Source: Dickeya fangzhongdai (lineage in GTDB: Bacteria > Pseudomonadota > Gammaproteobacteria > Enterobacterales > Enterobacteriaceae). From it: DNA of 64,000 nt. Of the stretch, positions 1 to 64,000 are shown piece by piece. A program made the translations under genes and the position numbers. The notes beneath the pieces are model-generated. The model was given only the letters and a program-made list of their open reading frames with translations. It was not told where the DNA came from and did not search any database. Location: the NCBI RefSeq assembly GCF_002812485.1, contig NZ_CP025003.1, positions 434,001 to 498,000 on the forward strand, given 5' to 3'. Numbering within the stretch: the stretch's first letter is position 1; each line of letters opens with the position of its first letter.

Positions 1-483
1 CAAGGACATAGCATCTGGAGTGACGATAGGAAGAGGATTCGAAGAACTCAAACTGAGTCATATTATCACCTGATGAGTGCAGGTATTCCACAAGATAAGG
101 CAATTATGATCTCAGAAGGAGCAGGAATGCATGGATGTGAAGCATCAGCGTTTGTTATGCAAAACAGAGATAAAGTTGGTGAAATAACGCATTCTCAGCA
201 AGCTAATCTTTTTAAACTATCATTTTCTATGTATATTACAAGAGCTAAAGGCTTTTATAATAAGTATAAAAACTCTAATGCCGTCTCTTGGGAAGATATG
301 AATAGCAGAATGAAAGATATATTTATTGACATGATTTATCAAGGTGCGATGAGAGTTAGATATATCTCTTCTTTTGAGAGAAATGATCCTGAAGATGTTA
401 TTCTGCTTATAAAGAAAACACCCAGTTTGGCTGCTTATGATAAAAGCAGAAAAAGAATCATCTATTTAAAGGAGGGGCAATGA
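1..483 (+). pseudogene. Frameshifted 3' end of a lysozyme-like (pesticin/T4-type) muramidase effector
   Basis: The open frame from 73 gives 136 residues with no obvious N-terminal domain. Upstream, the frame starting at base 2 reads SGVTIGRGF (14-40), the typical active-site strand of pesticin/T4-type muramidases used as bacteriocin or type VI effector domains. From about 43 the sense switches to the frame of the long ORF, reading TQTESYYHLMSAGIPQDKA. The two halves fit one domain broken by a small indel near 41-43. The rest of the gene lies outside the window. The AT-rich composition differs from the core genes and suggests transfer. The stop overlaps the next start (ATGA at 480-483), typical of an effector-immunity pair. 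The muramidase assignment is from motif memory only. Confidence 0.5.
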
Positions 484-860
484 AATTTATAATTTTTGTT
501 GTTTTATTTTTATCATTCTCATCTCAGGCAAAAGACATTCAATCCTGTTATGACAAAAAAGTGACGGCGTATATTCAGAGTTGCATGGAGGCTTTAGCTC
601 ATGATGAGAATAAAAAATACCATGATGAATATGATAGTTTCATCAAAAGTATTCGTCGTGAAGATTTAGCTAATTATAATGATTTTATTGAATCGACTAA
701 TAGTGCTAAAGTTTTTTGGGAAAAATATATTGCCAGTGAGTGCCAGGCTGAAGGGTTGTTAAACATCAAAGACTCTCCAGCTTACGCTATCGCTTATAAT
801 GAGTGCATGATTAAAGCTTACAGAATCAGAGTGACTTTTTATAAAAATTATCCATTCTGA
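480..860 (+). CDS. Small exported LprI/DUF1311-like protein, candidate immunity protein
   Basis: The 126-residue product has a clear Sec signal peptide (residues 1-17, ending SSQA), so the mature protein should be periplasmic. It has four cysteines (23, 35, 88, 109), and the WxxYxxxxC segment at 80-88 followed by C109 and R115 resembles lysozyme-inhibitor LprI-type domains. A strong AGGAGG-type ribosome site sits just before the start, and the start overlaps the stop of the upstream muramidase remnant. Inhibitors of this kind commonly protect against muramidase effectors in the periplasm, so immunity is a reasonable inference. Composition is AT-rich, unlike the next genes. The family call is tentative. 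Confidence 0.55.
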   Translation: MKFIIFVVLFLSFSSQAKDIQSCYDKKVTAYIQSCMEALAHDENKKYHDEYDSFIKSIRREDLANYNDFIESTNSAKVFWEKYIASECQAEGLLNIKDSPAYAIAYNECMIKAYRIRVTFYKNYPF

Positions 861-883
861 TTTTTTAATGCAATGTATCTATA

Positions 884-941
884 CCCTAAATAATTTGAGT
901 TGCAGGAAAACCAACGCACCTGTCACTCAAATTGTTTAGGG
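884..941. repeat. Intergenic inverted repeat of enterobacterial type
   Basis: CCCTAAATAATTTGAG (884-899) is matched by CTCAAATTGTTTAGGG (926-941), a 16-base inverted repeat with one mismatch around a 26-base loop that contains TTGCAGG. Palindromes beginning CCCTAAATAATT are scattered between genes in Dickeya, Pectobacterium and Serratia genomes. This copy marks the join between the AT-rich effector region and the core-like Anbu operon, and could also end transcription. Confidence 0.6.
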
Positions 942-983
942 TCGAGGGCAATCTTTGAATACTCCTCGACGACAACGCACACC

Positions 984-1718
984 TTATCCCTGCGCCGGAA
1001 ACGGCGGCAGTTGCCGAAAGGTATTCAATAGGCCTTCCGACCAGGCTTTGCGGATGGCGACGAAGTAAGGGTCGCTTTCGGTGATGCGGTGCTGTTCGCT
1101 GGCATCGAAGCTGCCGGTGCGATAAATCATCACGTCCAGCGGCAGGCCGACCGATAGGTTGCTGCGCAGCGTGGAGTCGATGGAAATCAGCGCGCAGCAC
1201 ATCGCCTGTTCCAGCGAGGTGTCCGCCGTCAGTACCCGGTCGATAATCGGTTTGCCGTACTTGCTTTCGCCGATCTGAAAGTAGGGGGTATCGACGGTGG
1301 CTTCGATAAAATTGCCTTCCGGATAGATGTGGAACAGCCGCGGCGTTTCGTCGCCAATCTGACCGCCCAGCAGTAGGTTGCAGCCGAAATTGGTGCTGCT
1401 GCCGTTTTGCTGGGCCTGGCTGTCGCGGTGAATGACCTCGCGCACGGTTTCGCCCACCAGCGTGGCGGCGTCGTACAGCGTGCTGACCTGCATCAGGTTC
1501 GGCGTGTGCTGGTCCTGAATGCGGGCGTTCAGCAGGCTGATGATGCTCTGGGTGGTGGCGAGATTGCCGGCGGACTGTAGCACCAGCACCCGTTCGCCTT
1601 CCTGACGGAACACATGGAGCTTTCTGAAGGTTGCGATGTGGTCGACCCCCGCGTTGGTGCGGGAGTCGGAAGCGAAAACCAGACCGTCAGACAGACGCAT
1701 GGCCACACAGTAGGTCAT
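984..1718 (-). CDS. Anbu, proteasome-like N-terminal nucleophile protease
   Basis: The 244-residue product begins MTYCVAMRLSDGLVFASDSR. After removal of Met1, Thr2 would be the N-terminal nucleophile of an Ntn hydrolase of the HslV/20S-beta fold. The SAGNLATTQ and LLGGQIGDETPRLF segments match the Anbu (ancestral beta subunit) family, and the length is right. It is the last gene of a minus-strand operon with a transglutaminase-like protein, an alpha-E protein and a circularly permuted ATP-grasp protein, the standard Anbu neighbourhood. No ATPase regulator is encoded nearby. Known family members assemble into open helical rings, but substrates are not established. Confidence 0.9.
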   Translation of the reverse strand: MTYCVAMRLSDGLVFASDSRTNAGVDHIATFRKLHVFRQEGERVLVLQSAGNLATTQSIISLLNARIQDQHTPNLMQVSTLYDAATLVGETVREVIHRDSQAQQNGSSTNFGCNLLLGGQIGDETPRLFHIYPEGNFIEATVDTPYFQIGESKYGKPIIDRVLTADTSLEQAMCCALISIDSTLRSNLSVGLPLDVMIYRTGSFDASEQHRITESDPYFVAIRKAWSEGLLNTFRQLPPFPAQG

Positions 1719-1747
1719 ACAACACCTTTTGAGTTAAACAGTGCTCA

Positions 1748-2569
1748 CTATTGCTGTTGTTGCACCTGCTGCTGTCGCTCAAACAGGCTCACTTCAGCCT
1801 CGGAAAACATCTCTTCACAACCACCGCCGAGGCGGCTGCCGCGCACCGGGCAGGCATCCAGATAATCCATCCCCACCGCCAGCCGCAAGTGCTGATTGAG
1901 CCGGCGAGTATTGTTGGTGATATCAAAACTGTGCCAGCGCTCGTTCAGCCAGGCTTCGGCCCAGGCGTGCATCGCCACGTGCTCGGTATCCCGGCTGTAG
2001 ACGTAGCCGCTGACGTAGCGCGCCGGAATGCGCAGGCTGCGACAGCAGGCCAGGAATACGTGGGTGTGATCCTGACACACCCCTTTGCCTTTGGCAAAAG
2101 CCGCCGCCGCGGTATCGTGCACCCGGGTGGCGCCGGGAGTATACGGCATTTTCAGCCGCAGTTCCGCCATCAGCGTTTCCAGGCTGCCCGCCGGATCGGC
2201 CTCGCGGTAATAGCGCCGGGCAAACTCGCGGATCGGCTCGTCCGCCTCGGTCAGCTCGGTGCCGCGCAGGAACACCAGCGGCGACAGCGACTCGCTGCTC
2301 TCCTCGGGCTGCTCTTCTCCATTATCGGCGATTTCCACCACACCCTGAGCGTGGATCAGAATGTCGTGATGAGGATGGTCCAGCGTCAGCACGTGCATCA
2401 GGTTGCCGTAGGCGTCGGTGGTGGCGACCGCCGAGGCCGGCAGCGTCAGCTTCCAGTCGCGGATGCGCTGGCGGGCGGAACTCTGCGGCGTGAGCCGCAG
2501 GTACTGGGTGCTGAACTTCACTTCTTCATCGTAACGGTAGTGGGTCAGGTGATTGATGGTGAGTTTCAT
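1748..2569 (-). CDS. Transglutaminase-like cysteine peptidase of the Anbu operon
   Basis: The 273-residue protein has an N-terminal transglutaminase-associated beta domain (about 1-90) and a papain-like core. The triad can be read as Cys in GKGVCQDHTHVF, His in HVAMHAWAEAW and Asp in WHSFDITNN. The C-terminus ends in a glutamine-rich tail. The start ATG overlaps the alpha-E stop by four bases (2566-2569), which suggests translational coupling. Members of this family hydrolyse or form amide bonds, and in this operon the protein probably acts on the same peptide-type product as the ATP-grasp protein. That role is inference from context. Confidence 0.85.
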   Translation of the reverse strand: MKLTINHLTHYRYDEEVKFSTQYLRLTPQSSARQRIRDWKLTLPASAVATTDAYGNLMHVLTLDHPHHDILIHAQGVVEIADNGEEQPEESSESLSPLVFLRGTELTEADEPIREFARRYYREADPAGSLETLMAELRLKMPYTPGATRVHDTAAAAFAKGKGVCQDHTHVFLACCRSLRIPARYVSGYVYSRDTEHVAMHAWAEAWLNERWHSFDITNNTRRLNQHLRLAVGMDYLDACPVRGSRLGGGCEEMFSEAEVSLFERQQQVQQQQ

Positions 2570-3495
2570 AGCGCCTCCAGATAGGTATGACGGATGCTGT
2601 CAGCCAGTCCATTGATTTTAATGAGGAAACGACTGAGGTAATGTTGCAGGTCGTCAGCCAGTACGTCGTCGATCGAGCCGAAGCGCAGCTCCACGTGCAG
2701 CAGGTGGGCCAGCCGCTGCGGGATGCGCGCCCGCTCGCTGCCGATCATCTCCAGCTGTTGCACCAGATCGCCCACGCAGGCGTGCAGCGAGCGCGGCACG
2801 TCGTTGCGCAGCACCAGCAATTCGGTGACGGTTTCCCGGCTGATGGGTTGGCGATAAATACTGTGGTACGCCTCGCGGGCGCTCACCGCGCGCAGCAGGG
2901 TGTCGAGCCGGTAGTATTCTCGCACCGGGTCCGGGTCGTTGTTGAGCTGCTGATCCTTGACCGCCAGCAATTGCGCGGTAGCGAACGCCCGTTCGATCAG
3001 GGTGCCTATGCGAATAAAACACTGGGCGTCGTTGCGCAGCAGGGTGCCGAACATGGCGCCGCGAAACAGGTGCGCACGCTCTTTCACCCAGTCGAAAAAG
3101 GCGTCGATGCCGATCTTGTCCACCCCGGACTGCCGCAGATTACGGATATCGATGCGGGTGGTGTTGATGCATTCCCACACTTCGGACGACAGACTGCCGC
3201 GCACCGCGTGGGCGTTATTCCACGCCATTTCGATGCAACTGTAGATGCTGCTGGGGTTGTGGCTGTCCAGCGCAAAGAAGTTCAGCAGGTTGTTCATGGT
3301 GAAGCGGGCGTAGCGCTGCTGAAACAGCTCGTGAGTAAACGTCAGGTTGAGCGGCAGCGACAGGTCATGCTGCTGCTGGTTGTGACGCGGCATCATCGAC
3401 AGCTTGTAGGTGACGTCCAGCACGCGGGCAAAACTCTCCGCCCGTTCCAGATAACGGGCCATCCAGTACAGTTCGCTGGCGGTACGGCTTAGCAT
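2566..3495 (-). CDS. Alpha-E domain protein of the Anbu operon
   Basis: The 309-residue, mostly helical protein starts MLSRTASELYWMARYLERAE, the hallmark opening of the alpha-E family (PF04168). It has no recognised catalytic motif. It overlaps the ATP-grasp gene by 7 bases upstream and the transglutaminase gene by 4 bases downstream, so the three are almost certainly translated together. In other genomes alpha-E proteins occur nearly always beside circularly permuted ATP-grasp proteins, sometimes fused to them, which suggests a partner or carrier role in amide ligation. The exact function is unknown. Confidence 0.85.
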   Translation of the reverse strand: MLSRTASELYWMARYLERAESFARVLDVTYKLSMMPRHNQQQHDLSLPLNLTFTHELFQQRYARFTMNNLLNFFALDSHNPSSIYSCIEMAWNNAHAVRGSLSSEVWECINTTRIDIRNLRQSGVDKIGIDAFFDWVKERAHLFRGAMFGTLLRNDAQCFIRIGTLIERAFATAQLLAVKDQQLNNDPDPVREYYRLDTLLRAVSAREAYHSIYRQPISRETVTELLVLRNDVPRSLHACVGDLVQQLEMIGSERARIPQRLAHLLHVELRFGSIDDVLADDLQHYLSRFLIKINGLADSIRHTYLEAL

Positions 3496-4928
3496 GATTC
3501 GTCCTCCTCCATCACCCAGGTGTCCTTGGTGCCGCCTCCTTGCGAGGAGTTCACCACCAGCGAGCCTTCGGTCAGCGCCACGCGGGTCAGCCCGCCGGGC
3601 ACCAGCCGGATCTCCTCGCCGTACAGCACGAACGGGCGCAGGTCGATGTGGCGCGGCGCCAGTCCTTCCTCGACAAACGTCGGGCAGGTGGAGAGCGCCA
3701 GCGTGTCCTGAGCAATATAGTTGCCGGGGTTAGCCAGCAATCGCTGACGGAAATCCTCGATTTGCTGGCGGGTGGATTTGGGGCCGACCAGCATGCCGTA
3801 GCCGCCCGCGCCGTGAACCTCTTTCACTACCATGCTGTCCAGATGAGCCAGCACGTAGCTGAGATCGTCGGGCTTGCGGCACTGCCAGGTGGGAATATTG
3901 CCGAGAATCGGCTCTTCGGACAGGTAAAAGCGGATCATCTCCGGCACGTAAGGGTAGATGGATTTGTCGTCCGCCACGCCGGTGCCGATGGCGTTCGCCA
4001 GCACCACGCCGCCGGCGCGGTACACCGACAGCAGCCCCGGCACGCCGAGCATCGAATCGGCGCGGAACGCCAGCGGGTCAAGAAAGGCGTCGTCGATGCG
4101 GCGGTAGATCACATCCACCCGGCACGGGCCTTCGGTGGTGCGCATATACACCGCGCCTTCTTTGACAAACAGATCGGCGCTTTCCACCAGTTCCACCCCC
4201 ATTTGCTGGGCGAGGAAACTGTGCTCGAAATAGGCGCTGTTGAAGCGGCCGGGCGTCATTACCACCACCGTCGGGTCGTCGACGTGGGTACTTTCCCGCA
4301 GCGTCTGCAACAGGTAGCTGGGGTAACGCTCCACCGGCGCGATGTGCTGGCTGGCGAACAGGTCCGGGTAGAGCCGCATCATCATCTTGCGGTTTTCCAG
4401 CATATACGACACGCCGGATGGCGTGCGCAGATTGTCTTCCAGCACGTAATAGTGGCCGTCGCTGTTGCGCACCATGTCGATGCCGGTGATGTGGGCGTAG
4501 ATATTGTTGTGCAAGTCGACGCCCTGCATGCACGGCTGATACTGCTCGTTGGCGAGCACCTGTTCGCGGGGCACGATGCCGGCGTTGAGAATGTGTTGCT
4601 GATGGTAGATGTCGTAGAGGAAAGCATTGAGGGCTTTGACGCGCTGGCGGATGCCAAGGTCAAGCATGCGCCATTCATGGGCCGGAATGATGCGCGGCAC
4701 GCTGTCAAAAGGAATCAGGCGCTCGGTACCGCCTTCTTCGCCATACACGTTAAAGGTAATCCCCACCCGGTGGAACAGCAGTTCCGCCTGTTCTTTCTTC
4801 TGGCGGATAGCGTGCTGGTCGGTCTGTTGCAACCATTGCCAGTAGGCGTCGTAGTGCTGGCGTTGCCCGCCTTCTGCGCTGAGCATCTCATCGTAGTAAG
4901 GCGCGGTCGGAAGCGTCATTTTTATCAT
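3489..4928 (-). CDS. Circularly permuted ATP-grasp protein of the Anbu operon
   Basis: About 479 residues from the ATG at 4926-4928 (MIKMTLPTAPYYDEM). I prefer this start because AGGGG lies just upstream; the open frame runs on to 5129 but that extension is low-complexity and unlike the family. Segments such as GIDMVRNSDGHYYVLEDNLRTPSGVSY and VVKEVHGAGGYGMLVGP belong to the DUF404/DUF407 circularly permuted ATP-grasp family, predicted ATP-dependent carboxylate-amine ligases. It is the first gene of the operon, overlapping alpha-E by 7 bases. A peptide-bond or amino-acid-tag ligase is the expected activity; the substrate is unknown. Confidence 0.85.
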   Translation of the reverse strand: MIKMTLPTAPYYDEMLSAEGGQRQHYDAYWQWLQQTDQHAIRQKKEQAELLFHRVGITFNVYGEEGGTERLIPFDSVPRIIPAHEWRMLDLGIRQRVKALNAFLYDIYHQQHILNAGIVPREQVLANEQYQPCMQGVDLHNNIYAHITGIDMVRNSDGHYYVLEDNLRTPSGVSYMLENRKMMMRLYPDLFASQHIAPVERYPSYLLQTLRESTHVDDPTVVVMTPGRFNSAYFEHSFLAQQMGVELVESADLFVKEGAVYMRTTEGPCRVDVIYRRIDDAFLDPLAFRADSMLGVPGLLSVYRAGGVVLANAIGTGVADDKSIYPYVPEMIRFYLSEEPILGNIPTWQCRKPDDLSYVLAHLDSMVVKEVHGAGGYGMLVGPKSTRQQIEDFRQRLLANPGNYIAQDTLALSTCPTFVEEGLAPRHIDLRPFVLYGEEIRLVPGGLTRVALTEGSLVVNSSQGGGTKDTWVMEEDESC

Positions 4929-5287
4929 TGTCGTCCCCTGCATTCCGCTTGATGGAAGATACTGAGAAAAATGCAGAAAACATGCCAGCGTGGTAAATGA
5001 GGTGCTTATTGCTGGCGGCGGGGGAAAACTGCACTTCGCTGGTGCAAATGACGACGAACGGTGCGCTATGGCGGGGTGATGCAGCGAAAATAACGAGAGA
5101 GAATGGTGCGATAGCGGAGGCGGGCGCACCTATTTGGGTAAGCACCATTAATATTGGATAGATGCTTTGATGCGACAAAATGTTGCGTGTTGCGATTTAA
5201 TGTCCTAGTATCTTAATACGCTATAGCAAATGCCTGCGGCTACAGTGAACACTACGAACACTACGAATTCATATAGGTATCAACAGT
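4929..5287. promoter_or_regulatory. Divergent control region between the Anbu operon and a toxin-antitoxin operon
   Basis: This 359-base gap must hold both promoters. On the toxin-antitoxin side there is a small palindrome GTAT-CTTA-ATAC (5208-5219) and a perfect tandem repeat of the 9-mer GAACACTAC (5247-5255, 5256-5264), about 25 bases before the antitoxin start. Direct repeats in this position often bind the antitoxin for autoregulation. I see no clear -35/-10 pair for the Anbu side. Confidence 0.35.
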
Positions 5288-5524
5288 ATGGCTATCAGCA
5301 TTCGATTGGATGAAGATTTTGTCACCGAAGTAAAGGTGTATGCAGAAGCATCCAGCCGTAGTGTGCCCAAGCAGATAGAACACTGGGCCAGAATCGGCAG
5401 GATTGCTGAGGATAATCCCGATCTGACATACGAATTTATTATGGAAACTTTGCTCGCCCGAAGCGAAGCAGAGAATGGTAAGGTTTCTCGTTATGTCCGA
5501 AGAACAAAACCGAGCAGAGATTGA
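5288..5524 (+). CDS. ParD-like type II antitoxin
   Basis: The 78-residue product begins MAISIRLDEDFVTEVKVYAE, with a short beta strand followed by helices as in ribbon-helix-helix DNA-binding antitoxins of the ParD-like group, here with the SRSVPKQIEHWARIG segment that is common in that family. The charged C-terminus would be the toxin-binding part. It overlaps the next gene by about 30 bases, the usual antitoxin-first arrangement. It likely represses its own promoter through the repeats just upstream. Confidence 0.75.
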   Translation: MAISIRLDEDFVTEVKVYAEASSRSVPKQIEHWARIGRIAEDNPDLTYEFIMETLLARSEAENGKVSRYVRRTKPSRD

Positions 5525-5822
5525 GGTTTATCAGACCAACCGGTTTGAAAAAGCATTGGACAAATTGCCGCAGCAGTTCAGATCCGTTGTTGAAGATGAG
5601 ATTGATTTGATTGTTGAAAACCCTGAACTGGGTGAGCTCAAGAAAGGCGACTTGAGTTATTTAAGAGTTCATAAGTTCAAGCTGAACAACCAGTTAATAT
5701 TGCTGGGATACAGTTGGAACCAGAACCAGCTTATCATCCACCTGTTAAGTTTGGGTTCTCATGAGAACTTTTATCAGGAACAGAAAAGGATGAGAAAGTC
5801 AGATTTAAAACTCATCAGGTAA
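5493..5822 (+). CDS. RelE/ParE-family toxin
   Basis: The 109-residue product from the ATG at 5493 (MSEEQNRAEIEVYQTNRFEK) contains a RelE/ParE-like core: FEKALDKLPQQFRSVVEDEI, then GELKKGDLSYLRVHKFKLNN and LLSLGSHENFYQEQKRM. An in-frame ATG at 5475 adds six residues, but AAGG is better spaced for 5493. RelE-type toxins cleave mRNA on the ribosome and ParE-type toxins poison gyrase; the sequence alone does not separate them. The LGSHENFY C-terminal strand is typical of the RelE-like side. Confidence 0.75.
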   Translation: MSEEQNRAEIEVYQTNRFEKALDKLPQQFRSVVEDEIDLIVENPELGELKKGDLSYLRVHKFKLNNQLILLGYSWNQNQLIIHLLSLGSHENFYQEQKRMRKSDLKLIR

Positions 5823-5826
5823 ATGA

Positions 5827-5848
5827 AACCCCGGTACTAACCGGGGTT
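5827..5848. terminator. Bidirectional terminator between the toxin gene and ridA
   Basis: AACCCCGG (5827-5834) and CCGGGGTT (5841-5848) form a perfect 8-bp stem with a 6-base loop. It lies between converging genes, so it probably serves both. Confidence 0.75.
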
Positions 5849-5908
5849 CGTCATTTAACAATAACTCTATTCGCAATCTGTCGTTATTGCAGAGATGCCG
5901 GTTGGTTT

Positions 5909-6295
5909 TTAACCCCGAACCGCGATAGCTTCGATCTCGATTTTCACATCTTTCGGCAGGCGGGCCACTTCCACGCAGGAGCGAGCCGGGAACGGCGCGT
6001 TGTGCTCGGTGAAGAAGGCTTCGTACGCAGCGTTAACCGTGGCGAAGTCGTTCAGATCTTTCACGAACACCGTGGTTTTGACGATGTTGCCCACTTTCAG
6101 ACCGGCCGCTTCCACGATGGCTTTCACGTTTTCCAGCGACTGACGGGCCTGTGCGGTGACGTCGTCCGGCACCAGACCGGTTTTCGGATCCACCGGGATC
6201 TGACCGGAGGTGATGATCATGCTGCCCAGGTCAACACCCTGAACATAAGGGCCGATGGCGGCCGGAGCCTGTTCCGTACTGATAATGCGTGACAT
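5909..6295 (-). CDS. ridA: RidA, reactive enamine/imine deaminase
   Basis: The 128-residue protein MSRIISTEQAPAAIGPYVQG matches RidA (YjgF/YER057c/UK114) over full length. The trimeric cytosolic enzyme hydrolyses 2-aminoacrylate and related imines made by PLP enzymes, protecting those enzymes from damage. The conserved arginine is in FPARSCVEVARLP and the glutamate near the C-terminus is in KIEIEAIAVRG. It stands next to pyrIB as in E. coli. Confidence 0.97.
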   Translation of the reverse strand: MSRIISTEQAPAAIGPYVQGVDLGSMIITSGQIPVDPKTGLVPDDVTAQARQSLENVKAIVEAAGLKVGNIVKTTVFVKDLNDFATVNAAYEAFFTEHNAPFPARSCVEVARLPKDVKIEIEAIAVRG

Positions 6296-6408
6296 GTTTT
6301 CTCCTGATTATGTCTGAAATGATGCGACTTCCGCATTATTCCAAAAAGCCTGCCGTCAGGCCAATACCGCAATCCGATAGGCGGCGTTTTCCTGACGGCA
6401 ACCGCGTA

Positions 6409-7825
<1,417 letters not shown>

Positions 7826-7886
7826 TTGGCTATGCTCCCCTCGGTTAGGCCCGGTAAACAAACGGTATGACTGGCGGCGACAGGCA

Positions 7887-7917
7887 AAAAAAAGCCCCTC
7901 AACGAGGGGCTTTTTTT
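7887..7917 (-). terminator. pyrBI attenuator terminator
   Basis: A 14-bp perfect inverted repeat with GAGGGGC/GCCCCTC core and A/T tracts (7887-7900 and 7904-7917) ends in a run of U on the minus strand, 62 bases before pyrB. The leader-peptide stop codon (7899-7901) lies inside the hairpin. In the E. coli pyrBI system a ribosome that keeps up with a paused polymerase blocks the hairpin when UTP is low; the layout here is the same. Confidence 0.92.
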
Positions 7918-8009
7918 ACGAATCTGTCAGGCAACGGAAGGAAAAACGCTGTCATGCCGCCAACAGGCAGTTGCGGTTCGGCACTCACAAAAACAGCAGC
8001 GTCAGACAT
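7899..8009 (-). CDS. pyrL: pyrBI leader peptide
   Basis: A 36-residue open frame [20 protein letters not shown]... ends FVKKAPR inside the attenuator stem. Its length and sequence differ from E. coli PyrL (44 residues), but its place and the U-rich stretch in its distal half (encoding [11 protein letters not shown]) fit the same UTP-sensing coupling of transcription and translation. A longer frame reaches 8117; the start at 8009 is chosen because it has GGGAACATG just before it, a reasonable ribosome site. Confidence 0.7.
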
Positions 8010-8226
8010 GTTCCCTCCCGGCAAATTGTCCGGAATTATACGCGCCGAAGAGGTGAATTCAAGCAGAAAAACGCTGTCTTTTCGCGATAGGCAATCGGTT
8101 GCGGTTGATTGTTTCACAGTAAGAAGAAACGCATCGTTCGGATCACTTTTTTACTATCGCTGGCTGGCGGCCCGATACCGACAGGAGTATAAGGAATCAA
8201 AACGTTGTTTCAGTTTATTTATTTAA

Positions 8227-8703
<477 letters not shown>

Positions 8704-8718
8704 TCTGCTATTCATGAC

Positions 8719-8740
8719 AAAAGGCGCAGCAGCGCCTTTT
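8719..8740 (+). terminator. Terminator after tabA
   Basis: AAAAGGCGC (8719-8727) pairs with GCGCCTTTT (8732-8740) around a 4-base loop, followed by GTATTTTG. Confidence 0.85.
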
Positions 8741-8833
8741 GTATTTTGACCGGCCTCGTTTTTTCTCCTGATATCCCTTCTGTTAACAGCGTATCTGATG
8801 TGATCCCGCCCGTAAAACCGACGTAAGGCTTTA

Positions 8834-8885
8834 TGAAACCGGTTGCAGTAATCATGGCTTTCATGCAGTCTGAAACCGGTTTCAG
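8834..8885 (+). promoter_or_regulatory. Two LacI/GalR-type operators before the beta-glucoside PTS operon
   Basis: CTGAAACCGGTTTCAG (8870-8885) is a perfect 16-base palindrome. TGAAACCGGTTGCA (8834-8847) is a second copy with one mismatch, 37 bases away centre to centre. This matches the operator type of the LacI-family repressor AscG, which controls the ascFB genes of E. coli, the same two enzyme types as here. Two sites at this spacing could allow looping or a tandem block. No repressor gene is adjacent, so the regulator must be encoded elsewhere. Confidence 0.75.
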
Positions 8886-8935
8886 TTGTAGCCGATCAAC
8901 GAAGTGGTTACCGAATATCAACGTGAGGTAGCGCC

Positions 8936-10360
8936 ATGTCAGGGATTCGAGATTACGCGAAATTAGCGCAAAGCATTCTGCAGGAAGTGGGTGGTCAACC
9001 GAATATTGTCGATTTTTCCCGCTGCGCCACCCGGCTACGCCTGATACTGGCGCAAACGCCTGATAACGCGAAAGCGCGCGTTCAGAGCCTGCCCGGCGTG
9101 ATTGCGGTGGTGGAGAGCGCTGGTCAGTTTCAGGTTGTCATCGGCGTGCATGTGGCGGAAGTGTATAGCCAGATGGCGGCGTTGCTCGGCGAAGGCGCAA
9201 AGCGCGGCGAAGAGCCCCGTCGGCGCGTACTGGATACGGTGATCGCCACCATGTCGGCGGTGTTCGCGCCGATTGTGTATATTCTGGCGGCGGCAGGGAT
9301 ACTGCAGGGCATACTGATCGTTATTCAGCAGTTCTCCGCCGGTTTTACGCTGACCGGCACCTATCGTGTGCTCAATTTCATGTCCTGGACGCCGTTTGCC
9401 TTTCTGCCGGTGTTTATCGCCCTGACGGCTTCCCGTCATTTTCGCTGTAATACCTATATCGCGGTGCTGTGCTGCTGCGCGCTGATCAACCCGGAATGGA
9501 CGGCGATGGCGGGGAAAATCGCCGCCGGCGAGTCGATCACTCTGTTGGGGCTGCCGCTGGCGAAGACGGTGTATACCGCGTCGGTGTTGCCGCCGCTGTT
9601 TCTGGTGTGGGTGCTGGCGTGGGTGGAGCGCCGGGTGGAAAAGCGATTGCCGGATATCGTCAGCGCGCTGTTTACCCCGTTGATCTGCTTTGTGATTGTG
9701 GTGCCGCTGACGCTGCTGTTGATCGGCCCGGCCAGTACCTGGGTCGCCACCGGGATCGCCGCCGGCTACAACGCGTTGTTCAATGCTTTCCCGGCGCTGG
9801 CGGCCGCGATTATTGGCGGCGTGTGGCAGATCATTGTGATCTTCGGCGTGCACTGGGGCATCACGCCGGTAGTGGTCGCCAACTTTGATCTGAACGGTTA
9901 CGACTCGTTTCAGGCGTTCCAGACCGTCGCCGTGGTCGCCCAGATGGCGGCCGCTTTCGGCTGTTTTTTGAAAACGCGCAACCGTGAACTGAAAGCGCGT
10001 TCGATGTCGGCGGGGGTGACGGCGATTTTCGGCATCACCGAACCGGCTATTTACGGGGTGACGCTGCGCTACAAGAAACCCTTTATCTGCGGCTGCATCG
10101 GCGGTGCGGTGGGGGCGGTCGTCGCCAGCCTGTTCGGATCGCTGTATTACGCCTATGCCGCATTGCCGGGCGTGCTGACGGTGATCAACGCCATCAGCCC
10201 GTCCGCACCGATGTCGTTTATCGGCGAGCTGGCCGGCTGCGGCGTGGCAATCGTGTTGACTATCGGGTTGGTGATGGTGGTGGGGTTTGACGATCCGGTG
10301 GAGGAAACGGCCGCGGCGCCAGCGGAGGCGGCGTCGACCCGGACCAGCGCATCGGTTTGA
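8936..10360 (+). CDS. Beta-glucoside PTS EIIBC permease (AscF-like)
   Basis: The 474-residue protein has an N-terminal EIIB domain (about 1-85) with the phosphocysteine in DFSRCATRLR, then a membrane EIIC domain from about residue 100 with roughly ten hydrophobic segments, including GITEPAIYGVTLR, the conserved EIIC signature. There is no fused EIIA domain, so a separate Crr-like EIIA is needed. It imports and phosphorylates aryl-beta-glucosides or cellobiose-type sugars. The operators upstream and the hydrolase downstream support this. The exact sugar is unknown. Confidence 0.88.
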   Translation: MSGIRDYAKLAQSILQEVGGQPNIVDFSRCATRLRLILAQTPDNAKARVQSLPGVIAVVESAGQFQVVIGVHVAEVYSQMAALLGEGAKRGEEPRRRVLDTVIATMSAVFAPIVYILAAAGILQGILIVIQQFSAGFTLTGTYRVLNFMSWTPFAFLPVFIALTASRHFRCNTYIAVLCCCALINPEWTAMAGKIAAGESITLLGLPLAKTVYTASVLPPLFLVWVLAWVERRVEKRLPDIVSALFTPLICFVIVVPLTLLLIGPASTWVATGIAAGYNALFNAFPALAAAIIGGVWQIIVIFGVHWGITPVVVANFDLNGYDSFQAFQTVAVVAQMAAAFGCFLKTRNRELKARSMSAGVTAIFGITEPAIYGVTLRYKKPFICGCIGGAVGAVVASLFGSLYYAYAALPGVLTVINAISPSAPMSFIGELAGCGVAIVLTIGLVMVVGFDDPVEETAAAPAEAASTRTSASV

Positions 10361-10378
10361 TATGACTGTGAATATTGA

Positions 10379-11863
<1,485 letters not shown>

Positions 11864-11927
11864 GCCGGGCCGGAAGCGCCGGGATTTGTGACTGGGCCGA
11901 TAACGTTGGTTTATCCGGCCCATACGC

Positions 11928-11956
11928 TGAGCCAAATCACCTGTGGATTTGGCTCA
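11928..11956. terminator. Convergent hairpin between the phospho-beta-glucosidase gene and argI
   Basis: TGAGCCAAATC (11928-11938) pairs perfectly with GATTTGGCTCA (11946-11956). A second imperfect hairpin, TGGGCCGATAA with TTATCCGGCCCA, lies just before it (about 11892-11922). U-tracts are weak, so these may act together. Confidence 0.5.
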
Positions 11957-11968
11957 TATTCTCGCTAC

Positions 11969-12985
11969 TTAAATCTCGACGCTCTGGCTCAGTGTCGCCA
12001 CCATCACCGCTTTGATGGTGTGCATGCGGTTTTCCGCCTGATCGAACACAATGCTGTGGGCGGATTCAAACACATCGTTGGTGACTTCCATACCGTTGTG
12101 CAGGCCGTATTGCTCCGCCATCTGTTTGCCGAGCGTAGTCTGGTCGTCGTGAAACGCCGGCAGGCAGTGGAGGAATTTCACCTGCGGGTTGCCGGTAGCG
12201 GCGATCATCGCGGCGTTAACCTGATACGGCCGCAGCAGGTCGATACGCTGCTGCCACACTTCTTTCGGTTCCCCCATCGAAACCCACACATCGGTATAGA
12301 TGAAGTCCACACCGTTCACCCCGGCCGCCACGTCTTCTGTCAGCGTAATCGAACCGCCGGTTTTGGCTGCCGCCGCCTGACACTCCGCCACCAGACCGGC
12401 ATCCGGCCAGCAGGCTTTCGGGGCGATTAATCGCAGATCCAGCCCGGTGATGGCGGCGGCTTCCAGCATGCTGTTGCCCATATTGTTGCGGGTGTCGCCC
12501 ACGTAGGCCAGCTTCATGCCCGACAGCGATTTACCCGGCAGGTGCTCCTGCATGGTCAGCAGGTCCGCCAGTAACTGGGTCGGGTGAAATTCGTTGGTCA
12601 GGCCGTTCCAGACCGGCACGCCGGAAAACTCGGCCAGCGTTTCCACCAACTCCTGACCGTAACCGCGGTACTGGATGCCGTCGTACATGCGGCCCAGCAC
12701 CCGGGCGGTGTCTTTCATTGATTCTTTATGACCGATCTGGCTGCCGCTGGGGCCGAGGTAGGTGACTTGCGCGCCCTGATCGTATGCAGCAACTTCGAAA
12801 GAGCAACGAGTGCGGGTCGAATCTTTTTCGAAGATGAGTGCGATGTTTTTACCTTGCAGGTAGCGGGCTTCGGCGCCGTTTTTCTTATTGGTTTTGAGCG
12901 TGGCGGCGAGAGCCAGAAGGCTGCTGATTTCAGCCGGCGTGAAATCCATCAGCCGTAAAAAATGGCGTTTGTAGAACGGGTTCAT
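11969..12985 (-). CDS. argI: Ornithine carbamoyltransferase
   Basis: The start [19 protein letters not shown] at 12985 gives 338 residues, close to E. coli ArgI (334). Motifs are intact: [10 protein letters not shown] (carbamoyl phosphate), EFHPTQ, and HCLPAFHD with the catalytic cysteine. It makes citrulline from ornithine and carbamoyl phosphate in arginine synthesis. Two ARG boxes upstream predict repression by ArgR-arginine. Convergent with the glucosidase gene. Confidence 0.97.
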
Positions 12986-13017
12986 CGTTGTCTTCTCCAT
13001 GTGGCTCAACACTGAAG

Positions 13018-13056
13018 GTTGAATTAAAATTCACTTTATATGTGTAAATATTCAAA
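13018..13056 (-). promoter_or_regulatory. Tandem ARG boxes of argI (ArgR operator)
   Basis: Core TGAATTAAAATTCA (13020-13033) is a perfect palindrome of the ArgR type. A second core TGTGTAAATATTCA (13041-13054) has one weak half. As 18-base boxes (13018-13035, 13039-13056) they are 3 bases apart, the spacing needed for one ArgR hexamer. Confidence 0.9.
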
Positions 13057-13147
13057 TTCAAGTGCCGCGTTCAAACTTTATGGTGGAGAGAGAGGCTAGC
13101 CTGTGGGAAAATAACCCTATCTTTGCCGCTTTTATGAGGACTGAGAC

Positions 13148-13576
13148 ATGGCAAACCGCGAACTGCTGGAAGAACAACGTGAAGAGACCCGTCTGATCAT
13201 TGAGGAATTGCTGGAGGACGGCAGCGATCCCGATGCGCTCTACACCATCGAACACCATTTCTCCGCCGAGAAGTTTGAAGATCTGGAAAAAGTGGCGGTG
13301 GATGCGTTCAAACTGGGTTACGAAGTTACCGACGCCGAAGAAATGGAAATGGAAGACGGCGTGGTGCTGATGTGCTGCGATGCTATCAGCGAGGTGGCGT
13401 TGAGCGCCGAGCTGATCGATCAGCAGGTGGAACAACTGCTGTCGCTGGCCGAGCGTCATGGCGTCAACTACGACGGCTGGGGCACCTATTTCGAAGACCC
13501 GGACGGCGAGGATGAAGACGAATTCGGGGAAGACGAAGACTTTTACGATGAGGATGACGACGGCAAACGTCACTGA
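13148..13576 (+). CDS. rraB: RraB, regulator of RNase E activity
   Basis: The 142-residue acidic protein [20 protein letters not shown] matches RraB (YjgD), with a conserved core ([20 protein letters not shown]) and a highly acidic tail of Asp and Glu. RraB binds the RNase E C-terminal region and changes mRNA turnover. It is divergent from argI as in E. coli. AGGACTGAGAC precedes the start. Confidence 0.95.
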
Positions 13577-13590
13577 TTCTCGTGTTCTCT

Positions 13591-13614
13591 ATCGCCCGGC
13601 ACCCGCCGGGCGAT
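13591..13614 (+). terminator. Terminator after rraB
   Basis: ATCGCCCGGC (13591-13600) pairs perfectly with GCCGGGCGAT (13605-13614) with a 4-base loop, followed by GTGTTTTCT. Confidence 0.85.
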
Positions 13615-13651
13615 GTGTTTTCTACGCAGCGCAATGACGGCGCCTGCGCCC

Positions 13652-14155
13652 TTACAGCGTTTTCAGCATTCTGACTTCACAGTCCACATGACCTGTGTTG
13701 CCCATGGCATGCGGGATATGCTCGAAGCCGAGTCTTTCATACAGGTGGATGGCGCTGGTCAGGTGCGCGGTGGTTTCCAGATAGCAGCGGCGAAACCCCT
13801 GCTCGCGGCCAAACGTCAGCGCCAGTTCCGCCAGTTGCCGGGCAATGCCCTGGCCGCGCGCCAGCGGCAGAAAATACATTTTTTGCAATTCACAAATATC
13901 CGGCTCGCCGCCGGACAGCGGGGCCAGACCGCCGCCGCCCACCACTTCGCCGTTGCATTCCACCACCCAGTAAGCGCTGGCGGGGCGACAGTAGAGTTCG
14001 AACAACCGGTCCAGATCCGGGTCGGACACGGTATATCCCTTGTCGGCCGTCAGGCCGAATTCAGCGGAAACCCGGCGTATCACGCTGGCAATCGCCGCGT
14101 TATCCGCGGCCGTAATCGGGCGGGTCAGCAGTGGTGTGGACGCTGAAGTTGTCAT
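13652..14155 (-). CDS. yjgM: GNAT acetyltransferase YjgM
   Basis: Starting at [20 protein letters not shown] gives 167 residues, the size of E. coli YjgM; an upstream extension to 14251 has no support. The acetyl-CoA loop is in [18 protein letters not shown] and the C-terminal GNAT strand is in [15 protein letters not shown]. Position after rraB matches E. coli. The substrate is not established from sequence. Confidence 0.85.
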
Positions 14156-14479
14156 GTTGCTCACTCTTGTCGGCAGAATCCTGTCAGGTCGAAAACGGCG
14201 GTAATCGGCTGGCGTTTCCCGATGATACGTACCGTCGTTTACACGTATCACCGATTATACGTACCGACGCGCCGGCTCAAAACCCTGTTATTGATAAAGG
14301 CGCGTAACAAAAAGCGCAACAGCGGATTAGCGCAGCGGTAATCGCCCGACAATGATGTGGATCCCGCGTTAAACATACAGCTGAATAATCCGTTCCCATT
14401 GCGTCTCATTCTGAACATATCTTGATCTGTTTTCTCATTTATGAGATTTTTTATCAAAATTGATATTTCAGGAGACGCG

Positions 14480-15067
14480 ATGGAACCTTCCATTTCTGAA
14501 ACCGATCGTCTTTCCGAAACCGATCGTCGCTTGGCCGGGCGGCTGGCGGGGCTGCGACGTGAACGCGGCTGGTCGCTGGACGAACTGGCGCAGAACAGCG
14601 GCATCAGCCGCGCAACCTTATCCCGGCTGGAACGTATGGAGTCCAGCCCGACGGCGGCGTTGCTGGGCCGCCTGTGTGCGGTGTATGGCTGTACCCTATC
14701 GTGCCTGCTGGCCGAGGTGGAAACTCAGTTGCCGCAGAAGCTGAGCGAAGCGCAACAACCGGTATGGATTGACCCGGAAACCGGGTTTGTCCGGCGCAGT
14801 ATTTCTCCCCCTTCCGCCGGGTTTCGCGCCGAAGTGATCCACGGCGAGCTGCCGGCCGGCGTGCTTATCGATTACGCCGTGCCGCCGCTGGCGGGCCTGG
14901 AACATCATCTGTATGTGCTCGATGGCCAACTGGTTATGACGCTGGAAGGCGTGGCGCACACGCTTGGCCCGCGGGACAGCCTGCGCTATCGCCTGTATGG
15001 CGCGTCCGGTTTCCATAATCCCGGTCCGGGTCCGGTTCGCTACCTGATTGCTATCTGCGCCCCCTGA
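14480..15067 (+). CDS. XRE-family regulator with C-terminal cupin domain
   Basis: The start at 14480 follows AGGAGACGCG, giving 195 residues. A helix-turn-helix domain lies at about 17-75 (LAGLRRERGWSLDELAQNSG, then ISRATLSRLER), followed by a cupin sensor domain (LEHHLYVLDGQLVMTLEGVA). Residues 5-16 are a small tandem repeat, SETDRL then SETDRR, encoded by a near-perfect 18-base duplication. The gene is 27 bases before an acetyltransferase gene, which it probably controls together with itself. This family often regulates amino-acid or polyamine genes; the ligand is unknown. Confidence 0.8.
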   Translation: MEPSISETDRLSETDRRLAGRLAGLRRERGWSLDELAQNSGISRATLSRLERMESSPTAALLGRLCAVYGCTLSCLLAEVETQLPQKLSEAQQPVWIDPETGFVRRSISPPSAGFRAEVIHGELPAGVLIDYAVPPLAGLEHHLYVLDGQLVMTLEGVAHTLGPRDSLRYRLYGASGFHNPGPGPVRYLIAICAP

Positions 15068-15094
15068 TCTTTTTTTGCAACGGAGCTGATGATA

Positions 15095-15577
15095 ATGACA
15101 AACACATCCCCACGTGATCCGCTGGTGATCCGCAACGATGACTTGACCGGCGAGGCCACGCGAGCGCTGGTGGCCCTGCATCTGACTGGAATGCACGATA
15201 ATTCGCCGCCGGAGCAGGTATTTGCGCTGGACTTGTCCGGTTTACAGGCACCGGACGTCACGTTCTGGAGCGTCTGGCGCGGCGAGCAGATCGCCGGTAT
15301 CGGCGCGCTGAAAATGCTGCCGGACGGCAGCGGAGAACTGAAATCGATGCGCACCCATCCGCAGTGTTTGCGTCAGGGCGTGGCCGCGTGTCTGCTGGCC
15401 CATATTCTGGCCGAAGCGCGTCGGCGCGGCTTGTGTCGCCTGAGTCTGGAAACCGGCAGCGGTCCGGCATTTGAACCGGCGCTGGCGCTGTATCGTAAAC
15501 AGGGTTTCGTGAATGGCGAGGCGTTCGCTGAGTATACAGCCAGCGAATTCAATCAGTTCCTGCATCTGCCACTGTAA
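15095..15577 (+). CDS. GNAT-family N-acetyltransferase
   Basis: 160 residues from the second of two close ATGs (15095), which is better spaced from GGAG (15082-15085) than the one at 15089. The acetyl-CoA motif is clear: MRTHPQCLRQGVAACLLAHI, and the C-terminal LYRKQGFVNGEAF strand is typical of GNAT proteins. The gene follows the XRE-cupin regulator directly and is probably in one transcript with it. Substrate unknown. Confidence 0.85.
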   Translation: MTNTSPRDPLVIRNDDLTGEATRALVALHLTGMHDNSPPEQVFALDLSGLQAPDVTFWSVWRGEQIAGIGALKMLPDGSGELKSMRTHPQCLRQGVAACLLAHILAEARRRGLCRLSLETGSGPAFEPALALYRKQGFVNGEAFAEYTASEFNQFLHLPL

Positions 15578-15859
15578 ATGACGGCTTGGTTCATCTCTTT
15601 GCCGCTGCGCACAGGCGACAATATCGGCAACCGGAGGGTAACGGCGGGCGTCCTTTGCGGTTAGCGGCGTATGCCTGAACAGAATCGGGACACGGATTAT
15701 TTCATGAGTATTGTTCAGGACTAAATTATATGCCGCGATAACTAAAATTGGCGGCATATAATTATTTTTTCAATCATTAGTCTGCGAGCATTATTGGGAT
15801 ATTTTACAGGAAATATTAACATCAGGGTCCCCCGCCTATGATTACGGAAGAGTTGTTCT

Positions 15860-16927
15860 ATGGTTAATCGCTTGTTGTCTGGACTGGCTGGTCTGGTTTT
15901 TCTGTTTGTTTTATCCCCTTTTTCGACTGCACAAACGCTACAACCACAAGAAGGAAATTGGGCCGCGCCTGAATTCCGATTCCATACCGGAGAAACCGTC
16001 AACAATCTCCGTATTCATTATTACACGTTGGGCGACAGTAAAAAGCCGGCCGTATTATTGCTGCACGGCACTAATCAGCCGATCATCGCCTTATTGGCCG
16101 CCGGTTTTGGCGGTGAATTATTTGGTCCCGGCCAGCCGCTGGACGTCAGCAAATATTTCATCATCATTCCTGAAAGCATCGGTTCCGGAAAATCCGCCAA
16201 GCCGTCCGACGGCCTGCGTACTAAATTCCCACAATATAACTACGATGACATGGTGCTGGCGCAATATCGCCTGCTGACCGAAGGTCTTGGCATTAAGCAT
16301 CTGCGTCTGGTGATGGGATATTCGATGGGCGGTATGCATACCTGGATGTGGGGCGAAAAATACCCGGACATGATGGATGCGCTGGTGCCGATGGCGTCGC
16401 AGCCGAACGAACTCTCGGGCCGCAACTGGATGCTACGCCGCATGCTGATTGAGACCATCAAGCGCGATCCGGCGTGGAAAAACGGCGATTACACTAGCCA
16501 GCCGCCGTCGTTGCAGACCGCCAACATCATGTTCAGCATCGCCACCACGGGCGGTACGCTGGCCTACCAGAGCAAAGCGCCGACCCGCGCGCAGGCGGAC
16601 AAACTGGTGGACGAGCGTCTGGCCGCGCCGGTAACCAGCGACGCCAACGACTTTATTTATATCTGGAATTCCTCGGCGGATTATAACGCCTCGCCGGAAT
16701 TAAGCCGCATCAAGGCGCCGCTGCTGGTGATCAATTCCGCCGACGATGAGCGTAATCCGGTTGAAACAGGAATACTGGAAAGTGAACTGAAAAAAGTGAA
16801 ACGCGCCGAGCTGTTTTTGATCCCGGCAAGTAAAGAAACCAGCGGACACGCCACCATGATGTCGGCGAAGTTTTACAAAAATAAGCTGGGTGAATTCCTG
16901 GCGGCGGTTCCGCCACATAATAAATAA
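15860..16927 (+). CDS. Secreted alpha/beta hydrolase, MetX-like fold
   Basis: The 355-residue product has a signal peptide (about 1-24, ending FSTAQ) and an alpha/beta hydrolase fold: LLLHGTNQP (oxyanion region), nucleophile Ser in MGYSMGGMH, Asp probably in VINSADDERNP, His in TSGHATMM. The overall pattern resembles the homoserine acetyltransferase/MetX superfamily, but the export signal argues for a periplasmic esterase or acyltransferase rather than methionine synthesis. The start is weakly supported by GGAAGAGTTG upstream. Substrate unknown. Confidence 0.8.
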   Translation: MVNRLLSGLAGLVFLFVLSPFSTAQTLQPQEGNWAAPEFRFHTGETVNNLRIHYYTLGDSKKPAVLLLHGTNQPIIALLAAGFGGELFGPGQPLDVSKYFIIIPESIGSGKSAKPSDGLRTKFPQYNYDDMVLAQYRLLTEGLGIKHLRLVMGYSMGGMHTWMWGEKYPDMMDALVPMASQPNELSGRNWMLRRMLIETIKRDPAWKNGDYTSQPPSLQTANIMFSIATTGGTLAYQSKAPTRAQADKLVDERLAAPVTSDANDFIYIWNSSADYNASPELSRIKAPLLVINSADDERNPVETGILESELKKVKRAELFLIPASKETSGHATMMSAKFYKNKLGEFLAAVPPHNK

Positions 16928-16945
16928 CGGAAATTGAAAACACTG

Positions 16946-16994
16946 GGCCGGCGACTACTACACAATGATGTCTATACAATAACGCCGGCCTTTT
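16946..16994 (+). terminator. Terminator after the alpha/beta hydrolase gene
   Basis: GGCCGGCG (16946-16953) pairs with CGCCGGCC (16983-16990) across a 29-base loop and is followed by TTTTCC. Confidence 0.7.
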
Positions 16995-17082
16995 CCTTTC
17001 ATGATATTTCCTTTTCATTTTTGTTGCGGTTTACGTGTGAGCTGAAGCTCATGGTTTTCATTACCAAACAACAGGGACAATT

Positions 17083-18702
17083 ATGTTTCGTAAGATAAAG
17101 ATCCGCACAACGCTCAGTATTATGGTGTTCTCTCTGGCGGTGCTGTCATTGATTGTGGGCATCCTGGGGCTGGTAGCCGTCCAGTCGGGTAATAAATCTT
17201 TTGCGCATGTGGATAATGTGGTGCTGCCGGGGCTGGTGGCGCTGAATGAAAGCTCGGAATTGTTATTGCGCGCCCGTCTGGATTTACGGTTGTACGAGTC
17301 GCTGATGAGCAACGGAGATAAGGATGCCGCCACGGTGGCGCTCAAGCGCGCCAGAGGCAAAATCGATGACGCCGGCAAGAAGTGGCAGGAGTATCTGACG
17401 TATCCGCAGTTCGAACAGGAAAAGGCCATTTCTTCCGATATGGCGACCAAACGCGACACCCTGATGAATGAATTCATCAACCCGGCGTTTATCGCGTTGG
17501 AAGCCGGTAATCTGGATGAGTATCGCCAGCGGGCGGGTAAATCCACTTCGCTGTACGCCAATTTTGACGGCGCGGCGAAAAAGCTGGTGCAGTACAAACG
17601 TCAGAGCATTGATGAGGCGTACAGTGATTCTAATGCGCGCGTTAGCCGTATGCAGGTCATTCTGACCGTGGTGATTGTGTGCGCGCTGGTGCTGGCGGCG
17701 TTGGCCTGGTCGATTCTGACCAATCTGGTGGTAAAACCGCTCAATCAGGCGATTACCGTGTTTGACCGGATTGCCGAAGGCGACCTGCGCGCGAAAATTG
17801 AGATTCGCGGCAATAATGAAATCGCCCAGCTGTTTGGCGCGGTACAGCATATGCGCGATGGGCTGGAAGATATGGTGCTTGCGGTGCGTAACGGCACCGA
17901 CGCCATCAGCGTCGGCGTCGAGGAGATCGCGTCCGGCAACATCGATCTGTCCAGTCGTACTGAGCAGCAGGCCGCATCGCTGGATGAAACCGCCGCCAGT
18001 ATGGAACAGATTCTGGCGACGGTGAGCAATAACGAAGACAACACCCGCAAGGCCAACGATCTGGCGAAGAAAGCGTCGGATTCCGCATCCCGCGGCGGCG
18101 ATGTGGTGACGGAAGTGGTGGATACCATGCGTTCTATCCAGCAGAGTTCGTCCCGCATTTCCGACATCGTGGGCGTCATCGACGGCATCGCTTTCCAGAC
18201 CAACCTGCTGGCGCTGAACGCGGCGGTGGAAGCGGCGCGGGCGGGCGAGCAGGGCAAAGGGTTCGCGGTGGTGGCGTCCGAAGTGCGCACGCTGGCGCAG
18301 CGCAGCGCCACGGCCGCCAAAGAGATCGGCAACATGATCGATAACTCGCTGAGCCGTATCGAAAAAGGCGCCGGGCTGGTGGAAGTGGCCGGCAAGACGA
18401 TGGATGAGATCCTGTCGGATGTCCGCAAGGTGGTGGATATCATGGGCGAAATCATGCTGTCTTCCGGCGAGCAGAGCCGGGGCATTTCGCAGATCAATAT
18501 CGCCATCAGCCAGATGGACGGGGTGACCCAGCAGAACGCCAGCCTGGTGGCGGAAGTGGCGACCGCCGCCAGTTCGCTGCAGGCGCAGGTGACGCATCTG
18601 CAACAGTCGATCGCCAGCTTCCGTCTCGACAATGAGACGCAGCCGGTGCTGGGCGGCAGCCTCAATGCGCAGCCGCGCGTGGCGTTGGTCGGCGCGCAGT
18701 AA
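17083..18702 (+). CDS. Methyl-accepting chemotaxis protein
   Basis: A 539-residue chemoreceptor. TM1 is near residues 10-32, a periplasmic four-helix (TarH-type) ligand domain follows to about 188, TM2 is near 190-213, then HAMP (about 215-267) and a long methyl-accepting coiled coil. The signalling tip reads DGIAFQTNLLALNAAVEAAR, the strictly conserved hairpin. The C-terminus (RVALVGAQ) lacks the NWETF-type pentapeptide that tethers CheR in high-abundance receptors, so adaptation may depend on neighbouring receptors. The ligand is unknown. GGGACAATT precedes the ATG. Confidence 0.93.
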   Translation: MFRKIKIRTTLSIMVFSLAVLSLIVGILGLVAVQSGNKSFAHVDNVVLPGLVALNESSELLLRARLDLRLYESLMSNGDKDAATVALKRARGKIDDAGKKWQEYLTYPQFEQEKAISSDMATKRDTLMNEFINPAFIALEAGNLDEYRQRAGKSTSLYANFDGAAKKLVQYKRQSIDEAYSDSNARVSRMQVILTVVIVCALVLAALAWSILTNLVVKPLNQAITVFDRIAEGDLRAKIEIRGNNEIAQLFGAVQHMRDGLEDMVLAVRNGTDAISVGVEEIASGNIDLSSRTEQQAASLDETAASMEQILATVSNNEDNTRKANDLAKKASDSASRGGDVVTEVVDTMRSIQQSSSRISDIVGVIDGIAFQTNLLALNAAVEAARAGEQGKGFAVVASEVRTLAQRSATAAKEIGNMIDNSLSRIEKGAGLVEVAGKTMDEILSDVRKVVDIMGEIMLSSGEQSRGISQINIAISQMDGVTQQNASLVAEVATAASSLQAQVTHLQQSIASFRLDNETQPVLGGSLNAQPRVALVGAQ

Positions 18703-18736
18703 CCCACGCCGGATATAAAGTAGAATCACATCAATG

Positions 18737-18768
18737 AAAAAGCCCCGCGATGAAAAGCGGGGCTTTTT
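18737..18768 (+). terminator. Terminator after the chemoreceptor gene
   Basis: AAAAAGCCCCGC (18737-18748) pairs with GCGGGGCTTTTT (18757-18768) around an 8-base loop. The A and T tracts on both sides allow use from either direction. Confidence 0.88.
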
Positions 18769-18858
18769 ACTGTCAGCGTTAAACTCCACTGGGGAGAGGC
18801 TGATTATTGAATCAATCAAGACCGACGCCGCGTTTATCTGCGCCGGCCAATGACCTGA

Positions 18859-21714
18859 TTACAGCGCGGCGATGGTGGCCTGTTGTTCCAGCAGCTTGGC
18901 TTTGGCGACCGCGTAACCGTCGCGTTTTTCGCGCTCTTTGGCGACAACCGCTTCCGGCGCGCGCGCGACAAAACCCTCGTTGGACAGCTTGCTGTCGATG
19001 CGGCTGATTTCCAGTTCGAGCTTCGCCACTTCTTTTGCCAGACGATCCAGCTCGGCCACTTTGTCGATCAGACCCGCCATCGGGATCAGCAACTCGGCGC
19101 CATCCACCAGTTTGGTAACGGATACCGGGCCTTTGTCGCCAGCCGGCAGCAGCGTGATGCTCTCCAGACGCGCCAGCGTCTGAATAAAGCCGAGGTTGTC
19201 CTGTACGCGGCGGGCGGCATCGGCGGAGGCATCACGCAGCAGCAGCGTCAGCGGCTTGCTGGGCGCGATGTTCATTTCGGCACGGATGTTGCGCACCGCG
19301 ACGATCGCCTGTTTGATCCACTCCAGATCGTTGAACGCCTGCTCGTCGTCCAGCGCAGCGTCAAAGGCCGGGAACGGCTGCAGCATAATGGTGTCGGCAG
19401 TCACGCCTTTCAGCACTTTCACCCGTTGCCAGATGGTTTCGGTAATGAACGGGATGATCGGGTGCGCCAGACGCAGCAGCGCTTCCAGCACGGTGACCAG
19501 CGTATGGCGGGTGCCGCGCAGTTCGGCTTCGCTGCCGCCGGTCATCACCGGTTTGGTCAGTTCCAGATACCAGTCGCAGAACTGGTTCCAGGTGAACTCG
19601 TACAGCACGTTGGCGGCCAAGTCGAAACGGTAGCCGTCCAGCGCTTCGCGGTAGGTTTTCACCGTGCGGTTGAATTCCGCCAGAATCCAGCGGTCTGCCA
19701 GCGACAGTACTTTCTCCCCACCATTGAAACCGCAATCTTGTTCTTCGGTATTCATCAGTACGAAGCGGCTGGCGTTCCACAGCTTGTTGCAGAAGTTGCG
19801 GTAACCTTCCAGACGTTTCATGTCCCAGTTGATGTCGCGGCCGGTGGAAGCCAGCGCCGCCAGCGTAAAGCGCAGCGCATCGGTGCCGTGCGGCTCGATG
19901 CCGTTCGGGAACTGTTTTTCGGTGCGCTTGCGGATTTTTTCCGCCAACTGCGGCTGCATCATGTTGCCGGTGCGTTTTTCCAGCAACGCTTCCAGCGAAA
20001 TACCGTCCACCATATCCAGCGGGTCAATCACGTTGCCCTTGGATTTGGACATCTTCTGGCCTTCCTCGTCGCGGATCAGGCCGGTCATGTACACGGTGTG
20101 GAACGGCACCTGCGGCTTGCCGTCTTCATCCTTGATGAAGTGCATGGTCAGCATGATCATGCGGGCAATCCAGAAGAAAATGATGTCGAAGCCGCTGACC
20201 ATCACGCTGCTCGGATGGAAGGCTTTCAGCTCCGGCGTCTGCTCCGGCCAGCCCAGGGTGGAGAAGGTCCACAGCCCGGAGGAGAACCAGGTGTCCAGCA
20301 CGTCTTCGTCCTGACGCAGCGCTACATCGGCGCTCAGGTTGTTGTCGCGGCGCACTTCGGCTTCATCGCGGCCGACATACACCTTGCCGTTGTCGTCGTA
20401 CCACGCCGGGATACGGTGACCCCACCACAGCTGGCGGGAGATACACCAGTCCTGAATATCGCGCATCCAACTGAAGTACATGTTTTCGTACTGTTTCGGC
20501 ACGAACTGGATACGGCCGTCTTCCACCGCTTCGACGGCCGGCTTAGCCAGCACGCCGGCGCACACGTACCACTGGTCGGTCAGCATCGGTTCGATAACCA
20601 CGCCGCCGCGGTCGCCGTACGGCACCGTCAGGTCGTGCGCTTTGATTTCTTCCAGCAGGCCCAGTTCGTCAAAGGCGGCCACGACTGCTTTACGGGCGGC
20701 AAAACGTTCCAGCCCGCGGAAAGCGTCCGGAATTTCGCTGCTGTAGGCGGTGCTGGCTTCACCGTTGGTGCTGAAGACTTCCGCTTCCTGACGGATATCG
20801 CCGTCAAAGGTCAGGATGTTGATCATCGGCAACTGATGACGCTTACCGACTTCGTAGTCGTTGAAATCGTGCGCCGGGGTGATCTTCACGCAGCCGGTGC
20901 CTTTTTCCATATCGGCGTGTTCGTCGCCGACGATCGGAATGCGGCGGCCGACCAGCGGCAGGATCAGGAATTTGCCGATCAGATCCTTGTAGCGCGGATC
21001 TTCCGGGTTGACCGCCACGCCGGTATCGCCCAGCACGGTTTCCGGACGGGTGGTGGCGACCACCAGATAGTCGTTGCCGTCAGCGGTTTTGGCGCCGTCC
21101 GCCAGCGGGTAGCGCAGGTGCCACATTGAGCCTTTGACGTCGCGGTTTTCCACTTCCAGATCGGAAATGGCGGTGCGCAGTTTCGGGTCCCAGTTCACCA
21201 GGCGTTTGCCGCGGTAGATCAGGTCTTCTTTATACAGACGGACGAACACTTCCTTCACCGCGTTGGACAAGCCGTCGTCCATGGTGAAACGCTCGCGATC
21301 CCAGTCTACCGAGTTGCCCAGACGGCGCATCTGACGGGTAATGGTGCCGCCGGATTCCGCCTTCCACTGCCAGATTTTATCGATGAACGCTTCACGGCCG
21401 TAATCGTGGCGGGTTTTGCCCTCTTCGGCGGCGATCTTGCGCTCCACTACCATCTGGGTGGCGATACCGGCGTGGTCGGTCCCGGCCTGCCACAGGGTGT
21501 TTTTACCCTGCATGCGCTGGTAGCGGATCATCGTATCCATAATGGTTTGCTGGAAAGCATGACCCATGTGCAGGCTGCCGGTGACGTTGGGCGGCGGGAT
21601 CATGATGCTGAAGCTTTCCTGGCTGGTGTCGCCGTTGGGCTTGAAGTAGCCCTGTTTTTCCCAGTGCTCGTACAGCGGCTGCTCAATGTCGTGCGGGTTG
21701 TATGTCTTTTCCAT
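18859..21714 (-). CDS. valS: Valyl-tRNA synthetase
   Basis: The ATG at 21714 ([20 protein letters not shown]) gives 951 residues, exactly as E. coli ValS; an in-frame TTG three codons earlier is less likely. Class I motifs are present: [14 protein letters not shown] (HIGH) and [10 protein letters not shown] (KMSKS). The editing domain follows [15 protein letters not shown], and the C-terminal coiled coil ([19 protein letters not shown]) binds the tRNA. It is essential, and follows holC with a 13-base gap in the pepA-holC-valS cluster. Confidence 0.98.
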
Positions 21715-21727
21715 TATGCTCAAAAAG

Positions 21728-22195
21728 TCAGTGAGTTGGCGGCGTCGCCGTGGTCAATTGGAAGCCGACGCTGCGATAGGCCTTGTAGCGGTCGCGCGCC
21801 AACTGTTTCAGAGATTCTTCGTAAGGGACGAAGTCTATCACTTCATGGAAAGCGGTGGCAAAATCTGCGAACTGCGGCTGCAGGCTGATCAGCACGTCGC
21901 GCGGCGCGTTGCCGCGCTTCTGCGGCCATGCCAGTTCCACCGGCGCGCCCTGTCGCGGCCCTTCTCCCGCCAGATTATGCGGCACGAACGCGTGAGGTTC
22001 GCGTTGCCACAACGCCTCGTCCAGCCTTAATGCCTGCTGCTCGTCCTCGCAGGCGATCAGCACTCGCTGGCCGGCACGCCAGCGCGCCGCCGCCAGGGAG
22101 CAGGCCAGCGCCTCGCAGGCGTTCAGTTCGCCGCTGGGGTGATCGTGATCAATAAGGCTTTCATGATCAATAAGATAGAAGGTCGCGTTTTTCAT
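21728..22195 (-). CDS. holC: DNA polymerase III chi subunit
   Basis: From [20 protein letters not shown] the protein has 155 residues, close to E. coli HolC (147). A frame extension to 22246 lacks support. HolC joins HolD in the clamp loader and binds SSB. The segment [20 protein letters not shown] and the C-terminal [20 protein letters not shown] are typical. It lies between pepA and valS as in E. coli. Confidence 0.95.
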
Positions 22196-22237
22196 GGTGC
22201 TCCGCATACCGATGAGGGTCACAGACAGAATAACAAA

Positions 22238-22255
22238 TCCCCGCAAGCGCGGGGA
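22238..22255 (-). terminator. Hairpin between pepA and holC
   Basis: TCCCCGC and GCGGGGA form a GC-rich hairpin, followed on the minus strand by TTTGTTATT. It would end or reduce transcription leaving pepA before holC. Confidence 0.65.
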
Positions 22256-22309
22256 TCAGGCCGGAAGGGGATGAATGCGCCACCGGCCAGCGGTGGCGAT
22301 TGCCGATGG

Positions 22310-24001
<1,692 letters not shown>

Positions 24002-24023
24002 TTAGCTACGAAGGTTGCCACAA

Positions 24024-24095
24024 ATGAGTGTAAATGGCGAGTTAGCGAAAAAACTATCGACTTTCCTGCAAAAATACAAGTTTTCACAGGCGTAA
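24024..24095 (+). CDS. Possible 23-residue upstream ORF before lptF
   Basis: A short frame MSVNGELAKKLSTFLQKYKF ends SQA* 6 bases before the GTG of lptF. GAAGG sits nine bases upstream of its ATG. It is amphipathic and lysine-rich. It may be translated and coupled to lptF, or it may be chance. Confidence 0.3.
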   Translation: MSVNGELAKKLSTFLQKYKFSQA

Positions 24096-24101
24096 TTAAG
24101 C

Positions 24102-25220
24102 GTGATCATCATTCGATATCTGGTACGGGAAACCTTTAAGAGCCAGGTGGCCATTCTGTTTGTCCTGTTGCTGATTTTTTTCTGTCAGAAACTGGTGCGG
24201 ATATTGGGCGCTGCCGTGGACGGCGACATCCCGACGAATCTGGTTTTGTCCCTGCTGGGGTTGGGCGTGCCTGCGATGGCGCAACTGATTCTGCCGTTGA
24301 GTCTGTTCCTCGGGCTGCTGATGACCTTCGGGCGGCTCTATGCTGAAAGCGAAATCACCGTCATGCATGCCTGCGGGCTGAGCAAAGGCGTGTTGCTCAA
24401 GGCCGCGCTGCTGCTGTCGCTGCTGACGGGAGCGCTCGCCGCCGCAAACGTGCTGTGGCTGAGCCCCTGGTCGTCGCGCCATCAGGATGAAGTGCTGGCG
24501 GAGGCGCGCGCCAACCCGGGCATGGCGTCGCTGGCGGAAGGCCAGTTCCAGCAGACGCAGGACGGCAACTCGGTGTTGTTCGTCGGCAAGGCGAACGGCA
24601 GTGATTTTGAGCGGGTGTTCCTGGCGCAATTGCATCCGCGCGAGAACTCCCGACCGTCGGTGGTCGTGGCGGAGAGCGGCACGGTTGCGGCACGCAGCGA
24701 CGGTTCCCAGGTGGTGACGCTGAACAAGGGCACCCGCTATGAAGGCACGGCGATGCTGCGCGATTTTCGCATTACCGATTTCATCGATTATCAGGCGATT
24801 ATCGGTTACCAGCCGGTCGCGCTCGATCCGAATAACGTCGATCAGATGGATATGCAAACGCTGTGGCGTTCGTCGGATATCGCCGCCCGAGCCGAGTTTC
24901 ACTGGCGGTTGACGCTAATTCTGTCGGTGTTGGTGATGGCTATCATGGTGGTGCCGCTGAGCGTGGTTAACCCGCGTCAGGGCCGGGTACTGAGCATGTT
25001 GCCCGCCATGTTGCTGTATCTGGTGTTCTTCCTGTTGCAGAGTTCGCTACGTTCCAACGCCGGCAAAGGTAAGCTTGACCCGATGATGTGGATGTGGCTG
25101 ACCAATCTGGCCTATCTTTCGTTTGCCATCATCCTGAACCTGTGGGACAGCGTGCCGGCGCGTAAAATTCGCGCCAGCCTGAAATCGGGCAATCGTCAGA
25201 AAATAAAAGGAGCGGCCTGA
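24102..25220 (+). CDS. lptF: LPS export permease LptF
   Basis: The 372-residue protein MIIIRYLVRETFKSQVAILF starts with GTG, as in E. coli. It has six membrane segments, three on each side of a periplasmic beta-jellyroll domain (about 130-265). With LptG and the LptB ATPase it extracts lipopolysaccharide from the inner membrane and passes it to LptC. LptG starts one base after its stop. Confidence 0.97.
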   Translation: MIIIRYLVRETFKSQVAILFVLLLIFFCQKLVRILGAAVDGDIPTNLVLSLLGLGVPAMAQLILPLSLFLGLLMTFGRLYAESEITVMHACGLSKGVLLKAALLLSLLTGALAAANVLWLSPWSSRHQDEVLAEARANPGMASLAEGQFQQTQDGNSVLFVGKANGSDFERVFLAQLHPRENSRPSVVVAESGTVAARSDGSQVVTLNKGTRYEGTAMLRDFRITDFIDYQAIIGYQPVALDPNNVDQMDMQTLWRSSDIAARAEFHWRLTLILSVLVMAIMVVPLSVVNPRQGRVLSMLPAMLLYLVFFLLQSSLRSNAGKGKLDPMMWMWLTNLAYLSFAIILNLWDSVPARKIRASLKSGNRQKIKGAA

Positions 25221-25221
25221 G

Positions 25222-26292
25222 ATGTTTCGCGTACTGGACCGCTATATCGGTAAAACCATTTTCAACACCATCATGATGACGTTATTCATGCTGGTGTCGC
25301 TCTCCGGCATCATCAAATTTGTCGATCAGTTACGCAAAGTCGGGCAGGGCGGTTACTCGGTGATGGGCGCCGGGCTGTATACTTTGCTCAGCGTGCCGAA
25401 AGATATTGAGATTTTCTTCCCGATGGCCGCGTTGCTGGGTGCCCTGCTCGGGCTTGGCACACTGGCGACCCGCAGTGAACTGGTGGTGATGCAGGCTTCC
25501 GGCTTTACCCGTTTACAGATTGCCGCCGCGGTGATGAAAACCGCTATTCCGCTGGTGCTGCTGACTATGGCGATTGGTGAATGGCTGGCGCCGGCGGGCG
25601 AGCAGATGGCCCGCAATTACCGTTCCCAGATGATGTACGGCGGCTCGATGTTATCAACCCAGGGCGGGTTATGGGCCAAAGACGGCAATGATTTTGTCTA
25701 CATCCAGCGGGTGGCGGGAGAAAACGAGCTGGCCGGGGTCAATATCTACCACTTCGACAAACAGAGCAAACTGTTATCGATACGCTATGCGTCGTCGGCG
25801 GTGTATGAGAACGGCGCCTGGAAACTGTCGCAGGTGGAAGAATCCGACCTGCGCGACAACAAGCAGATTGGCGGCAGCCAGACGGTGAGTGGAGAGTGGA
25901 AAACTAACCTGACGCCGGACAAGCTCGGCGTGGTGGCGCTGGATCCGGATGCGTTATCGATCCGCGGTCTGTTCGACTATATCAACTACCTGCACCAGAG
26001 CGGCCAGGAAGCGAGCCGCTATCAGCTCAATATGTGGAGTAAGCTGTTTGCCCCGCTGTCGGTGGCGGTGATGATGTTGATGGCGCTGTCATTTATTTTC
26101 GGTCCGCTACGCAGCGTGCCGGCTGGTGTGCGTATCATCATCGGCATCAGTTTTGGCTTTATGTTCTACGTGCTGGATCAGATCTTCGGCCCGCTCAGTC
26201 TGGTGTACCACATTCCACCGGTGCTGGGCGCTCTGTTGCCGAGTGCGTTGTTCCTGTGTATCAGCATCACGCTGCTGCTGAAACGGCGCTGA
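25222..26292 (+). CDS. lptG: LPS export permease LptG
   Basis: The 356-residue protein MFRVLDRYIGKTIFNTIMMT has the same six-TM plus jellyroll layout as LptF and is its partner in the LptB2FG complex. AAAAGGAGCGGCCTGAG precedes the ATG and includes the end of lptF. The two genes are one transcript, essential in most enterobacteria. Confidence 0.97.
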   Translation: MFRVLDRYIGKTIFNTIMMTLFMLVSLSGIIKFVDQLRKVGQGGYSVMGAGLYTLLSVPKDIEIFFPMAALLGALLGLGTLATRSELVVMQASGFTRLQIAAAVMKTAIPLVLLTMAIGEWLAPAGEQMARNYRSQMMYGGSMLSTQGGLWAKDGNDFVYIQRVAGENELAGVNIYHFDKQSKLLSIRYASSAVYENGAWKLSQVEESDLRDNKQIGGSQTVSGEWKTNLTPDKLGVVALDPDALSIRGLFDYINYLHQSGQEASRYQLNMWSKLFAPLSVAVMMLMALSFIFGPLRSVPAGVRIIIGISFGFMFYVLDQIFGPLSLVYHIPPVLGALLPSALFLCISITLLLKRR

Positions 26293-26307
26293 TTCACCTT
26301 TTCCACC

Positions 26308-26340
26308 AAACGGGCGGGCCTGCGGTTCGCCCGTTTTTTT
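26308..26340 (+). terminator. Terminator after lptG
   Basis: AAACGGGCG (26308-26316) pairs with CGCCCGTTT (26328-26336), followed by a T tract. Confidence 0.88.
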
Positions 26341-26423
26341 ATCAGACTACTCTGCCATCCACCGATATCGTCCCGACAACGGCGATTTTTTCAGCGCTCG
26401 CAACGCCATACGACGGATTGGGG

Positions 26424-26451
26424 TTGCGCCGGGCCCGCACCACGGTATAAT
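26424..26451 (+). promoter_or_regulatory. Promoter of the tRNA-Leu gene
   Basis: A perfect -10 box TATAAT (26446-26451) and a fair -35 TTGCGC (26424-26429) are 16 bases apart. The -10 is about 31 bases before the mature tRNA start. Confidence 0.7.
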
Positions 26452-26482
26452 CCACCACGTTTTCCGCAAAGTACTACTTCGT

Positions 26483-26567
26483 GCCGAAGTGGCGAAATCG
26501 GTAGACGCAGTTGATTCAAAATCAACCGTAGAAATACGTGCCGGTTCGAGTCCGGCCTTCGGCACCA
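26483..26567 (+). tRNA. leuX: tRNA-Leu (anticodon CAA)
   Basis: An 85-base gene from GCCGAAGTGGCGAAATCGG to the encoded CCA. The anticodon loop TTCAAAA (26515-26521) gives anticodon CAA (26517-26519). A long variable arm and the TTCGAGTCC T-loop are present. It is nearly identical to E. coli leuX, which is likewise a site for integrative elements. A Rho-independent hairpin AAGCCACC/GGTGGCTT with T tract follows (26581-26605). Confidence 0.97.
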
Positions 26568-26660
26568 AAATTCAAAAATCAAGCCACCTTCGGGTGGCTT
26601 TTTTTGTGTCCGCTATCGTCCAGTAACTTCCATATGTAATTGTTAAATAAAAATTTAATC
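26550..26660 (+). repeat. Left attachment region (attL) at leuX
   Basis: The sequence from GTCCGGCCTTCGGCACC through the tRNA terminator to TTAAATAAA and TTTAATCT is repeated at 39012-39120. The first 40 bases match except for one deletion; beyond that the copies keep the terminator and several short blocks but differ at many positions. Confidence 0.85.
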
Positions 26661-26734
26661 TAATTTTATTGTCTGTGTGGATTGTGCGTTTTTTCCACAA
26701 TGGTCTTTTTGCATCCGTTGTAATCCAGAAGTTG

Positions 26735-26785
26735 TTGGGGGCATAATGGGGGGCATCTCCACTTCGATAAGATATGTGCCCCCAA
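26735..26785 (+). promoter_or_regulatory. Inverted and direct G-rich repeats over the integrase start, probable arm sites
   Basis: TTGGGGGCA (26735-26743) and TGCCCCCAA (26777-26785) form a 9-base perfect inverted repeat that ends one base before the integrase ATG. Inside it GGGGGCATAATGGGGGGCAT is a short tandem repeat. A very similar block, GGGGGCATAAAAGGGGGCAC, lies near the other end (38934-38953). These are good candidates for integrase arm-type binding sites, and the one covering the start may also repress int. Confidence 0.55.
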
Positions 26786-26786
26786 A

Positions 26787-28037
26787 ATGAAGCTCAATGC
26801 CCGTCAGGTCGAGACTGCCAAGCCCAAAGAGAAAACCTACAAGATGGCGGATGGGGGCGGCTTATACCTTGAGATTACCCCACGCGGTTCAAAATACTGG
26901 CGCATGAAGTATCGGCGTCCAGATGACAAGAAAGAAGATCGGCTGGCTTTTGGTGTTTGGCCGACAGTCACCCTGGCTGAGGCTCGCGCTAAACGTGATG
27001 AAGCTAAAAAGCTGCTGGTGCAAGGTATTGACCCAAAGGCTGAACAAAAAGAGGCACAGGCTGAAACTGCGGGGGCGTATACCTTTGAGACTATCGCCCG
27101 GCAGTGGCACGCCAGCAACAAGCGCTGGGGCGATTATCACCGCGCACGGGTGATGCGTTATCTTGAACTGTACATTTTTCCGCATATTGGCACGGCAGAT
27201 ATCCGTAAACTCAAAACCAGCCATCTGTTAGCGCCGATAAAAGCGGTGGATGCCAGCGGCAAGCACGATGTAGCACAACGCCTGCAACAGCGTGTTACGG
27301 CGATTATGCGCTATGCCGTGCAGAACGATTATATTGACTCTAACCCGGCCAGTGACATGAGCGGGGCATTAACGACGACGAAAGCACGACACTATCCCGC
27401 ATTGCCGCCGGAACGTCTTCATGAGTTCCTGTCACGGCTTGCTGCTTATCGTGGCCGCCAGATGACACGTATCGCAGTCGAACTCACGTTGCTGACGTTT
27501 GTACGTTCCAGCGAACTTCGTTTTGCCCAATGGCGCGAGTTTGATTTTGATAAGGCTTACTGGCGGGTTCCGGCACAGCGAGAAGCGATCAAAGGTGTGC
27601 GTTACTCCTATCGTGGCATGAAGATGAAGGAAGAGCACATCGTGCCGCTCAGTCGTCAGGCTGTAGCGCTGCTGGAGCAGTTAAAGGCAATTAGCGGCGA
27701 CAGCAAATGCCTTTTCCCAGGTGATCATGACCCGGAAAAAGTGATGAGCGAAAACACAGTCAATAACGCGCTGCGAGCGATGGGTTATGACACGCAAACC
27801 GAAGTTTGCGGACACGGTTTCAGAACGATGGCGCGAGGCGCGTTAGGGGAATCTGGCCTGTGGAGTGACGACGCGATAGAGCGTCAGCTAAGTCATTCTG
27901 AGCGGAATAATGTCCGGGCGGCTTATACTCACACTTCTGAGTATCTGGATGAACGTCGCTTGATGGTGCAGTGGTGGGCGGATTATCTTGATGCTAATAA
28001 AATAGCTGAAGTGACACCATTCGATTTTGCGAAATAA
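26787..28037 (+). CDS. P4-type tyrosine integrase
   Basis: The 416-residue protein has the N-terminal DUF4102 arm-binding domain (LNARQVETAKPKEKTYKMAD, then GGGLYLEITPRG), a core-binding domain and a catalytic domain. Catalytic residues are Arg in LTFVRSSELRFAQW, His/Arg in CGHGFRTMARG and Tyr in NVRAAYTHTSEY. It starts 219 bases after leuX and should integrate and excise the element at the tRNA 3' end. All catalytic residues look intact. Confidence 0.95.
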   Translation: MKLNARQVETAKPKEKTYKMADGGGLYLEITPRGSKYWRMKYRRPDDKKEDRLAFGVWPTVTLAEARAKRDEAKKLLVQGIDPKAEQKEAQAETAGAYTFETIARQWHASNKRWGDYHRARVMRYLELYIFPHIGTADIRKLKTSHLLAPIKAVDASGKHDVAQRLQQRVTAIMRYAVQNDYIDSNPASDMSGALTTTKARHYPALPPERLHEFLSRLAAYRGRQMTRIAVELTLLTFVRSSELRFAQWREFDFDKAYWRVPAQREAIKGVRYSYRGMKMKEEHIVPLSRQAVALLEQLKAISGDSKCLFPGDHDPEKVMSENTVNNALRAMGYDTQTEVCGHGFRTMARGALGESGLWSDDAIERQLSHSERNNVRAAYTHTSEYLDERRLMVQWWADYLDANKIAEVTPFDFAK

Positions 28038-28099
28038 TTATTATTGCAAGGGCAATATTATCAATCTCGCTATTAATAAAATAACGAGATTGAGTATTT

Positions 28100-30496
28100 T
28101 TAATAGGTGTTAAATATTGACTTTAGTTCATCCCACTCGACTCGGTATTTTAACATGAAGGGGAGTTTTCCTTTGAATTTTTCCATTTTTTCAATGTACT
28201 TTTTGAGATTTTTTGCAGATTTACTTCTGCCGTTCAGTAATGTATCACGGTAACTATTGTTTTCCACATTACCTATAGCGCTCGAAATCCATTTAAATGA
28301 TTCTGAGAACTCATGTTCATTGATGAACTCTATATCAAGTAGGTTCATTTTTTGAATCCATAATAGTGCTGTGATATGTATTATATTTCTTTCGGCAGTT
28401 AGGTTTTTGGATGATTTAGCCCATGTAAATGCTGTATTTAACTCTCTTATTCTATTATTTATTTCGGCAATAAGGTTATTGCCTTGATAAATGTTATAAT
28501 AGGCTTTTGCTTTCTGAACATAAAAATCAGGTTCTTGCCCTTCAATTTCTTGAAGACGGTTGTATAAGTCAATTATAATATCTGCGGCACCTCTATCACC
28601 TTCTGTAAAAATATGGTTTAAATTATCAAACTTTCTTATCGAGGTTGCTAGGCTTTTATCTTTTGGATAAGTGTTTTTAAGGAATCTAATTAAGTTATCA
28701 ACGCACCAATCCTTTCCTTTATTACGATAAAACTCCCTTAATAAAGCAACTACCCAACTTGACGCGTAAGAAGTTATTTTGAAACTAGTGTGATCATATT
28801 TCTCTTCATTTTTTATTCTCTCAATTTCAAGATATGGGCTATGCTGGTTAGTAATTCCTTTTGTCTTATTTATATTAAAGCCACCAGTTATTATTTCCTG
28901 TCCCGTGATACTGTATTTTGTGGCGATGGTACATAAACAAATATAAAGTTCTTCACTGGCATCTATTCTTTTTAAATAATTATTTTCACCAAGTACTTGA
29001 TAGACGTTGAATATTTTTTCGAGTAAATACTTTCCTGTGGTAAATGTAGGAAGGCTGACCTTTATAGCCCCCTCGTTGATTTTCAATACCTCATTTTCTG
29101 ACAGCTTGTTAGATAATGTATATACGACTGTTGAATCGTCAACATCTAAAAAATATTCTTCATCACTATTATTCAGATCAGAACAAAGTAAAATTGATAT
29201 TTTCTTGTTTTTAAAGAATTTTCTCTGTGCCTTAATCCTCTTGAGTAACTCAGCATCTAAGACATTAGAGTCAAAAAATATTATAGAATTTTCCTGTCCA
29301 ATTAGTCTGTTTAATGCGTGATTGTTTAGTTTGTTATTTGAACTAACAATGAATATTTTCCTATCTATTATATTGCTAAGTATACTATAACAAAGTAAAG
29401 TACGACCAGAAACCCTCGTCCCTTTGATAATTGTGATCTCTTTTTCTTGCAACGATCTTGTAATTTCATCTTCTATTTTTCTTTTTCCATAGAAGTACGG
29501 AACTATCAGGCTGTTATACTGTCTTCCATCATTTAGATGTGCTATGCCAGTTAGAAGATATTCTTTATTTTCTATTGGGGATTGTGATAGTTTTTTTATT
29601 TTACATCTGAACTCGTTAAGCTCTGGAGAGTTTCTTGAGGATAATTGATAAGCTGAATTTATTAATGAGTATATTTGTTCATATTTCCCTTCATCAAATA
29701 ATATTATATTGTTAATCCCCATATTTATGAAATCTTGCTCATCAATCTCATCAGGTTTTTCATTTAAAAACATGATGTTTTGTGTCTGTTTTCTTCCAAT
29801 TTGTGAGTGTTGGGCTACAACAAACGCCAGATCAATCTCATCAGTTAAACTACAGCCAATATAAATAATGTTTTTTTCTTTAAAGTCTAATTGCAATAAT
29901 TCAAGCATTCTGCGATTTGATTCTAATGATGTGAGATAATCTGATCTCTTAAAAATCAACCTACTAACTTCATGTCTCATTTCATATTGTATGTCTCCAT
30001 GTATTTTATATAATGTTGGATGATTTTTAGAATCAAATGATAAGTGCTGATCATAAGGTAAGGCTATTTTGTAATCAGAGCAATTTTCAATTGCATCATC
30101 TACATTAAGAGTATAAATGTAAGGCCATCTTATATCTCGTATAAATGCTCTTTGAGGTGTATCCAAAGCAGCTCCATCGAAGCTATCTATAAGATATTTT
30201 CTTCTCTTTTCTTTGTTAACCCAATCATCATTAAAAAAAAGATCGCTAATTTCGCTGAATTTCTTTGATTTTATTTTTTCTTTTTTTTCATCAGATAATT
30301 TTTTTTCTTCAACTATTATTTCAACCATCTTTTTAGCAAATTGTGTGCCTGAAGGGACTTGCTTTCCAGATTTTGTTTGGCATCCAACCGTAAATCCTGA
30401 ACCAATAATAGGTATGAGGTTGTTATTGGTGAAACAGTTTGCTAATAATTCAACAATCTCTTGGCAATCATGTGAATAATAAGAAATTTTACTCAT
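28100..30496 (-). CDS. SIR2-domain protein with STAND-like NTPase region, candidate anti-phage NADase
   Basis: A 798-residue protein. Residues 1-230 carry SIR2 motifs: PIIGSGFT (29-36), the TLNVDD motif (129-134), catalytic His166 in KIHGDIQ and the IGCSLTDEID strand (213-222). Next comes FYGKRKIEDEI (335-345), as seen before STAND NTPase cores, then a Walker A-like GTRVSGRT (359-366) with Arg in place of Lys, and IIFFDS (405-410) as a possible Walker B. The C-terminal 300 residues are helical, without clear repeats. SIR2-STAND proteins are known phage-sensing NAD-depleting defence proteins. The AT-rich gene stands alone between int and the replication block, where P4-like satellites keep cargo. 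Confidence 0.75.
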   Translation of the reverse strand: MSKISYYSHDCQEIVELLANCFTNNNLIPIIGSGFTVGCQTKSGKQVPSGTQFAKKMVEIIVEEKKLSDEKKEKIKSKKFSEISDLFFNDDWVNKEKRRKYLIDSFDGAALDTPQRAFIRDIRWPYIYTLNVDDAIENCSDYKIALPYDQHLSFDSKNHPTLYKIHGDIQYEMRHEVSRLIFKRSDYLTSLESNRRMLELLQLDFKEKNIIYIGCSLTDEIDLAFVVAQHSQIGRKQTQNIMFLNEKPDEIDEQDFINMGINNIILFDEGKYEQIYSLINSAYQLSSRNSPELNEFRCKIKKLSQSPIENKEYLLTGIAHLNDGRQYNSLIVPYFYGKRKIEDEITRSLQEKEITIIKGTRVSGRTLLCYSILSNIIDRKIFIVSSNNKLNNHALNRLIGQENSIIFFDSNVLDAELLKRIKAQRKFFKNKKISILLCSDLNNSDEEYFLDVDDSTVVYTLSNKLSENEVLKINEGAIKVSLPTFTTGKYLLEKIFNVYQVLGENNYLKRIDASEELYICLCTIATKYSITGQEIITGGFNINKTKGITNQHSPYLEIERIKNEEKYDHTSFKITSYASSWVVALLREFYRNKGKDWCVDNLIRFLKNTYPKDKSLATSIRKFDNLNHIFTEGDRGAADIIIDLYNRLQEIEGQEPDFYVQKAKAYYNIYQGNNLIAEINNRIRELNTAFTWAKSSKNLTAERNIIHITALLWIQKMNLLDIEFINEHEFSESFKWISSAIGNVENNSYRDTLLNGRSKSAKNLKKYIEKMEKFKGKLPFMLKYRVEWDELKSIFNTY

Positions 30497-30819
30497 GGGT
30501 TTCCTCTAACTCTAAATAAATTTTATATTACTATTTATTAATATTTTCATGAGACTTGTATCGATATTTTTAGCAGAATAAATTTTTTTTATCAATCGAG
30601 ATTTCGAGTGATTCATAATCATTTCTTATGAATTGTTTTTACATGGTCTGACTCACTCGTTGGCCTTAAAATGTCTCCGCTGTGCCCTGTTCGCTACGTT
30701 AATAGCTATAGAATCAGACTCTCACCCCCTTGAAATCCCACCAAAACTGTCGTAATTTTGTCCACGCAACACCGCTGTCGATGACAGCCACCAATGTTTC
30801 CAGTATCAGGATGATACGA

Positions 30820-30909
30820 GTGACCCGTGAGAAACGCCTTCGGGTGGTCACAACGCCAAAGTCATAGGGAATGGAGCGTGGTCTGAGACTGACGCCTTCG
30901 GGCGACCAC
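30820..30909. ncRNA. Twin 32-base hairpins with compensatory changes
   Basis: Two 32-base units (30820-30851 and 30878-30909) share ACGCCTTCGGG and fold alike. Unit 1 has an outer stem GTGACC/GGTCAC and unit 2 has GTGGTC/GACCAC: two of six base pairs differ and both change on both sides, keeping pairing (A-U to G-C, C-G to U-A). Each has an inner GCC-UUCG-GGU or GCC-UUCG-GGC stem with a stable UUCG loop. This pattern points to selection on RNA (or on DNA hairpins). The functional strand cannot be told. A 65-codon minus-strand frame overlaps but looks spurious. Confidence 0.5.
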
Positions 30910-30953
30910 ACCGGTACTGTTACTCTTCCATCGCCTGCAAGGAAGAGAGCGTG

Positions 30954-31046
30954 ATGAAGAAGCGCGGTAAATCTGCCAGCCTTTGGGAGCAGATGTCGTC
31001 AGGTAGTTTGAGCGCCGTTACGAGCGTGACGATGAAGGTCAGTTAA
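30954..31046 (+). CDS. Possible 30-residue protein downstream of the twin hairpins
   Basis: MKKRGKSASLWEQMSSGSLS... ends MKVS*. AAGGAAGAG (30939-30947) is a good ribosome site before the ATG at 30954. It starts 44 bases after the second hairpin. It is basic, with no recognised domain. It might be a leader or toxin-like peptide, or chance. Confidence 0.3.
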   Translation: MKKRGKSASLWEQMSSGSLSAVTSVTMKVS

Positions 31047-31695
31047 ACTAAACCATAGCCCATTGGGCCCTAAGTTTTACCCATAACCCGGCTTGCCGGG
31101 CGGCGTAAAATGCTTCACTTATACTATACCCAGCCAGAGCGCGGTTTTCCCGTACCGTAGGACACTGGCTTGTAGCTGCAACGTTTATCGTTGTAGTGAT
31201 TTCACATACTAAGCGACTTAACTGGCGCTTACTCTCGTAAGTTCACGTTAGCGTGCAACTTCGATTTTACTCGTCCCAACGATTGCCGTCTGTACGTGTG
31301 AACGTGCGGGTTGTACCGCATGATGCCGTAATGCATCAGGGCTGTATCCGCCTGTCACGCTTTCACCCGGCGTCACTTTTACCGCGCAAGCAGGTGAAAG
31401 TGACGCCGCGCACTGACGTCTTTCTCGACTTTACTCATGGCCGTTTGCGCTGCGTGTCAACATTCTGACACCACCGTTTTCGCGCCTCATTGTGTTTAAA
31501 AGCATTCTGGATCGATACCGAGGCAGGCGATTTGCCTGGGGGTATGACTGTGTGAACAGCGGTTGCACTGTGTGCATCACCGAACCCCCGATACCTCAAC
31601 AAAACCCAAGCCCTCAGGCGCACAGGTATCGTTCAGGCAGAGCACCGACTCTGCATAGCAGCCATGCGCCGAAGGGCTGAAGTCGAGATAAGAGC
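31047..31695. other. Hairpin-rich non-coding stretch before the second integrase gene
   Basis: About 650 bases without a convincing gene. Perfect or near-perfect stems include CCCGGC/GCCGGG (31087-31100), CTGCAACG/CGTTGTAG (31176-31196), TGATGC/GCATCA (31321-31338), and a 14-bp stem GCGTCACTTTTACC/GGTGAAAGTGACGC (31370-31406). P4-type elements have cis-acting replication and packaging regions, so this could be such a site or an untranslated leader. No iterons are seen here. Confidence 0.4.
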
Positions 31696-32577
31696 ATGAC
31701 AAAACTCAGTCGTGAAATGAAAACATGGGCGAAACAGGCGGGTGGCAGCCATAAAACGGTTCATGATCGCCTCCGTATTGTTGAGCGTTTGTGCCGTCAT
31801 TTGCTGGCACTCAACATTCAGGTGCGCAGCGTACAGCACGTTAAAGCCCGGCATATCGAAAGCTATGTGTCGGCCCGCCGCTCTCAGGGCATGGCTTTGC
31901 GCACGCTGCATAACGAGATGTCCGCCTTGCGCAGCGTGCTGCGTCTGGCAGGCCGGGGCAAACTGGTGGATGACCCCCGCCTGAGCAATCAGGCGCTGGG
32001 GCTGGGTGGTGCCAGCCGGGCAGGCACTAAATATGCCATCCCGGATGCGCTCTATCAGTCCGTGCTGGAGTCCGCCCGCCGGGAAGATGCCGGTCTGGCC
32101 TGTGCGCTCCAGCTTGCCCGGTTGCTGGGGTTGCGTTCGCAGGAAGCGGTGCAGTGTTGCGCCTCGCTCAAGCGCTGGGAGCAGCAACTGACCCGGCAGG
32201 CTGACCGGCTCACTGTCGTGTTTGGCACCAAAGGCGGGCGACCGCGTGAAACCCGTGTGCTGGACAGCGCAGCGGTACTTGCTGCTGTGCGTGAGGCACT
32301 CGTCATCGCCGACAACCGCAACGGTAAACTCATCGATAAGCCGGATTTGAAAACCGCCATGAATTTCTGGCGTGCCCGTACTACCCGCCTTGGCCTGACC
32401 GGCCAACACTCCCCCCACAGTCTGCGTTATGCCTGGGCGCAGGATGCCATGCGTTTCTACCTTGCCGACGGGTTTAGCCGTCAGGAGGCACGGGCGCTGG
32501 TGTCGATGGATTTGGGTCATGGCGATGGCCGTGGCCGTTATGTTGAACGTGTCTACACCCGTCAGGAGGAGGCGTAA
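31696..32577 (+). CDS. Second integrase-domain protein
   Basis: The 293-residue protein has an N-terminal SAM-like core-binding domain (KTVHDRLRIVERLCRHLLAL) and a C-terminal tyrosine recombinase fold. Catalytic-type residues are Arg in LLGLRSQEAVQ, His/Arg in SPHSLRYAWA, His in DLGHGDGRGRY and a late Tyr in YVERVY. It is not next to an att site and is followed with overlap (TAATG) by an AlpA-type gene. Such internal integrase-like genes are common in enterobacterial islands; the activity is not established. Confidence 0.8.
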   Translation: MTKLSREMKTWAKQAGGSHKTVHDRLRIVERLCRHLLALNIQVRSVQHVKARHIESYVSARRSQGMALRTLHNEMSALRSVLRLAGRGKLVDDPRLSNQALGLGGASRAGTKYAIPDALYQSVLESARREDAGLACALQLARLLGLRSQEAVQCCASLKRWEQQLTRQADRLTVVFGTKGGRPRETRVLDSAAVLAAVREALVIADNRNGKLIDKPDLKTAMNFWRARTTRLGLTGQHSPHSLRYAWAQDAMRFYLADGFSRQEARALVSMDLGHGDGRGRYVERVYTRQEEA

Positions 32578-32780
32578 TGATGTCCAGTCTCACTCTGTTG
32601 CGTTTGCCCGATGTGATGAAAAAAACCAGCCTCAAAAAATCCTGGATCTATTACCTGATCGATCGTGGCGAGTTCCCCCAGCCGGTGAAGCTGGGCGCAC
32701 GTTCTGTCGCCTGGGTGGAGAGTGAAATCAACGACTGGATTGCCGAGCGTATCCGTCAGCGGGCGGAGGGGCGAAAATGA
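32577..32780 (+). CDS. AlpA/Vis-type DNA-binding regulator
   Basis: The 67-residue protein MMSSLTLLRLPDVMKKTSLK has a winged helix-turn-helix of the AlpA/MerR-like kind (KSWIYYLIDRGEFPQPVKLG, ARSVAWVESEINDWI). In P4 and the CP4-57 prophage such proteins control int and excision. A second ATG follows at 32580. The start overlaps the stop of the upstream integrase-like gene, so the pair is probably coupled. Confidence 0.88.
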   Translation: MMSSLTLLRLPDVMKKTSLKKSWIYYLIDRGEFPQPVKLGARSVAWVESEINDWIAERIRQRAEGRK

Positions 32781-32826
32781 GTCATTCAGCTTTTCTTCTG
32801 GCGGGCAAATTGGGCTATACTGCGCG

Positions 32827-32913
32827 GGCTACGGCAAAATCCGTAGCCGGAATTGGCGTTCCGACGATTACCACGGTGTCTAAAAAACACGTACATCATG
32901 TTGCGTGTTTTTT
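32827..32913 (+). ncRNA. C4/CI-type antisense regulatory RNA region
   Basis: Three consecutive hairpins: GGCTACGG/CCGTAGCC (32827-32848), GGAA-TTGGCG-TTCC (32849-32862), and AAAAAACACG/CGTGTTTTTT (32882-32913), the last a terminator shape. The loop sequence TTGGCGT (32853-32859) is complementary to ACGCCAA (32997-33003), which sits in the loop of another hairpin downstream, and TTGGCGT occurs again at 33030-33036. This matches the logic of P4 CI RNA and P1 C4 RNA, which act through loop pairing with their own leader to stop transcription. A 179-codon frame over this region is taken as an artefact. Confidence 0.65.
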
Positions 32914-32983
32914 TATAGACAGTGCTTGCGCACACCTGTCAATGGTGGCTCAGGCGGGGGCTCCGAAAGGAGCGCCGGAGCCC

Positions 32984-33021
32984 GTGGTAGCCGGTTACGC
33001 CAACCCCGTCTGGGCTACCAC
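32984..33021 (+). promoter_or_regulatory. Target hairpin of the C4/CI-like RNA
   Basis: GTGGTAGCC (32984-32992) pairs perfectly with GGCTACCAC (33013-33021), displaying a 20-base loop that contains ACGCCAACCCC. The antisense loop TTGGCGT is complementary to it. A GC-rich stem GGGCTCC/GGAGCCC (32958-32983) precedes it. The structure lies in the leader of the replication genes. Confidence 0.55.
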
Positions 33022-33078
33022 CCACGGGATTGGCGTCTCAGGTGGTGGCTGTTTTCTGCTTACCACGGAGGCTGCCTT

Positions 33079-33147
33079 ATGGCTACGACCCTTAGCTATT
33101 CCTGCCTGCAATCTTTCACCTCTCTTGTGGAGGTGCGCTATGTATAA
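33079..33147 (+). CDS. Possible 22-residue leader peptide
   Basis: MATTLSYSCLQSFTSLVEVR ends YV* overlapping the start of the next gene (33140). ACGGAGG precedes the ATG with normal spacing. Small leaders of this type accompany C4/CI-type control in P4-like elements, where translation and RNA pairing decide termination. Confidence 0.4.
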   Translation: MATTLSYSCLQSFTSLVEVRYV

Positions 33148-33316
33148 CCCCACACCGTTGTTACTGGAAGAGATCGCCGATCACTGCCGGGTGCTGGCCT
33201 ACGCCATCATTGAGCTAGAAAACCCCGTTGCCAAAGAGCTGCTGATGTTCATCTTATGGGAGCGACTTAACCTGCTGAATGACGCGCTGGATGCGGAGGG
33301 GCCGGACAATGAGTAA
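33140..33316 (+). CDS. Small acidic protein upstream of the primase gene
   Basis: 58 residues, MYNPTPLLLEEIADHCRVLA..., with a helical acidic sequence and GTGGAGGTGCGCT before the ATG. It overlaps the primase start by 8 bases, suggesting coupling. I do not recognise the family. Small genes in this place are usual in P4-like replication operons. Confidence 0.65.
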   Translation: MYNPTPLLLEEIADHCRVLAYAIIELENPVAKELLMFILWERLNLLNDALDAEGPDNE

Positions 33317-35351
33317 GTTTGTCTCGGAAAGTGTTGCACAATCCCGCCACCGCTGGCCGTCGATTCTGGCGGCATTAGATATCTACTTTCCTGCCGGGGG
33401 CCAGCATGGCCCTTGCCCTGTCTGCGGTGGAAAAGATCGCTTCCGCTTTGATGATAAGCGTGGGCGTGGCACCTGGTTCTGCAATCATTGCGGCCACGGT
33501 GATGGTCTGGATCTGGTCGCCCGCGTCAGGCGGTGTGACATTGCAGAAGCGGCCAGAATGGTGACGGCACTGGCGTCATCAGCCAGTGAAACACCGCCCG
33601 CCAGAGAAAAGGCGGTTGATCCCCGCCCGCTGGCGGAGCGCATCAAGGCGCTGATGGCTGCCGCGAGCACCGGGGAAAGCCCGTATCTGAAAGCCAGAGG
33701 GCTGATGACACCGGCGATGCGGCTGACTGCCGCACAGGCGATGACCATCGGGCGTGTCCGGTTTGGTGAAGGATCGCTACTGTTGCCGATGTTCCGCACC
33801 TCCGGTGAACTGGCGGGCGCGCAACTGATCACGCCCGGCGGTGAAAAGCGGTTGTATCCCGGCACGCAATTGAAAGGGGCGTTTATTCCGGTCAACCACG
33901 GCCCGGAGCCGTCGAAGCTGATTATTACCGAAGGGTATGCCACCGCACTCACCCTGCAACAGTGCTCGTCATGCCATGTGGTGGCGGTATCGGCCAATAA
34001 CCTGCTGAACGTGGCGCAGGCATTCAGAGCGCGTTATCCCCATTGCTGTCTGATTCTGGCCGGGGATAACGATATTCACTCGGATGGCGCGGCCAACACC
34101 GGCAAGCTGATGGCGGAGAAAGCAGCGCTGGCCGTTGACGGCTGGGTATCCCTGCCGCCGACCGATACCGCCTGTGACTGGGATGATTTTCGCCAGCGGC
34201 ACGGCATGGAAGCCACCAAAGCCGCGTTCCGGCGTCAGCTTACCCGGCCTGCCGTTATCAGCCCGGCCCCATTGCCTGACGCCGGGCAATCTCCCGTTGC
34301 GGTCTTCTCTTCCGCCCTGCCTCTGCGTAAAGGCTCGGAAGGGTTTGATACCCGGCAGGATTACCTGATCAAGGGCTACCTGCCGAGCGGCGCAGTTGCC
34401 AGTGCTTACGGTGCCAGCGGGTCGTATAAATCCTTTCTGGCTGTTTCCTGGGCGTGCCATATCGCCACCGGAAAGCCGTGGGCCAACCGACCGGTCACAC
34501 AGGGTGCGGTGATTTATGTGGTAGGCGAAGGCGGGATCGGCGTACCGCGCCGCATTCGGGCGTGGGAGGAAACGCTGAACGACCGTAGCCCGATTGATGC
34601 ACTCTATCGCGTTGACTGCCCGGTATTCCCGGCCAGTCCCGACAGCGTGGAGCAGGTGATCAAGGCCGCCCATGACGTGCAGGCCGCCACCGGGATGGCG
34701 GTACGGCTGATCATTCTGGATACACTGGCCCGCTGCTTTGGCGGTTCGGATGAAAACGCCGCTAAAGACATGGGGGCGTTTATTCAGGGGTGCGACTACA
34801 TCAAGGCGGCCACGCAGGCCACGGTACTGATTATTCATCACTCCGGCAAAGATCAGGACAAAGGCGCTCGCGGCTCCAGTGCCTTCCGGGCTGCGCTGGA
34901 TGTGGAGTTTAATGTGCGCCGCGAGGCCGACGGGCAGGCGCTGATCCTGACCTGTACCAAGATGAAGGACGCCGAAGAGCCGCCACGCCGGGCCTACGAC
35001 CTGACGGCGGTGAATCTGTACGTGGACGATGACGGCGAGCCGGTCACGTCGCTGGTTCTGCGGGATGAAGGCCGGGAAGTCCGCGATGACCCGACCGACG
35101 CTGACCCGGCGCTCAGTGGGATCACCCGGCTGACGGATAACCATGTAGTGCTGTGGGAAGCGATCCGCTCGCGCACGGCCAGTGGCGACGGCTGCACCCG
35201 CGCACTGGTGCGTGACGATATGCGGGCGATGGGGTTTGATGTCTCCAAAAAGTTTACCCGCTGGCTGGATAAACTCGTCAGGGATGACCTGATCGCACTG
35301 GATGGTGAAAACATCGTGCCATTATCAAAACGCAGTAACGTGGGGGAATAA
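33309..35351 (+). CDS. P4 alpha-like primase fused to RepA-type helicase
   Basis: About 680 residues from MSKFVSESVAQSRHRWPSIL (33309). Zinc-binding primase domain: cysteines 36, 39, 58, 61 in CPVC and CNHC. TOPRIM-type catalytic core: Glu208 in LIITEGYATA and the GDND acidic motif near 252. A RepA/RecA-like helicase follows, with Walker A GASGSYKS (368-375) and Walker B LIILDTLARCF. It should prime and unwind the element's own origin, replacing host DnaB/DnaG loading. The iteron-like repeats just downstream are the likely origin. Overlaps the small upstream gene by 8 bases. Confidence 0.9.
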   Translation: MSKFVSESVAQSRHRWPSILAALDIYFPAGGQHGPCPVCGGKDRFRFDDKRGRGTWFCNHCGHGDGLDLVARVRRCDIAEAARMVTALASSASETPPAREKAVDPRPLAERIKALMAAASTGESPYLKARGLMTPAMRLTAAQAMTIGRVRFGEGSLLLPMFRTSGELAGAQLITPGGEKRLYPGTQLKGAFIPVNHGPEPSKLIITEGYATALTLQQCSSCHVVAVSANNLLNVAQAFRARYPHCCLILAGDNDIHSDGAANTGKLMAEKAALAVDGWVSLPPTDTACDWDDFRQRHGMEATKAAFRRQLTRPAVISPAPLPDAGQSPVAVFSSALPLRKGSEGFDTRQDYLIKGYLPSGAVASAYGASGSYKSFLAVSWACHIATGKPWANRPVTQGAVIYVVGEGGIGVPRRIRAWEETLNDRSPIDALYRVDCPVFPASPDSVEQVIKAAHDVQAATGMAVRLIILDTLARCFGGSDENAAKDMGAFIQGCDYIKAATQATVLIIHHSGKDQDKGARGSSAFRAALDVEFNVRREADGQALILTCTKMKDAEEPPRRAYDLTAVNLYVDDDGEPVTSLVLRDEGREVRDDPTDADPALSGITRLTDNHVVLWEAIRSRTASGDGCTRALVRDDMRAMGFDVSKKFTRWLDKLVRDDLIALDGENIVPLSKRSNVGE

Positions 35352-35530
35352 ACGGGGGAAATGTGGGGGGCACCGGGTATCAGGCTATGGTATCCGGCGG
35401 CTTCCCCCACTTCCCGGATGCCTATATACCCTAAGTGGGGGAGAATAATTAACTTACTGTATATCAATGATTTGTTGTTTTCCTGCCGTTATCCAGTGGG
35501 GGAAATGCATTACGCGGTAAAGTGGGGGAA
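35340..35530 (+). repeat. Iteron-like GTGGGGGAA repeats, candidate replication origin
   Basis: GTGGGGGAA or GTGGGGGAG occurs at 35340-35348, 35435-35443, 35496-35504 and 35522-35530, with an inverted copy TTCCCCCAC at 35402-35410. Related G-runs are at 35354 and 35364. The intervening part (35444-35480) is AT-rich. Repeats like this right after the primase-helicase gene resemble iterons bound by an initiator. The first copy overlaps the end of the primase gene. Confidence 0.6.
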
Positions 35531-35573
35531 AGATGGGGCATCAGCACAGAAAACCGCTTTACCAGCATGAACG

Positions 35574-35840
35574 CTATTTACCCCTTTCCTGCCTGATGCG
35601 ACGTTTTCTGTCAATCAATGTACCCGTTTCATCAAAATAGCGGCTGGGCCAGATTTCAGCGGGATGTTTGTCCAGCGCGGTGGCAACCAGCCATTCCCCC
35701 TTCGGCCAGGGACGTACCAGCACATTCGCCAGTGTGGAAGAACTAAGTCCCGCAGAACGGGATAGCGCGGCCAGCGTGGTGCCTTTCTTGCGTAAGCCAG
35801 CGATGATATCCGCCTGATGCCAGTCGTTATACGTAGTCAT
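35574..35840 (-). CDS. Ner/SfsB-like DNA-binding regulator
   Basis: The 88-residue protein MTTYNDWHQADIIAGLRKKG has the winged HTH of the phage Mu Ner/Nlp family (TLAALSRSAGLSSSTLANVL, then RPWPKGEWLVATAL). It probably represses promoters of the element. It converges with the primase gene toward the iteron region. Confidence 0.88.
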   Translation of the reverse strand: MTTYNDWHQADIIAGLRKKGTTLAALSRSAGLSSSTLANVLVRPWPKGEWLVATALDKHPAEIWPSRYFDETGTLIDRKRRIRQERGK

Positions 35841-35919
35841 ACCTTCTTCCTTATTTATTAAGATGTCAGGTAACCATACGTACTAATTCTTCCGCATTTA
35901 CTAAGAGTTACTTAGTGGT

Positions 35920-36158
35920 ATGAAAGCCGGTTTGTCTCGTGAGCACAGCGCTTAGGCATTCTTGCCGGGATAGACGAAGCGAAGGCCAGCGCTTGCATGA
36001 ATCAGTATGAGCGCGGCATTCACACGCCGGATTTTGAGCTGGCGTGCCGACGGGCTGCTGTACTGCATGTTCCGGCCTGTTATTTTTATACGGTAGAAGA
36101 TGATTTGGCAGAAATGATCCTGTCGTTTTACGACACGAAGGAAAATCCATCTTCATAG
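35920..36158 (+). pseudogene. Broken XRE-family regulator
   Basis: Two frames rebuild one helix-turn-helix protein. MKAGLSREHSA* is read from 35920, and after a one-base shift near 35953 the sequence continues GILAGIDEAKASACMNQYER, GIHTPDFELACRRAAVLHVP, ACYFYTVEDDLAEMILSFYD to a TAG at 36156-36158. That is a typical phage-type XRE repressor C-terminal half. The normal N-terminus is also short. It is likely inactive. Confidence 0.7.
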
Positions 36159-36168
36159 TGCCACGGAG

Positions 36169-36200
36169 CGCCCGCCCCCTCCCAAAAAAGGGGGCGGGCG
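36169..36200. terminator. Strong GC-rich hairpin after the broken regulator
   Basis: CGCCCGCCCCCT (36169-36180) pairs perfectly with AGGGGGCGGGCG (36189-36200) around an 8-base loop. There is no U-tract, so it may act as a barrier or processing site. Confidence 0.5.
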
Positions 36201-36302
36201 CGGTGCCAGACGCTATCATGATTGGCTGACCATAAGATCTGGTCGCGACTAATAACGTTAATTAATTGACCTTCGACTAATACTGATGGGAAATGACGCC
36301 AT

Positions 36303-36704
36303 TTATTTTAAATCAGCATGCTTAAATGTTTGCTCGCCAGCCTGGCTATTTGTCATTTTTAGCACGCGATTCTCTTCCGTATAAGTGATTAAGGCATCAT
36401 TCGGGTTATCTCGCCAACGGCCTATGTAGTTAGGTTCTGAATCACTTCCAGCGCTTCGCCATAGCACCCGTGACCCTTCTATCATCTTGCACTGATATTT
36501 CCACAGGCTATTATCACTTGGCCTGTGATATTGCAAATTAACGAGATCCCCATTCACTTTTGTTTTCATTATTTTGGGTTCTTTTGCGAACTCCATTGAT
36601 ATGGCCGCTTTACAGATTTCAACATTCGAGAAAGGAGCTGAAAAAGCGGGAATAGCCATTAATGAGGTACTTAAAATCAGAGAGAACTTAATTAAATGCT
36701 TCAT
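36303..36704 (-). CDS. Small exported protein of unknown function
   Basis: 133 residues with a signal peptide (about 1-22, ending AFSAP). The mature part has two cysteines (EICKAA, YQCKMI) that could form a disulfide, and a beta-rich YIGRWRDNPNDALITYTEEN segment. I do not recognise the family. GAGGGTTT precedes the ATG. It stands alone in the element and is a cargo gene. Confidence 0.65.
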   Translation of the reverse strand: MKHLIKFSLILSTSLMAIPAFSAPFSNVEICKAAISMEFAKEPKIMKTKVNGDLVNLQYHRPSDNSLWKYQCKMIEGSRVLWRSAGSDSEPNYIGRWRDNPNDALITYTEENRVLKMTNSQAGEQTFKHADLK

Positions 36705-36732
36705 AAACCCTCTTTATTTTGATAAAAATTTA

Positions 36733-37212
36733 TTACCATAACGATAATAATAAGGTGTGTTCCTGTATTTCTGACGCGACAAAACCCCAGTATTGGTAGA
36801 ACGCTTTTGCCTCATCAGATAACGCATGTACCAATAACGCTTTGTTGCCTACCTGCTGCGCTACATTGCGGGAGCGGAGTACCGCATCTTTCAGGAGCCC
36901 GGCACCGATCCCCATGCGTTGATAACGTTCATCAACGGCTAATCGGCCAAGTACCAGAACAGGAATGGGGTCAGGCATATTGCGCCGGAATGCGCCCGGC
37001 GCAACCTGACGCTGGATGCTACCCGACGCGAGGGCATAGAACCCCACCACACGCTGTGTACCGGCTTCACACACCACGAAGGTGCGTGAAGCGCCCAGTG
37101 TCTGATTTTTTAACGCCTTGCGTTTCAGCCATTCATTCAATGACGGCTCTGAACAATGAAAATCCACAACCGCATGTTGAGGCAGCAATAATTCAGGTGC
37201 CGTTATTCCCAC
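36733..37212 (-). CDS. TacT-like GNAT toxin
   Basis: The 159-residue protein MGITAPELLLPQHAVVDFHC shows the GNAT fold used by TacT/AtaT toxins, which acetylate aminoacyl-tRNA and stop translation. Signs: DFHCSEPSLNEWLKRKAL, VVGFYALASGSI, the acetyl-CoA loop DERYQRMGIGAGLLKDAV and the catalytic-type Tyr in EAKAFYQYWGF. It overlaps the DUF1778-type antitoxin gene by 10 bases, as in tacAT. Confidence 0.9.
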   Translation of the reverse strand: MGITAPELLLPQHAVVDFHCSEPSLNEWLKRKALKNQTLGASRTFVVCEAGTQRVVGFYALASGSIQRQVAPGAFRRNMPDPIPVLVLGRLAVDERYQRMGIGAGLLKDAVLRSRNVAQQVGNKALLVHALSDEAKAFYQYWGFVASEIQEHTLLLSLW

Positions 37213-37475
37213 GGAGATTTCCTGTTCAGTAATGCATTCACACGCGGATTATCTGTGACAGGTGATTCCAACACCTGAATGAAAGCATCATATTGTTCAT
37301 CATTGACCAGAAACAGCCGTTGATCCAACAACACATCCTCAGCCTCACGGCAGGCAGCATCAAGGATAAACTCTGTTCTTGATTTCGACAGCAATTTAGC
37401 AGCGACATCAATCAGCTCCCGCTGTGATGCTTTAGCACGAATATTAATCGGCATTTCTTTTGTCTCTGTTCGCAT
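37203..37475 (-). CDS. TacA-like (DUF1778) antitoxin
   Basis: From MRTETKEMPINIRAKASQRE the protein has 90 residues with a ribbon-helix-helix N-terminus and a helical tail (VNALLNRKSPWE) that wraps the toxin. SKSRTEFILDAACREAEDVL is the DUF1778 signature. The frame extends to 37547 but the start at 37475 is preceded by GAGGTCACG. It comes first in the operon and should repress it. Confidence 0.9.
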   Translation of the reverse strand: MRTETKEMPINIRAKASQRELIDVAAKLLSKSRTEFILDAACREAEDVLLDQRLFLVNDEQYDAFIQVLESPVTDNPRVNALLNRKSPWE

Positions 37476-37584
37476 CGTGACCTCTCTGTGTAGCGAATAG
37501 CTATACATCCAGTATAGTGAACGGTACAGAAAATAGCCATACGCCATTTATGAACAACATTTTCGTCATCGCGGGGTTGGGTTA

Positions 37585-37611
37585 GGATCTGTTGCCCGGA
37601 ATCGAACCGGA
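37585..37611 (-). other. tRNA T-arm-like fragment
   Basis: On the minus strand the sequence TCCGGTTCGATTCCGGG forms a 5-bp T-stem with the TTCGATT loop, followed by CAACAGATCC. No anticodon arm precedes it, so it is not a full tRNA. It could be an att-site remnant of another element or a chance match. Confidence 0.35.
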
Positions 37612-37740
37612 ACGGATAAGAATTAATCTTATTGAGAAAATGACGTGATATAGCTCATTGATGACCCTGACCCAAAATCCTGCTCCATTCAGAAACAGAA
37701 TTCCGGCATGATAATGACGCCCTGAACGGAGGTTGTGCCG

Positions 37741-38007
37741 ATGAAAAAGTCGCGATTCACCGAAGAACAGATTGTGTTTGCCCTGAAGCAGGCTGAATTG
37801 GGTACGCCGGTGCCGGAAGTCTGCCGCAAGCTGGGGATTTCCGATGCCACTTTTTATACGTGGCGTAAAAAATACGGTGGGATTTCACCGTCAGAACTCA
37901 AGCATATGCGACAGCTTGAAGAAGAAAACCTGCGGTTGAAGAAGCTGGTTGCCGATCTGAGCCTCGATAAAGCGATGTTGCAGGATGTCCTCGCAAAAAA
38001 GAGCTGA
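37741..38007 (+). CDS. IS3-family OrfA
   Basis: 88 residues from MKKSRFTEEQIVFALKQAEL, an HTH (VCRKLGISDATFYTWRKKYG) followed by a leucine-zipper-like helix (QLEEENLRLKKLVADLSLDK). Ends in a slippery AAAAAAG (37994-38000), where a -1 shift would make the OrfAB transposase. Confidence 0.9.
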   Translation: MKKSRFTEEQIVFALKQAELGTPVPEVCRKLGISDATFYTWRKKYGGISPSELKHMRQLEEENLRLKKLVADLSLDKAMLQDVLAKKS

Positions 38008-38859
38008 CGCTGGCACGTCTGCGCGAATGGGTCAGGGATTTACAAGCGCGCTACGGTGCCAGTGAGAGACAGGTCTGTTTGGCATTGCGGATCAGTCGTA
38101 GTTCGTTTCGATACCGTTCTGTTGCCGCTGATGACAGTGCGCTGCGCCTGCGCATTCGTGAGATCACCGAAACCCGGGTGCATTACGGCTACCGACGGGT
38201 ACATGTGATGCTCAGGCGCGAAGGCTGGCGTGATAATCACAAGCGGATCTACCGTCTTTACAGCCAGCAGGGGCTATCGTTACGTCTCAAGCGGCCACAC
38301 CGCAACAAATCTGCCCAGCGGCGTCAGCCGCAACCTCAGGGGTTATATCCGAACCCTGTGTGGGGTATGGATTTTGTCTCTGATGCCTTGTTTGACGGAC
38401 GTCGATTACGCCTGCTGACCGTTATCGATCTCTACACGCGCGAGTGTCTTGGGATCTGTGTGGGACAGAACCTTCGTTCAACAGAGGTCGCTGAGATGCT
38501 GAACCATATCGCCAGTCATCGCCAGTCATCGCCCGTTGCCTCAGTGGCTGAAAACCGACAATGGCTCTGAATTTGCAGGAAAAATGCTGGATAAATGGGT
38601 TTACGAACGGGGTATCCGCATTGATTTTTCCCGGCCGGGAACACCGACGGACAATGCCACGGTGGAATCCTTCAACGGCAGGTTGCGGCAGGAATGCCTG
38701 AACGAGAACGGGTTCATGTCTCTGGAGGATGCACGGTGCAAAATCGAAGCCTGGCGCATACACTATAATCAGAGACGTCCCCATTCTGCGCTGGGTTGGA
38801 TGACGCCATCCGAATTTGCTCAAAAATCTGTCGGTTGCCAGAATATGCAGCCATCCTGA
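37998..38859 (+). pseudogene. IS3-family OrfB transposase, frameshifted by a 10-bp duplication
   Basis: The first part (from the frameshift site to 38570) carries the first DDE aspartate in WGMDFVSDALF. A perfect 10-base tandem repeat GCCAGTCATC (38511-38520, 38521-38530) shifts the frame. Removing one copy restores NHIASHRPLPQWLKTDNGSE, joining the ORF that starts at 38536, which has the remaining DDE residues in KTDNGSEF and NATVESFNGRL. The damage is therefore a recent slippage event. Confidence 0.9.
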
Positions 38860-39011
38860 AGTCGAGAATTTCTGATTATGGGTGGATCAGATTCGGGGTC
38901 AGGGTCATTGAAAACATGGGCTAAAAATGAAGTGGGGGCATAAAAGGGGGCACCTAAATTAGATTGTTGAGTATTAAATATTATTATTCAATTAATTACA
39001 TCATTTTGCGT

Positions 39012-39120
39012 GTCCGGCCTTCGCACCAAAATTCAAAAATCAAGCCACCTTTGGGTGGCTTTTTTTGTGCCCGTTATCGTCTATTAATGTTCATATTTGA
39101 CTATTAAATAAACTTTTAAT
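39012..39120 (+). repeat. Right attachment region (attR)
   Basis: Copy of the leuX 3' end and its terminator (AAGCCACCTTTGGGTGGCTT at 39042-39061). One G of the tRNA GGCACCA end is missing. The similarity runs through about 110 bases, longer than a normal att core, which suggests that the downstream flank itself came from an earlier, related integration. Confidence 0.8.
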
Positions 39121-39121
39121 C

Positions 39122-39844
39122 TTATTTTTTCCGCCCCACGATTTGAATAACGTTGAAATATTCTCCGGCCCCGGCCTCCATGATGGGAACCATCATTTCC
39201 TGAGCAAGCGTGCATTCCATAAAGTCATCCCACGCCTGCCGGCATGAATCCATTTCGCGCAGCATGGTAATTTCTATGCCGGATTCTTTTTCCCATAACG
39301 CTTTCCACCAGTGACAGGAATAAAAATACCAGTCTGGTGTCCAGAAAGGTTTGACCACCTCTGGCAAGTTGCCTTCTGAGTAGTCCTGTATAAAACCGGG
39401 GACGGCAACCGCTATCAGCCCGCCTTTTTTCACAAAAGGCAGCAGTTTCGCCAGCATGCCGTCGTTGCTGCCAAAGTACTGCCAGGCGTCCACGCTGATG
39501 ATCATGTCAAAGTATTCATCAACAAAGGGGATCTCCTTCGTTACGTCTACCCGCAGGGGAAAAATTTTAGAATCAACCCCCAGACTGGTGAACCGCTGTG
39601 CGTTTTCGGTCGGGGGGATCCATGAATCGGCGGCAAACACCGTCACGTCGTACTTTTCCGCCAGCAGGATGGACGAAATTCCTTTCCCGCAACCAAGGTC
39701 AAGGATACGCATGCCCGGCGAAATGGGGAGCATATTGGCCATTTCTTCCGTAATGCGCATGGCATTCGGCCCCATCATCGTGTCCAGCAAAAAAGCTTTG
39801 TCATAGCTATCGGTAAACGGGGTATTAATAGGCATATTCATCAT
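39122..39844 (-). CDS. yjhP: SAM-dependent methyltransferase (YjhP-like)
   Basis: 240 residues. A class I methyltransferase: MRILDLGCGKGISSILLAEK (SAM loop), then VFAADSW, SVDAWQYFG and GGLIAVAVPGF. In E. coli yjhP belongs to the topAI-yjhQ-yjhP group of the KpLE2 element, which also lies by leuX. Here it follows topAI after only 7 bases. The substrate is unknown. Symbol given by context and fold; identity was not measured. Confidence 0.7.
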   Translation of the reverse strand: MMNMPINTPFTDSYDKAFLLDTMMGPNAMRITEEMANMLPISPGMRILDLGCGKGISSILLAEKYDVTVFAADSWIPPTENAQRFTSLGVDSKIFPLRVDVTKEIPFVDEYFDMIISVDAWQYFGSNDGMLAKLLPFVKKGGLIAVAVPGFIQDYSEGNLPEVVKPFWTPDWYFYSCHWWKALWEKESGIEITMLREMDSCRQAWDDFMECTLAQEMMVPIMEAGAGEYFNVIQIVGRKK

Positions 39845-39851
39845 CTGTACC

Positions 39852-40109
39852 TTAACGGTTGTCCGGTTGGGCGCGAACGGTGCTCAGCCCGGTGGTGTTG
39901 ATGCGGTACGGCTGACCATTGACGGATTTGATCAGTTTTTTGGTTTTAAGTTTTTTGAAGACGGCCAGCGTGCAGTCGCTGAGTCGCAGTCCTTCACGGC
40001 TATAACATTCAACGGAAGTGATGTGCCCAGAAGCATCGCGCACGTGCGCAATACAACCGCCTTTAGCGAGAACGTGTAAGGTACGTTGTTCCTGACGGGA
40101 TAAATTCAT
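39852..40109 (-). CDS. topAI: TopAI (YjhX) toxin, topoisomerase I inhibitor
   Basis: The 85-residue protein [20 protein letters not shown] matches YjhX/TopAI throughout ([40 protein letters not shown]). In E. coli it inhibits topoisomerase I and is countered by YjhQ. No yjhQ gene is present: yjhP follows directly. So this copy is an orphan, or YjhP or another protein takes over the antitoxin role. A long structured leader with short uORFs precedes it. Confidence 0.9.
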
Positions 40110-40220
40110 ACTGGAAACCTGTTAATCATCATGTGCTAAAACGAGCCAACACCCGCAGGTGTTTGCGTAAAGTTTAAGCGCAGCGATAACCAGTCCGGCC
40201 TGAGAAGGTCGGAAAGCTGA

Positions 40221-40247
40221 TTATCTGATGATTACATTCTCCAGCAT
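40221..40247 (-). promoter_or_regulatory. Short uORF in the topAI leader
   Basis: On the minus strand an 8-codon frame MLENVIIR* has GAGG five bases before its ATG. It lies 111 bases before topAI. A second short frame, MMINRFPV*, ends overlapping the topAI start (ATGA). In E. coli topAI is controlled by a translated leader ORF that senses ribosome-targeting antibiotics, so these may be the equivalent here. That link is inference. Confidence 0.4.
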
Positions 40248-40561
40248 CAAAGCCTCGGTACGAGTTGAAAGGTCATTACGCTGTTAAGGCTAGCACACTT
40301 GGATTTTTTAAAAATGCTCCCGCAGTAGAAATGTGATTTCTAATAATGTTATCCAGTGCGGTGTAAAGTCCCGTCCGTCAGGACGGGAATATAAGACGCG
40401 GTTTTTGGACCAGATAGCCGCTATATCATTCGTCATACTGCAACCGCCACTGCTGGTTTTATTACTCACTGTGTTCAATGAATGCGACATCGCTCAACTC
40501 ATCCAGACTCCGGCATCTATCGCCGTATGCCGTCAACGGCTGTCAGGCCATGCTGGTGAAC

Positions 40562-40900
40562 TTAAATAACGTAGAGCGGTATTAATTCACCCGCATGTGG
40601 CACCACTCGTGTGTGGCGTTCCGCCTGTTCGCAGATTTCCAGCAGCGCCGGGATTAGGTGCGCGGCGGCATTCAGGCTGGCGCCCAACTGGTAGCGCTGT
40701 TCGGGTTCGATGTCGGCGCCGTTTTGCAACCGGTCGCCGAGTTCGTTAAGCCCGTGGCACAGCCCGGCAACGGATTCAGCGGCGATAGCGCCAAGGTCAC
40801 ACAGTTGAATCTCATCAAGCTGATGGAACGGCAGGCTGGCGATCAGGTCGCGGAAAATGTTGATGCTGCTGTCAGTGGGTGTGGCGTGGGTGTCTGTCAT
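40562..40900 (-). CDS. Unknown acidic helical protein
   Basis: From MTDTHATPTDSSINIFRDLI it has 112 residues; the frame extends 5 codons further. Mostly helical (LGAIAAESVAGLCHGLNELG, LGASLNAAAHLIPALLEICE), no signal peptide. I do not recognise the family. Similar small proteins occur in island and plasmid accessory regions. It has ordinary GC content. Confidence 0.6.
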   Translation of the reverse strand: MTDTHATPTDSSINIFRDLIASLPFHQLDEIQLCDLGAIAAESVAGLCHGLNELGDRLQNGADIEPEQRYQLGASLNAAAHLIPALLEICEQAERHTRVVPHAGELIPLYVI

Positions 40901-41007
40901 GGTTAAGTCTTCCATTGCTAGATAGTTATGTCATCACGCCTTCAGGTTCCAAACTAAAGGTGTGACCCAGACAGGGTTGGAACACCGGATCTAGCGACCG
41001 GCCAACC

Positions 41008-41151
41008 TTACGGTTGCCCTGCCTGAGCCACGGATAATGAGTGTGCACGCAGCCCCTGAAAAAACAAAGCGTTTTCCAGTTCTAGATATTCGGGGTTCCA
41101 CGCCCGGCTGCGGATGTTGCCGCAGCACAGACACTCTATGCCAGCGGCCAA
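41008..41151 (-). pseudogene. Remnant of an island gene
   Basis: A minus-strand frame reads LAAGIECLCCGNIRSRAWNP, EYLELENALFFQGLRAHSLS, VAQAGQP*. The CxCCGN motif and orderly composition look like a real C-terminal coding end, but there is no ATG, only a TTG at 41151, and an upstream stop at 41176. It lies in an otherwise empty 380-base gap. The family is not identified. Confidence 0.35.
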
Positions 41152-41287
41152 CCGGGTGAAAGAGGCTGGATGAATTTACAGTGGTGTTGCGATGCGTTTT
41201 GGAATGCGCCTCGCAAAATGGATCGCAATCTCGTTGCTGACAGAGCGTGATATATGGGGAGGCCGTGTGGTGTGACTCTGCATAATT

Positions 41288-41986
41288 TCAGTTTCTACTT
41301 TTTTTCAGGTAATTAAAAATATCTGACGGAAAGCGTGGCGTAGTTAGTCGGATCTTTTCGTAATAAATTGGATCACTTAATGGACTATCCCATTGTACGA
41401 TGTCCTTTTTATCGATAGGGAAACACGGCGTTGCGGCATTTTTGAAGGCCTCACTTTTTTTATGATTTTCTTCAGGGTTATTTGGACTAAATTTCATATT
41501 TTCAATTCTTGATTCATTAATTGATGTTGGGCAAATTAATTTAATGCTACCAAAATAAAAAACGGTAACTCCAGTAATAAAAAAGCGATCTGTAATGTCC
41601 ACGTAATAACGTGTGTTCCACTGTTTTCCAGAAAACATACTATGTGGGTAAGTATTTTCCTTTATTGAAAATTGGTGTTCCCGCCAGTCAGCAATCCCAG
41701 CTAAATGCATGGTTGCATTAGTGAGCATAATTGGTATCGTTGGGATTAAAGAGGTTAATGTGATCAAGCTAATGATTGAGAGTGTAAATGTTAATATGGT
41801 TCTTTTGACAATGTTGCTTTTAATATTGGATATAAACTGTATGCCAGGAAGAAATGAAATTGTTGAAAAGGCAATGAAAAGCATTAGAATGAATAGAAGC
41901 TGAAGAAATTCACTGGTTTGTTTTTGGAACGTAACTTGAGAAAGGAATAAAGAAAATGGGATTATCTGTACAAGTGATGGAATCAT
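41288..41986 (-). CDS. Membrane protein of unknown function, probably cut by an IS
   Basis: 232 residues, AT-rich, with three or four hydrophobic segments in the first 100 residues and a soluble C-terminal part. The ATG at 41984-41986 is two bases from the end of an IS3-family element (41989), so the original 5' end and promoter are probably lost. No target duplication is seen across the IS. The function is unknown. Confidence 0.55.
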   Translation of the reverse strand: MIPSLVQIIPFSLFLSQVTFQKQTSEFLQLLFILMLFIAFSTISFLPGIQFISNIKSNIVKRTILTFTLSIISLITLTSLIPTIPIMLTNATMHLAGIADWREHQFSIKENTYPHSMFSGKQWNTRYYVDITDRFFITGVTVFYFGSIKLICPTSINESRIENMKFSPNNPEENHKKSEAFKNAATPCFPIDKKDIVQWDSPLSDPIYYEKIRLTTPRFPSDIFNYLKKSRN

Positions 41987-42004
41987 GATGTAAGCGCACC
42001 CGTT

Positions 42005-42799
42005 TTAGTTCCACACACTTTTTGAGATTTCCGGTTCCTCGGCCATCAGCCGGTATTCTTCCGGCGTCAGGTTATTCAGGGATTCATGAGGCCGCTCGCT
42101 GTTGTATTCCGTCAGCCAGCGCTCTGTGATTTCCCTCGCTTCATTCAGTGTTCTGAACAGGTAAAAATCCAGTATTTCTGTCCGGTACGTTCGGTTAAAA
42201 CGTTCGATAAAGGCATTCTGCGTTGGTTTTCCCGGTTGAATAAATTCCAGCATCACGCCATGCTCTTCAGCCCACTGCGCCAAAGTCAGCGAGATTAGCT
42301 CCGGGCCATTGTCCATCCGCAGTTTCAGCGGATAACCACGGTTTGCCACGATCCTGTCCAGTACTCTGACCACCCGCTGCGCCGGGATATTCAGATCGAT
42401 TTCTATTGCGAGAGCCTCGCGGTTAAAATCATCCACTACATTGAAGGTCCGAAAGCGTCTGCCGCAGACCAGCGCATCATGCATAAAATCCACTGACCAG
42501 CTCTGATTCAGGTGTTCCGGCGTCGCCAATGGTGCTGGATCACGCACGGGCAAACGTTGCTTTCCTTTACGACGAAAATTCAGTTTCAGTAAGCAATAAA
42601 TACGATGAACGCGTTTGTGATTCCATGCATGCCCCTGCCTGCGTAGCTTCTGGAACAACTTCTTGAAGCCGTATCGCGGATAGCGTTCCGCCATGTCGGT
42701 CAGTGCCTGAATGACCGGCTCATCACGCCGGGTGTCAGGCTGATAAAAATAGACCGTCCTGCTCAACGATAACGTCCTGCATGCCTGGCGGATGCTCAT
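42005..42799 (-). CDS. IS3-family OrfB transposase
   Basis: 264 residues, MSIRQACRTLSLSRTVYFYQ, with an HTH_21 region and the rve integrase core: WSVDFMHDALV (first Asp), RMDNGPEL (second Asp), NAFIERFNRTYR (Glu). Complete, but needs OrfA for full activity, and OrfA is broken. Confidence 0.93.
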   Translation of the reverse strand: MSIRQACRTLSLSRTVYFYQPDTRRDEPVIQALTDMAERYPRYGFKKLFQKLRRQGHAWNHKRVHRIYCLLKLNFRRKGKQRLPVRDPAPLATPEHLNQSWSVDFMHDALVCGRRFRTFNVVDDFNREALAIEIDLNIPAQRVVRVLDRIVANRGYPLKLRMDNGPELISLTLAQWAEEHGVMLEFIQPGKPTQNAFIERFNRTYRTEILDFYLFRTLNEAREITERWLTEYNSERPHESLNNLTPEEYRLMAEEPEISKSVWN

Positions 42800-42999
42800 C
42801 GTAAACTGCGCGGTCAGATAACTGACGAGCTCACGCTTTATCGCTGGTTTTAAAGCTTTTTTTCAATAACATCTTTGAGTGCCCGGCACTCCAGACTGAG
42901 ATCGGCAAACATCTGTTTCAGTCGCCGGTTTTCGTCCTCCAGATCTTTCATCTTTTTGATATCAGAGGCTTCCATTCCGCCAAACTTCGCTTTCCAGTT

Positions 43000-44306
43000 A
43001 ATGGGATGGACTACCTCCTCCCCCTGCGGTTAACTGTACGAAATATGCTCAACAGGAGAGTCACCATGAATATCGTATTTCTGGGTATTGATCTGGCTAA
43101 AAATGTTTTCCAGCTTTGCGGATTAAACCAGGCTGGCAAACCGGTTTATACAAAACGTACCGGCCGAAAAGAATTACTCCAGACGGTGGCAAATATTCCT
43201 GCCTGTCTGATTGGTATCGAAGCGTCAACAGGGGCATTTTACTGGCAACGCGAGTTTGAAAAACTGGGACATAAAGTAAAAGTCATCAGCCCACAGTATG
43301 TAAAACCTTTTGTTCGCGGGCAAAAAAATGACGGTAATGATGCACAGGCGATAGCTGTGGCCCTTATGCAACCCACGATGCAGTTTGTTCCGCCTAAAAG
43401 TCCCGAACAGCAGGATATTCAGGCTCTGCACCGTGCAAGACAACGTATTGTCAATCATCGTACTGCAACCGTCTGTCAAATCAGAGGACTGCTGCTTGAC
43501 CGGGGAATAACAATCGGTGCAGCGGTCTCAAGAGTTCGTCATGCAGTTCCGCTGATCCTTGAAGATGCAGAAAATGGTCTCAGTACCAGAATGCGCAGGA
43601 CGATTGCAGAACTCTATGATCTCTTTAACGATCTTGGTCGTCGCATAAACTTTTTTGATAAAGAAATAGAGGCTGTGTTCAGGCAATCTGAAGCCTGCCA
43701 GCGCATTGCCAAAGTTAAAGGTATTGGTCCTAAAACGGCAACGGCTGTTGTTGCCGCTATTGGCAAAGGAACTGAATTTAAAAATGGTCGTCACTTCGCC
43801 GCGTGGCTTGGTCTGGTTCCCCGGCAACACTCAAGTGGTGACAGGCAAGTTCTCATGAATATGACGAAAAAAGGCGACAAGCATCTGCGGACTCTTTTTA
43901 TTCATGGTGCCCGCGCTGTCGTCAGGGTTGCCACGAATAAGAATGATAGCTGTCTGCATCAGTGGGTTAATCAGTTGAGGGAACGGCGAGGGTTTAATAA
44001 AACGACCGTGGCGGTAGCTAACAAGAACGCGAGAATAATCTGGTCGATGCTGAGAAATGATACAGAATATCAGGCAGCCGGAAGTTAATTCCCAGCCAGA
44101 AAAGTTGCAGTGTACTGAGAAATGGTGACAGGTTGCACCTGCACAATCGGAACCTGATTTTTATACTGGCCTCAGAGGCCGTCCAGTTGTTGAGGCGATC
44201 GTGTGCGGATTACCCATTTGGGCACAGGTTTTCCTGATGCCGGATAGATGTAAGCAACAACCCAAAACCAGAATCAGTGCTTGCAAAACGGAGGTAGTCC
44301 ATAGAT
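43000..44306 (+). mobile_element. IS110-family (IS1111-like) insertion sequence
   Basis: The exact insert is defined by the rejoined OrfA. It has 13-base perfect subterminal inverted repeats, ATGGACTACCTCC (43006-43018) and GGAGGTAGTCCAT (44290-44302), 6 and 4 bases from the tips, and makes no target duplication. This is the IS1111 subgroup pattern. One intact transposase gene is inside. The 200-base 3' non-coding part (44089-44289) may carry the guide (bridge) RNA region used by IS110-type recombinases. Confidence 0.9.
43066..44088 (+). CDS. IS110-family transposase
   Basis: 340 residues from MNIVFLGIDLAKNVFQLCGL, preceded by AGGAGAGTCACC. The RuvC-like DEDD domain is N-terminal (GIDLAKNVF, GIEASTGAFY, NDGNDAQAIA) and the transposase_20 domain with the serine-containing region is C-terminal (VKGIGPKTATAVVAAIGKG, AAWLGLVPRQHSSGDRQVL). 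It looks intact. Confidence 0.95.
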   Translation: MNIVFLGIDLAKNVFQLCGLNQAGKPVYTKRTGRKELLQTVANIPACLIGIEASTGAFYWQREFEKLGHKVKVISPQYVKPFVRGQKNDGNDAQAIAVALMQPTMQFVPPKSPEQQDIQALHRARQRIVNHRTATVCQIRGLLLDRGITIGAAVSRVRHAVPLILEDAENGLSTRMRRTIAELYDLFNDLGRRINFFDKEIEAVFRQSEACQRIAKVKGIGPKTATAVVAAIGKGTEFKNGRHFAAWLGLVPRQHSSGDRQVLMNMTKKGDKHLRTLFIHGARAVVRVATNKNDSCLHQWVNQLRERRGFNKTTVAVANKNARIIWSMLRNDTEYQAAGS

Positions 44307-44648
44307 GTAGTACGAAGCCTCGGATATTCCCGCTTCGCGGCAGACGTCTTTGACGGTACGTCCGGCTTCAACGGACTTCAAAACGGCGATGATCTGGTGC
44401 TCGGTAAATCGGGCTTTGCGCATAGCGATCTCCTCAACGGGACATAATCAGTATGTCGGAAGATCTCTAAAAGTGAATGGTTCGGTTTAGCGGGATACTT
44501 ACAAATCTGCTTTTTAACATTTTTAATGAAATGTTAAAATCACTTAATAATAAAAATCTAGCAATCTAACAATGCTACGTTTTTACATTGGCATTACATT
44601 TGCGTATAAAATTATCAATCTTTTATTACAAGTGATAGATAATCTTCC

Positions 44649-45254
44649 TTACTTAAATGCAAATTCGTAATGCTGTATATAGCTGCCATAGCGATTCACT
44701 TGTGCAACGACATACATACCATTCATTCCTTGCCTGCGTTTTTCACCGAGTTTGAGCTGTTCTTTGGATGAACATAGTTCCAGCCAGCGCCCGGTGTGTT
44801 GTTCTTTTATCCAGATGCCAGCTTCGCAGCGGTGCTTGCCATTCGTAGGGCCGGGGAAAGAAACCTTATAATCGGTGATGTAATCAATAACCTTTTCCGG
44901 GTAGAGATAGACGTGAACTTCAAACACATTAATAGCCGATGCATATCCAAAAGCCGCGCTGAGCATAAAATAGAAGATCCATTGTTTGATTTTCTCGAAC
45001 ATCCTTTTGGCTGGGTTAAAGATACTGACTGCAAATGTAATACTGATGCCTGTTATTGCCGCAACCGTTAATGCTATGCCTTGTTTCGGTAATCCTGATA
45101 CCAGAATAGTATGGTCGGCAATATTGGAGGACCATAATAAATAATATCCGAGAGATAGAGCGGAAATATTGGCAGCCAACAGGCACAGCGTGCGTATGGA
45201 AAAAACGAGATGGATAACATCTTTTATCGTCAATTCACGTATGGATTTCATCAT
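44649..45254 (-). CDS. Membrane protein of unknown function
   Basis: 201 residues with three hydrophobic segments (about 15-45, 50-75, 85-105) and a C-terminal soluble domain with two cysteines (HRCEAG, LELCSS). Its layout resembles the membrane protein at 41288, but I see no clear sequence match. Two adjacent ATGs start the frame. Function unknown; possibly an accessory or immunity-type protein. Confidence 0.6.
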   Translation of the reverse strand: MMKSIRELTIKDVIHLVFSIRTLCLLAANISALSLGYYLLWSSNIADHTILVSGLPKQGIALTVAAITGISITFAVSIFNPAKRMFEKIKQWIFYFMLSAAFGYASAINVFEVHVYLYPEKVIDYITDYKVSFPGPTNGKHRCEAGIWIKEQHTGRWLELCSSKEQLKLGEKRRQGMNGMYVVAQVNRYGSYIQHYEFAFK

Positions 45255-45534
45255 GAGGAATACTGGCTATGTCGTTATGGTAACTATTGTGTGTACTGAT
45301 AGATGTGTGTACCGACAGAGAGGCTGAAGCGTACTGGTATTTTTTTATGTGTGCAATAATTTATGTCTTGTTTGCTGTGATAGCCGAGTTATTTACCCTC
45401 CATTTCCTGCTATTGCAGTGTGGCTATGCCTACCGAAATCCCCATTCCTCCCCCATTTTTCCCCATTTACCACCAGAGGGATTTTCCCGTGCTGAATTAT
45501 GGTGTGAAGACATTCATCTGTCGGGAGAAACACC

Positions 45535-46338
45535 ATGAAAGGCTACCATTTGAAAGAACAACATCGCCGGAAATCCTGGGTGCGTGATACCAACACCGAT
45601 GCGGAAGCGGCATCGCTTAATTATCTGCCCGAATTGTTGAGTGCGCTGGGGCTGGCGATGCCGGTGCCGCCGTCGGTGATTACCCGCGACATTGAGGGTG
45701 AAACCTTTTTCGATATTCTCTACCGGTGTGATTTCAACGCCCGGCAAAACATCCACCAGATTGAGAAGATCTTCTCCGTGAAAGAAGAGTTTACGCCGGA
45801 GTGGGTGCCCGGCGCCGATCTGGCGCTGCCGGTGATCGCGCAGGAAGACCACGTATTGCCAGACAAACATTACCTGCTGCTGGGGCTGGATTTGTTTGGC
45901 GCCGTTGAGCAAGGGGATATCTGCATCTCGCCGCAGGGTTGGAGCGACAATCATCTGACCGGTAAAGACATGTCGGCGAGCGATTTTCTGGAGCTAAAAC
46001 CCCAGCCGGCCTGCCTCTACGCAGGGGTATTGCATGGACATGACGGTCAACCGCTGTCACCGTCGCAACTGTTAGGCTGGCTTGAGCGGATGCGGCAGGC
46101 GCACGGTCATCCGTCCTCGACGGTGGTGGTGCTGGCGCCGGTGGCGGAATCGTACGGTTTTTCCGGCTGGTTCGGTCTGTATCAGCGCAAAGGCGTTGCG
46201 GGGAGCGCGTTGCAGTGGCAAAGCCTGTCAGCGCTGGTGAAAGACGTTAATTTCTGGGAAGCGATGAAGGAAACCGGGCTGGCGCATAATGTGTATGTTA
46301 GCGGTATGGGCGCCAATACGGCATATCGCGGCGCGTAG
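45535..46338 (+). CDS. Unknown cytoplasmic protein
   Basis: 267 residues, MKGYHLKEQHRRKSWVRDTN, with GGGAGAAACACC before the ATG. No signal peptide or membrane segment; GC content is like the core. I do not recognise the family. The overlapping frame at 45287 is not supported. It is the last gene before the sugar operon and may mark the end of the accessory region. Confidence 0.65.
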   Translation: MKGYHLKEQHRRKSWVRDTNTDAEAASLNYLPELLSALGLAMPVPPSVITRDIEGETFFDILYRCDFNARQNIHQIEKIFSVKEEFTPEWVPGADLALPVIAQEDHVLPDKHYLLLGLDLFGAVEQGDICISPQGWSDNHLTGKDMSASDFLELKPQPACLYAGVLHGHDGQPLSPSQLLGWLERMRQAHGHPSSTVVVLAPVAESYGFSGWFGLYQRKGVAGSALQWQSLSALVKDVNFWEAMKETGLAHNVYVSGMGANTAYRGA

Positions 46339-46700
46339 TATCGTTGCATTCTTCATGTCTTTTATCGGGGTGGTGTGTGGTGCGCCGCTCCGTCTTCTGA
46401 TGTTGTTCTTCCTCGTTGTTCTCTCAAACCGGTCAAATCCACAGAAACGGTCACATTCGGGCAGGTTAATTTATTGCTACATTTATTAGCGTGCTTATGT
46501 TAAGGCGCGATGATGGCCGTTAAAACGGCACTTTTTTGTGATATTCATCACCTTTTAATCTGCCGGTGATGCAAATTTCATTTTTATTTTCCACCAGGAT
46601 CACTGAATGCAGCCCCGTCATTTTCCTGCCCCCGGTCTTTTGCCCAGGGCACATTTTGTGTTCCCGCTATCCATTACCTTTATTCCCACAGGAGGTCGCC
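46339..46700. other. Control region of the sugar operon
   Basis: No gene is seen in these 362 bases. The long frame running into the DeoR gene from 46566 lacks a ribosome site and is rejected. Promoter boxes are not clear. Confidence 0.4.
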
Positions 46701-47546
46701 ATGTTGCCGATTGAGCGTCAACAGCGCATTGTCGAGCAATTAACCGTGCATGGTCGTGTATTGGTTTCAGAGCTGGTGAGGTTATGCCAGGTGTCGCAGG
46801 AAACCATCCGGCGGGATTTATCGCTGCTGGAAAAGAAAGGCGTGTTATTACGCAGTCACGGCGGCGCGGTTATCGCGCAGCGCAGCCAGGGAAATATTCC
46901 GAATATAACAAGCGGCCACAGTGAACAGGAAGCCACATTTCGTCAGCGCATGAATGAAAATGTGTCGCAGAAAATGCAAATGGCTAAACGTGCGCTGGAT
47001 TTTATCAGCCCCGGCGATTGTATTTTACTGGACAGCAGCACCACCTGTTGGTTTCTGGCGCGGCAATTACCAGATATTGAATTAACGGTATTAACCAATT
47101 CATTGCGTACGGTGCAAACGCTGGCGCCGAAAGGCAATATTCGCACCATTTGTCTGGGCGGGGAATATTCCGATCGCTATGAAGATTTTAGCGGCGTGGT
47201 GGCGGAACAGCCGTTAAAGGAGTTTTTAATTAATAAGATTTTCTTTTCCTGTAGCAGTCTGGGCAATGACGGTTATTTACGCGAGGGAAATGAAAATAGC
47301 GCCCATTTAAAACAACAAATGCTGCTGGCGTCGGAAAGAAAATATTTATTAATGGACGCCAGTAAATTTTCTCATCCGTCATTCGCCCGTATTTGTCATT
47401 ACCGCGATGTGGATTTTCTGATTACCGACAGTTTGAAAGATAAAGCGCTTCAACAGGAACTGGCATGGAATGGCGTCAATATTATCGATTGCTCGCAACG
47501 GCCGTCCGCCATGCAGTTAATTAATAACTCGATCGGAGAAGCATAA
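46701..47546 (+). CDS. DeoR-family regulator of the sugar operon
   Basis: 281 residues from MLPIERQQRIVEQLTVHGRV, after CAGGAGGTCGCC. HTH at about 5-57 (LVRLCQVSQETIRRDLSLLE), then a DeoR sugar-phosphate sensor domain (CILLDSSTTCWFLARQLPDI, ICLGGEYSDRYEDFSG). Such proteins are usually repressors released by a phosphorylated sugar, here probably an operon intermediate. The stop shares one base with the ATG of the next gene. Confidence 0.9.
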   Translation: MLPIERQQRIVEQLTVHGRVLVSELVRLCQVSQETIRRDLSLLEKKGVLLRSHGGAVIAQRSQGNIPNITSGHSEQEATFRQRMNENVSQKMQMAKRALDFISPGDCILLDSSTTCWFLARQLPDIELTVLTNSLRTVQTLAPKGNIRTICLGGEYSDRYEDFSGVVAEQPLKEFLINKIFFSCSSLGNDGYLREGNENSAHLKQQMLLASERKYLLMDASKFSHPSFARICHYRDVDFLITDSLKDKALQQELAWNGVNIIDCSQRPSAMQLINNSIGEA

Positions 47547-48526
47547 TGAAAAGAACCTTACTCGCCTGTACCCTGCTGGCGCTGTTCGCCGCTTCTGCCC
47601 ACGCCGCCGATAAGCTGCGCATGGGGGTGGTGGTGAAAATCGGCGGCATTCCGTGGTTCAACGCCATGGAAGCCGGCATCAAGAGCGAAGCGGCCAAACG
47701 CGGCATCGATGCCTGGCAGGTGGGGCCGACCTCGGCGGACCCGGCGCTTCAGGTGCGCGCCATCGAAGATCTGATCGCCCAGAAGGTGGATATCATCGGC
47801 GTGGTGCCGAACGACCCGAAGGTGCTGGAACCGGTGCTGAAACGCGCGCAGGAAGCGGGCATCAAGGTGCTGGTGCATGAGTCGCCGGGGCAGCAATACG
47901 CCGATTGGGATTTTGAACTGGTGGACGCCAAAACCCACGGCGAGAACCACATGAAAGCGCTGGCGGACTGCATGAAAGGCGAGGGCAAATACGCCGCTTA
48001 CGTCGGCAGCCTGACGGTGCCGCTGCACAACGCCTGGGTTGATTCCGCCGTGGCGTGGCAGAAAGCCCATTACCCGAAGATGCAACTGGTGGCGGACAAG
48101 TTCGGCGTCGGCGAATCGCTGGATGACTCCATCCGCACCACCAACGAACTGATGTCCAAATACCCCGACCTGAAAGGCATCATCGCCTTTGGTTCACAGG
48201 GGCCGATCGGCGCCGGGCGGGCGGTGATGGCGCGCAACAAGATTGACCAGATCTGCGTTATCGGTTCGTTCAGCCCCGGTCAGGGCCAGTCGCTGGTCAA
48301 CCGCGGCGCCATCAAGGGCGGCTATATCTGGAACCCGATGACGGCGGGCGAGGTATTCGTGCGGCTGGCGGACATGATCCAGAAGAAGGAAGCCATCACC
48401 GACGGCATGACCATCGACGGCCTGGGCAAGGTGAAGGTGGATAGCCAGACCCACACCATCCTCGGCAACACCACCGAGAGCCTGGATAAAACCAACCTGC
48501 CGAAACTGGTCAAAATGGGGCTGTAA
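47546..48526 (+). CDS. Periplasmic sugar-binding protein
   Basis: 326 residues with a signal peptide (1-20, cleavage after SAHA). The type I periplasmic-binding fold of the RbsB/LsrB group is clear: GVVVKIGGIPWFNAMEAGIK, VDIIGVVPNDPKVLEPVLKR, GIIAFGSQGPIGAGRAV. It should bind a pentose or hexose for the ABC importer encoded next. Confidence 0.92.
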   Translation: MKRTLLACTLLALFAASAHAADKLRMGVVVKIGGIPWFNAMEAGIKSEAAKRGIDAWQVGPTSADPALQVRAIEDLIAQKVDIIGVVPNDPKVLEPVLKRAQEAGIKVLVHESPGQQYADWDFELVDAKTHGENHMKALADCMKGEGKYAAYVGSLTVPLHNAWVDSAVAWQKAHYPKMQLVADKFGVGESLDDSIRTTNELMSKYPDLKGIIAFGSQGPIGAGRAVMARNKIDQICVIGSFSPGQGQSLVNRGAIKGGYIWNPMTAGEVFVRLADMIQKKEAITDGMTIDGLGKVKVDSQTHTILGNTTESLDKTNLPKLVKMGL

Positions 48527-48529
48527 GCG

Positions 48530-50035
48530 ATGAACACGGCCGAACCACAGACGCTGATTGCGCTGGATAACCTGTCGAAGACCTTTGGCGGCAACCGGGC
48601 GCTGAGCGATATCTCGCTGTCGCTGATGGCGGGAGAAGTGCACTGTCTGGCCGGCACCAACGGCTGTGGCAAAAGTACCTTGATCAAGGTGATCGCCGGG
48701 GTGCATGCCCCAGACAGCGGCAGCCGTATCCGGCTGGGGGAGGGCGACACGATCGCCCGTCTCACCGCCCGGCAGGCGCGCGATTTTGGCGTTCAGGTGA
48801 TCTATCAGGATCTGTCGCTGTTTCCTAACCTGAGCGTGGCGGAGAATATCGCCTTCGAGCACAACCTGAACGGGCTGTTCGGCTGGTATAGCGCCCGCCG
48901 GGTACGGGACACCGCGCAGCGCATCATCAGCGAGTTGCAGTTTGACTTGCAACTGGATGCAAAGGTAGCGGCGCTGTCCATTGCGCAGCGTCAGCAGGTG
49001 GCGATCTGCCGGGCGTTGGTAGCGGACGCGCGGCTGGTGATCATGGACGAGCCGACCGCCTCGCTCACCCGCACCGAAGTTAATCAACTGCTGCGCACCG
49101 TGCGTTACCTGAAGGACAAAAACATCTGCGTGGTGTTCGTCAGCCACCGGCTGGACGAGGTGCTGGAGATATCCGATCGGGTGACGGTGATCCGCGATGG
49201 TCGCAAGGTCGGCACCTGGCCTGCCAGCGAGATGGACGGCGCCCGGCTGACCGAACTGATGACCGGCCTGAAGCTCGACTACCAACTGAAAACGCCCACC
49301 GGCGATCCGGATCGCGTGTTGCTGGAGGTGGAACGGCTGAGCCGCGCCGGGCAGTACCACGATGTCAGTTTCCGGCTGCATCAGGGCGAAGTGCTGGGGC
49401 TGTGCGGCCTGCTTGGCTCCGGGCGCACCGAACTGGCGCTGTCGCTGTTCGGTATGACCCAACCCGACGGCGGCAAAATCTGGCTCGACAGCAAACCGGT
49501 ACGCTTTCGCAACCATGAAGACGCCATCAAATCCGGTATCGGCTATGTATCGGAAGACCGACTAACGCTGGGGCTGATCCAACAGCAGTCGGTGGCGGAC
49601 AACATGGTGCTGACCATCCTCGATCAACTGCGCAACCGCTTCCACCTGATTGACGAATACCGCAAGAACACGCTGATCCTGCGTTGGATCCAGCAACTGG
49701 GCGTGCGGGTGGCGGATCCGGATCAGGCGATCTCCACGCTGTCCGGCGGCAACCAACAGAAGATCGTGCTGGCGAAATGGGTACTGACCCAACCGCGGAT
49801 CCTGATCCTCGACTCGCCTACCGTCGGGGTGGACGTGGGCGCCAAGGCCAGCATCTATCAGTTGATCCACCAACTGGCCCGCGAGGGGCTGGCCATCATC
49901 CTGATTTCCGATGAAGTGCCGGAGGTCTACTACAACTGCGACCGGGTACTGCATTTTCAGGACGGCACTATCCACGCCGAATACCGGCCGCACGACATCG
50001 CGCAGCAGCAACTGGCGGAGGTGATCAATGCCTGA
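48530..50035 (+). CDS. Sugar ABC transporter ATPase (two nucleotide-binding domains)
   Basis: 501 residues with two ABC domains, the RbsA/AlsA type. N-terminal half: Walker A GTNGCGKST, signature LSIAQRQQVAICRAL (degenerate), Walker B RLVIMDEPTASLT. C-terminal half: degenerate Walker A GLLGSGRTE, signature LSGGNQQKIVLAKW, Walker B ILILDSPTVGVDVG. It powers import through the two permeases. Overlaps the next gene by 8 bases. Confidence 0.95.
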   Translation: MNTAEPQTLIALDNLSKTFGGNRALSDISLSLMAGEVHCLAGTNGCGKSTLIKVIAGVHAPDSGSRIRLGEGDTIARLTARQARDFGVQVIYQDLSLFPNLSVAENIAFEHNLNGLFGWYSARRVRDTAQRIISELQFDLQLDAKVAALSIAQRQQVAICRALVADARLVIMDEPTASLTRTEVNQLLRTVRYLKDKNICVVFVSHRLDEVLEISDRVTVIRDGRKVGTWPASEMDGARLTELMTGLKLDYQLKTPTGDPDRVLLEVERLSRAGQYHDVSFRLHQGEVLGLCGLLGSGRTELALSLFGMTQPDGGKIWLDSKPVRFRNHEDAIKSGIGYVSEDRLTLGLIQQQSVADNMVLTILDQLRNRFHLIDEYRKNTLILRWIQQLGVRVADPDQAISTLSGGNQQKIVLAKWVLTQPRILILDSPTVGVDVGAKASIYQLIHQLAREGLAIILISDEVPEVYYNCDRVLHFQDGTIHAEYRPHDIAQQQLAEVINA

Positions 50036-51017
50036 CGTATCCTGGTTGAAACCGCAGTCGAGTCAGGGCTGGCTGGCCTGGGTGCTGTTGTGTTTCGTGG
50101 TGTTTTTCTCGCTCGCCAGCGACCAGTTCCTGACGTTGCAGAATCTGCTCGACCTGGCGGATACCTACGCCGTCACCGGTATTTTCGCGCTGGGGCTGTT
50201 CGTGGTGCTGGTGACCGGCGGCATCGACATTTCGTTCGCGGCGGTGGCCTCGGTGACGCAGTACCTGATCGCCTCGCTGTTCGTACGCGCCGGCATCGAC
50301 AATCCGCTGCTCGGCATCGGGCTGGCGGTGCTGTGCGGCGCGCTGTTCGGCATGATCAACGCGGTGCTGATCTATTCGCTGCGCATCGTGTCGATCATCA
50401 TCACTATCAGTATGCAGTCGCTGCTGTTCGGGCTGCTGATGTGGCTCACCAACGGCCACAGCCTGTATAGCCTGCCGGAGTGGTGGGTGACATTGCGTAG
50501 CGTGCTGCCGTTTAGCGTCAATGGTCAGAGTTATCAGCTTGGCCTGCCGCTGACGCTGATGCTGGCGATCGCGCTGTTCACCTGGATCCTGCTCAACAAA
50601 ACCCACCTTGGCCGCCAGCTGTACGCCACCGGCGGCGATCAGGAGTCGGCGCGGCGCATCGGCATTCGCGTCGGGCTGATCCACCTGCTGGCTTACGGCT
50701 ATCTCGGCGTGATGGCGGCGGTTGGCGGGCTGGTGCAGGTCTACCGCGTCGGCGAAGTGGTGCCGAACGCGCTGGTGGGCGGCGAACTGGATGTGCTGGC
50801 CGCCACCGTGCTGGGCGGCGCCAGCCTGATGGGCGGCAAAGGCACCGTCACCGGTACGCTGATGGGCGTATTTCTGATCGCCATCCTCAAAAACGGCCTC
50901 AACCTGATTGGCGTCTCCAGCTACTTCATGAACATCGTCATCGGCGCGGTGATCATGCTGGCGATAACCGTTACCCACTACAAGAAACGGAAGGAAACCG
51001 ATGTCAGTTTTACCTGA
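50028..51017 (+). CDS. Sugar ABC permease 1
   Basis: 329 residues, about ten membrane segments, BPD_transp_2 family (RbsC-like), with LVTGGIDISFAAVASVTQYL and GTVTGTLMGVFLIAILKNGL. GGAGGTGATCA before the ATG lies inside the ATPase gene. Overlaps permease 2 by 17 bases. Two different permeases replace the homodimer of the ribose system. Confidence 0.93.
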   Translation: MPDVSWLKPQSSQGWLAWVLLCFVVFFSLASDQFLTLQNLLDLADTYAVTGIFALGLFVVLVTGGIDISFAAVASVTQYLIASLFVRAGIDNPLLGIGLAVLCGALFGMINAVLIYSLRIVSIIITISMQSLLFGLLMWLTNGHSLYSLPEWWVTLRSVLPFSVNGQSYQLGLPLTLMLAIALFTWILLNKTHLGRQLYATGGDQESARRIGIRVGLIHLLAYGYLGVMAAVGGLVQVYRVGEVVPNALVGGELDVLAATVLGGASLMGGKGTVTGTLMGVFLIAILKNGLNLIGVSSYFMNIVIGAVIMLAITVTHYKKRKETDVSFT

Positions 51018-52101
51018 ACGACAGGCGTATTCCGCCATGAACCCCGTTACCCGGTTACGCGCCGCTGTCCGTCTGGCGGGCGGCGCGCATCCCGGTCTGT
51101 TGCTGCTGATCGCCATCGCTGTCGCCGCCTTTACGCTGGCGCTGCCGGGGCGCTTTTTCACCGGCTCGACCTTCATGAGCATGGCGTTCCAGTTGCCGGA
51201 ACTGGGGCTGTTCACGCTGGCGATGTTCGTCGCCATCCTGAGCGGCGGCCTGAATCTGTGCATCATCGCCACCGCCAACCTTACCAGCCTGTTTATCGCC
51301 TGGGTGCTGCTGAATTATCTGCCGTCCGGCGCAGGCACCGCGCTGCAACTGCTGTGGCTCGGCATCGGCGTGCTGGGGGCGGTGGCGATTGCGGTGCTGA
51401 TCGGCGGCGTCACCGGGTTGATGGTGACCAAAGTGGGCGCGCACCCGATTCTGGTGACGCTCGCCACCATGATGACGGTCAACGGCATCGGCATCTGGCT
51501 GACGCGCGGCGCGGCGGTGAGCGGTATGCCGGAGGTGGTGCGCACGCTCGGTTCCGGCACCCTGCTCGGCGTGCCGCTGCCGCTCTACCTGTTTCTGCTG
51601 GCGGCCGCGGCGATGGCGCTGTTCCTCGGCAAAACCCGCGCCGGCAAGTGCATCTATATGGGCGGCAGCAACATCAACGCCACCTGGTTCAGCGGCATCA
51701 ACACCCACCGCATGCTGGTGCTGGTGTACGTCATCTCCAGCTTGCTGTGCGTGCTGGCCGGGCTGGTGATGATGGCGCGCTTTAACTCGGCGCGCATCGG
51801 CTACGGCGATTCCTACCTGCTGCTGACGGTGCTGGCGATCATTCTCGGCGGCGCTGACCCCAACGGCGGTTTCGGCCGCGTCACCGGCGTGGTGCTGGCG
51901 CTGGTGGCGCTACAGATCCTCTCCACCGGTTTCAACCTGCTGAACATCAGCCAGCACTTCAGCCTGGCGATGTGGGGCGCGGTGCTGATCGTGGTGCTGT
52001 CGCTCAAGTTCTTCAAAAACCAGTACATCCATTACCGGGCCGTGCGCCGCAGCGTGCGGCTGGCCCGCCAGTCACCGTTAAACGATAAAAAGGACGTCTG
52101 A
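51001..52101 (+). CDS. Sugar ABC permease 2
   Basis: 366 residues, same family as permease 1 (AILSGGLNLCIIATANLTSL, GRVTGVVLALVALQILSTGF). GGAAGGAAACCG precedes the ATG. A second in-frame ATG (51037, MNPVTRLRAAVRLAGG) is possible. Its stop shares a base with the ATG of the epimerase gene. Forms the heterodimeric channel. Confidence 0.92.
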   Translation: MSVLPERQAYSAMNPVTRLRAAVRLAGGAHPGLLLLIAIAVAAFTLALPGRFFTGSTFMSMAFQLPELGLFTLAMFVAILSGGLNLCIIATANLTSLFIAWVLLNYLPSGAGTALQLLWLGIGVLGAVAIAVLIGGVTGLMVTKVGAHPILVTLATMMTVNGIGIWLTRGAAVSGMPEVVRTLGSGTLLGVPLPLYLFLLAAAAMALFLGKTRAGKCIYMGGSNINATWFSGINTHRMLVLVYVISSLLCVLAGLVMMARFNSARIGYGDSYLLLTVLAIILGGADPNGGFGRVTGVVLALVALQILSTGFNLLNISQHFSLAMWGAVLIVVLSLKFFKNQYIHYRAVRRSVRLARQSPLNDKKDV

Positions 52102-52793
52102 TGCGTACTCAACTCTCCCCCTCGCTGATGTGCATGAATCTCATGGAGATTAAGCAGCAACTGGCGGTGCTGGACACCCGGGCCGATTTTCTGCACGTGG
52201 ACATCATGGATGGGCACTACGTCAAGAACATCACCCTGTCGCCGTTTTTCATCGAGCAGATTCGGCCGTTTACCCGCGTGGCTATCGACGTGCATCTGAT
52301 GGTGGAAGCGCCGACCGATTTTATCGACGCGGTGGCGAAGGCCGGGGCGGACGTCATCTGCCCGCACGCCGAAACCATCAACCGCGACGCGTTCCGGGTC
52401 ATCAACCAGATCCGCGCGCTGAATCGCCGGGTCGGCGTGGTGCTCAACCCGGCGACGCCGGTGTCGTTCATTCGTCACTACATTCACCTGCTGGACAAGA
52501 TCACGGTGATGACGGTGGATCCTGGTTACGCCGGCCAGCCGTTTATTCCGGAAATGGTGAACAAGATCGCGGAACTGCGCGATCTGAAAGCGCGGCACGG
52601 CCACCGCTATCTAATCGAGGTGGACGGCTCCTGCAACCAGCGCACTTACGGCACGCTGCTGGCGGCGGGCGCCGAGGTGCTGATCGTCGGCACCTCCGGT
52701 CTGTTCGGCCTGCACGATCGGCTGGAGCAGGCGTGGGACCTGATGCAAAGGCACATCGCGCAGGCGAAGGGCGCGCTAAGCGAGTCCGCGTGA
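52101..52793 (+). CDS. AlsE-like hexulose-6-phosphate 3-epimerase
   Basis: 230 residues of the ribulose-phosphate epimerase family. LSPSLMCMNLMEIKQQL, HVDIMDGHYVKNITLSPFF, ITVMTVDPGYAGQPFIPEM and EVDGSCNQRTYGTLLAAGAE are close to E. coli AlsE, D-allulose-6-phosphate 3-epimerase, rather than Rpe. It would make fructose 6-phosphate from allulose 6-phosphate. Metal-binding His and Asp residues are present. Confidence 0.88.
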   Translation: MRTQLSPSLMCMNLMEIKQQLAVLDTRADFLHVDIMDGHYVKNITLSPFFIEQIRPFTRVAIDVHLMVEAPTDFIDAVAKAGADVICPHAETINRDAFRVINQIRALNRRVGVVLNPATPVSFIRHYIHLLDKITVMTVDPGYAGQPFIPEMVNKIAELRDLKARHGHRYLIEVDGSCNQRTYGTLLAAGAEVLIVGTSGLFGLHDRLEQAWDLMQRHIAQAKGALSESA

Positions 52794-53686
52794 TGACCGG
52801 CTGGTTGGGGGTGGATATCGGCGGCACCAGCACCCGGTTGCTGGTGATGGACGCGCAGCGTCGCTGGTCAGGGTTTCACAAAGTGCCTACCGCCAGCTGG
52901 GCGCGTCAGCCGGACGCGCTCGGCGCGCTGGCCGGGGTGCTGCGTCCGGCGCTGGCGGCGGCTGAATGCGCCATCGGCGGCGTAATGCTGGGGCTGCCGG
53001 GTATCCTCAGCCACGACCGCCAGCAGGTGGTGTCGCTGCCGTTTATCCCCGCGCTGGATGATCAACCGGTGGCGCGCCAACTGGCGGAGCGGGTGGGCGT
53101 GCCGGTGGCGATGGACAAAGACGTCAACCACCTGATGCTGTGGGATCTGCTGCAACTGGAACGCCTGCCGCAGCATGCGGTGGGGGTGTACCTCGGCACC
53201 GGCATGGGCAACAGCCTGTGGCTCAACGGCCAGTTTTACCACGGCCGGCACGGCGGTTCCGGCGAACTGGGGCACATTCCGTGGCCGGACAATCCGCTGG
53301 CCTGCCCGTGCGGCAACGAAGGCTGCGTAGAGACTATCGCCAGCGGTCACTGGCTGAGTCAGTGGGCGCAGGCGCACTGCCCGGAACTGCCGCTTTCAGC
53401 GCTGTTTTCAGCGCAGCGTGACCACCCGGATCTGCGCGCGTTCATCGACCGGCTGGCGAAAACCATCGCGGCGGAAATGAATATTCTGGACCCGGAATAC
53501 CTGATTCTGGGCGGCGGGGTGCTGGCGATGGCGGACTTCCCGCTCGAACAGCTTCAGTCGCTGCTGGTGCGCCATCTGCGCCCGCCGGTGACCCGGCGCG
53601 GGCTGAAACTGGTCGTCAGCGCCGCCACCGATCACACCGGATGCCGCGGCGCCTGTCTGGCGGCGGAACGTTATTTCGGGAGATAA
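52793..53686 (+). CDS. ROK-family sugar kinase (AlsK-like)
   Basis: 297 residues from MTGWLGVDIGGTSTRLLVMD. ATP motif DIGGTSTR, ROK zinc motif CPCGNEGCVE and GGSGELGHIPW are present, with the catalytic Asp in AMDKDVNHL. It starts on the stop of the epimerase gene. In the E. coli allose pathway AlsK phosphorylates D-allose. The substrate here could be allose or allulose. Confidence 0.88.
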   Translation: MTGWLGVDIGGTSTRLLVMDAQRRWSGFHKVPTASWARQPDALGALAGVLRPALAAAECAIGGVMLGLPGILSHDRQQVVSLPFIPALDDQPVARQLAERVGVPVAMDKDVNHLMLWDLLQLERLPQHAVGVYLGTGMGNSLWLNGQFYHGRHGGSGELGHIPWPDNPLACPCGNEGCVETIASGHWLSQWAQAHCPELPLSALFSAQRDHPDLRAFIDRLAKTIAAEMNILDPEYLILGGGVLAMADFPLEQLQSLLVRHLRPPVTRRGLKLVVSAATDHTGCRGACLAAERYFGR

Positions 53687-53724
53687 CGTGATGTGGGGCG
53701 ATGACATATTTGGGGAGAGCAGGT

Positions 53725-54738
53725 ATGAAAGGTAAGGTGTGCGTGTTTGGCTCGTTCAATCTGGATATCGTCTCGCACATGCAGCGCTTTCCGGCGCCCG
53801 GCGAGTCGTTGATTGCCCAGCACAGTATGATGGGGCCGGGCGGCAAGGGCGCCAATCAGGCGATGGCGGCGATGCGGGCCGGGGCGCGGGTGCACTATAT
53901 CGGCAAGGTCGGGCGGGATGATTTCGGCTCCTACGCCCGTCGCCATCTGGAACACAGCGGTTTTGACGCCATCACCCTGTTCACCTGCAAGGAAAAACCG
54001 ACCGGCAACGCGCTGATTTATGTGGCGGGCGACGACGCCGAGAACATGATTTCGGTCTACCCCGGCGCCAATCTCACCGTCACCGCCGTCGAAGTCGCCC
54101 GCTGTCGGCCGACGGTGGCGGCGGCAGACATCCTTTTGATGCAACTGGAAAATAATCTGAGCGCCATTCAGCGCATGATGGACACCGCCCGCGAGGCGGG
54201 CACCTACGTCATCGTCAACCCGGCGCCGTGGCAGAAGGTCAGCAACGCTTTTCTGCGTCACGTCGATCTGCTCACCCCCAACAGCACCGAAGTAGCTCAG
54301 CTCACCGGCGTCGCCGTCAGTGACTGGGACAGCGCCCAACGCGCCGCCGAGGTGCTACACGACAAGGGCGTGGCGAAATTGCTGATTACGCTGGGCACGC
54401 AGGGCGCGCTGCTGTCCACCGGCGACAGTCTGGCGCGTATTCCGGTATTCCCGGCGCAACCGAAAGACACCACCGGCGCGGGCGATGCCTTCAACGGCGC
54501 GCTGGCGGCCCGGCTGGCGGCGGGGGAAGCGCTGGCCGAGGCGGCGCTGTTCGCCTCCGCCTACGCGGCGGTGTGCGTTGAACGGGAAGGCGCAGCCAAC
54601 GCCATGCCGCTCTACGCCGATGCGCTGGCGCGCCTGCAAGCCTGGCCGGCGCTGGCAATCGAGTGGCTGCGCGGCGGAGCGACCGCGTCGGATAGCGTTA
54701 TTGCTGATACAGAAAACGACACAGCTGAAACGCCATAA
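53725..54738 (+). CDS. PfkB-family (ribokinase-like) sugar kinase
   Basis: 337 residues from MKGKVCVFGSFNLDIVSHMQ, preceded by GAGAGCAGGT. The PfkB signatures are GPGGKGANQAMAAMRAGA and DTTGAGDAFNGALAAR, the latter with the catalytic Asp. It is the last gene of the operon, giving it a second kinase. It overlaps the convergent LysE-type gene by 41 bases at the 3' end. Confidence 0.9.
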   Translation: MKGKVCVFGSFNLDIVSHMQRFPAPGESLIAQHSMMGPGGKGANQAMAAMRAGARVHYIGKVGRDDFGSYARRHLEHSGFDAITLFTCKEKPTGNALIYVAGDDAENMISVYPGANLTVTAVEVARCRPTVAAADILLMQLENNLSAIQRMMDTAREAGTYVIVNPAPWQKVSNAFLRHVDLLTPNSTEVAQLTGVAVSDWDSAQRAAEVLHDKGVAKLLITLGTQGALLSTGDSLARIPVFPAQPKDTTGAGDAFNGALAARLAAGEALAEAALFASAYAAVCVEREGAANAMPLYADALARLQAWPALAIEWLRGGATASDSVIADTENDTAETP

Positions 54739-55324
54739 AAATCATGTAGCAGCCGATCAGGCTATCGATGATGCGCCAGGTTAGCGGGTTGGCGAAATAG
54801 CGCGAGCAGGCGGCGGCTGTGTAGCCGATGGTGTAGAACCAGATCAACGACGCGCTGATGGAGCCGGCCAGATAAAACAGTTTCAGGTCGGGGGCGATGC
54901 CGGAGGAAATGCCGCCGATGATTGCCACCGTGTCCAGATAGACATGCGGATTCAGCAGGCTGACCGCCAGACAGGCGCCGATCACCGTGCGCCGGCGGCG
55001 CAGGCCGTCGCCCTGCGTGGTGAGCGTCAGCTGATTGTTGCCGCGCCAGGCGCTTTTCAGCGCGTTATAACCGTACCACAGCAGAAACAGCACCCCGGCC
55101 AGCGTCAGCGCGGTGATCGCCGGTTTGCTGTCGTTGATGATTTTGCCAAGACCCAGCACGCCGAGCGTCATCAGCGCCATATCGCATAAAAAGCACACCG
55201 AACTGACCCAGAACACGTGCTCCCGGCGCATCCCCTGACGCAACACGAACGAATTCTGCGCGCCGATCGCGACGATCAAACCGGCACTGGTCATAAAACC
55301 GGTGATAAAAACAGGCATTGGCAT
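54698..55324 (-). CDS. LysE-family amino acid exporter
   Basis: 208 residues with about six membrane segments; VAIGAQNSFVLRQGM and SLLNPHVYLDTVAIIGGIS are typical of LysE/ArgO exporters. Probably exports a basic amino acid such as arginine or lysine. Its last 41 bases overlap the end of the convergent PfkB kinase gene. No terminator is visible between the two. Confidence 0.9.
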   Translation of the reverse strand: MPMPVFITGFMTSAGLIVAIGAQNSFVLRQGMRREHVFWVSSVCFLCDMALMTLGVLGLGKIINDSKPAITALTLAGVLFLLWYGYNALKSAWRGNNQLTLTTQGDGLRRRRTVIGACLAVSLLNPHVYLDTVAIIGGISSGIAPDLKLFYLAGSISASLIWFYTIGYTAAACSRYFANPLTWRIIDSLIGCYMIFMAFQLCRFLYQQ

Positions 55325-55469
55325 GGTTTCTCTTTAATCCCGAATGAATCAATAACGTGAGGAATGAGGCCGGGGCGGGCATTATTCCCCGCGTCCGGCG
55401 CTCGGCGTGCATCATTGATAAATTACGGCGCTAAGGCCAATGAATAGATTTAATCGGCAATCAGGCAGG

Positions 55470-56246
55470 CTAATGCTTTAAAAAGATATTATCCCGATGG
55501 TGCTGAATATGTGCGAGCTTCGGCGCATGTTTCTCTTCGTTGGGGAGATGCAGCGGCTTGCCTTCATATTGTTCGAACTGGCTTTGAATAATATCGCTTT
55601 TCAATACCTTGATACGCGGCGAGATCAATAACTCCAGATGATCGTTAAACCCGATCAACCCTTGGTCAAAGGCTTTGTCGTGCAGTGCGGACAGGCAGAG
55701 CCCATTGCTGGGGTCCAGACGATGTTCGGCGATGTCTTTCCACGGGCGAATATGACTGGCAATCAATAAGATCGGTTCTTCCAGCCCGGTAATACAGCAG
55801 CGTTCGTTGTACGCATTCAACACCCGCTTGCGAAACTGTTGCTGGCCGACGCGTACTTTGGTGGCGGTCAGGCGCTCGTGGCCGTAATAATCGGGCGCAT
55901 CTTCTTCCTGCGCTTGCGGCAGTGTTTCATCCGGTGCCGTCAGCGCGGCGATCGCTTGCTGGCATTGCTGGTCGAAAGCTTCCGGGTCTTGCTCCAATTC
56001 CTGCCAGAGTTCCCGGTCGGCTTTGGAAGCCTGGCTTAATCCGGTACGCCCAGAGTTGATGATTACCGGGTCCAGACTGGCGATATTCACCAGCTTCATC
56101 GCTAACGCGGAAGGGGTTCTGCCAATCAGCTTGGCGTAGTGGATAATCTCGGGATTGCGGGAGTGGAGCTTGCCGAACGGTAATTGGCTGTACAACGTAA
56201 ACGCAACCAATAATTGGTCACGCGTCCAGAGCGTGGAGGCTGCCAT
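55470..56246 (-). CDS. HNH endonuclease-domain protein
   Basis: 258 residues. C-terminal HNH_2-type domain: NAYNERCCITGLEEPILLIA, SHIRPWKDIAEHRLDPSNGL, CLSALHDKAFDQGLI; the SHIRPW His and LHDKAFD His are the expected metal/catalytic positions. The N-terminal 100 residues (WTRDQLLVAFTLYSQLPFGK) are a DNA-recognition-like helical domain often found with such nucleases. It may be a solitary restriction or defence nuclease. Confidence 0.82.
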   Translation of the reverse strand: MAASTLWTRDQLLVAFTLYSQLPFGKLHSRNPEIIHYAKLIGRTPSALAMKLVNIASLDPVIINSGRTGLSQASKADRELWQELEQDPEAFDQQCQQAIAALTAPDETLPQAQEEDAPDYYGHERLTATKVRVGQQQFRKRVLNAYNERCCITGLEEPILLIASHIRPWKDIAEHRLDPSNGLCLSALHDKAFDQGLIGFNDHLELLISPRIKVLKSDIIQSQFEQYEGKPLHLPNEEKHAPKLAHIQHHRDNIFLKH

Positions 56247-56459
56247 GCGTTTTCCTGCGAGTTAGCGTATCGCGTTAATCGATGCGTTAACTATGCCAGG
56301 CGAGGTCGGAAAAATCATGCGCTTCGTCAACGAGATGAAGCACGAATTGCCGGGCGCATCAATTGCACCCTCCAGCTAAACCCAGTAGGGTAACGGGTAC
56401 GAAAAACGTGCGGCGGCGGCCTGCCGCGCACTCCACGCCTTTCATCTTCGGACATTATT

Positions 56460-57851
56460 TTGAACGCTGCTGTTACCTCTCAGAGCGCGGGATCCGCCGT
56501 CGACGGATTACCGATGCCGGCGCGTATCGGCGCCATTTTCGCTATTGCCTTCGGCATCGCTATGGCGGTGCTGGACGGGGCGCTGGTCAACGTGGCGCTG
56601 CCTACCATCGCCGCGGATTTCAACACCAGCCCGGCGTCGTCGATCTGGATCGTCAACGCCTATCAGCTGGCGATCACCATGACGTTGCTGTCGCTGTCGT
56701 CGCTTGGCGATATCGTCGGTTATCGCCGCGTCTATCTGGTGGGACTGGTGCTGTTTACGCTGATGTCGGTGGTGTGCTCGCTGGCGGATTCGCTGCCGAC
56801 GCTGACGCTGGCGCGCATTCTGCAAGGGCTGGCGGCCGCGGCGCTGATGAGCGTCAACACCGCGTTGATCCGGCTGATTTACCCCAAAGTCCGGCTCGGG
56901 CGCGGCATGGCGATCAACTCGCTGGTGGTGGCGGTGTCCACCGCCGCCGGGCCGACCGTTGCAGCGGGAATTCTGGGCGTGGCGTCGTGGCAGTGGCTGT
57001 TCGCCATCAACGTGCCGTTCGGTATTGTGGCGCTGCTGCTGGGCTGGCGTTTCCTGCCGCGTAACGACGGGGTGAGGGCGCAGCGCTTCGACACCCCGAG
57101 CGCGTTGCTGAACGCGCTGACTTTCGGGCTGTTTTTCATTGCGCTGGGCGGATTCGCTCACGGTCAAAATCTGTGGCTGGTGCTGGGCGAACTGGCGCTG
57201 ACGCTGCTGGTGGGCGGCTATTTCTTCCGGCGGCAACTGAATCAGTCGTACCCGCTGCTGCCGGTGGACTTGCTGCGCATCCCGGTGTTTGCGTTGTCGA
57301 TGGGCACGTCGATCGGTTCGTTCTGCGCCCAGATGCTGGCGATGGTGTCGCTGCCGTTCTATTTCCAGAGCGCGCTGGGGATGAATGAAATCGAAACCGG
57401 CCTGCTGCTCACCCCCTGGCCGCTGGCGATCATGGCGACGGCGCCGCTGGCGGGGCGCTGGCTTGAGCGCGTTAACGCCGGGGTATTGTGCACCATCGGG
57501 CTGTCGTTGTTCGCGCTGGGATTGTTCTCGCTGGCCTGGCTGCCGGCTTCGCCGGGCTATCTGGATATCTGCCTGCGGATGGTGCTGTGCGGCATCGGTT
57601 TCGGGCTGTTCCAGTCGCCGAACAATCACACCATCATCAGCGCGGCGCCCCGTCATCGCAGCGGCGGCGCCAGCGGTATGCTGGGCACGGCCCGGCTGGT
57701 GGGGCAGACCGCCGGCGCGGCGCTGGTGGCGCTGATGTTCAACCTGTTCGGCGCGCAAGGCACCCATGCATCGCTGATCGCCGCCGGTATATTCGCCGCG
57801 CTGGCCGCCGTGGTCAGCGGTCAGCGGATTTCGCGTCTGGCTTCGTCCTGA
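56460..57851 (+). CDS. MFS drug exporter (DHA2-type)
   Basis: 463 residues if the TTG at 56460 is used; an ATG at 56514 gives 445. Fourteen or so hydrophobic segments, with the family motifs DGALVNVALPTIAADF, SLGDIVGYRRVYLVG and GPTVAAGILGVASWQWLFAI. Probably a proton-driven exporter of lipophilic cations or dyes. It starts divergent from the HNH gene. Confidence 0.88.
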   Translation: MNAAVTSQSAGSAVDGLPMPARIGAIFAIAFGIAMAVLDGALVNVALPTIAADFNTSPASSIWIVNAYQLAITMTLLSLSSLGDIVGYRRVYLVGLVLFTLMSVVCSLADSLPTLTLARILQGLAAAALMSVNTALIRLIYPKVRLGRGMAINSLVVAVSTAAGPTVAAGILGVASWQWLFAINVPFGIVALLLGWRFLPRNDGVRAQRFDTPSALLNALTFGLFFIALGGFAHGQNLWLVLGELALTLLVGGYFFRRQLNQSYPLLPVDLLRIPVFALSMGTSIGSFCAQMLAMVSLPFYFQSALGMNEIETGLLLTPWPLAIMATAPLAGRWLERVNAGVLCTIGLSLFALGLFSLAWLPASPGYLDICLRMVLCGIGFGLFQSPNNHTIISAAPRHRSGGASGMLGTARLVGQTAGAALVALMFNLFGAQGTHASLIAAGIFAALAAVVSGQRISRLASS

Positions 57852-57904
57852 GGTGTGTCAACGGCAGGTAAATGCGCCAATAGGTGACGGATGCAACCGC
57901 TGGT

Positions 57905-57943
57905 GGCAGGGAAAGGATGATTTGATCCATTCCCTGCCTTTTC
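57905..57943 (+). terminator. Terminator after the MFS gene
   Basis: GGCAGGGAA (57905-57913) pairs with TTCCCTGCC (57930-57938), followed by TTTTCTT. Confidence 0.85.
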
Positions 57944-59380
57944 TTAGCGATATACCAGCTGTAATAGCATGGTCACCAGATCGGTTTGGATATACGCGTT
58001 GTGGTCAGGATATTCCCTTCGCTTAGCGGTTTCATTATCAATCACGCTGGCGTCAGTATGTATATTCCACATTTTTCCCCTGGCAGGTAGCGGGTTGGGC
58101 TGTGCGGCCGTATCAAAATCTTCTCTTAATCCAGGGCAGAGGGGGGAGTTATTGAGCGCCGCTTTTGCCTGCTCCGTTAATGGATAGCGGGTTAACAGCA
58201 CGCATTGGGTTAGCGGTGGGCGTTTGTTCAACCGTGGCTTGGCTCCATAAGTCAGAACGCTGAAGTGATAGGGCTCAGCTGTGGTCCAGACGGGTTGAAT
58301 GGCGCTGAACAATTTTTCCCACGGCGCGCATTGAGACGGCGTATTTTTATCCGGTGAACAAAACTGCACGCCGAGCTGGTGCGTGATGCGCTCCGTCGTA
58401 TGACCTAAGGTTTTTATATTGGAGAACCCCCAGGGAGCGAGGTATCCCATTCTATGAGCCCAGGGATAATAGACTTTGGTCGCGGTGTCTTCCTTTGAAG
58501 TCAGGTTGAGCCATATTGGGTAGTCAGGCTGCGATGAGAGCTGATCCGGGCGATAGGCATCGTCGAACGTGGTGGAATCGACGGCGGCGTTAATCGTGAC
58601 CAGTAACGTATTATCGCCGAGGGTCTGAGCGTTATGGACCAGACCCGGCAAAAATGCGCGTGCGATCATTCGACCGCCAAGCGAATGTCCCATGACAATC
58701 ATATGATTGTCGGCGTTGGCTTTACGCATGGTGTCGGCCAGTTCTGTCAAATCCTGCTTTAAACCCCGGCCGTGATGATTGATAGCCGCTCCCCGGCTGC
58801 CGATGACGTCGGCAACGTTAGCCCGGTTACCAATCGTTTGAAAATTAAATGCCCCTTTGTATATCTCACCTTGCCAGCCGACATAAATACCCAGCACCTC
58901 AACATCTTTTTTGCCAAGCTGTTGCAGCCCGCCGACATAGCGAGCCAGCAGATTATCGAACTGGATAAGATTACTGTCTTTCGGGGCGGCATTATGGTGC
59001 CAGCCATGAATATAAACGGCGATCAGTATATTTTTTCCGCTATCGACCTTTTGTTGAATATATCCCTTAATTGCCTTGAGTTGTTGCGGGTCTCTGAGAG
59101 AACCATCCACTGCGTTGTATTCAAGGTAGCTCTTTTGGAAGGCGGTCATGGTACGTGTGTTGGTAATGATATTATCAGGGCATTTAGCATTCCTGTTGTT
59201 GGTGTCTATAGTGCAATACTTTGTTTGAATAAAATTGGTCAACTCCTCTTTGGTACACACGCCGCTTTTACATACGTGTTGCCATTGTTTATCCGGGATT
59301 GTATTAACACAACCGGCTAACAGCAGACAAGAGGTAATAAACATGAATAGTAACGAGCGGTATTGAGTGGTAGTCAGCAT
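57944..59380 (-). CDS. Lipoprotein alpha/beta hydrolase of unknown function
   Basis: 478 residues from MLTTTQYRSLLFMFITSCLL, with a lipobox LLAGC (Cys24). The hydrolase fold shows VYIHGWHHNA and nucleophile Ser in MGHSLGGRM; DUF900/serine-hydrolase-like layout. A frame extension of 50 codons to 59530 is rejected, as it would bury the signal peptide. Probably outer-membrane anchored and periplasmic or surface facing. Lower GC than its neighbours; possible transfer. Substrate unknown. Confidence 0.78.
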   Translation of the reverse strand: MLTTTQYRSLLFMFITSCLLLAGCVNTIPDKQWQHVCKSGVCTKEELTNFIQTKYCTIDTNNRNAKCPDNIITNTRTMTAFQKSYLEYNAVDGSLRDPQQLKAIKGYIQQKVDSGKNILIAVYIHGWHHNAAPKDSNLIQFDNLLARYVGGLQQLGKKDVEVLGIYVGWQGEIYKGAFNFQTIGNRANVADVIGSRGAAINHHGRGLKQDLTELADTMRKANADNHMIVMGHSLGGRMIARAFLPGLVHNAQTLGDNTLLVTINAAVDSTTFDDAYRPDQLSSQPDYPIWLNLTSKEDTATKVYYPWAHRMGYLAPWGFSNIKTLGHTTERITHQLGVQFCSPDKNTPSQCAPWEKLFSAIQPVWTTAEPYHFSVLTYGAKPRLNKRPPLTQCVLLTRYPLTEQAKAALNNSPLCPGLREDFDTAAQPNPLPARGKMWNIHTDASVIDNETAKRREYPDHNAYIQTDLVTMLLQLVYR

Positions 59381-60126
59381 AGTCGTCTTCCTCACCTGCA
59401 ATGAATTAATATGAATGGAAAACAATGAAATAATTTCTGCGTTTATTAATGTGTTATTTTTTGTGCCGCTGAGATCTCCTGTTGTCGGGGTTTTTAAATT
59501 TAGACTATATGCTTTTTGTTTTTTATCCATTGGCGTGAGGTATGATTACTTCCATCAAAACAGAGTTTGTTTTTTTATTTATTTTTCATAATGTTTAGAT
59601 TGAACGTTGGCTTTAATGTTGATATGTCTTTGGGGGGTGAGAAGTGAGGCGTTAGCGGGAGTTTTGTAAATGCATTTGATTTTAAATGATTTTTTTAGTT
59701 TTAATTTTATTGGTGAGGTTAATATAAATTAACCATCAGCGAGTTATTTTTATTCCTGATTTTTATATGCGCTGTTTTGCTTTCCTTTCCTTCTCTCGTA
59801 ACGCTGTTTTCGCAAAACAAGAAATAACCTCCCCTTATCGATAATCACGCAAATGGTGCAGGCTGGTGGGTTTTTGCACTGAAATAGTACCCGGCGTTGT
59901 CAATGCGGCGTCGGCAGCGGCTTGCCGCGTAATCAATACCATTCATTTTTATTATTGTCTGGACAAATGAATCCAGCTGTTATCGGTGGTTTCTCTTTTT
60001 GAGAAAGTGTGTGTCGAAAATCGGTAACGGTAATAATCCTTATCTGGCGCTGCTCTTGCAACGTAACGGACGAATGTTTTTGTTGGTGACCATTTTTATT
60101 CGTCCTTTATTGTGGTGGAGAACAGC
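59381..60126. other. Long AT-rich gap before the peptide ABC operon
   Basis: No gene is seen in about 745 bases. It holds the promoters of the divergent hydrolase and ABC genes. A GG-GC pair near 59860 resembles a sigma-54 box but has the wrong spacing. Confidence 0.5.
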
Positions 60127-61659
60127 ATGGCTCGTAATCTGGCAAGACATATCCGTCAATATGCATTAACCGCGTTACTGGCAGGTTTTGCCTGCGCCAG
60201 TTATGCCGGCAAACAAAATGACACGCTGGTTTACGCCTCCGACAGCGAGGTGGAAAACGTCAGCCCGTACCACAATAACATGCGCGAAGGGGTGATTCTG
60301 GCGCATCTCGCCTGGGATACGCTGATCTATCGCGATCCGAAAACCGGGGAATATAAAGGCGAACTGGCGACCGACTGGAAATGGGAGTCGCCGACGGTGT
60401 TGCTGCTGCATCTGCGTAAAGGCGTGACTTTCCATAATGGCGATGCCTTTAGCGCCGATGATGTGGTGTATACCTTTCAGAGTATCGCCGGGCCGAATAC
60501 CGCCTCGGTGATCCCGCAAAGCGTCGATTGGATCGACCATGTGGAAAAAGTCGATGACTACAGCGTGCGTCTGCATCTGAAAAAACCGTTCCCGGCGGCG
60601 CTGGAATACCTCTCCGGCCCGACGCCGATTTACCCCGCCAAATATTTCCAGCAGGTGAAGCTGGAGGGCTTTAGCAAAGCGCCTGTCGGCACCGGCCCGT
60701 ACAAAATCGTCAAGGTGACGCCGGGGCAGGGTGTGTCGATGGTGAAAAACCCGGACTATTTCAAAGACAGTCCGATCGGGCAGCCGAAAATCGGCAAGCT
60801 GCAGTTTGTGGTGATCCGCGACCCGGAAGCACGCGTAGCCCAGTTGATGACCGGCCAGGTGGACTGGATCTGGCGCGTGGCGTCGGATCAGGTGGAATCG
60901 CTGTCCGCCATGCCGAACATTGCGGTGAAAAGCGGCGAAACCATGCGCGTCGGCTTTCTGGAACTGAACACTAACGCCAGCGGCCCGGAAGGCGCGCCGT
61001 TCAAAGACGTGCGCGTGCGTCAGGCCATCAATTACGCCGTCAACCGCCAGGCGATGGTGGATAATCTGGTGCGCGGCGGCAGCAAACCGGTGTATTCCGC
61101 CTGCTTTCGCACCCAGACCGCCTGCGACGCCAGCCAGGTGATCCAATACCCCTACGACCCGGCCAAAGCCAAACAACTGCTGGCGGAGGCGGGCTACGCC
61201 AACGGCTTCGACACCGATCTGTGGGCCTACCGCGAGCGTGATTACGCCGAAGCGATTATCGGCGATCTGCGCAAGGTCGGCATCCGCGCCCGTCTGCACT
61301 TCGTGCAATACCCGGTGATGGCCAACGCGCTGGCGTCCGGTCAGGCGCCGCTGGCGTTCAGCACCTGGGGTTCCTTCTCCATCAACGACGCCACTGCGTT
61401 CGTTACCCCCTATTTCGGCGGTAAAGGCAGCGATATCTGGAAAGACCCTAGAGTCATCGCCGAACTGGCGAAAGCGGATGAAGTGGTGGACCCGCAGCAG
61501 CGCAGCGCGCTGTACGCCGCACTGCTGGGCCGTATTTCGTCGCAGGCGTATATGGCGCCGCTGTTCTCCTATTCCACCCATTACGCCTTTACGTCCGATC
61601 TGAACTTCCAGGACTGGCCGGACGAACTGCCGCGCTTCGCCGAAGCGAGCTGGAAGTAA
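60127..61659 (+). CDS. Peptide-type ABC transporter substrate-binding protein
   Basis: 510 residues from MARNLARHIRQYALTALLAG, after GGTGGAGAACAGC. Signal peptide to about residue 27 (ASYAG). SBP_bac_5 family: LLHLRKGVTFHNGDAFSADD, GTGPYKIVKVTPGQGV, RQAINYAVNRQAMVDNLV. Binds a peptide, opine, nickel-chelate or similar in the periplasm and hands it to the permeases. The ligand is not clear from sequence. Confidence 0.92.
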   Translation: MARNLARHIRQYALTALLAGFACASYAGKQNDTLVYASDSEVENVSPYHNNMREGVILAHLAWDTLIYRDPKTGEYKGELATDWKWESPTVLLLHLRKGVTFHNGDAFSADDVVYTFQSIAGPNTASVIPQSVDWIDHVEKVDDYSVRLHLKKPFPAALEYLSGPTPIYPAKYFQQVKLEGFSKAPVGTGPYKIVKVTPGQGVSMVKNPDYFKDSPIGQPKIGKLQFVVIRDPEARVAQLMTGQVDWIWRVASDQVESLSAMPNIAVKSGETMRVGFLELNTNASGPEGAPFKDVRVRQAINYAVNRQAMVDNLVRGGSKPVYSACFRTQTACDASQVIQYPYDPAKAKQLLAEAGYANGFDTDLWAYRERDYAEAIIGDLRKVGIRARLHFVQYPVMANALASGQAPLAFSTWGSFSINDATAFVTPYFGGKGSDIWKDPRVIAELAKADEVVDPQQRSALYAALLGRISSQAYMAPLFSYSTHYAFTSDLNFQDWPDELPRFAEASWK

Positions 61660-61705
61660 CCGCCGTCGGGGAACCGGCCGCGCTTGAGTTGTAAGGAGTT
61701 CGCTT

Positions 61706-62623
61706 ATGGTGAAGTACATTTTTCATCGGTTACTGGTGGCGCTGGCGGTGCTGTTCACCGTGGCGGCGGTCAGCTTTTCGCTGCTGCACCTGTCCGGCGA
61801 TCTGGCGACCGCCATCGCCGGGCCGGACGCCACCGCGGAAACCATCGCCCAGATCCGGGTGCAGAACGGGCTGGATAAGCCGCTGCTGAGCCAGTTTTCC
61901 AGCTGGATGTGGTCGGCGATGCATCTGGATTTCGGCCGCTCGTTCTACTTTGAAAACACGGTGATGGAGCTGGTCGGCCAGCGGATGCCGGTCACCCTCA
62001 AGCTGGGCGGCGTATCGCTGCTGCTGGCGCTGACGGTGGCGATCCCGCTCGGGGTGCTGGCGGCGGTGTTCCGCGACACCTGGGTCGATCGCCTTGCCAT
62101 GCTGGTGTCGGTGCTCGGTCAGGCGATGCCTAATTTCTGGTTCGCGCTGGTGCTGATTCTTATCTTCGCCGTCGGGCTGAAATGGCTGCCGGTGGCGGGC
62201 AACGCCAGCTGGCAGAACTTCGTGCTGCCGGCGGTGGCGCTCGGCTACTACGCCATGCCGTCGCTGATGCGCCTGACCCGCTCCGGCATGCTGGACGTGC
62301 TCGGCTCCGATTACATCCGTACCGCGCGCGCCAAAGGGTTGAGCGCCTTTAAGGTGGTGGTCAAACACGGCCTGCGCAACGCCATTATTCCGGTAGTGGC
62401 GCTGGCGACGGTGGAACTGGGGTTCATGCTCGGCGGCTCGGTGGTGATCGAATCGGTGTTTTCGTTGCAGGGGCTGGGGCAACTGGCGTGGGACTCCATC
62501 TCGCGTAACGACTTTCCGGTAGTACAGGCCATCGTATTGATTATCGCCGTGTTTTATATCGGGCTGACGTTTCTGGCGGATGTGCTTAACGCCGCGCTGG
62601 ATCCACGACTGCGCAGCAAATAA
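61706..62623 (+). CDS. Peptide-type ABC permease (DppB-like)
   Basis: 305 residues, six membrane segments, DppB/OppB family: MVKYIFHRLLVALAVLFTVA at the N-terminus and the EAA-type loop DYIRTARAKGLSAFKVVVKH. GTAAGGAGTTCGCTT precedes the ATG. Confidence 0.94.
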   Translation: MVKYIFHRLLVALAVLFTVAAVSFSLLHLSGDLATAIAGPDATAETIAQIRVQNGLDKPLLSQFSSWMWSAMHLDFGRSFYFENTVMELVGQRMPVTLKLGGVSLLLALTVAIPLGVLAAVFRDTWVDRLAMLVSVLGQAMPNFWFALVLILIFAVGLKWLPVAGNASWQNFVLPAVALGYYAMPSLMRLTRSGMLDVLGSDYIRTARAKGLSAFKVVVKHGLRNAIIPVVALATVELGFMLGGSVVIESVFSLQGLGQLAWDSISRNDFPVVQAIVLIIAVFYIGLTFLADVLNAALDPRLRSK

Positions 62624-62632
62624 GGAGCCGTG

Positions 62633-63559
62633 ATGAAAACTGCAATGGCACGACTGGCCGTGATGATGAAAACCGCTCCGCAGCCGGGCCTGCTGCCGGA
62701 ACCTGGGCCGTGGCGGCGCTGGCAGCGCAAGGTGCTGGGTCACCACGGCATGACGCTGGGGCTGGTGATTCTGGGGGCGATCGTGCTGCTGGCGGTGCTG
62801 GCGCCGTTCATCAGCCCGCACGACCCTTACGCGCAGGAGGTCAGCCGCCGGTTGATCCCGCCGGTGTGGCATGAAAAGGGCAGTTGGGAACATTGGCTCG
62901 GCACCGACAAGCTGGGGCGGGATTACTTAAGCCGCCTGCTGTACGGCGCGCGGGTGTCGCTGACCATCGGGCTGGTGTCGGTCATGCTGGCGGGCACCAT
63001 CGGCATTGCGCTCGGGGTGCTGGCGGGCTATTTCGGCGGCCGGGTGGACGCGGCGGTGAGCTATTTCCTCACCGTGCGCCTGTCGATGCCGGTGATTCTG
63101 GTGGCGCTGGCGCTGGCCTCGCTGGTGGGCGGTTCGGTCAAGGTGGTGATCATGCTGCTGGGCCTGCTGCTGTGGGACCGCTTTCTGATCGTCTCCCGCT
63201 CGGTGACGCGCCAGTTGCGCGAGGCGGAATTTATCGCCGCCGCCCGCACGCTCGGCGCCTCGTCGCTGTTCATCATGCTGCGCGAGATTCTGCCCAACCT
63301 GCTGGGGCCGCTCACCGTGGTGGCGACGCTGGAGATCGCCCACGCCATTTTGCTGGAGGCGACGCTGTCGTTCCTCGGCCTCGGGGTACAGCCGCCGATG
63401 CCGTCCTGGGGACTGATGGTGGCGGAAGGCAAAGCCTACATGTTCTTCCAACCGTGGGTGATTGTGATTCCAGGCGTGGTGCTGGCGCTGCTGGTGCTGA
63501 GCATCAATCTGGTGGGTGACGGCCTGCGCGATATTACCGCGCTGGACGGGCGTGCGTAA
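62633..63559 (+). CDS. Peptide-type ABC permease (DppC-like)
   Basis: 308 residues from the ATG at 62633, which fits AAGGAG better than the GTG just before. DppC/OppC family: HGMTLGLVILGAIVLLAVLA, WLGTDKLGRDYLSRLLYGAR, and the EAA loop EFIAAARTLGASSLFIMLRE. Partner of the upstream permease. Confidence 0.94.
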   Translation: MKTAMARLAVMMKTAPQPGLLPEPGPWRRWQRKVLGHHGMTLGLVILGAIVLLAVLAPFISPHDPYAQEVSRRLIPPVWHEKGSWEHWLGTDKLGRDYLSRLLYGARVSLTIGLVSVMLAGTIGIALGVLAGYFGGRVDAAVSYFLTVRLSMPVILVALALASLVGGSVKVVIMLLGLLLWDRFLIVSRSVTRQLREAEFIAAARTLGASSLFIMLREILPNLLGPLTVVATLEIAHAILLEATLSFLGLGVQPPMPSWGLMVAEGKAYMFFQPWVIVIPGVVLALLVLSINLVGDGLRDITALDGRA

Positions 63560-63596
63560 CTAAGAGCCTATTGGGATAGGCGCTAAGGAGGTCGCT

Positions 63597-64000
63597 ATGC
63601 ATTCTGCTGTTAAGACAAACCCGTCGGCCAGTCGCTCGGACGAGGTGGTGCTGGAAGTGAAGAACCTGCGGGTCGATCTGACGACGCCGCGCGGCACGTT
63701 GCACGCGGTGCGCGGCATCGATTTTTCGGTACGGCGCGGCGAAATGCTGTGCCTGGTGGGGGAGTCGGGCTGCGGCAAGTCGATGACCTCGCTGGCGCTG
63801 ATGGACCTGCTGCCGCGCAACGCGGTGCGCACCGCCGATACGCTGCGTTTTCGGGATACCGACCTGCTGTCGCTGCGCCCGCGTGAACGGACGGCGCTGC
63901 GCGGCAACCAGATGGCGATGATCTTTCAGGAGCCGATGACCTCGCTCAACCCGTCGTTCACGCTGGGGGACCAACTGTGCGAAACCCTGCTGGCGCACCG
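63597..64000 (+). CDS. Peptide-type ABC ATPase (DppD-like), cut by the window end
   Basis: Frame open from the ATG at 63597 (MHSAVKTNPSASRSDEVVLE) to the window end, 134 codons. Walker A GESGCGKSMTSLALMDLL and the Q-loop AMIFQEPMTSLNP are present. AAGGAGGTCGCT precedes it. It continues the operon; a second ATPase gene may follow outside the window. Confidence 0.93.
   Translation, partial: MHSAVKTNPSASRSDEVVLEVKNLRVDLTTPRGTLHAVRGIDFSVRRGEMLCLVGESGCGKSMTSLALMDLLPRNAVRTADTLRFRDTDLLSLRPRERTALRGNQMAMIFQEPMTSLNPSFTLGDQLCETLLAH

What the first reader, a model, noticed from the sequence alone, without database searches (positions are those of the whole stretch)
28100..30496. Large SIR2/STAND-like protein as cargo of a P4-like satellite
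The sequence shows SIR2 motifs (GSGFT, TLNVDD, KIHGD) followed by a STAND-like opening (FYGKRKIEDEI) and a Walker A with Arg instead of Lys (GTRVSGRT). Single-gene SIR2-STAND systems (for example Avs5-type) are known phage sensors that deplete NAD. The Arg in the P-loop and a C-terminus without clear sensor repeats suggest a variant branch that may sense a different trigger or work without ATP hydrolysis. It sits alone in the cargo slot beside int.
Basis: partly seen in the sequence, partly recalled or inferred. Interest (0 to 1): 0.85.

Follow-up and report, generated by a model that had tools for sequence, protein, structure and literature searches.

The report
Avs5-like phage sensor with arginine P-loop
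A mobile element carries a bacterial immune protein of the Avs5 kind, which probably destroys the cell's NAD when a phage is sensed, and in its branch of the family the usually fixed ATP-binding lysine has repeatedly been swapped with arginine.

Summary
The ORF at 28100-30496 (-), 798 aa, is real and intact. It is a distant Avs5 relative (PADLOC Avs5 E 3e-63; NCBIfam Avs5 241.5 bits, cut-off 1000; solved structure 9nah E 8.6e-41) aligning nearly to the end of the C-terminal sensor; SIR2 NADase residues are kept. The odd Walker A (GTRVSGRT) is shared by close relatives: in 99 rows of at least 680 aa (window included, 95 distinct) position 365 is Lys in 72 and Arg in 27; one row left out by hand has Met. 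Trees need 7-8 Lys/Arg changes, 6-7 forced. Of 119 further proteins found with the 9nah-type Avs5, 119 have Lys (113 more matches were not listed). Walker B keeps its Asp in 99 of 99, a second acid in only 7. A Walker B Glu-to-Gln mutant of another Avs5 still protects, so the likeliest mechanism is a phage-triggered SIR2 NADase switched by nucleotide binding, hydrolysis perhaps dispensable. The element is P4-related, but no Psu was found; a sister gene lies between int and psu of a P4-like satellite. New variant of a known kind. Trigger, NAD loss and ATPase state are untested.

The parts
28100..30496 (-). Avs5-like SIR2-STAND protein, 798 aa
   Evidence: PADLOC Avs5 E 3e-63; NCBIfam Avs5 241.5 bits; 9nah_A E 8.6e-41
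29627..30496 (-). SIR2 NADase effector domain, about residues 1-290 (boundary approximate); Asn131, Asp133, His166 and Glu220 kept
   Evidence: PF13289 at residues 127-255; Asn131, Asp133 and His166 in 99 of 99 rows; Glu220 in 99 of 99
29057..29506 (-). STAND NTPase domain, about residues 331-480 (boundaries approximate)
   Evidence: weak nSTAND3 match, below cut-off, residues 342-409; alignment with 9nah
29399..29422 (-). Walker A GTRVSGRT, residues 359-366, Arg365 (codon CGT at 29402-29404) in place of Lys
29264..29287 (-). Walker B-like SIIFFDSN, residues 404-411, Asp409 without a following acid
   Evidence: Asp409 in 99 of 99; residue 410 acidic in 7 of 99
28514..28564 (-). segment Tyr645 to Gln661, matched by spacing only to the proposed Tyr661/Trp675/Gln677 pivot of PaAvs5-1
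   Evidence: Tyr645 in 97 of 99, Gln661 in 99 of 99; the Trp675 counterpart, 659, is aromatic (W, Y or F) in only 66 of 99; pivot described in PMC12931631 section 13
28103..28321 (-). C-terminal end of the sensor, residues 726-798, the fastest-changing part together with the short linker 291-330
   Evidence: 58% mean identity to seven close relatives against 82% for SIR2; dN 0.268 against 0.102 versus L041
26787..28037 (+). tyrosine integrase, convergent with the avs5-like gene, 62 bp apart
   Evidence: Pfam; 86% identical to the integrase of L041
26483..26567 (+). tRNA-Leu(CAA), likely integration site
26562..26667 (+). left copy of the 106-bp direct repeat (tRNA end plus downstream), likely att
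39023..39128 (+). right copy of the repeat, 86% identical, 12,461 bp further on
32577..32780 (+). AlpA-like excisionase/regulator
   Evidence: phrog_2790 E 5.4e-14; 51% to AlpA of L041 over 59 residues
32777..33316 (+). Ash family protein
   Evidence: PF10554 E 1.7e-36
33279..35351 (+). primase: Zn ribbon, Toprim and AAA_25; residues 12-335 of the P4-alpha-like protein of L041 match its N-terminal part at 40%

Best explanation
It is a one-gene anti-phage sensor that works like Avs5. A phage protein binds the C-terminal helical domain; the STAND NTPase, holding a nucleotide through the Arg-type P-loop (Arg365, Thr366) and Asp409, changes conformation and the protein assembles; the SIR2 domains (Asn131, Asp133, His166, Glu220) then hydrolyse NAD+ and infection stops. 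In this branch Arg and Lys at the P-loop look interchangeable, so the switch most likely needs nucleotide binding but not efficient hydrolysis. Shown here: family, kept residues, recurrent K/R exchange, position in the element. Inferred from published work on other Avs5 proteins: NAD loss, assembly, sensing. Inferred only: binding without hydrolysis. My odds are about 0.8 for a phage-sensing SIR2-STAND NADase and about 0.45 for the step 'hydrolysis is dispensable'.
For: Nearly whole-length Avs5 matches. SIR2 residues Asn131, Asp133, His166, Glu220 in 99 of 99. P-loop residue 365 is K 72 / R 27 of 99 (K 69 / R 26 of 95 distinct), with 8 changes on the 99-row tree (7 forced by starred branches) and 7 on a careful tree of 42 of these rows (6 forced; bootstrap 5-95% range 7-7). 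Of the five columns that are over 90% Lys/Arg, 164, 339 and 664 hold one residue in 99 of 99. dN 0.126 against L041 while dS is saturated. Published, for PaAvs5-1: Gly362Ala and Lys363Ala lose immunity, Glu410Ala loses it, Glu410Gln keeps it (PMC12931631 section 12); N110A, D112A and E202A lose it, and NAD+ falls threefold at 10 min, returning by 15 min (section 11); C-terminal deletions lose it (section 13). Filament formation appears to be needed for Avs5 activity (passages of PMC12700824).
Against: I found no experiment on this branch (paper searches). The score is far below NCBIfam's Avs5 cut-off (241.5 against 1000 bits). Section 12 of PMC12931631 is headed 'ATPase activity of PaAvs5 is essential for immunity' and leaves open binding or hydrolysis. 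Its Arg438, a proposed arginine finger, could not be placed: no conserved Arg stands at 430-447 in the 99 rows. Lys is fixed in 119 of 119 proteins of the L036 search, so Lys may matter there. One relative, L026, has Met. Column 115 also mixes Lys 84 and Arg 5, with Gln 6, Leu 2 and Ser 1, so Lys/Arg exchange as such is not unique to the P-loop. No structure prediction was possible.
Confidence: 0.7

Rival explanations
1. Arg365 is a neutral swap: the Arg-type P-loop binds and hydrolyses ATP as well as the Lys type, and the branch differs from Avs5 only in its sensor.
For: K and R types sit close together on the trees (P0016 beside P0023, 100*; P0012 near P0013); Arg in 27 of 99; Lys/Arg mixing also at column 115.
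Against: Lys in 119 of 119 proteins of the L036 search, and three other conserved basic columns (164, 339, 664) show no exchange in 99 of 99. In RecA and Rad51 Lys to Arg blocks hydrolysis (recalled; only a search listing seen).
Confidence: 0.3
2. The NTPase domain is degenerate and no longer binds nucleotide; the protein is triggered by ligand binding alone.
For: nSTAND3 profile match is weak (E 0.013); Walker B mostly lacks the second acid; L026 has Met.
Against: Gly364 and Asp409 in 99 of 99, residue 366 Thr 78 or Ser 21 of 99, and only Lys or Arg at 365 in the 99 rows; free decay would give other residues.
Confidence: 0.1
3. A SIR2 protein with a cellular role, such as a deacetylase.
For: SIR2 fold; the PDB searches also list chains deposited as NAD-dependent deacetylase (E 0.19; E 3.7e-9 with the profile).
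Against: Best matches are Avs5; AT-rich gene; patchy: 1 of 369 class genomes and 1 of 9 genus genomes, the window's own each time; beside an integrase in two elements.
Confidence: 0.03
4. An Avs5-like protein that the element uses mainly against rival mobile elements or a helper phage rather than against lytic phages.
For: Cargo beside int here and in the P4-like satellite L041; satellite hotspots take part in inter-viral competition (PMC9122126, abstract start and passages).
Against: No trigger is known; the Avs5 proteins described in PMC12931631 act on jumbo and other phages.
Confidence: 0.15

Closest known systems
Avs5 of the NCBIfam/9nah lineage (L036; relatives named AVAST type 5 in Klebsiella, Serratia and others)
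   Same: SIR2 + STAND + C-terminal domain in one chain, nearly whole-length alignment, Walker B Asp (89 of 89), HG motif (87 of 89, 2 gaps)
   Different: 14-29% identical per domain, linker 7% (two proteins); Walker A mostly GRRFSGK[TS], Lys in 89 of 89 of the closest set, instead of GxRVSGRT
PaAvs5-1 (Mol Cell 2026, PMC12931631)
   Same: tripartite layout; N110/D112/E202 correspond by motif to N131/D133/E220; Tyr661/Gln677 have the spacing of Tyr645/Gln661
   Different: PaAvs5-1 has NG in place of HG, GPAGSGKT with Lys, Walker B Glu; its sequence was not held, so no direct alignment was made
SIR2-STAND cargo of P4-like satellites (Cell Host Microbe 2022, PMC9122126)
   Same: The paper places its hotspot between psu and int and mentions SIR2-STAND proteins there; the L041 gene sits between psu and int
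   Different: The window's element has no detected psu; whether relatives of this gene are in that paper's tables was not checked

Membership tests
Avs5 (AVAST type 5) | SIR2 effector, STAND NTPase and C-terminal sensor in one protein, alignable over nearly the whole length | tested here: met
   PADLOC 18-796 to 15-765 of 771; NCBIfam 16-771 to 13-742 of 763; the single-domain nSTAND3 match is below its cut-off
Avs5 (AVAST type 5) | score over the NCBIfam equivalog cut-off (1000 bits) | tested here: not met
   241.5 bits; so not an equivalog member but a related branch
Avs5 (AVAST type 5) | SIR2 catalytic residues | tested here: met
   Asn131, Asp133, His166 and Glu220 in 99 of 99 rows, window included
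Avs5 (AVAST type 5) | Walker A with Lys | tested here: not met
   Arg365; Lys in 119 of 119 proteins of the L036 search
Avs5 (AVAST type 5) | conserved Arg after Walker B (Arg438 of PaAvs5-1) | tested here: inconclusive
   no conserved Arg at 430-447 in 99 rows, but PaAvs5-1 itself was not held
Avs5 (AVAST type 5) | phage protection with NAD+ loss, trigger such as JADA, filament formation | not testable with these tools
   bench work needed
P4-like satellite (for the element) | integrase next to a tRNA, AlpA, Ash, alpha-like primase | tested here: met
   only the N-terminal part of the primase resembles alpha
P4-like satellite (for the element) | psu and the D5 helicase part of P4 alpha | tested here: not met
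   tblastn of L041 Psu finds nothing in the window at E 0.01; L041 alpha matches only by residues 12-335 of 794
P4-like satellite (for the element) | sid, delta and cos | not tested
   no query for these was run

The most novel reading that the evidence does not exclude
A branch of STAND immune receptors in which nature has repeatedly installed the classic 'binds but does not hydrolyse' Lys-to-Arg P-loop change (recalled from RecA and Rad51), giving a one-shot, nucleotide-locked NADase switch that cannot be reset by ATP hydrolysis.
Probability: 0.25. Interest if true: 0.75.

Novelty: new variant of a known kind. Interest (0 to 1): 0.5.

Why it matters
The P-loop lysine is usually treated as invariant, and mutating it to Ala kills the published PaAvs5-1. 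A branch where Lys and Arg have changed places at least six times, with no third residue in the 99 counted rows, is a set of natural experiments that could show directly whether STAND immune switches need ATP hydrolysis or only nucleotide binding. It also suggests that motif searches that demand Lys would miss working receptors.

Tried and rejected
A first genome-contig scan with the single protein found no relative; with the 29-row alignment A1 it found 34 loci. The Nat Commun 2025 Avs5 filament paper is not held. Near DNA matches in E. coli genomes: none for the gene or int, two short Icd-like pieces for 30500-37600. Phage records: no tblastn match. Plasmid records: 3, one Vibrio at 44% and two Enterococcus at 25%. 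Paper searches aimed at natural Arg at Walker A in STAND or NLR proteins gave listings of 8, 8 and 0 papers; from titles and abstract starts none addressed it; none of them was opened. Considered and rejected: sequencing error (many relatives share Arg), pseudogene (open frame, low dN against saturated dS), free decay of the P-loop (K or R only in 99).

Papers: PMC12931631, seen as outline with abstract, sections 9, 11, 12, 13 and passages; PMC12700824, passages; PMC9122126, passages. All others only as search listings. RecA/Rad51 Lys-to-Arg behaviour is recalled.

Rows dropped before the K/R count. Of 109 proteins collected, 99 were counted. Dropped for length under 680 aa: L022, L030, L032, P0011, P0014, P0025, P0048, P0060. 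Dropped by hand because their match was partial: L023, L026. Their residue: Lys in L022, L023, L032, P0048; Arg in P0011, P0014, P0025, P0060; Met in L026; L030 does not reach the P-loop. Never collected: L031, L034, L035 of the 34 loci (short matches, no such P-loop in the DNA held) and L040 (Vibrio plasmid; Lys); the two Enterococcus plasmids were not fetched. Two counted rows are under 750 aa (P0027, P0062). Arg361 accompanies 27 of 27 Arg rows and 46 of 72 Lys rows, but the dropped P0060 has Arg365 without Arg361. The 69 proteins come from 7991 scored candidates, a cap. Of the 233 proteins only the best 120 were listed; 119 were new and all 119 were counted, some of them fragments or near-copies; 30 of the 119 are distant (E above 1e-60) and not of the L036 lineage.

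Tree warnings: long branches and odd composition for several rows, among them P0033, L003 and P0036; in the careful tree long branches meet at the base. The first tree was the quick method.

The report was sent back once for checking; the mends were: per-domain identity to L036 14-29% (not 16-29%), column 115, distinct-row counts, the pivot residue 659, weaker wording on codons and dN/dS, rows never collected, names of relatives, the paper's own heading on ATPase.

Full report
What is there. The window holds an intact 798-codon gene on the minus strand at 28100-30496, found once in its genome of 5,032,447 bases. GC is about 0.31 in the gene body against 0.52-0.59 around it. It lies 62 bp from, and convergent with, a tyrosine integrase (26787-28037, +) next to a tRNA-Leu(CAA) gene. 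A 106-bp direct repeat that starts in the tRNA end (26562-26667) recurs at 39023-39128 with 86% identity, which probably bounds an element of about 12.5 kb. I did not look for the empty site.

What it is related to. Profile searches give Avs5 over nearly the whole length (PADLOC E 3e-63; NCBIfam 241.5 bits, cut-off 1000) and PF13289 SIR2_2; the separate nSTAND3 profile matches only weakly (E 0.013). The best solved structure is 9nah (E 8.6e-41; profile A3 E 5.6e-120 over 1-795). The protein of locus L036 scores 1178 bits with the Avs5 model and 1609 bits with 9nah, so 9nah belongs to the named Avs5 lineage; I did not see the paper on 9nah. On a 99-row tree the window's protein sits in a supported set of 33 rows (100*; Arg 23, Lys 10), apart from L036. 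Where a source names the relatives, it is mostly 'SIR2 family protein' or 'hypothetical protein' (for example Enterobacter cloacae complex, Kosakonia, Citrobacter farmeri, Salmonella enterica, Aeromonas veronii, Vibrio cholerae, Pseudomonas putida).

How rare it is. With the alignment of its branch, 1 of 369 genomes drawn from the class and 1 of 9 of the genus match at E 1e-20, each time the window's own. With the NCBIfam Avs5 model, 4 of 295 family genomes match, the window's own included, and 1 of them passes the cut-off. With the PADLOC model 1 of 398 phylum genomes matches, the window's own.

The P-loop. Residue 365 is Arg (codon CGT) in GTRVSGRT. In the 69 proteins, window included, it is Lys in 42 and Arg in 27. 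In 99 proteins of at least 680 aa from the searches up to then, it is Lys in 72 and Arg in 27, or 69 and 26 of 95 distinct ones. No third residue occurs in these, but L026, which I left out by hand, has Met. Four Arg rows lie outside the 33-row set: P0061, P0064, L007, L019. Five columns are over 90% Lys/Arg: 164, 339 and 664 hold a single residue in 99 of 99; 115 mixes Lys 84, Arg 5, Gln 6, Leu 2, Ser 1; 365 holds Lys 72, Arg 27. The 99-row tree needs 8 Lys/Arg changes, 7 forced by starred branches (quick method). A careful tree of 42 of these rows needs 7, 6 of them forced, bootstrap range 7-7. The P-loop column was left out of both trees; they cannot tell gain from loss, and both carry long-branch warnings. 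As a control I searched with L036: of 233 matches 120 were listed, 119 of them new, and 119 of 119 have Lys; 89 of these form the closest set, down to 35% identity. So the exchange belongs to the window's branch and a few neighbouring lineages. Arg codons are CGT in the window and CGC in its close relative L041, AGA in L008 and L019, AGG in L007. Since several of these may be separate origins, the codons say mainly that the window's Arg is not a fresh one-base change from Lys.

The rest of the switch. Walker B has Asp409 in 99 of 99, and residue 410 is acidic in only 7 of 99. PaAvs5-1 of Pseudomonas aeruginosa needs its P-loop Gly and Lys, loses function with Glu410Ala and keeps it with Glu410Gln; [quoted passage not shown] That mutant is the main reason why I read the Lys/Arg exchange as 'binding is needed, hydrolysis perhaps not'. 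In RecA and Rad51 the same Lys-to-Arg change is known to allow ATP binding without turnover and to stabilise filaments (recalled; one search gave only a listing). Avs5 also works through filaments (passages of PMC12700824). The step to this branch is inference. The Arg438 that the paper reports could not be placed in these proteins.

Effector and sensor. Asn131, Asp133, His166 and Glu220 are 99 of 99. Asn131, Asp133 and Glu220 correspond by motif to residues whose mutation kills PaAvs5-1 (section 11), which has NG where these have HG. Tyr645 (97 of 99) and Gln661 (99 of 99) have the spacing of the proposed pivot Tyr661/Gln677; the counterpart of Trp675, residue 659, is aromatic in only 66 of 99. 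This is by spacing, since that sequence was not held. The last 73 residues and the short linker change fastest (58% mean identity to seven close relatives; SIR2 82%), as expected of a part that reads phage ligands. Against L041 dN is 0.126 overall and dS could not be computed (saturated); the SIR2 part gives dN 0.102 with dS 3.7, the C-terminus dN 0.268 with dS 1.5, so the ratios (0.03 and 0.18) are rough.

The element. The closest DNA relative is L041, a contig of the viral collection whose avs5-like protein groups as identical with P0004, named from Kosakonia sp. MH5. The integrases are 86% and the SIR2 proteins 80% identical. The main DNA match (75.8% over 3,770 bp) covers int plus this gene and stops at its start codon; apart from the tRNA region only short pieces match beyond it. 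At protein level the elements also share AlpA, Ash and the first part of the primase. L041 has Psu (phrog_6165, E 2.5e-60) and a D5-type alpha protein, so there the gene lies between psu and int of a P4-like satellite, the slot described by Rousset et al. (passages of PMC9122126). The window's element has an AAA_25-type primase and no Psu by tblastn. I call it P4-related; sid, delta and cos were not tested. Relatives also lie elsewhere, for example on a Vibrio plasmid amid insertion sequences, with Lys at the P-loop.

Verdict. A real, intact Avs5-like immune receptor of a separate branch, carried as cargo. Its P-loop Arg is a true, recurrent variant. Function is inferred from relatives. New variant of a known kind; interest 0.5, and 0.75 if a natural hydrolysis-free STAND switch is shown.

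Noticed in passing
window 36733-37547 (-): A TacA-like antitoxin (PF08681) and a GNAT acetyltransferase, probably a TacAT-type toxin-antitoxin pair, inside the same element.
   Followed up: no
window 31696-32577 (+): A second recombinase (Integrase_1, PF12835, E 1e-70) inside the element; its role beside the tRNA-type integrase is unclear.
   Followed up: no
window 37735-38859 (+): An IS3-type transposase pair, second frame apparently interrupted, just inside the right repeat (named from sequence, not searched).
   Followed up: no
window 39122-39844 (-): A methyltransferase-like gene at the right repeat with a partial match to the PADLOC mad2 model (E 9.6e-16, 126 of 492 positions); probably a generic methyltransferase.
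   Followed up: partly
window 30496 and L041 6057: The main DNA homology between two elements ends at the start codon of the avs5-like gene, as if int plus cargo moved as one module while the rest was exchanged.
   Followed up: partly
L026 1781-3916: An Avs5-like protein of a Coriobacteriaceae MAG with Met at the P-loop lysine position, GRRFSGMT.
   Followed up: partly
L008 8400-9604: Two genes just before the Azotobacter avs5-like gene look like an Xre/RES toxin-antitoxin pair (read from sequence, not searched).
   Followed up: no
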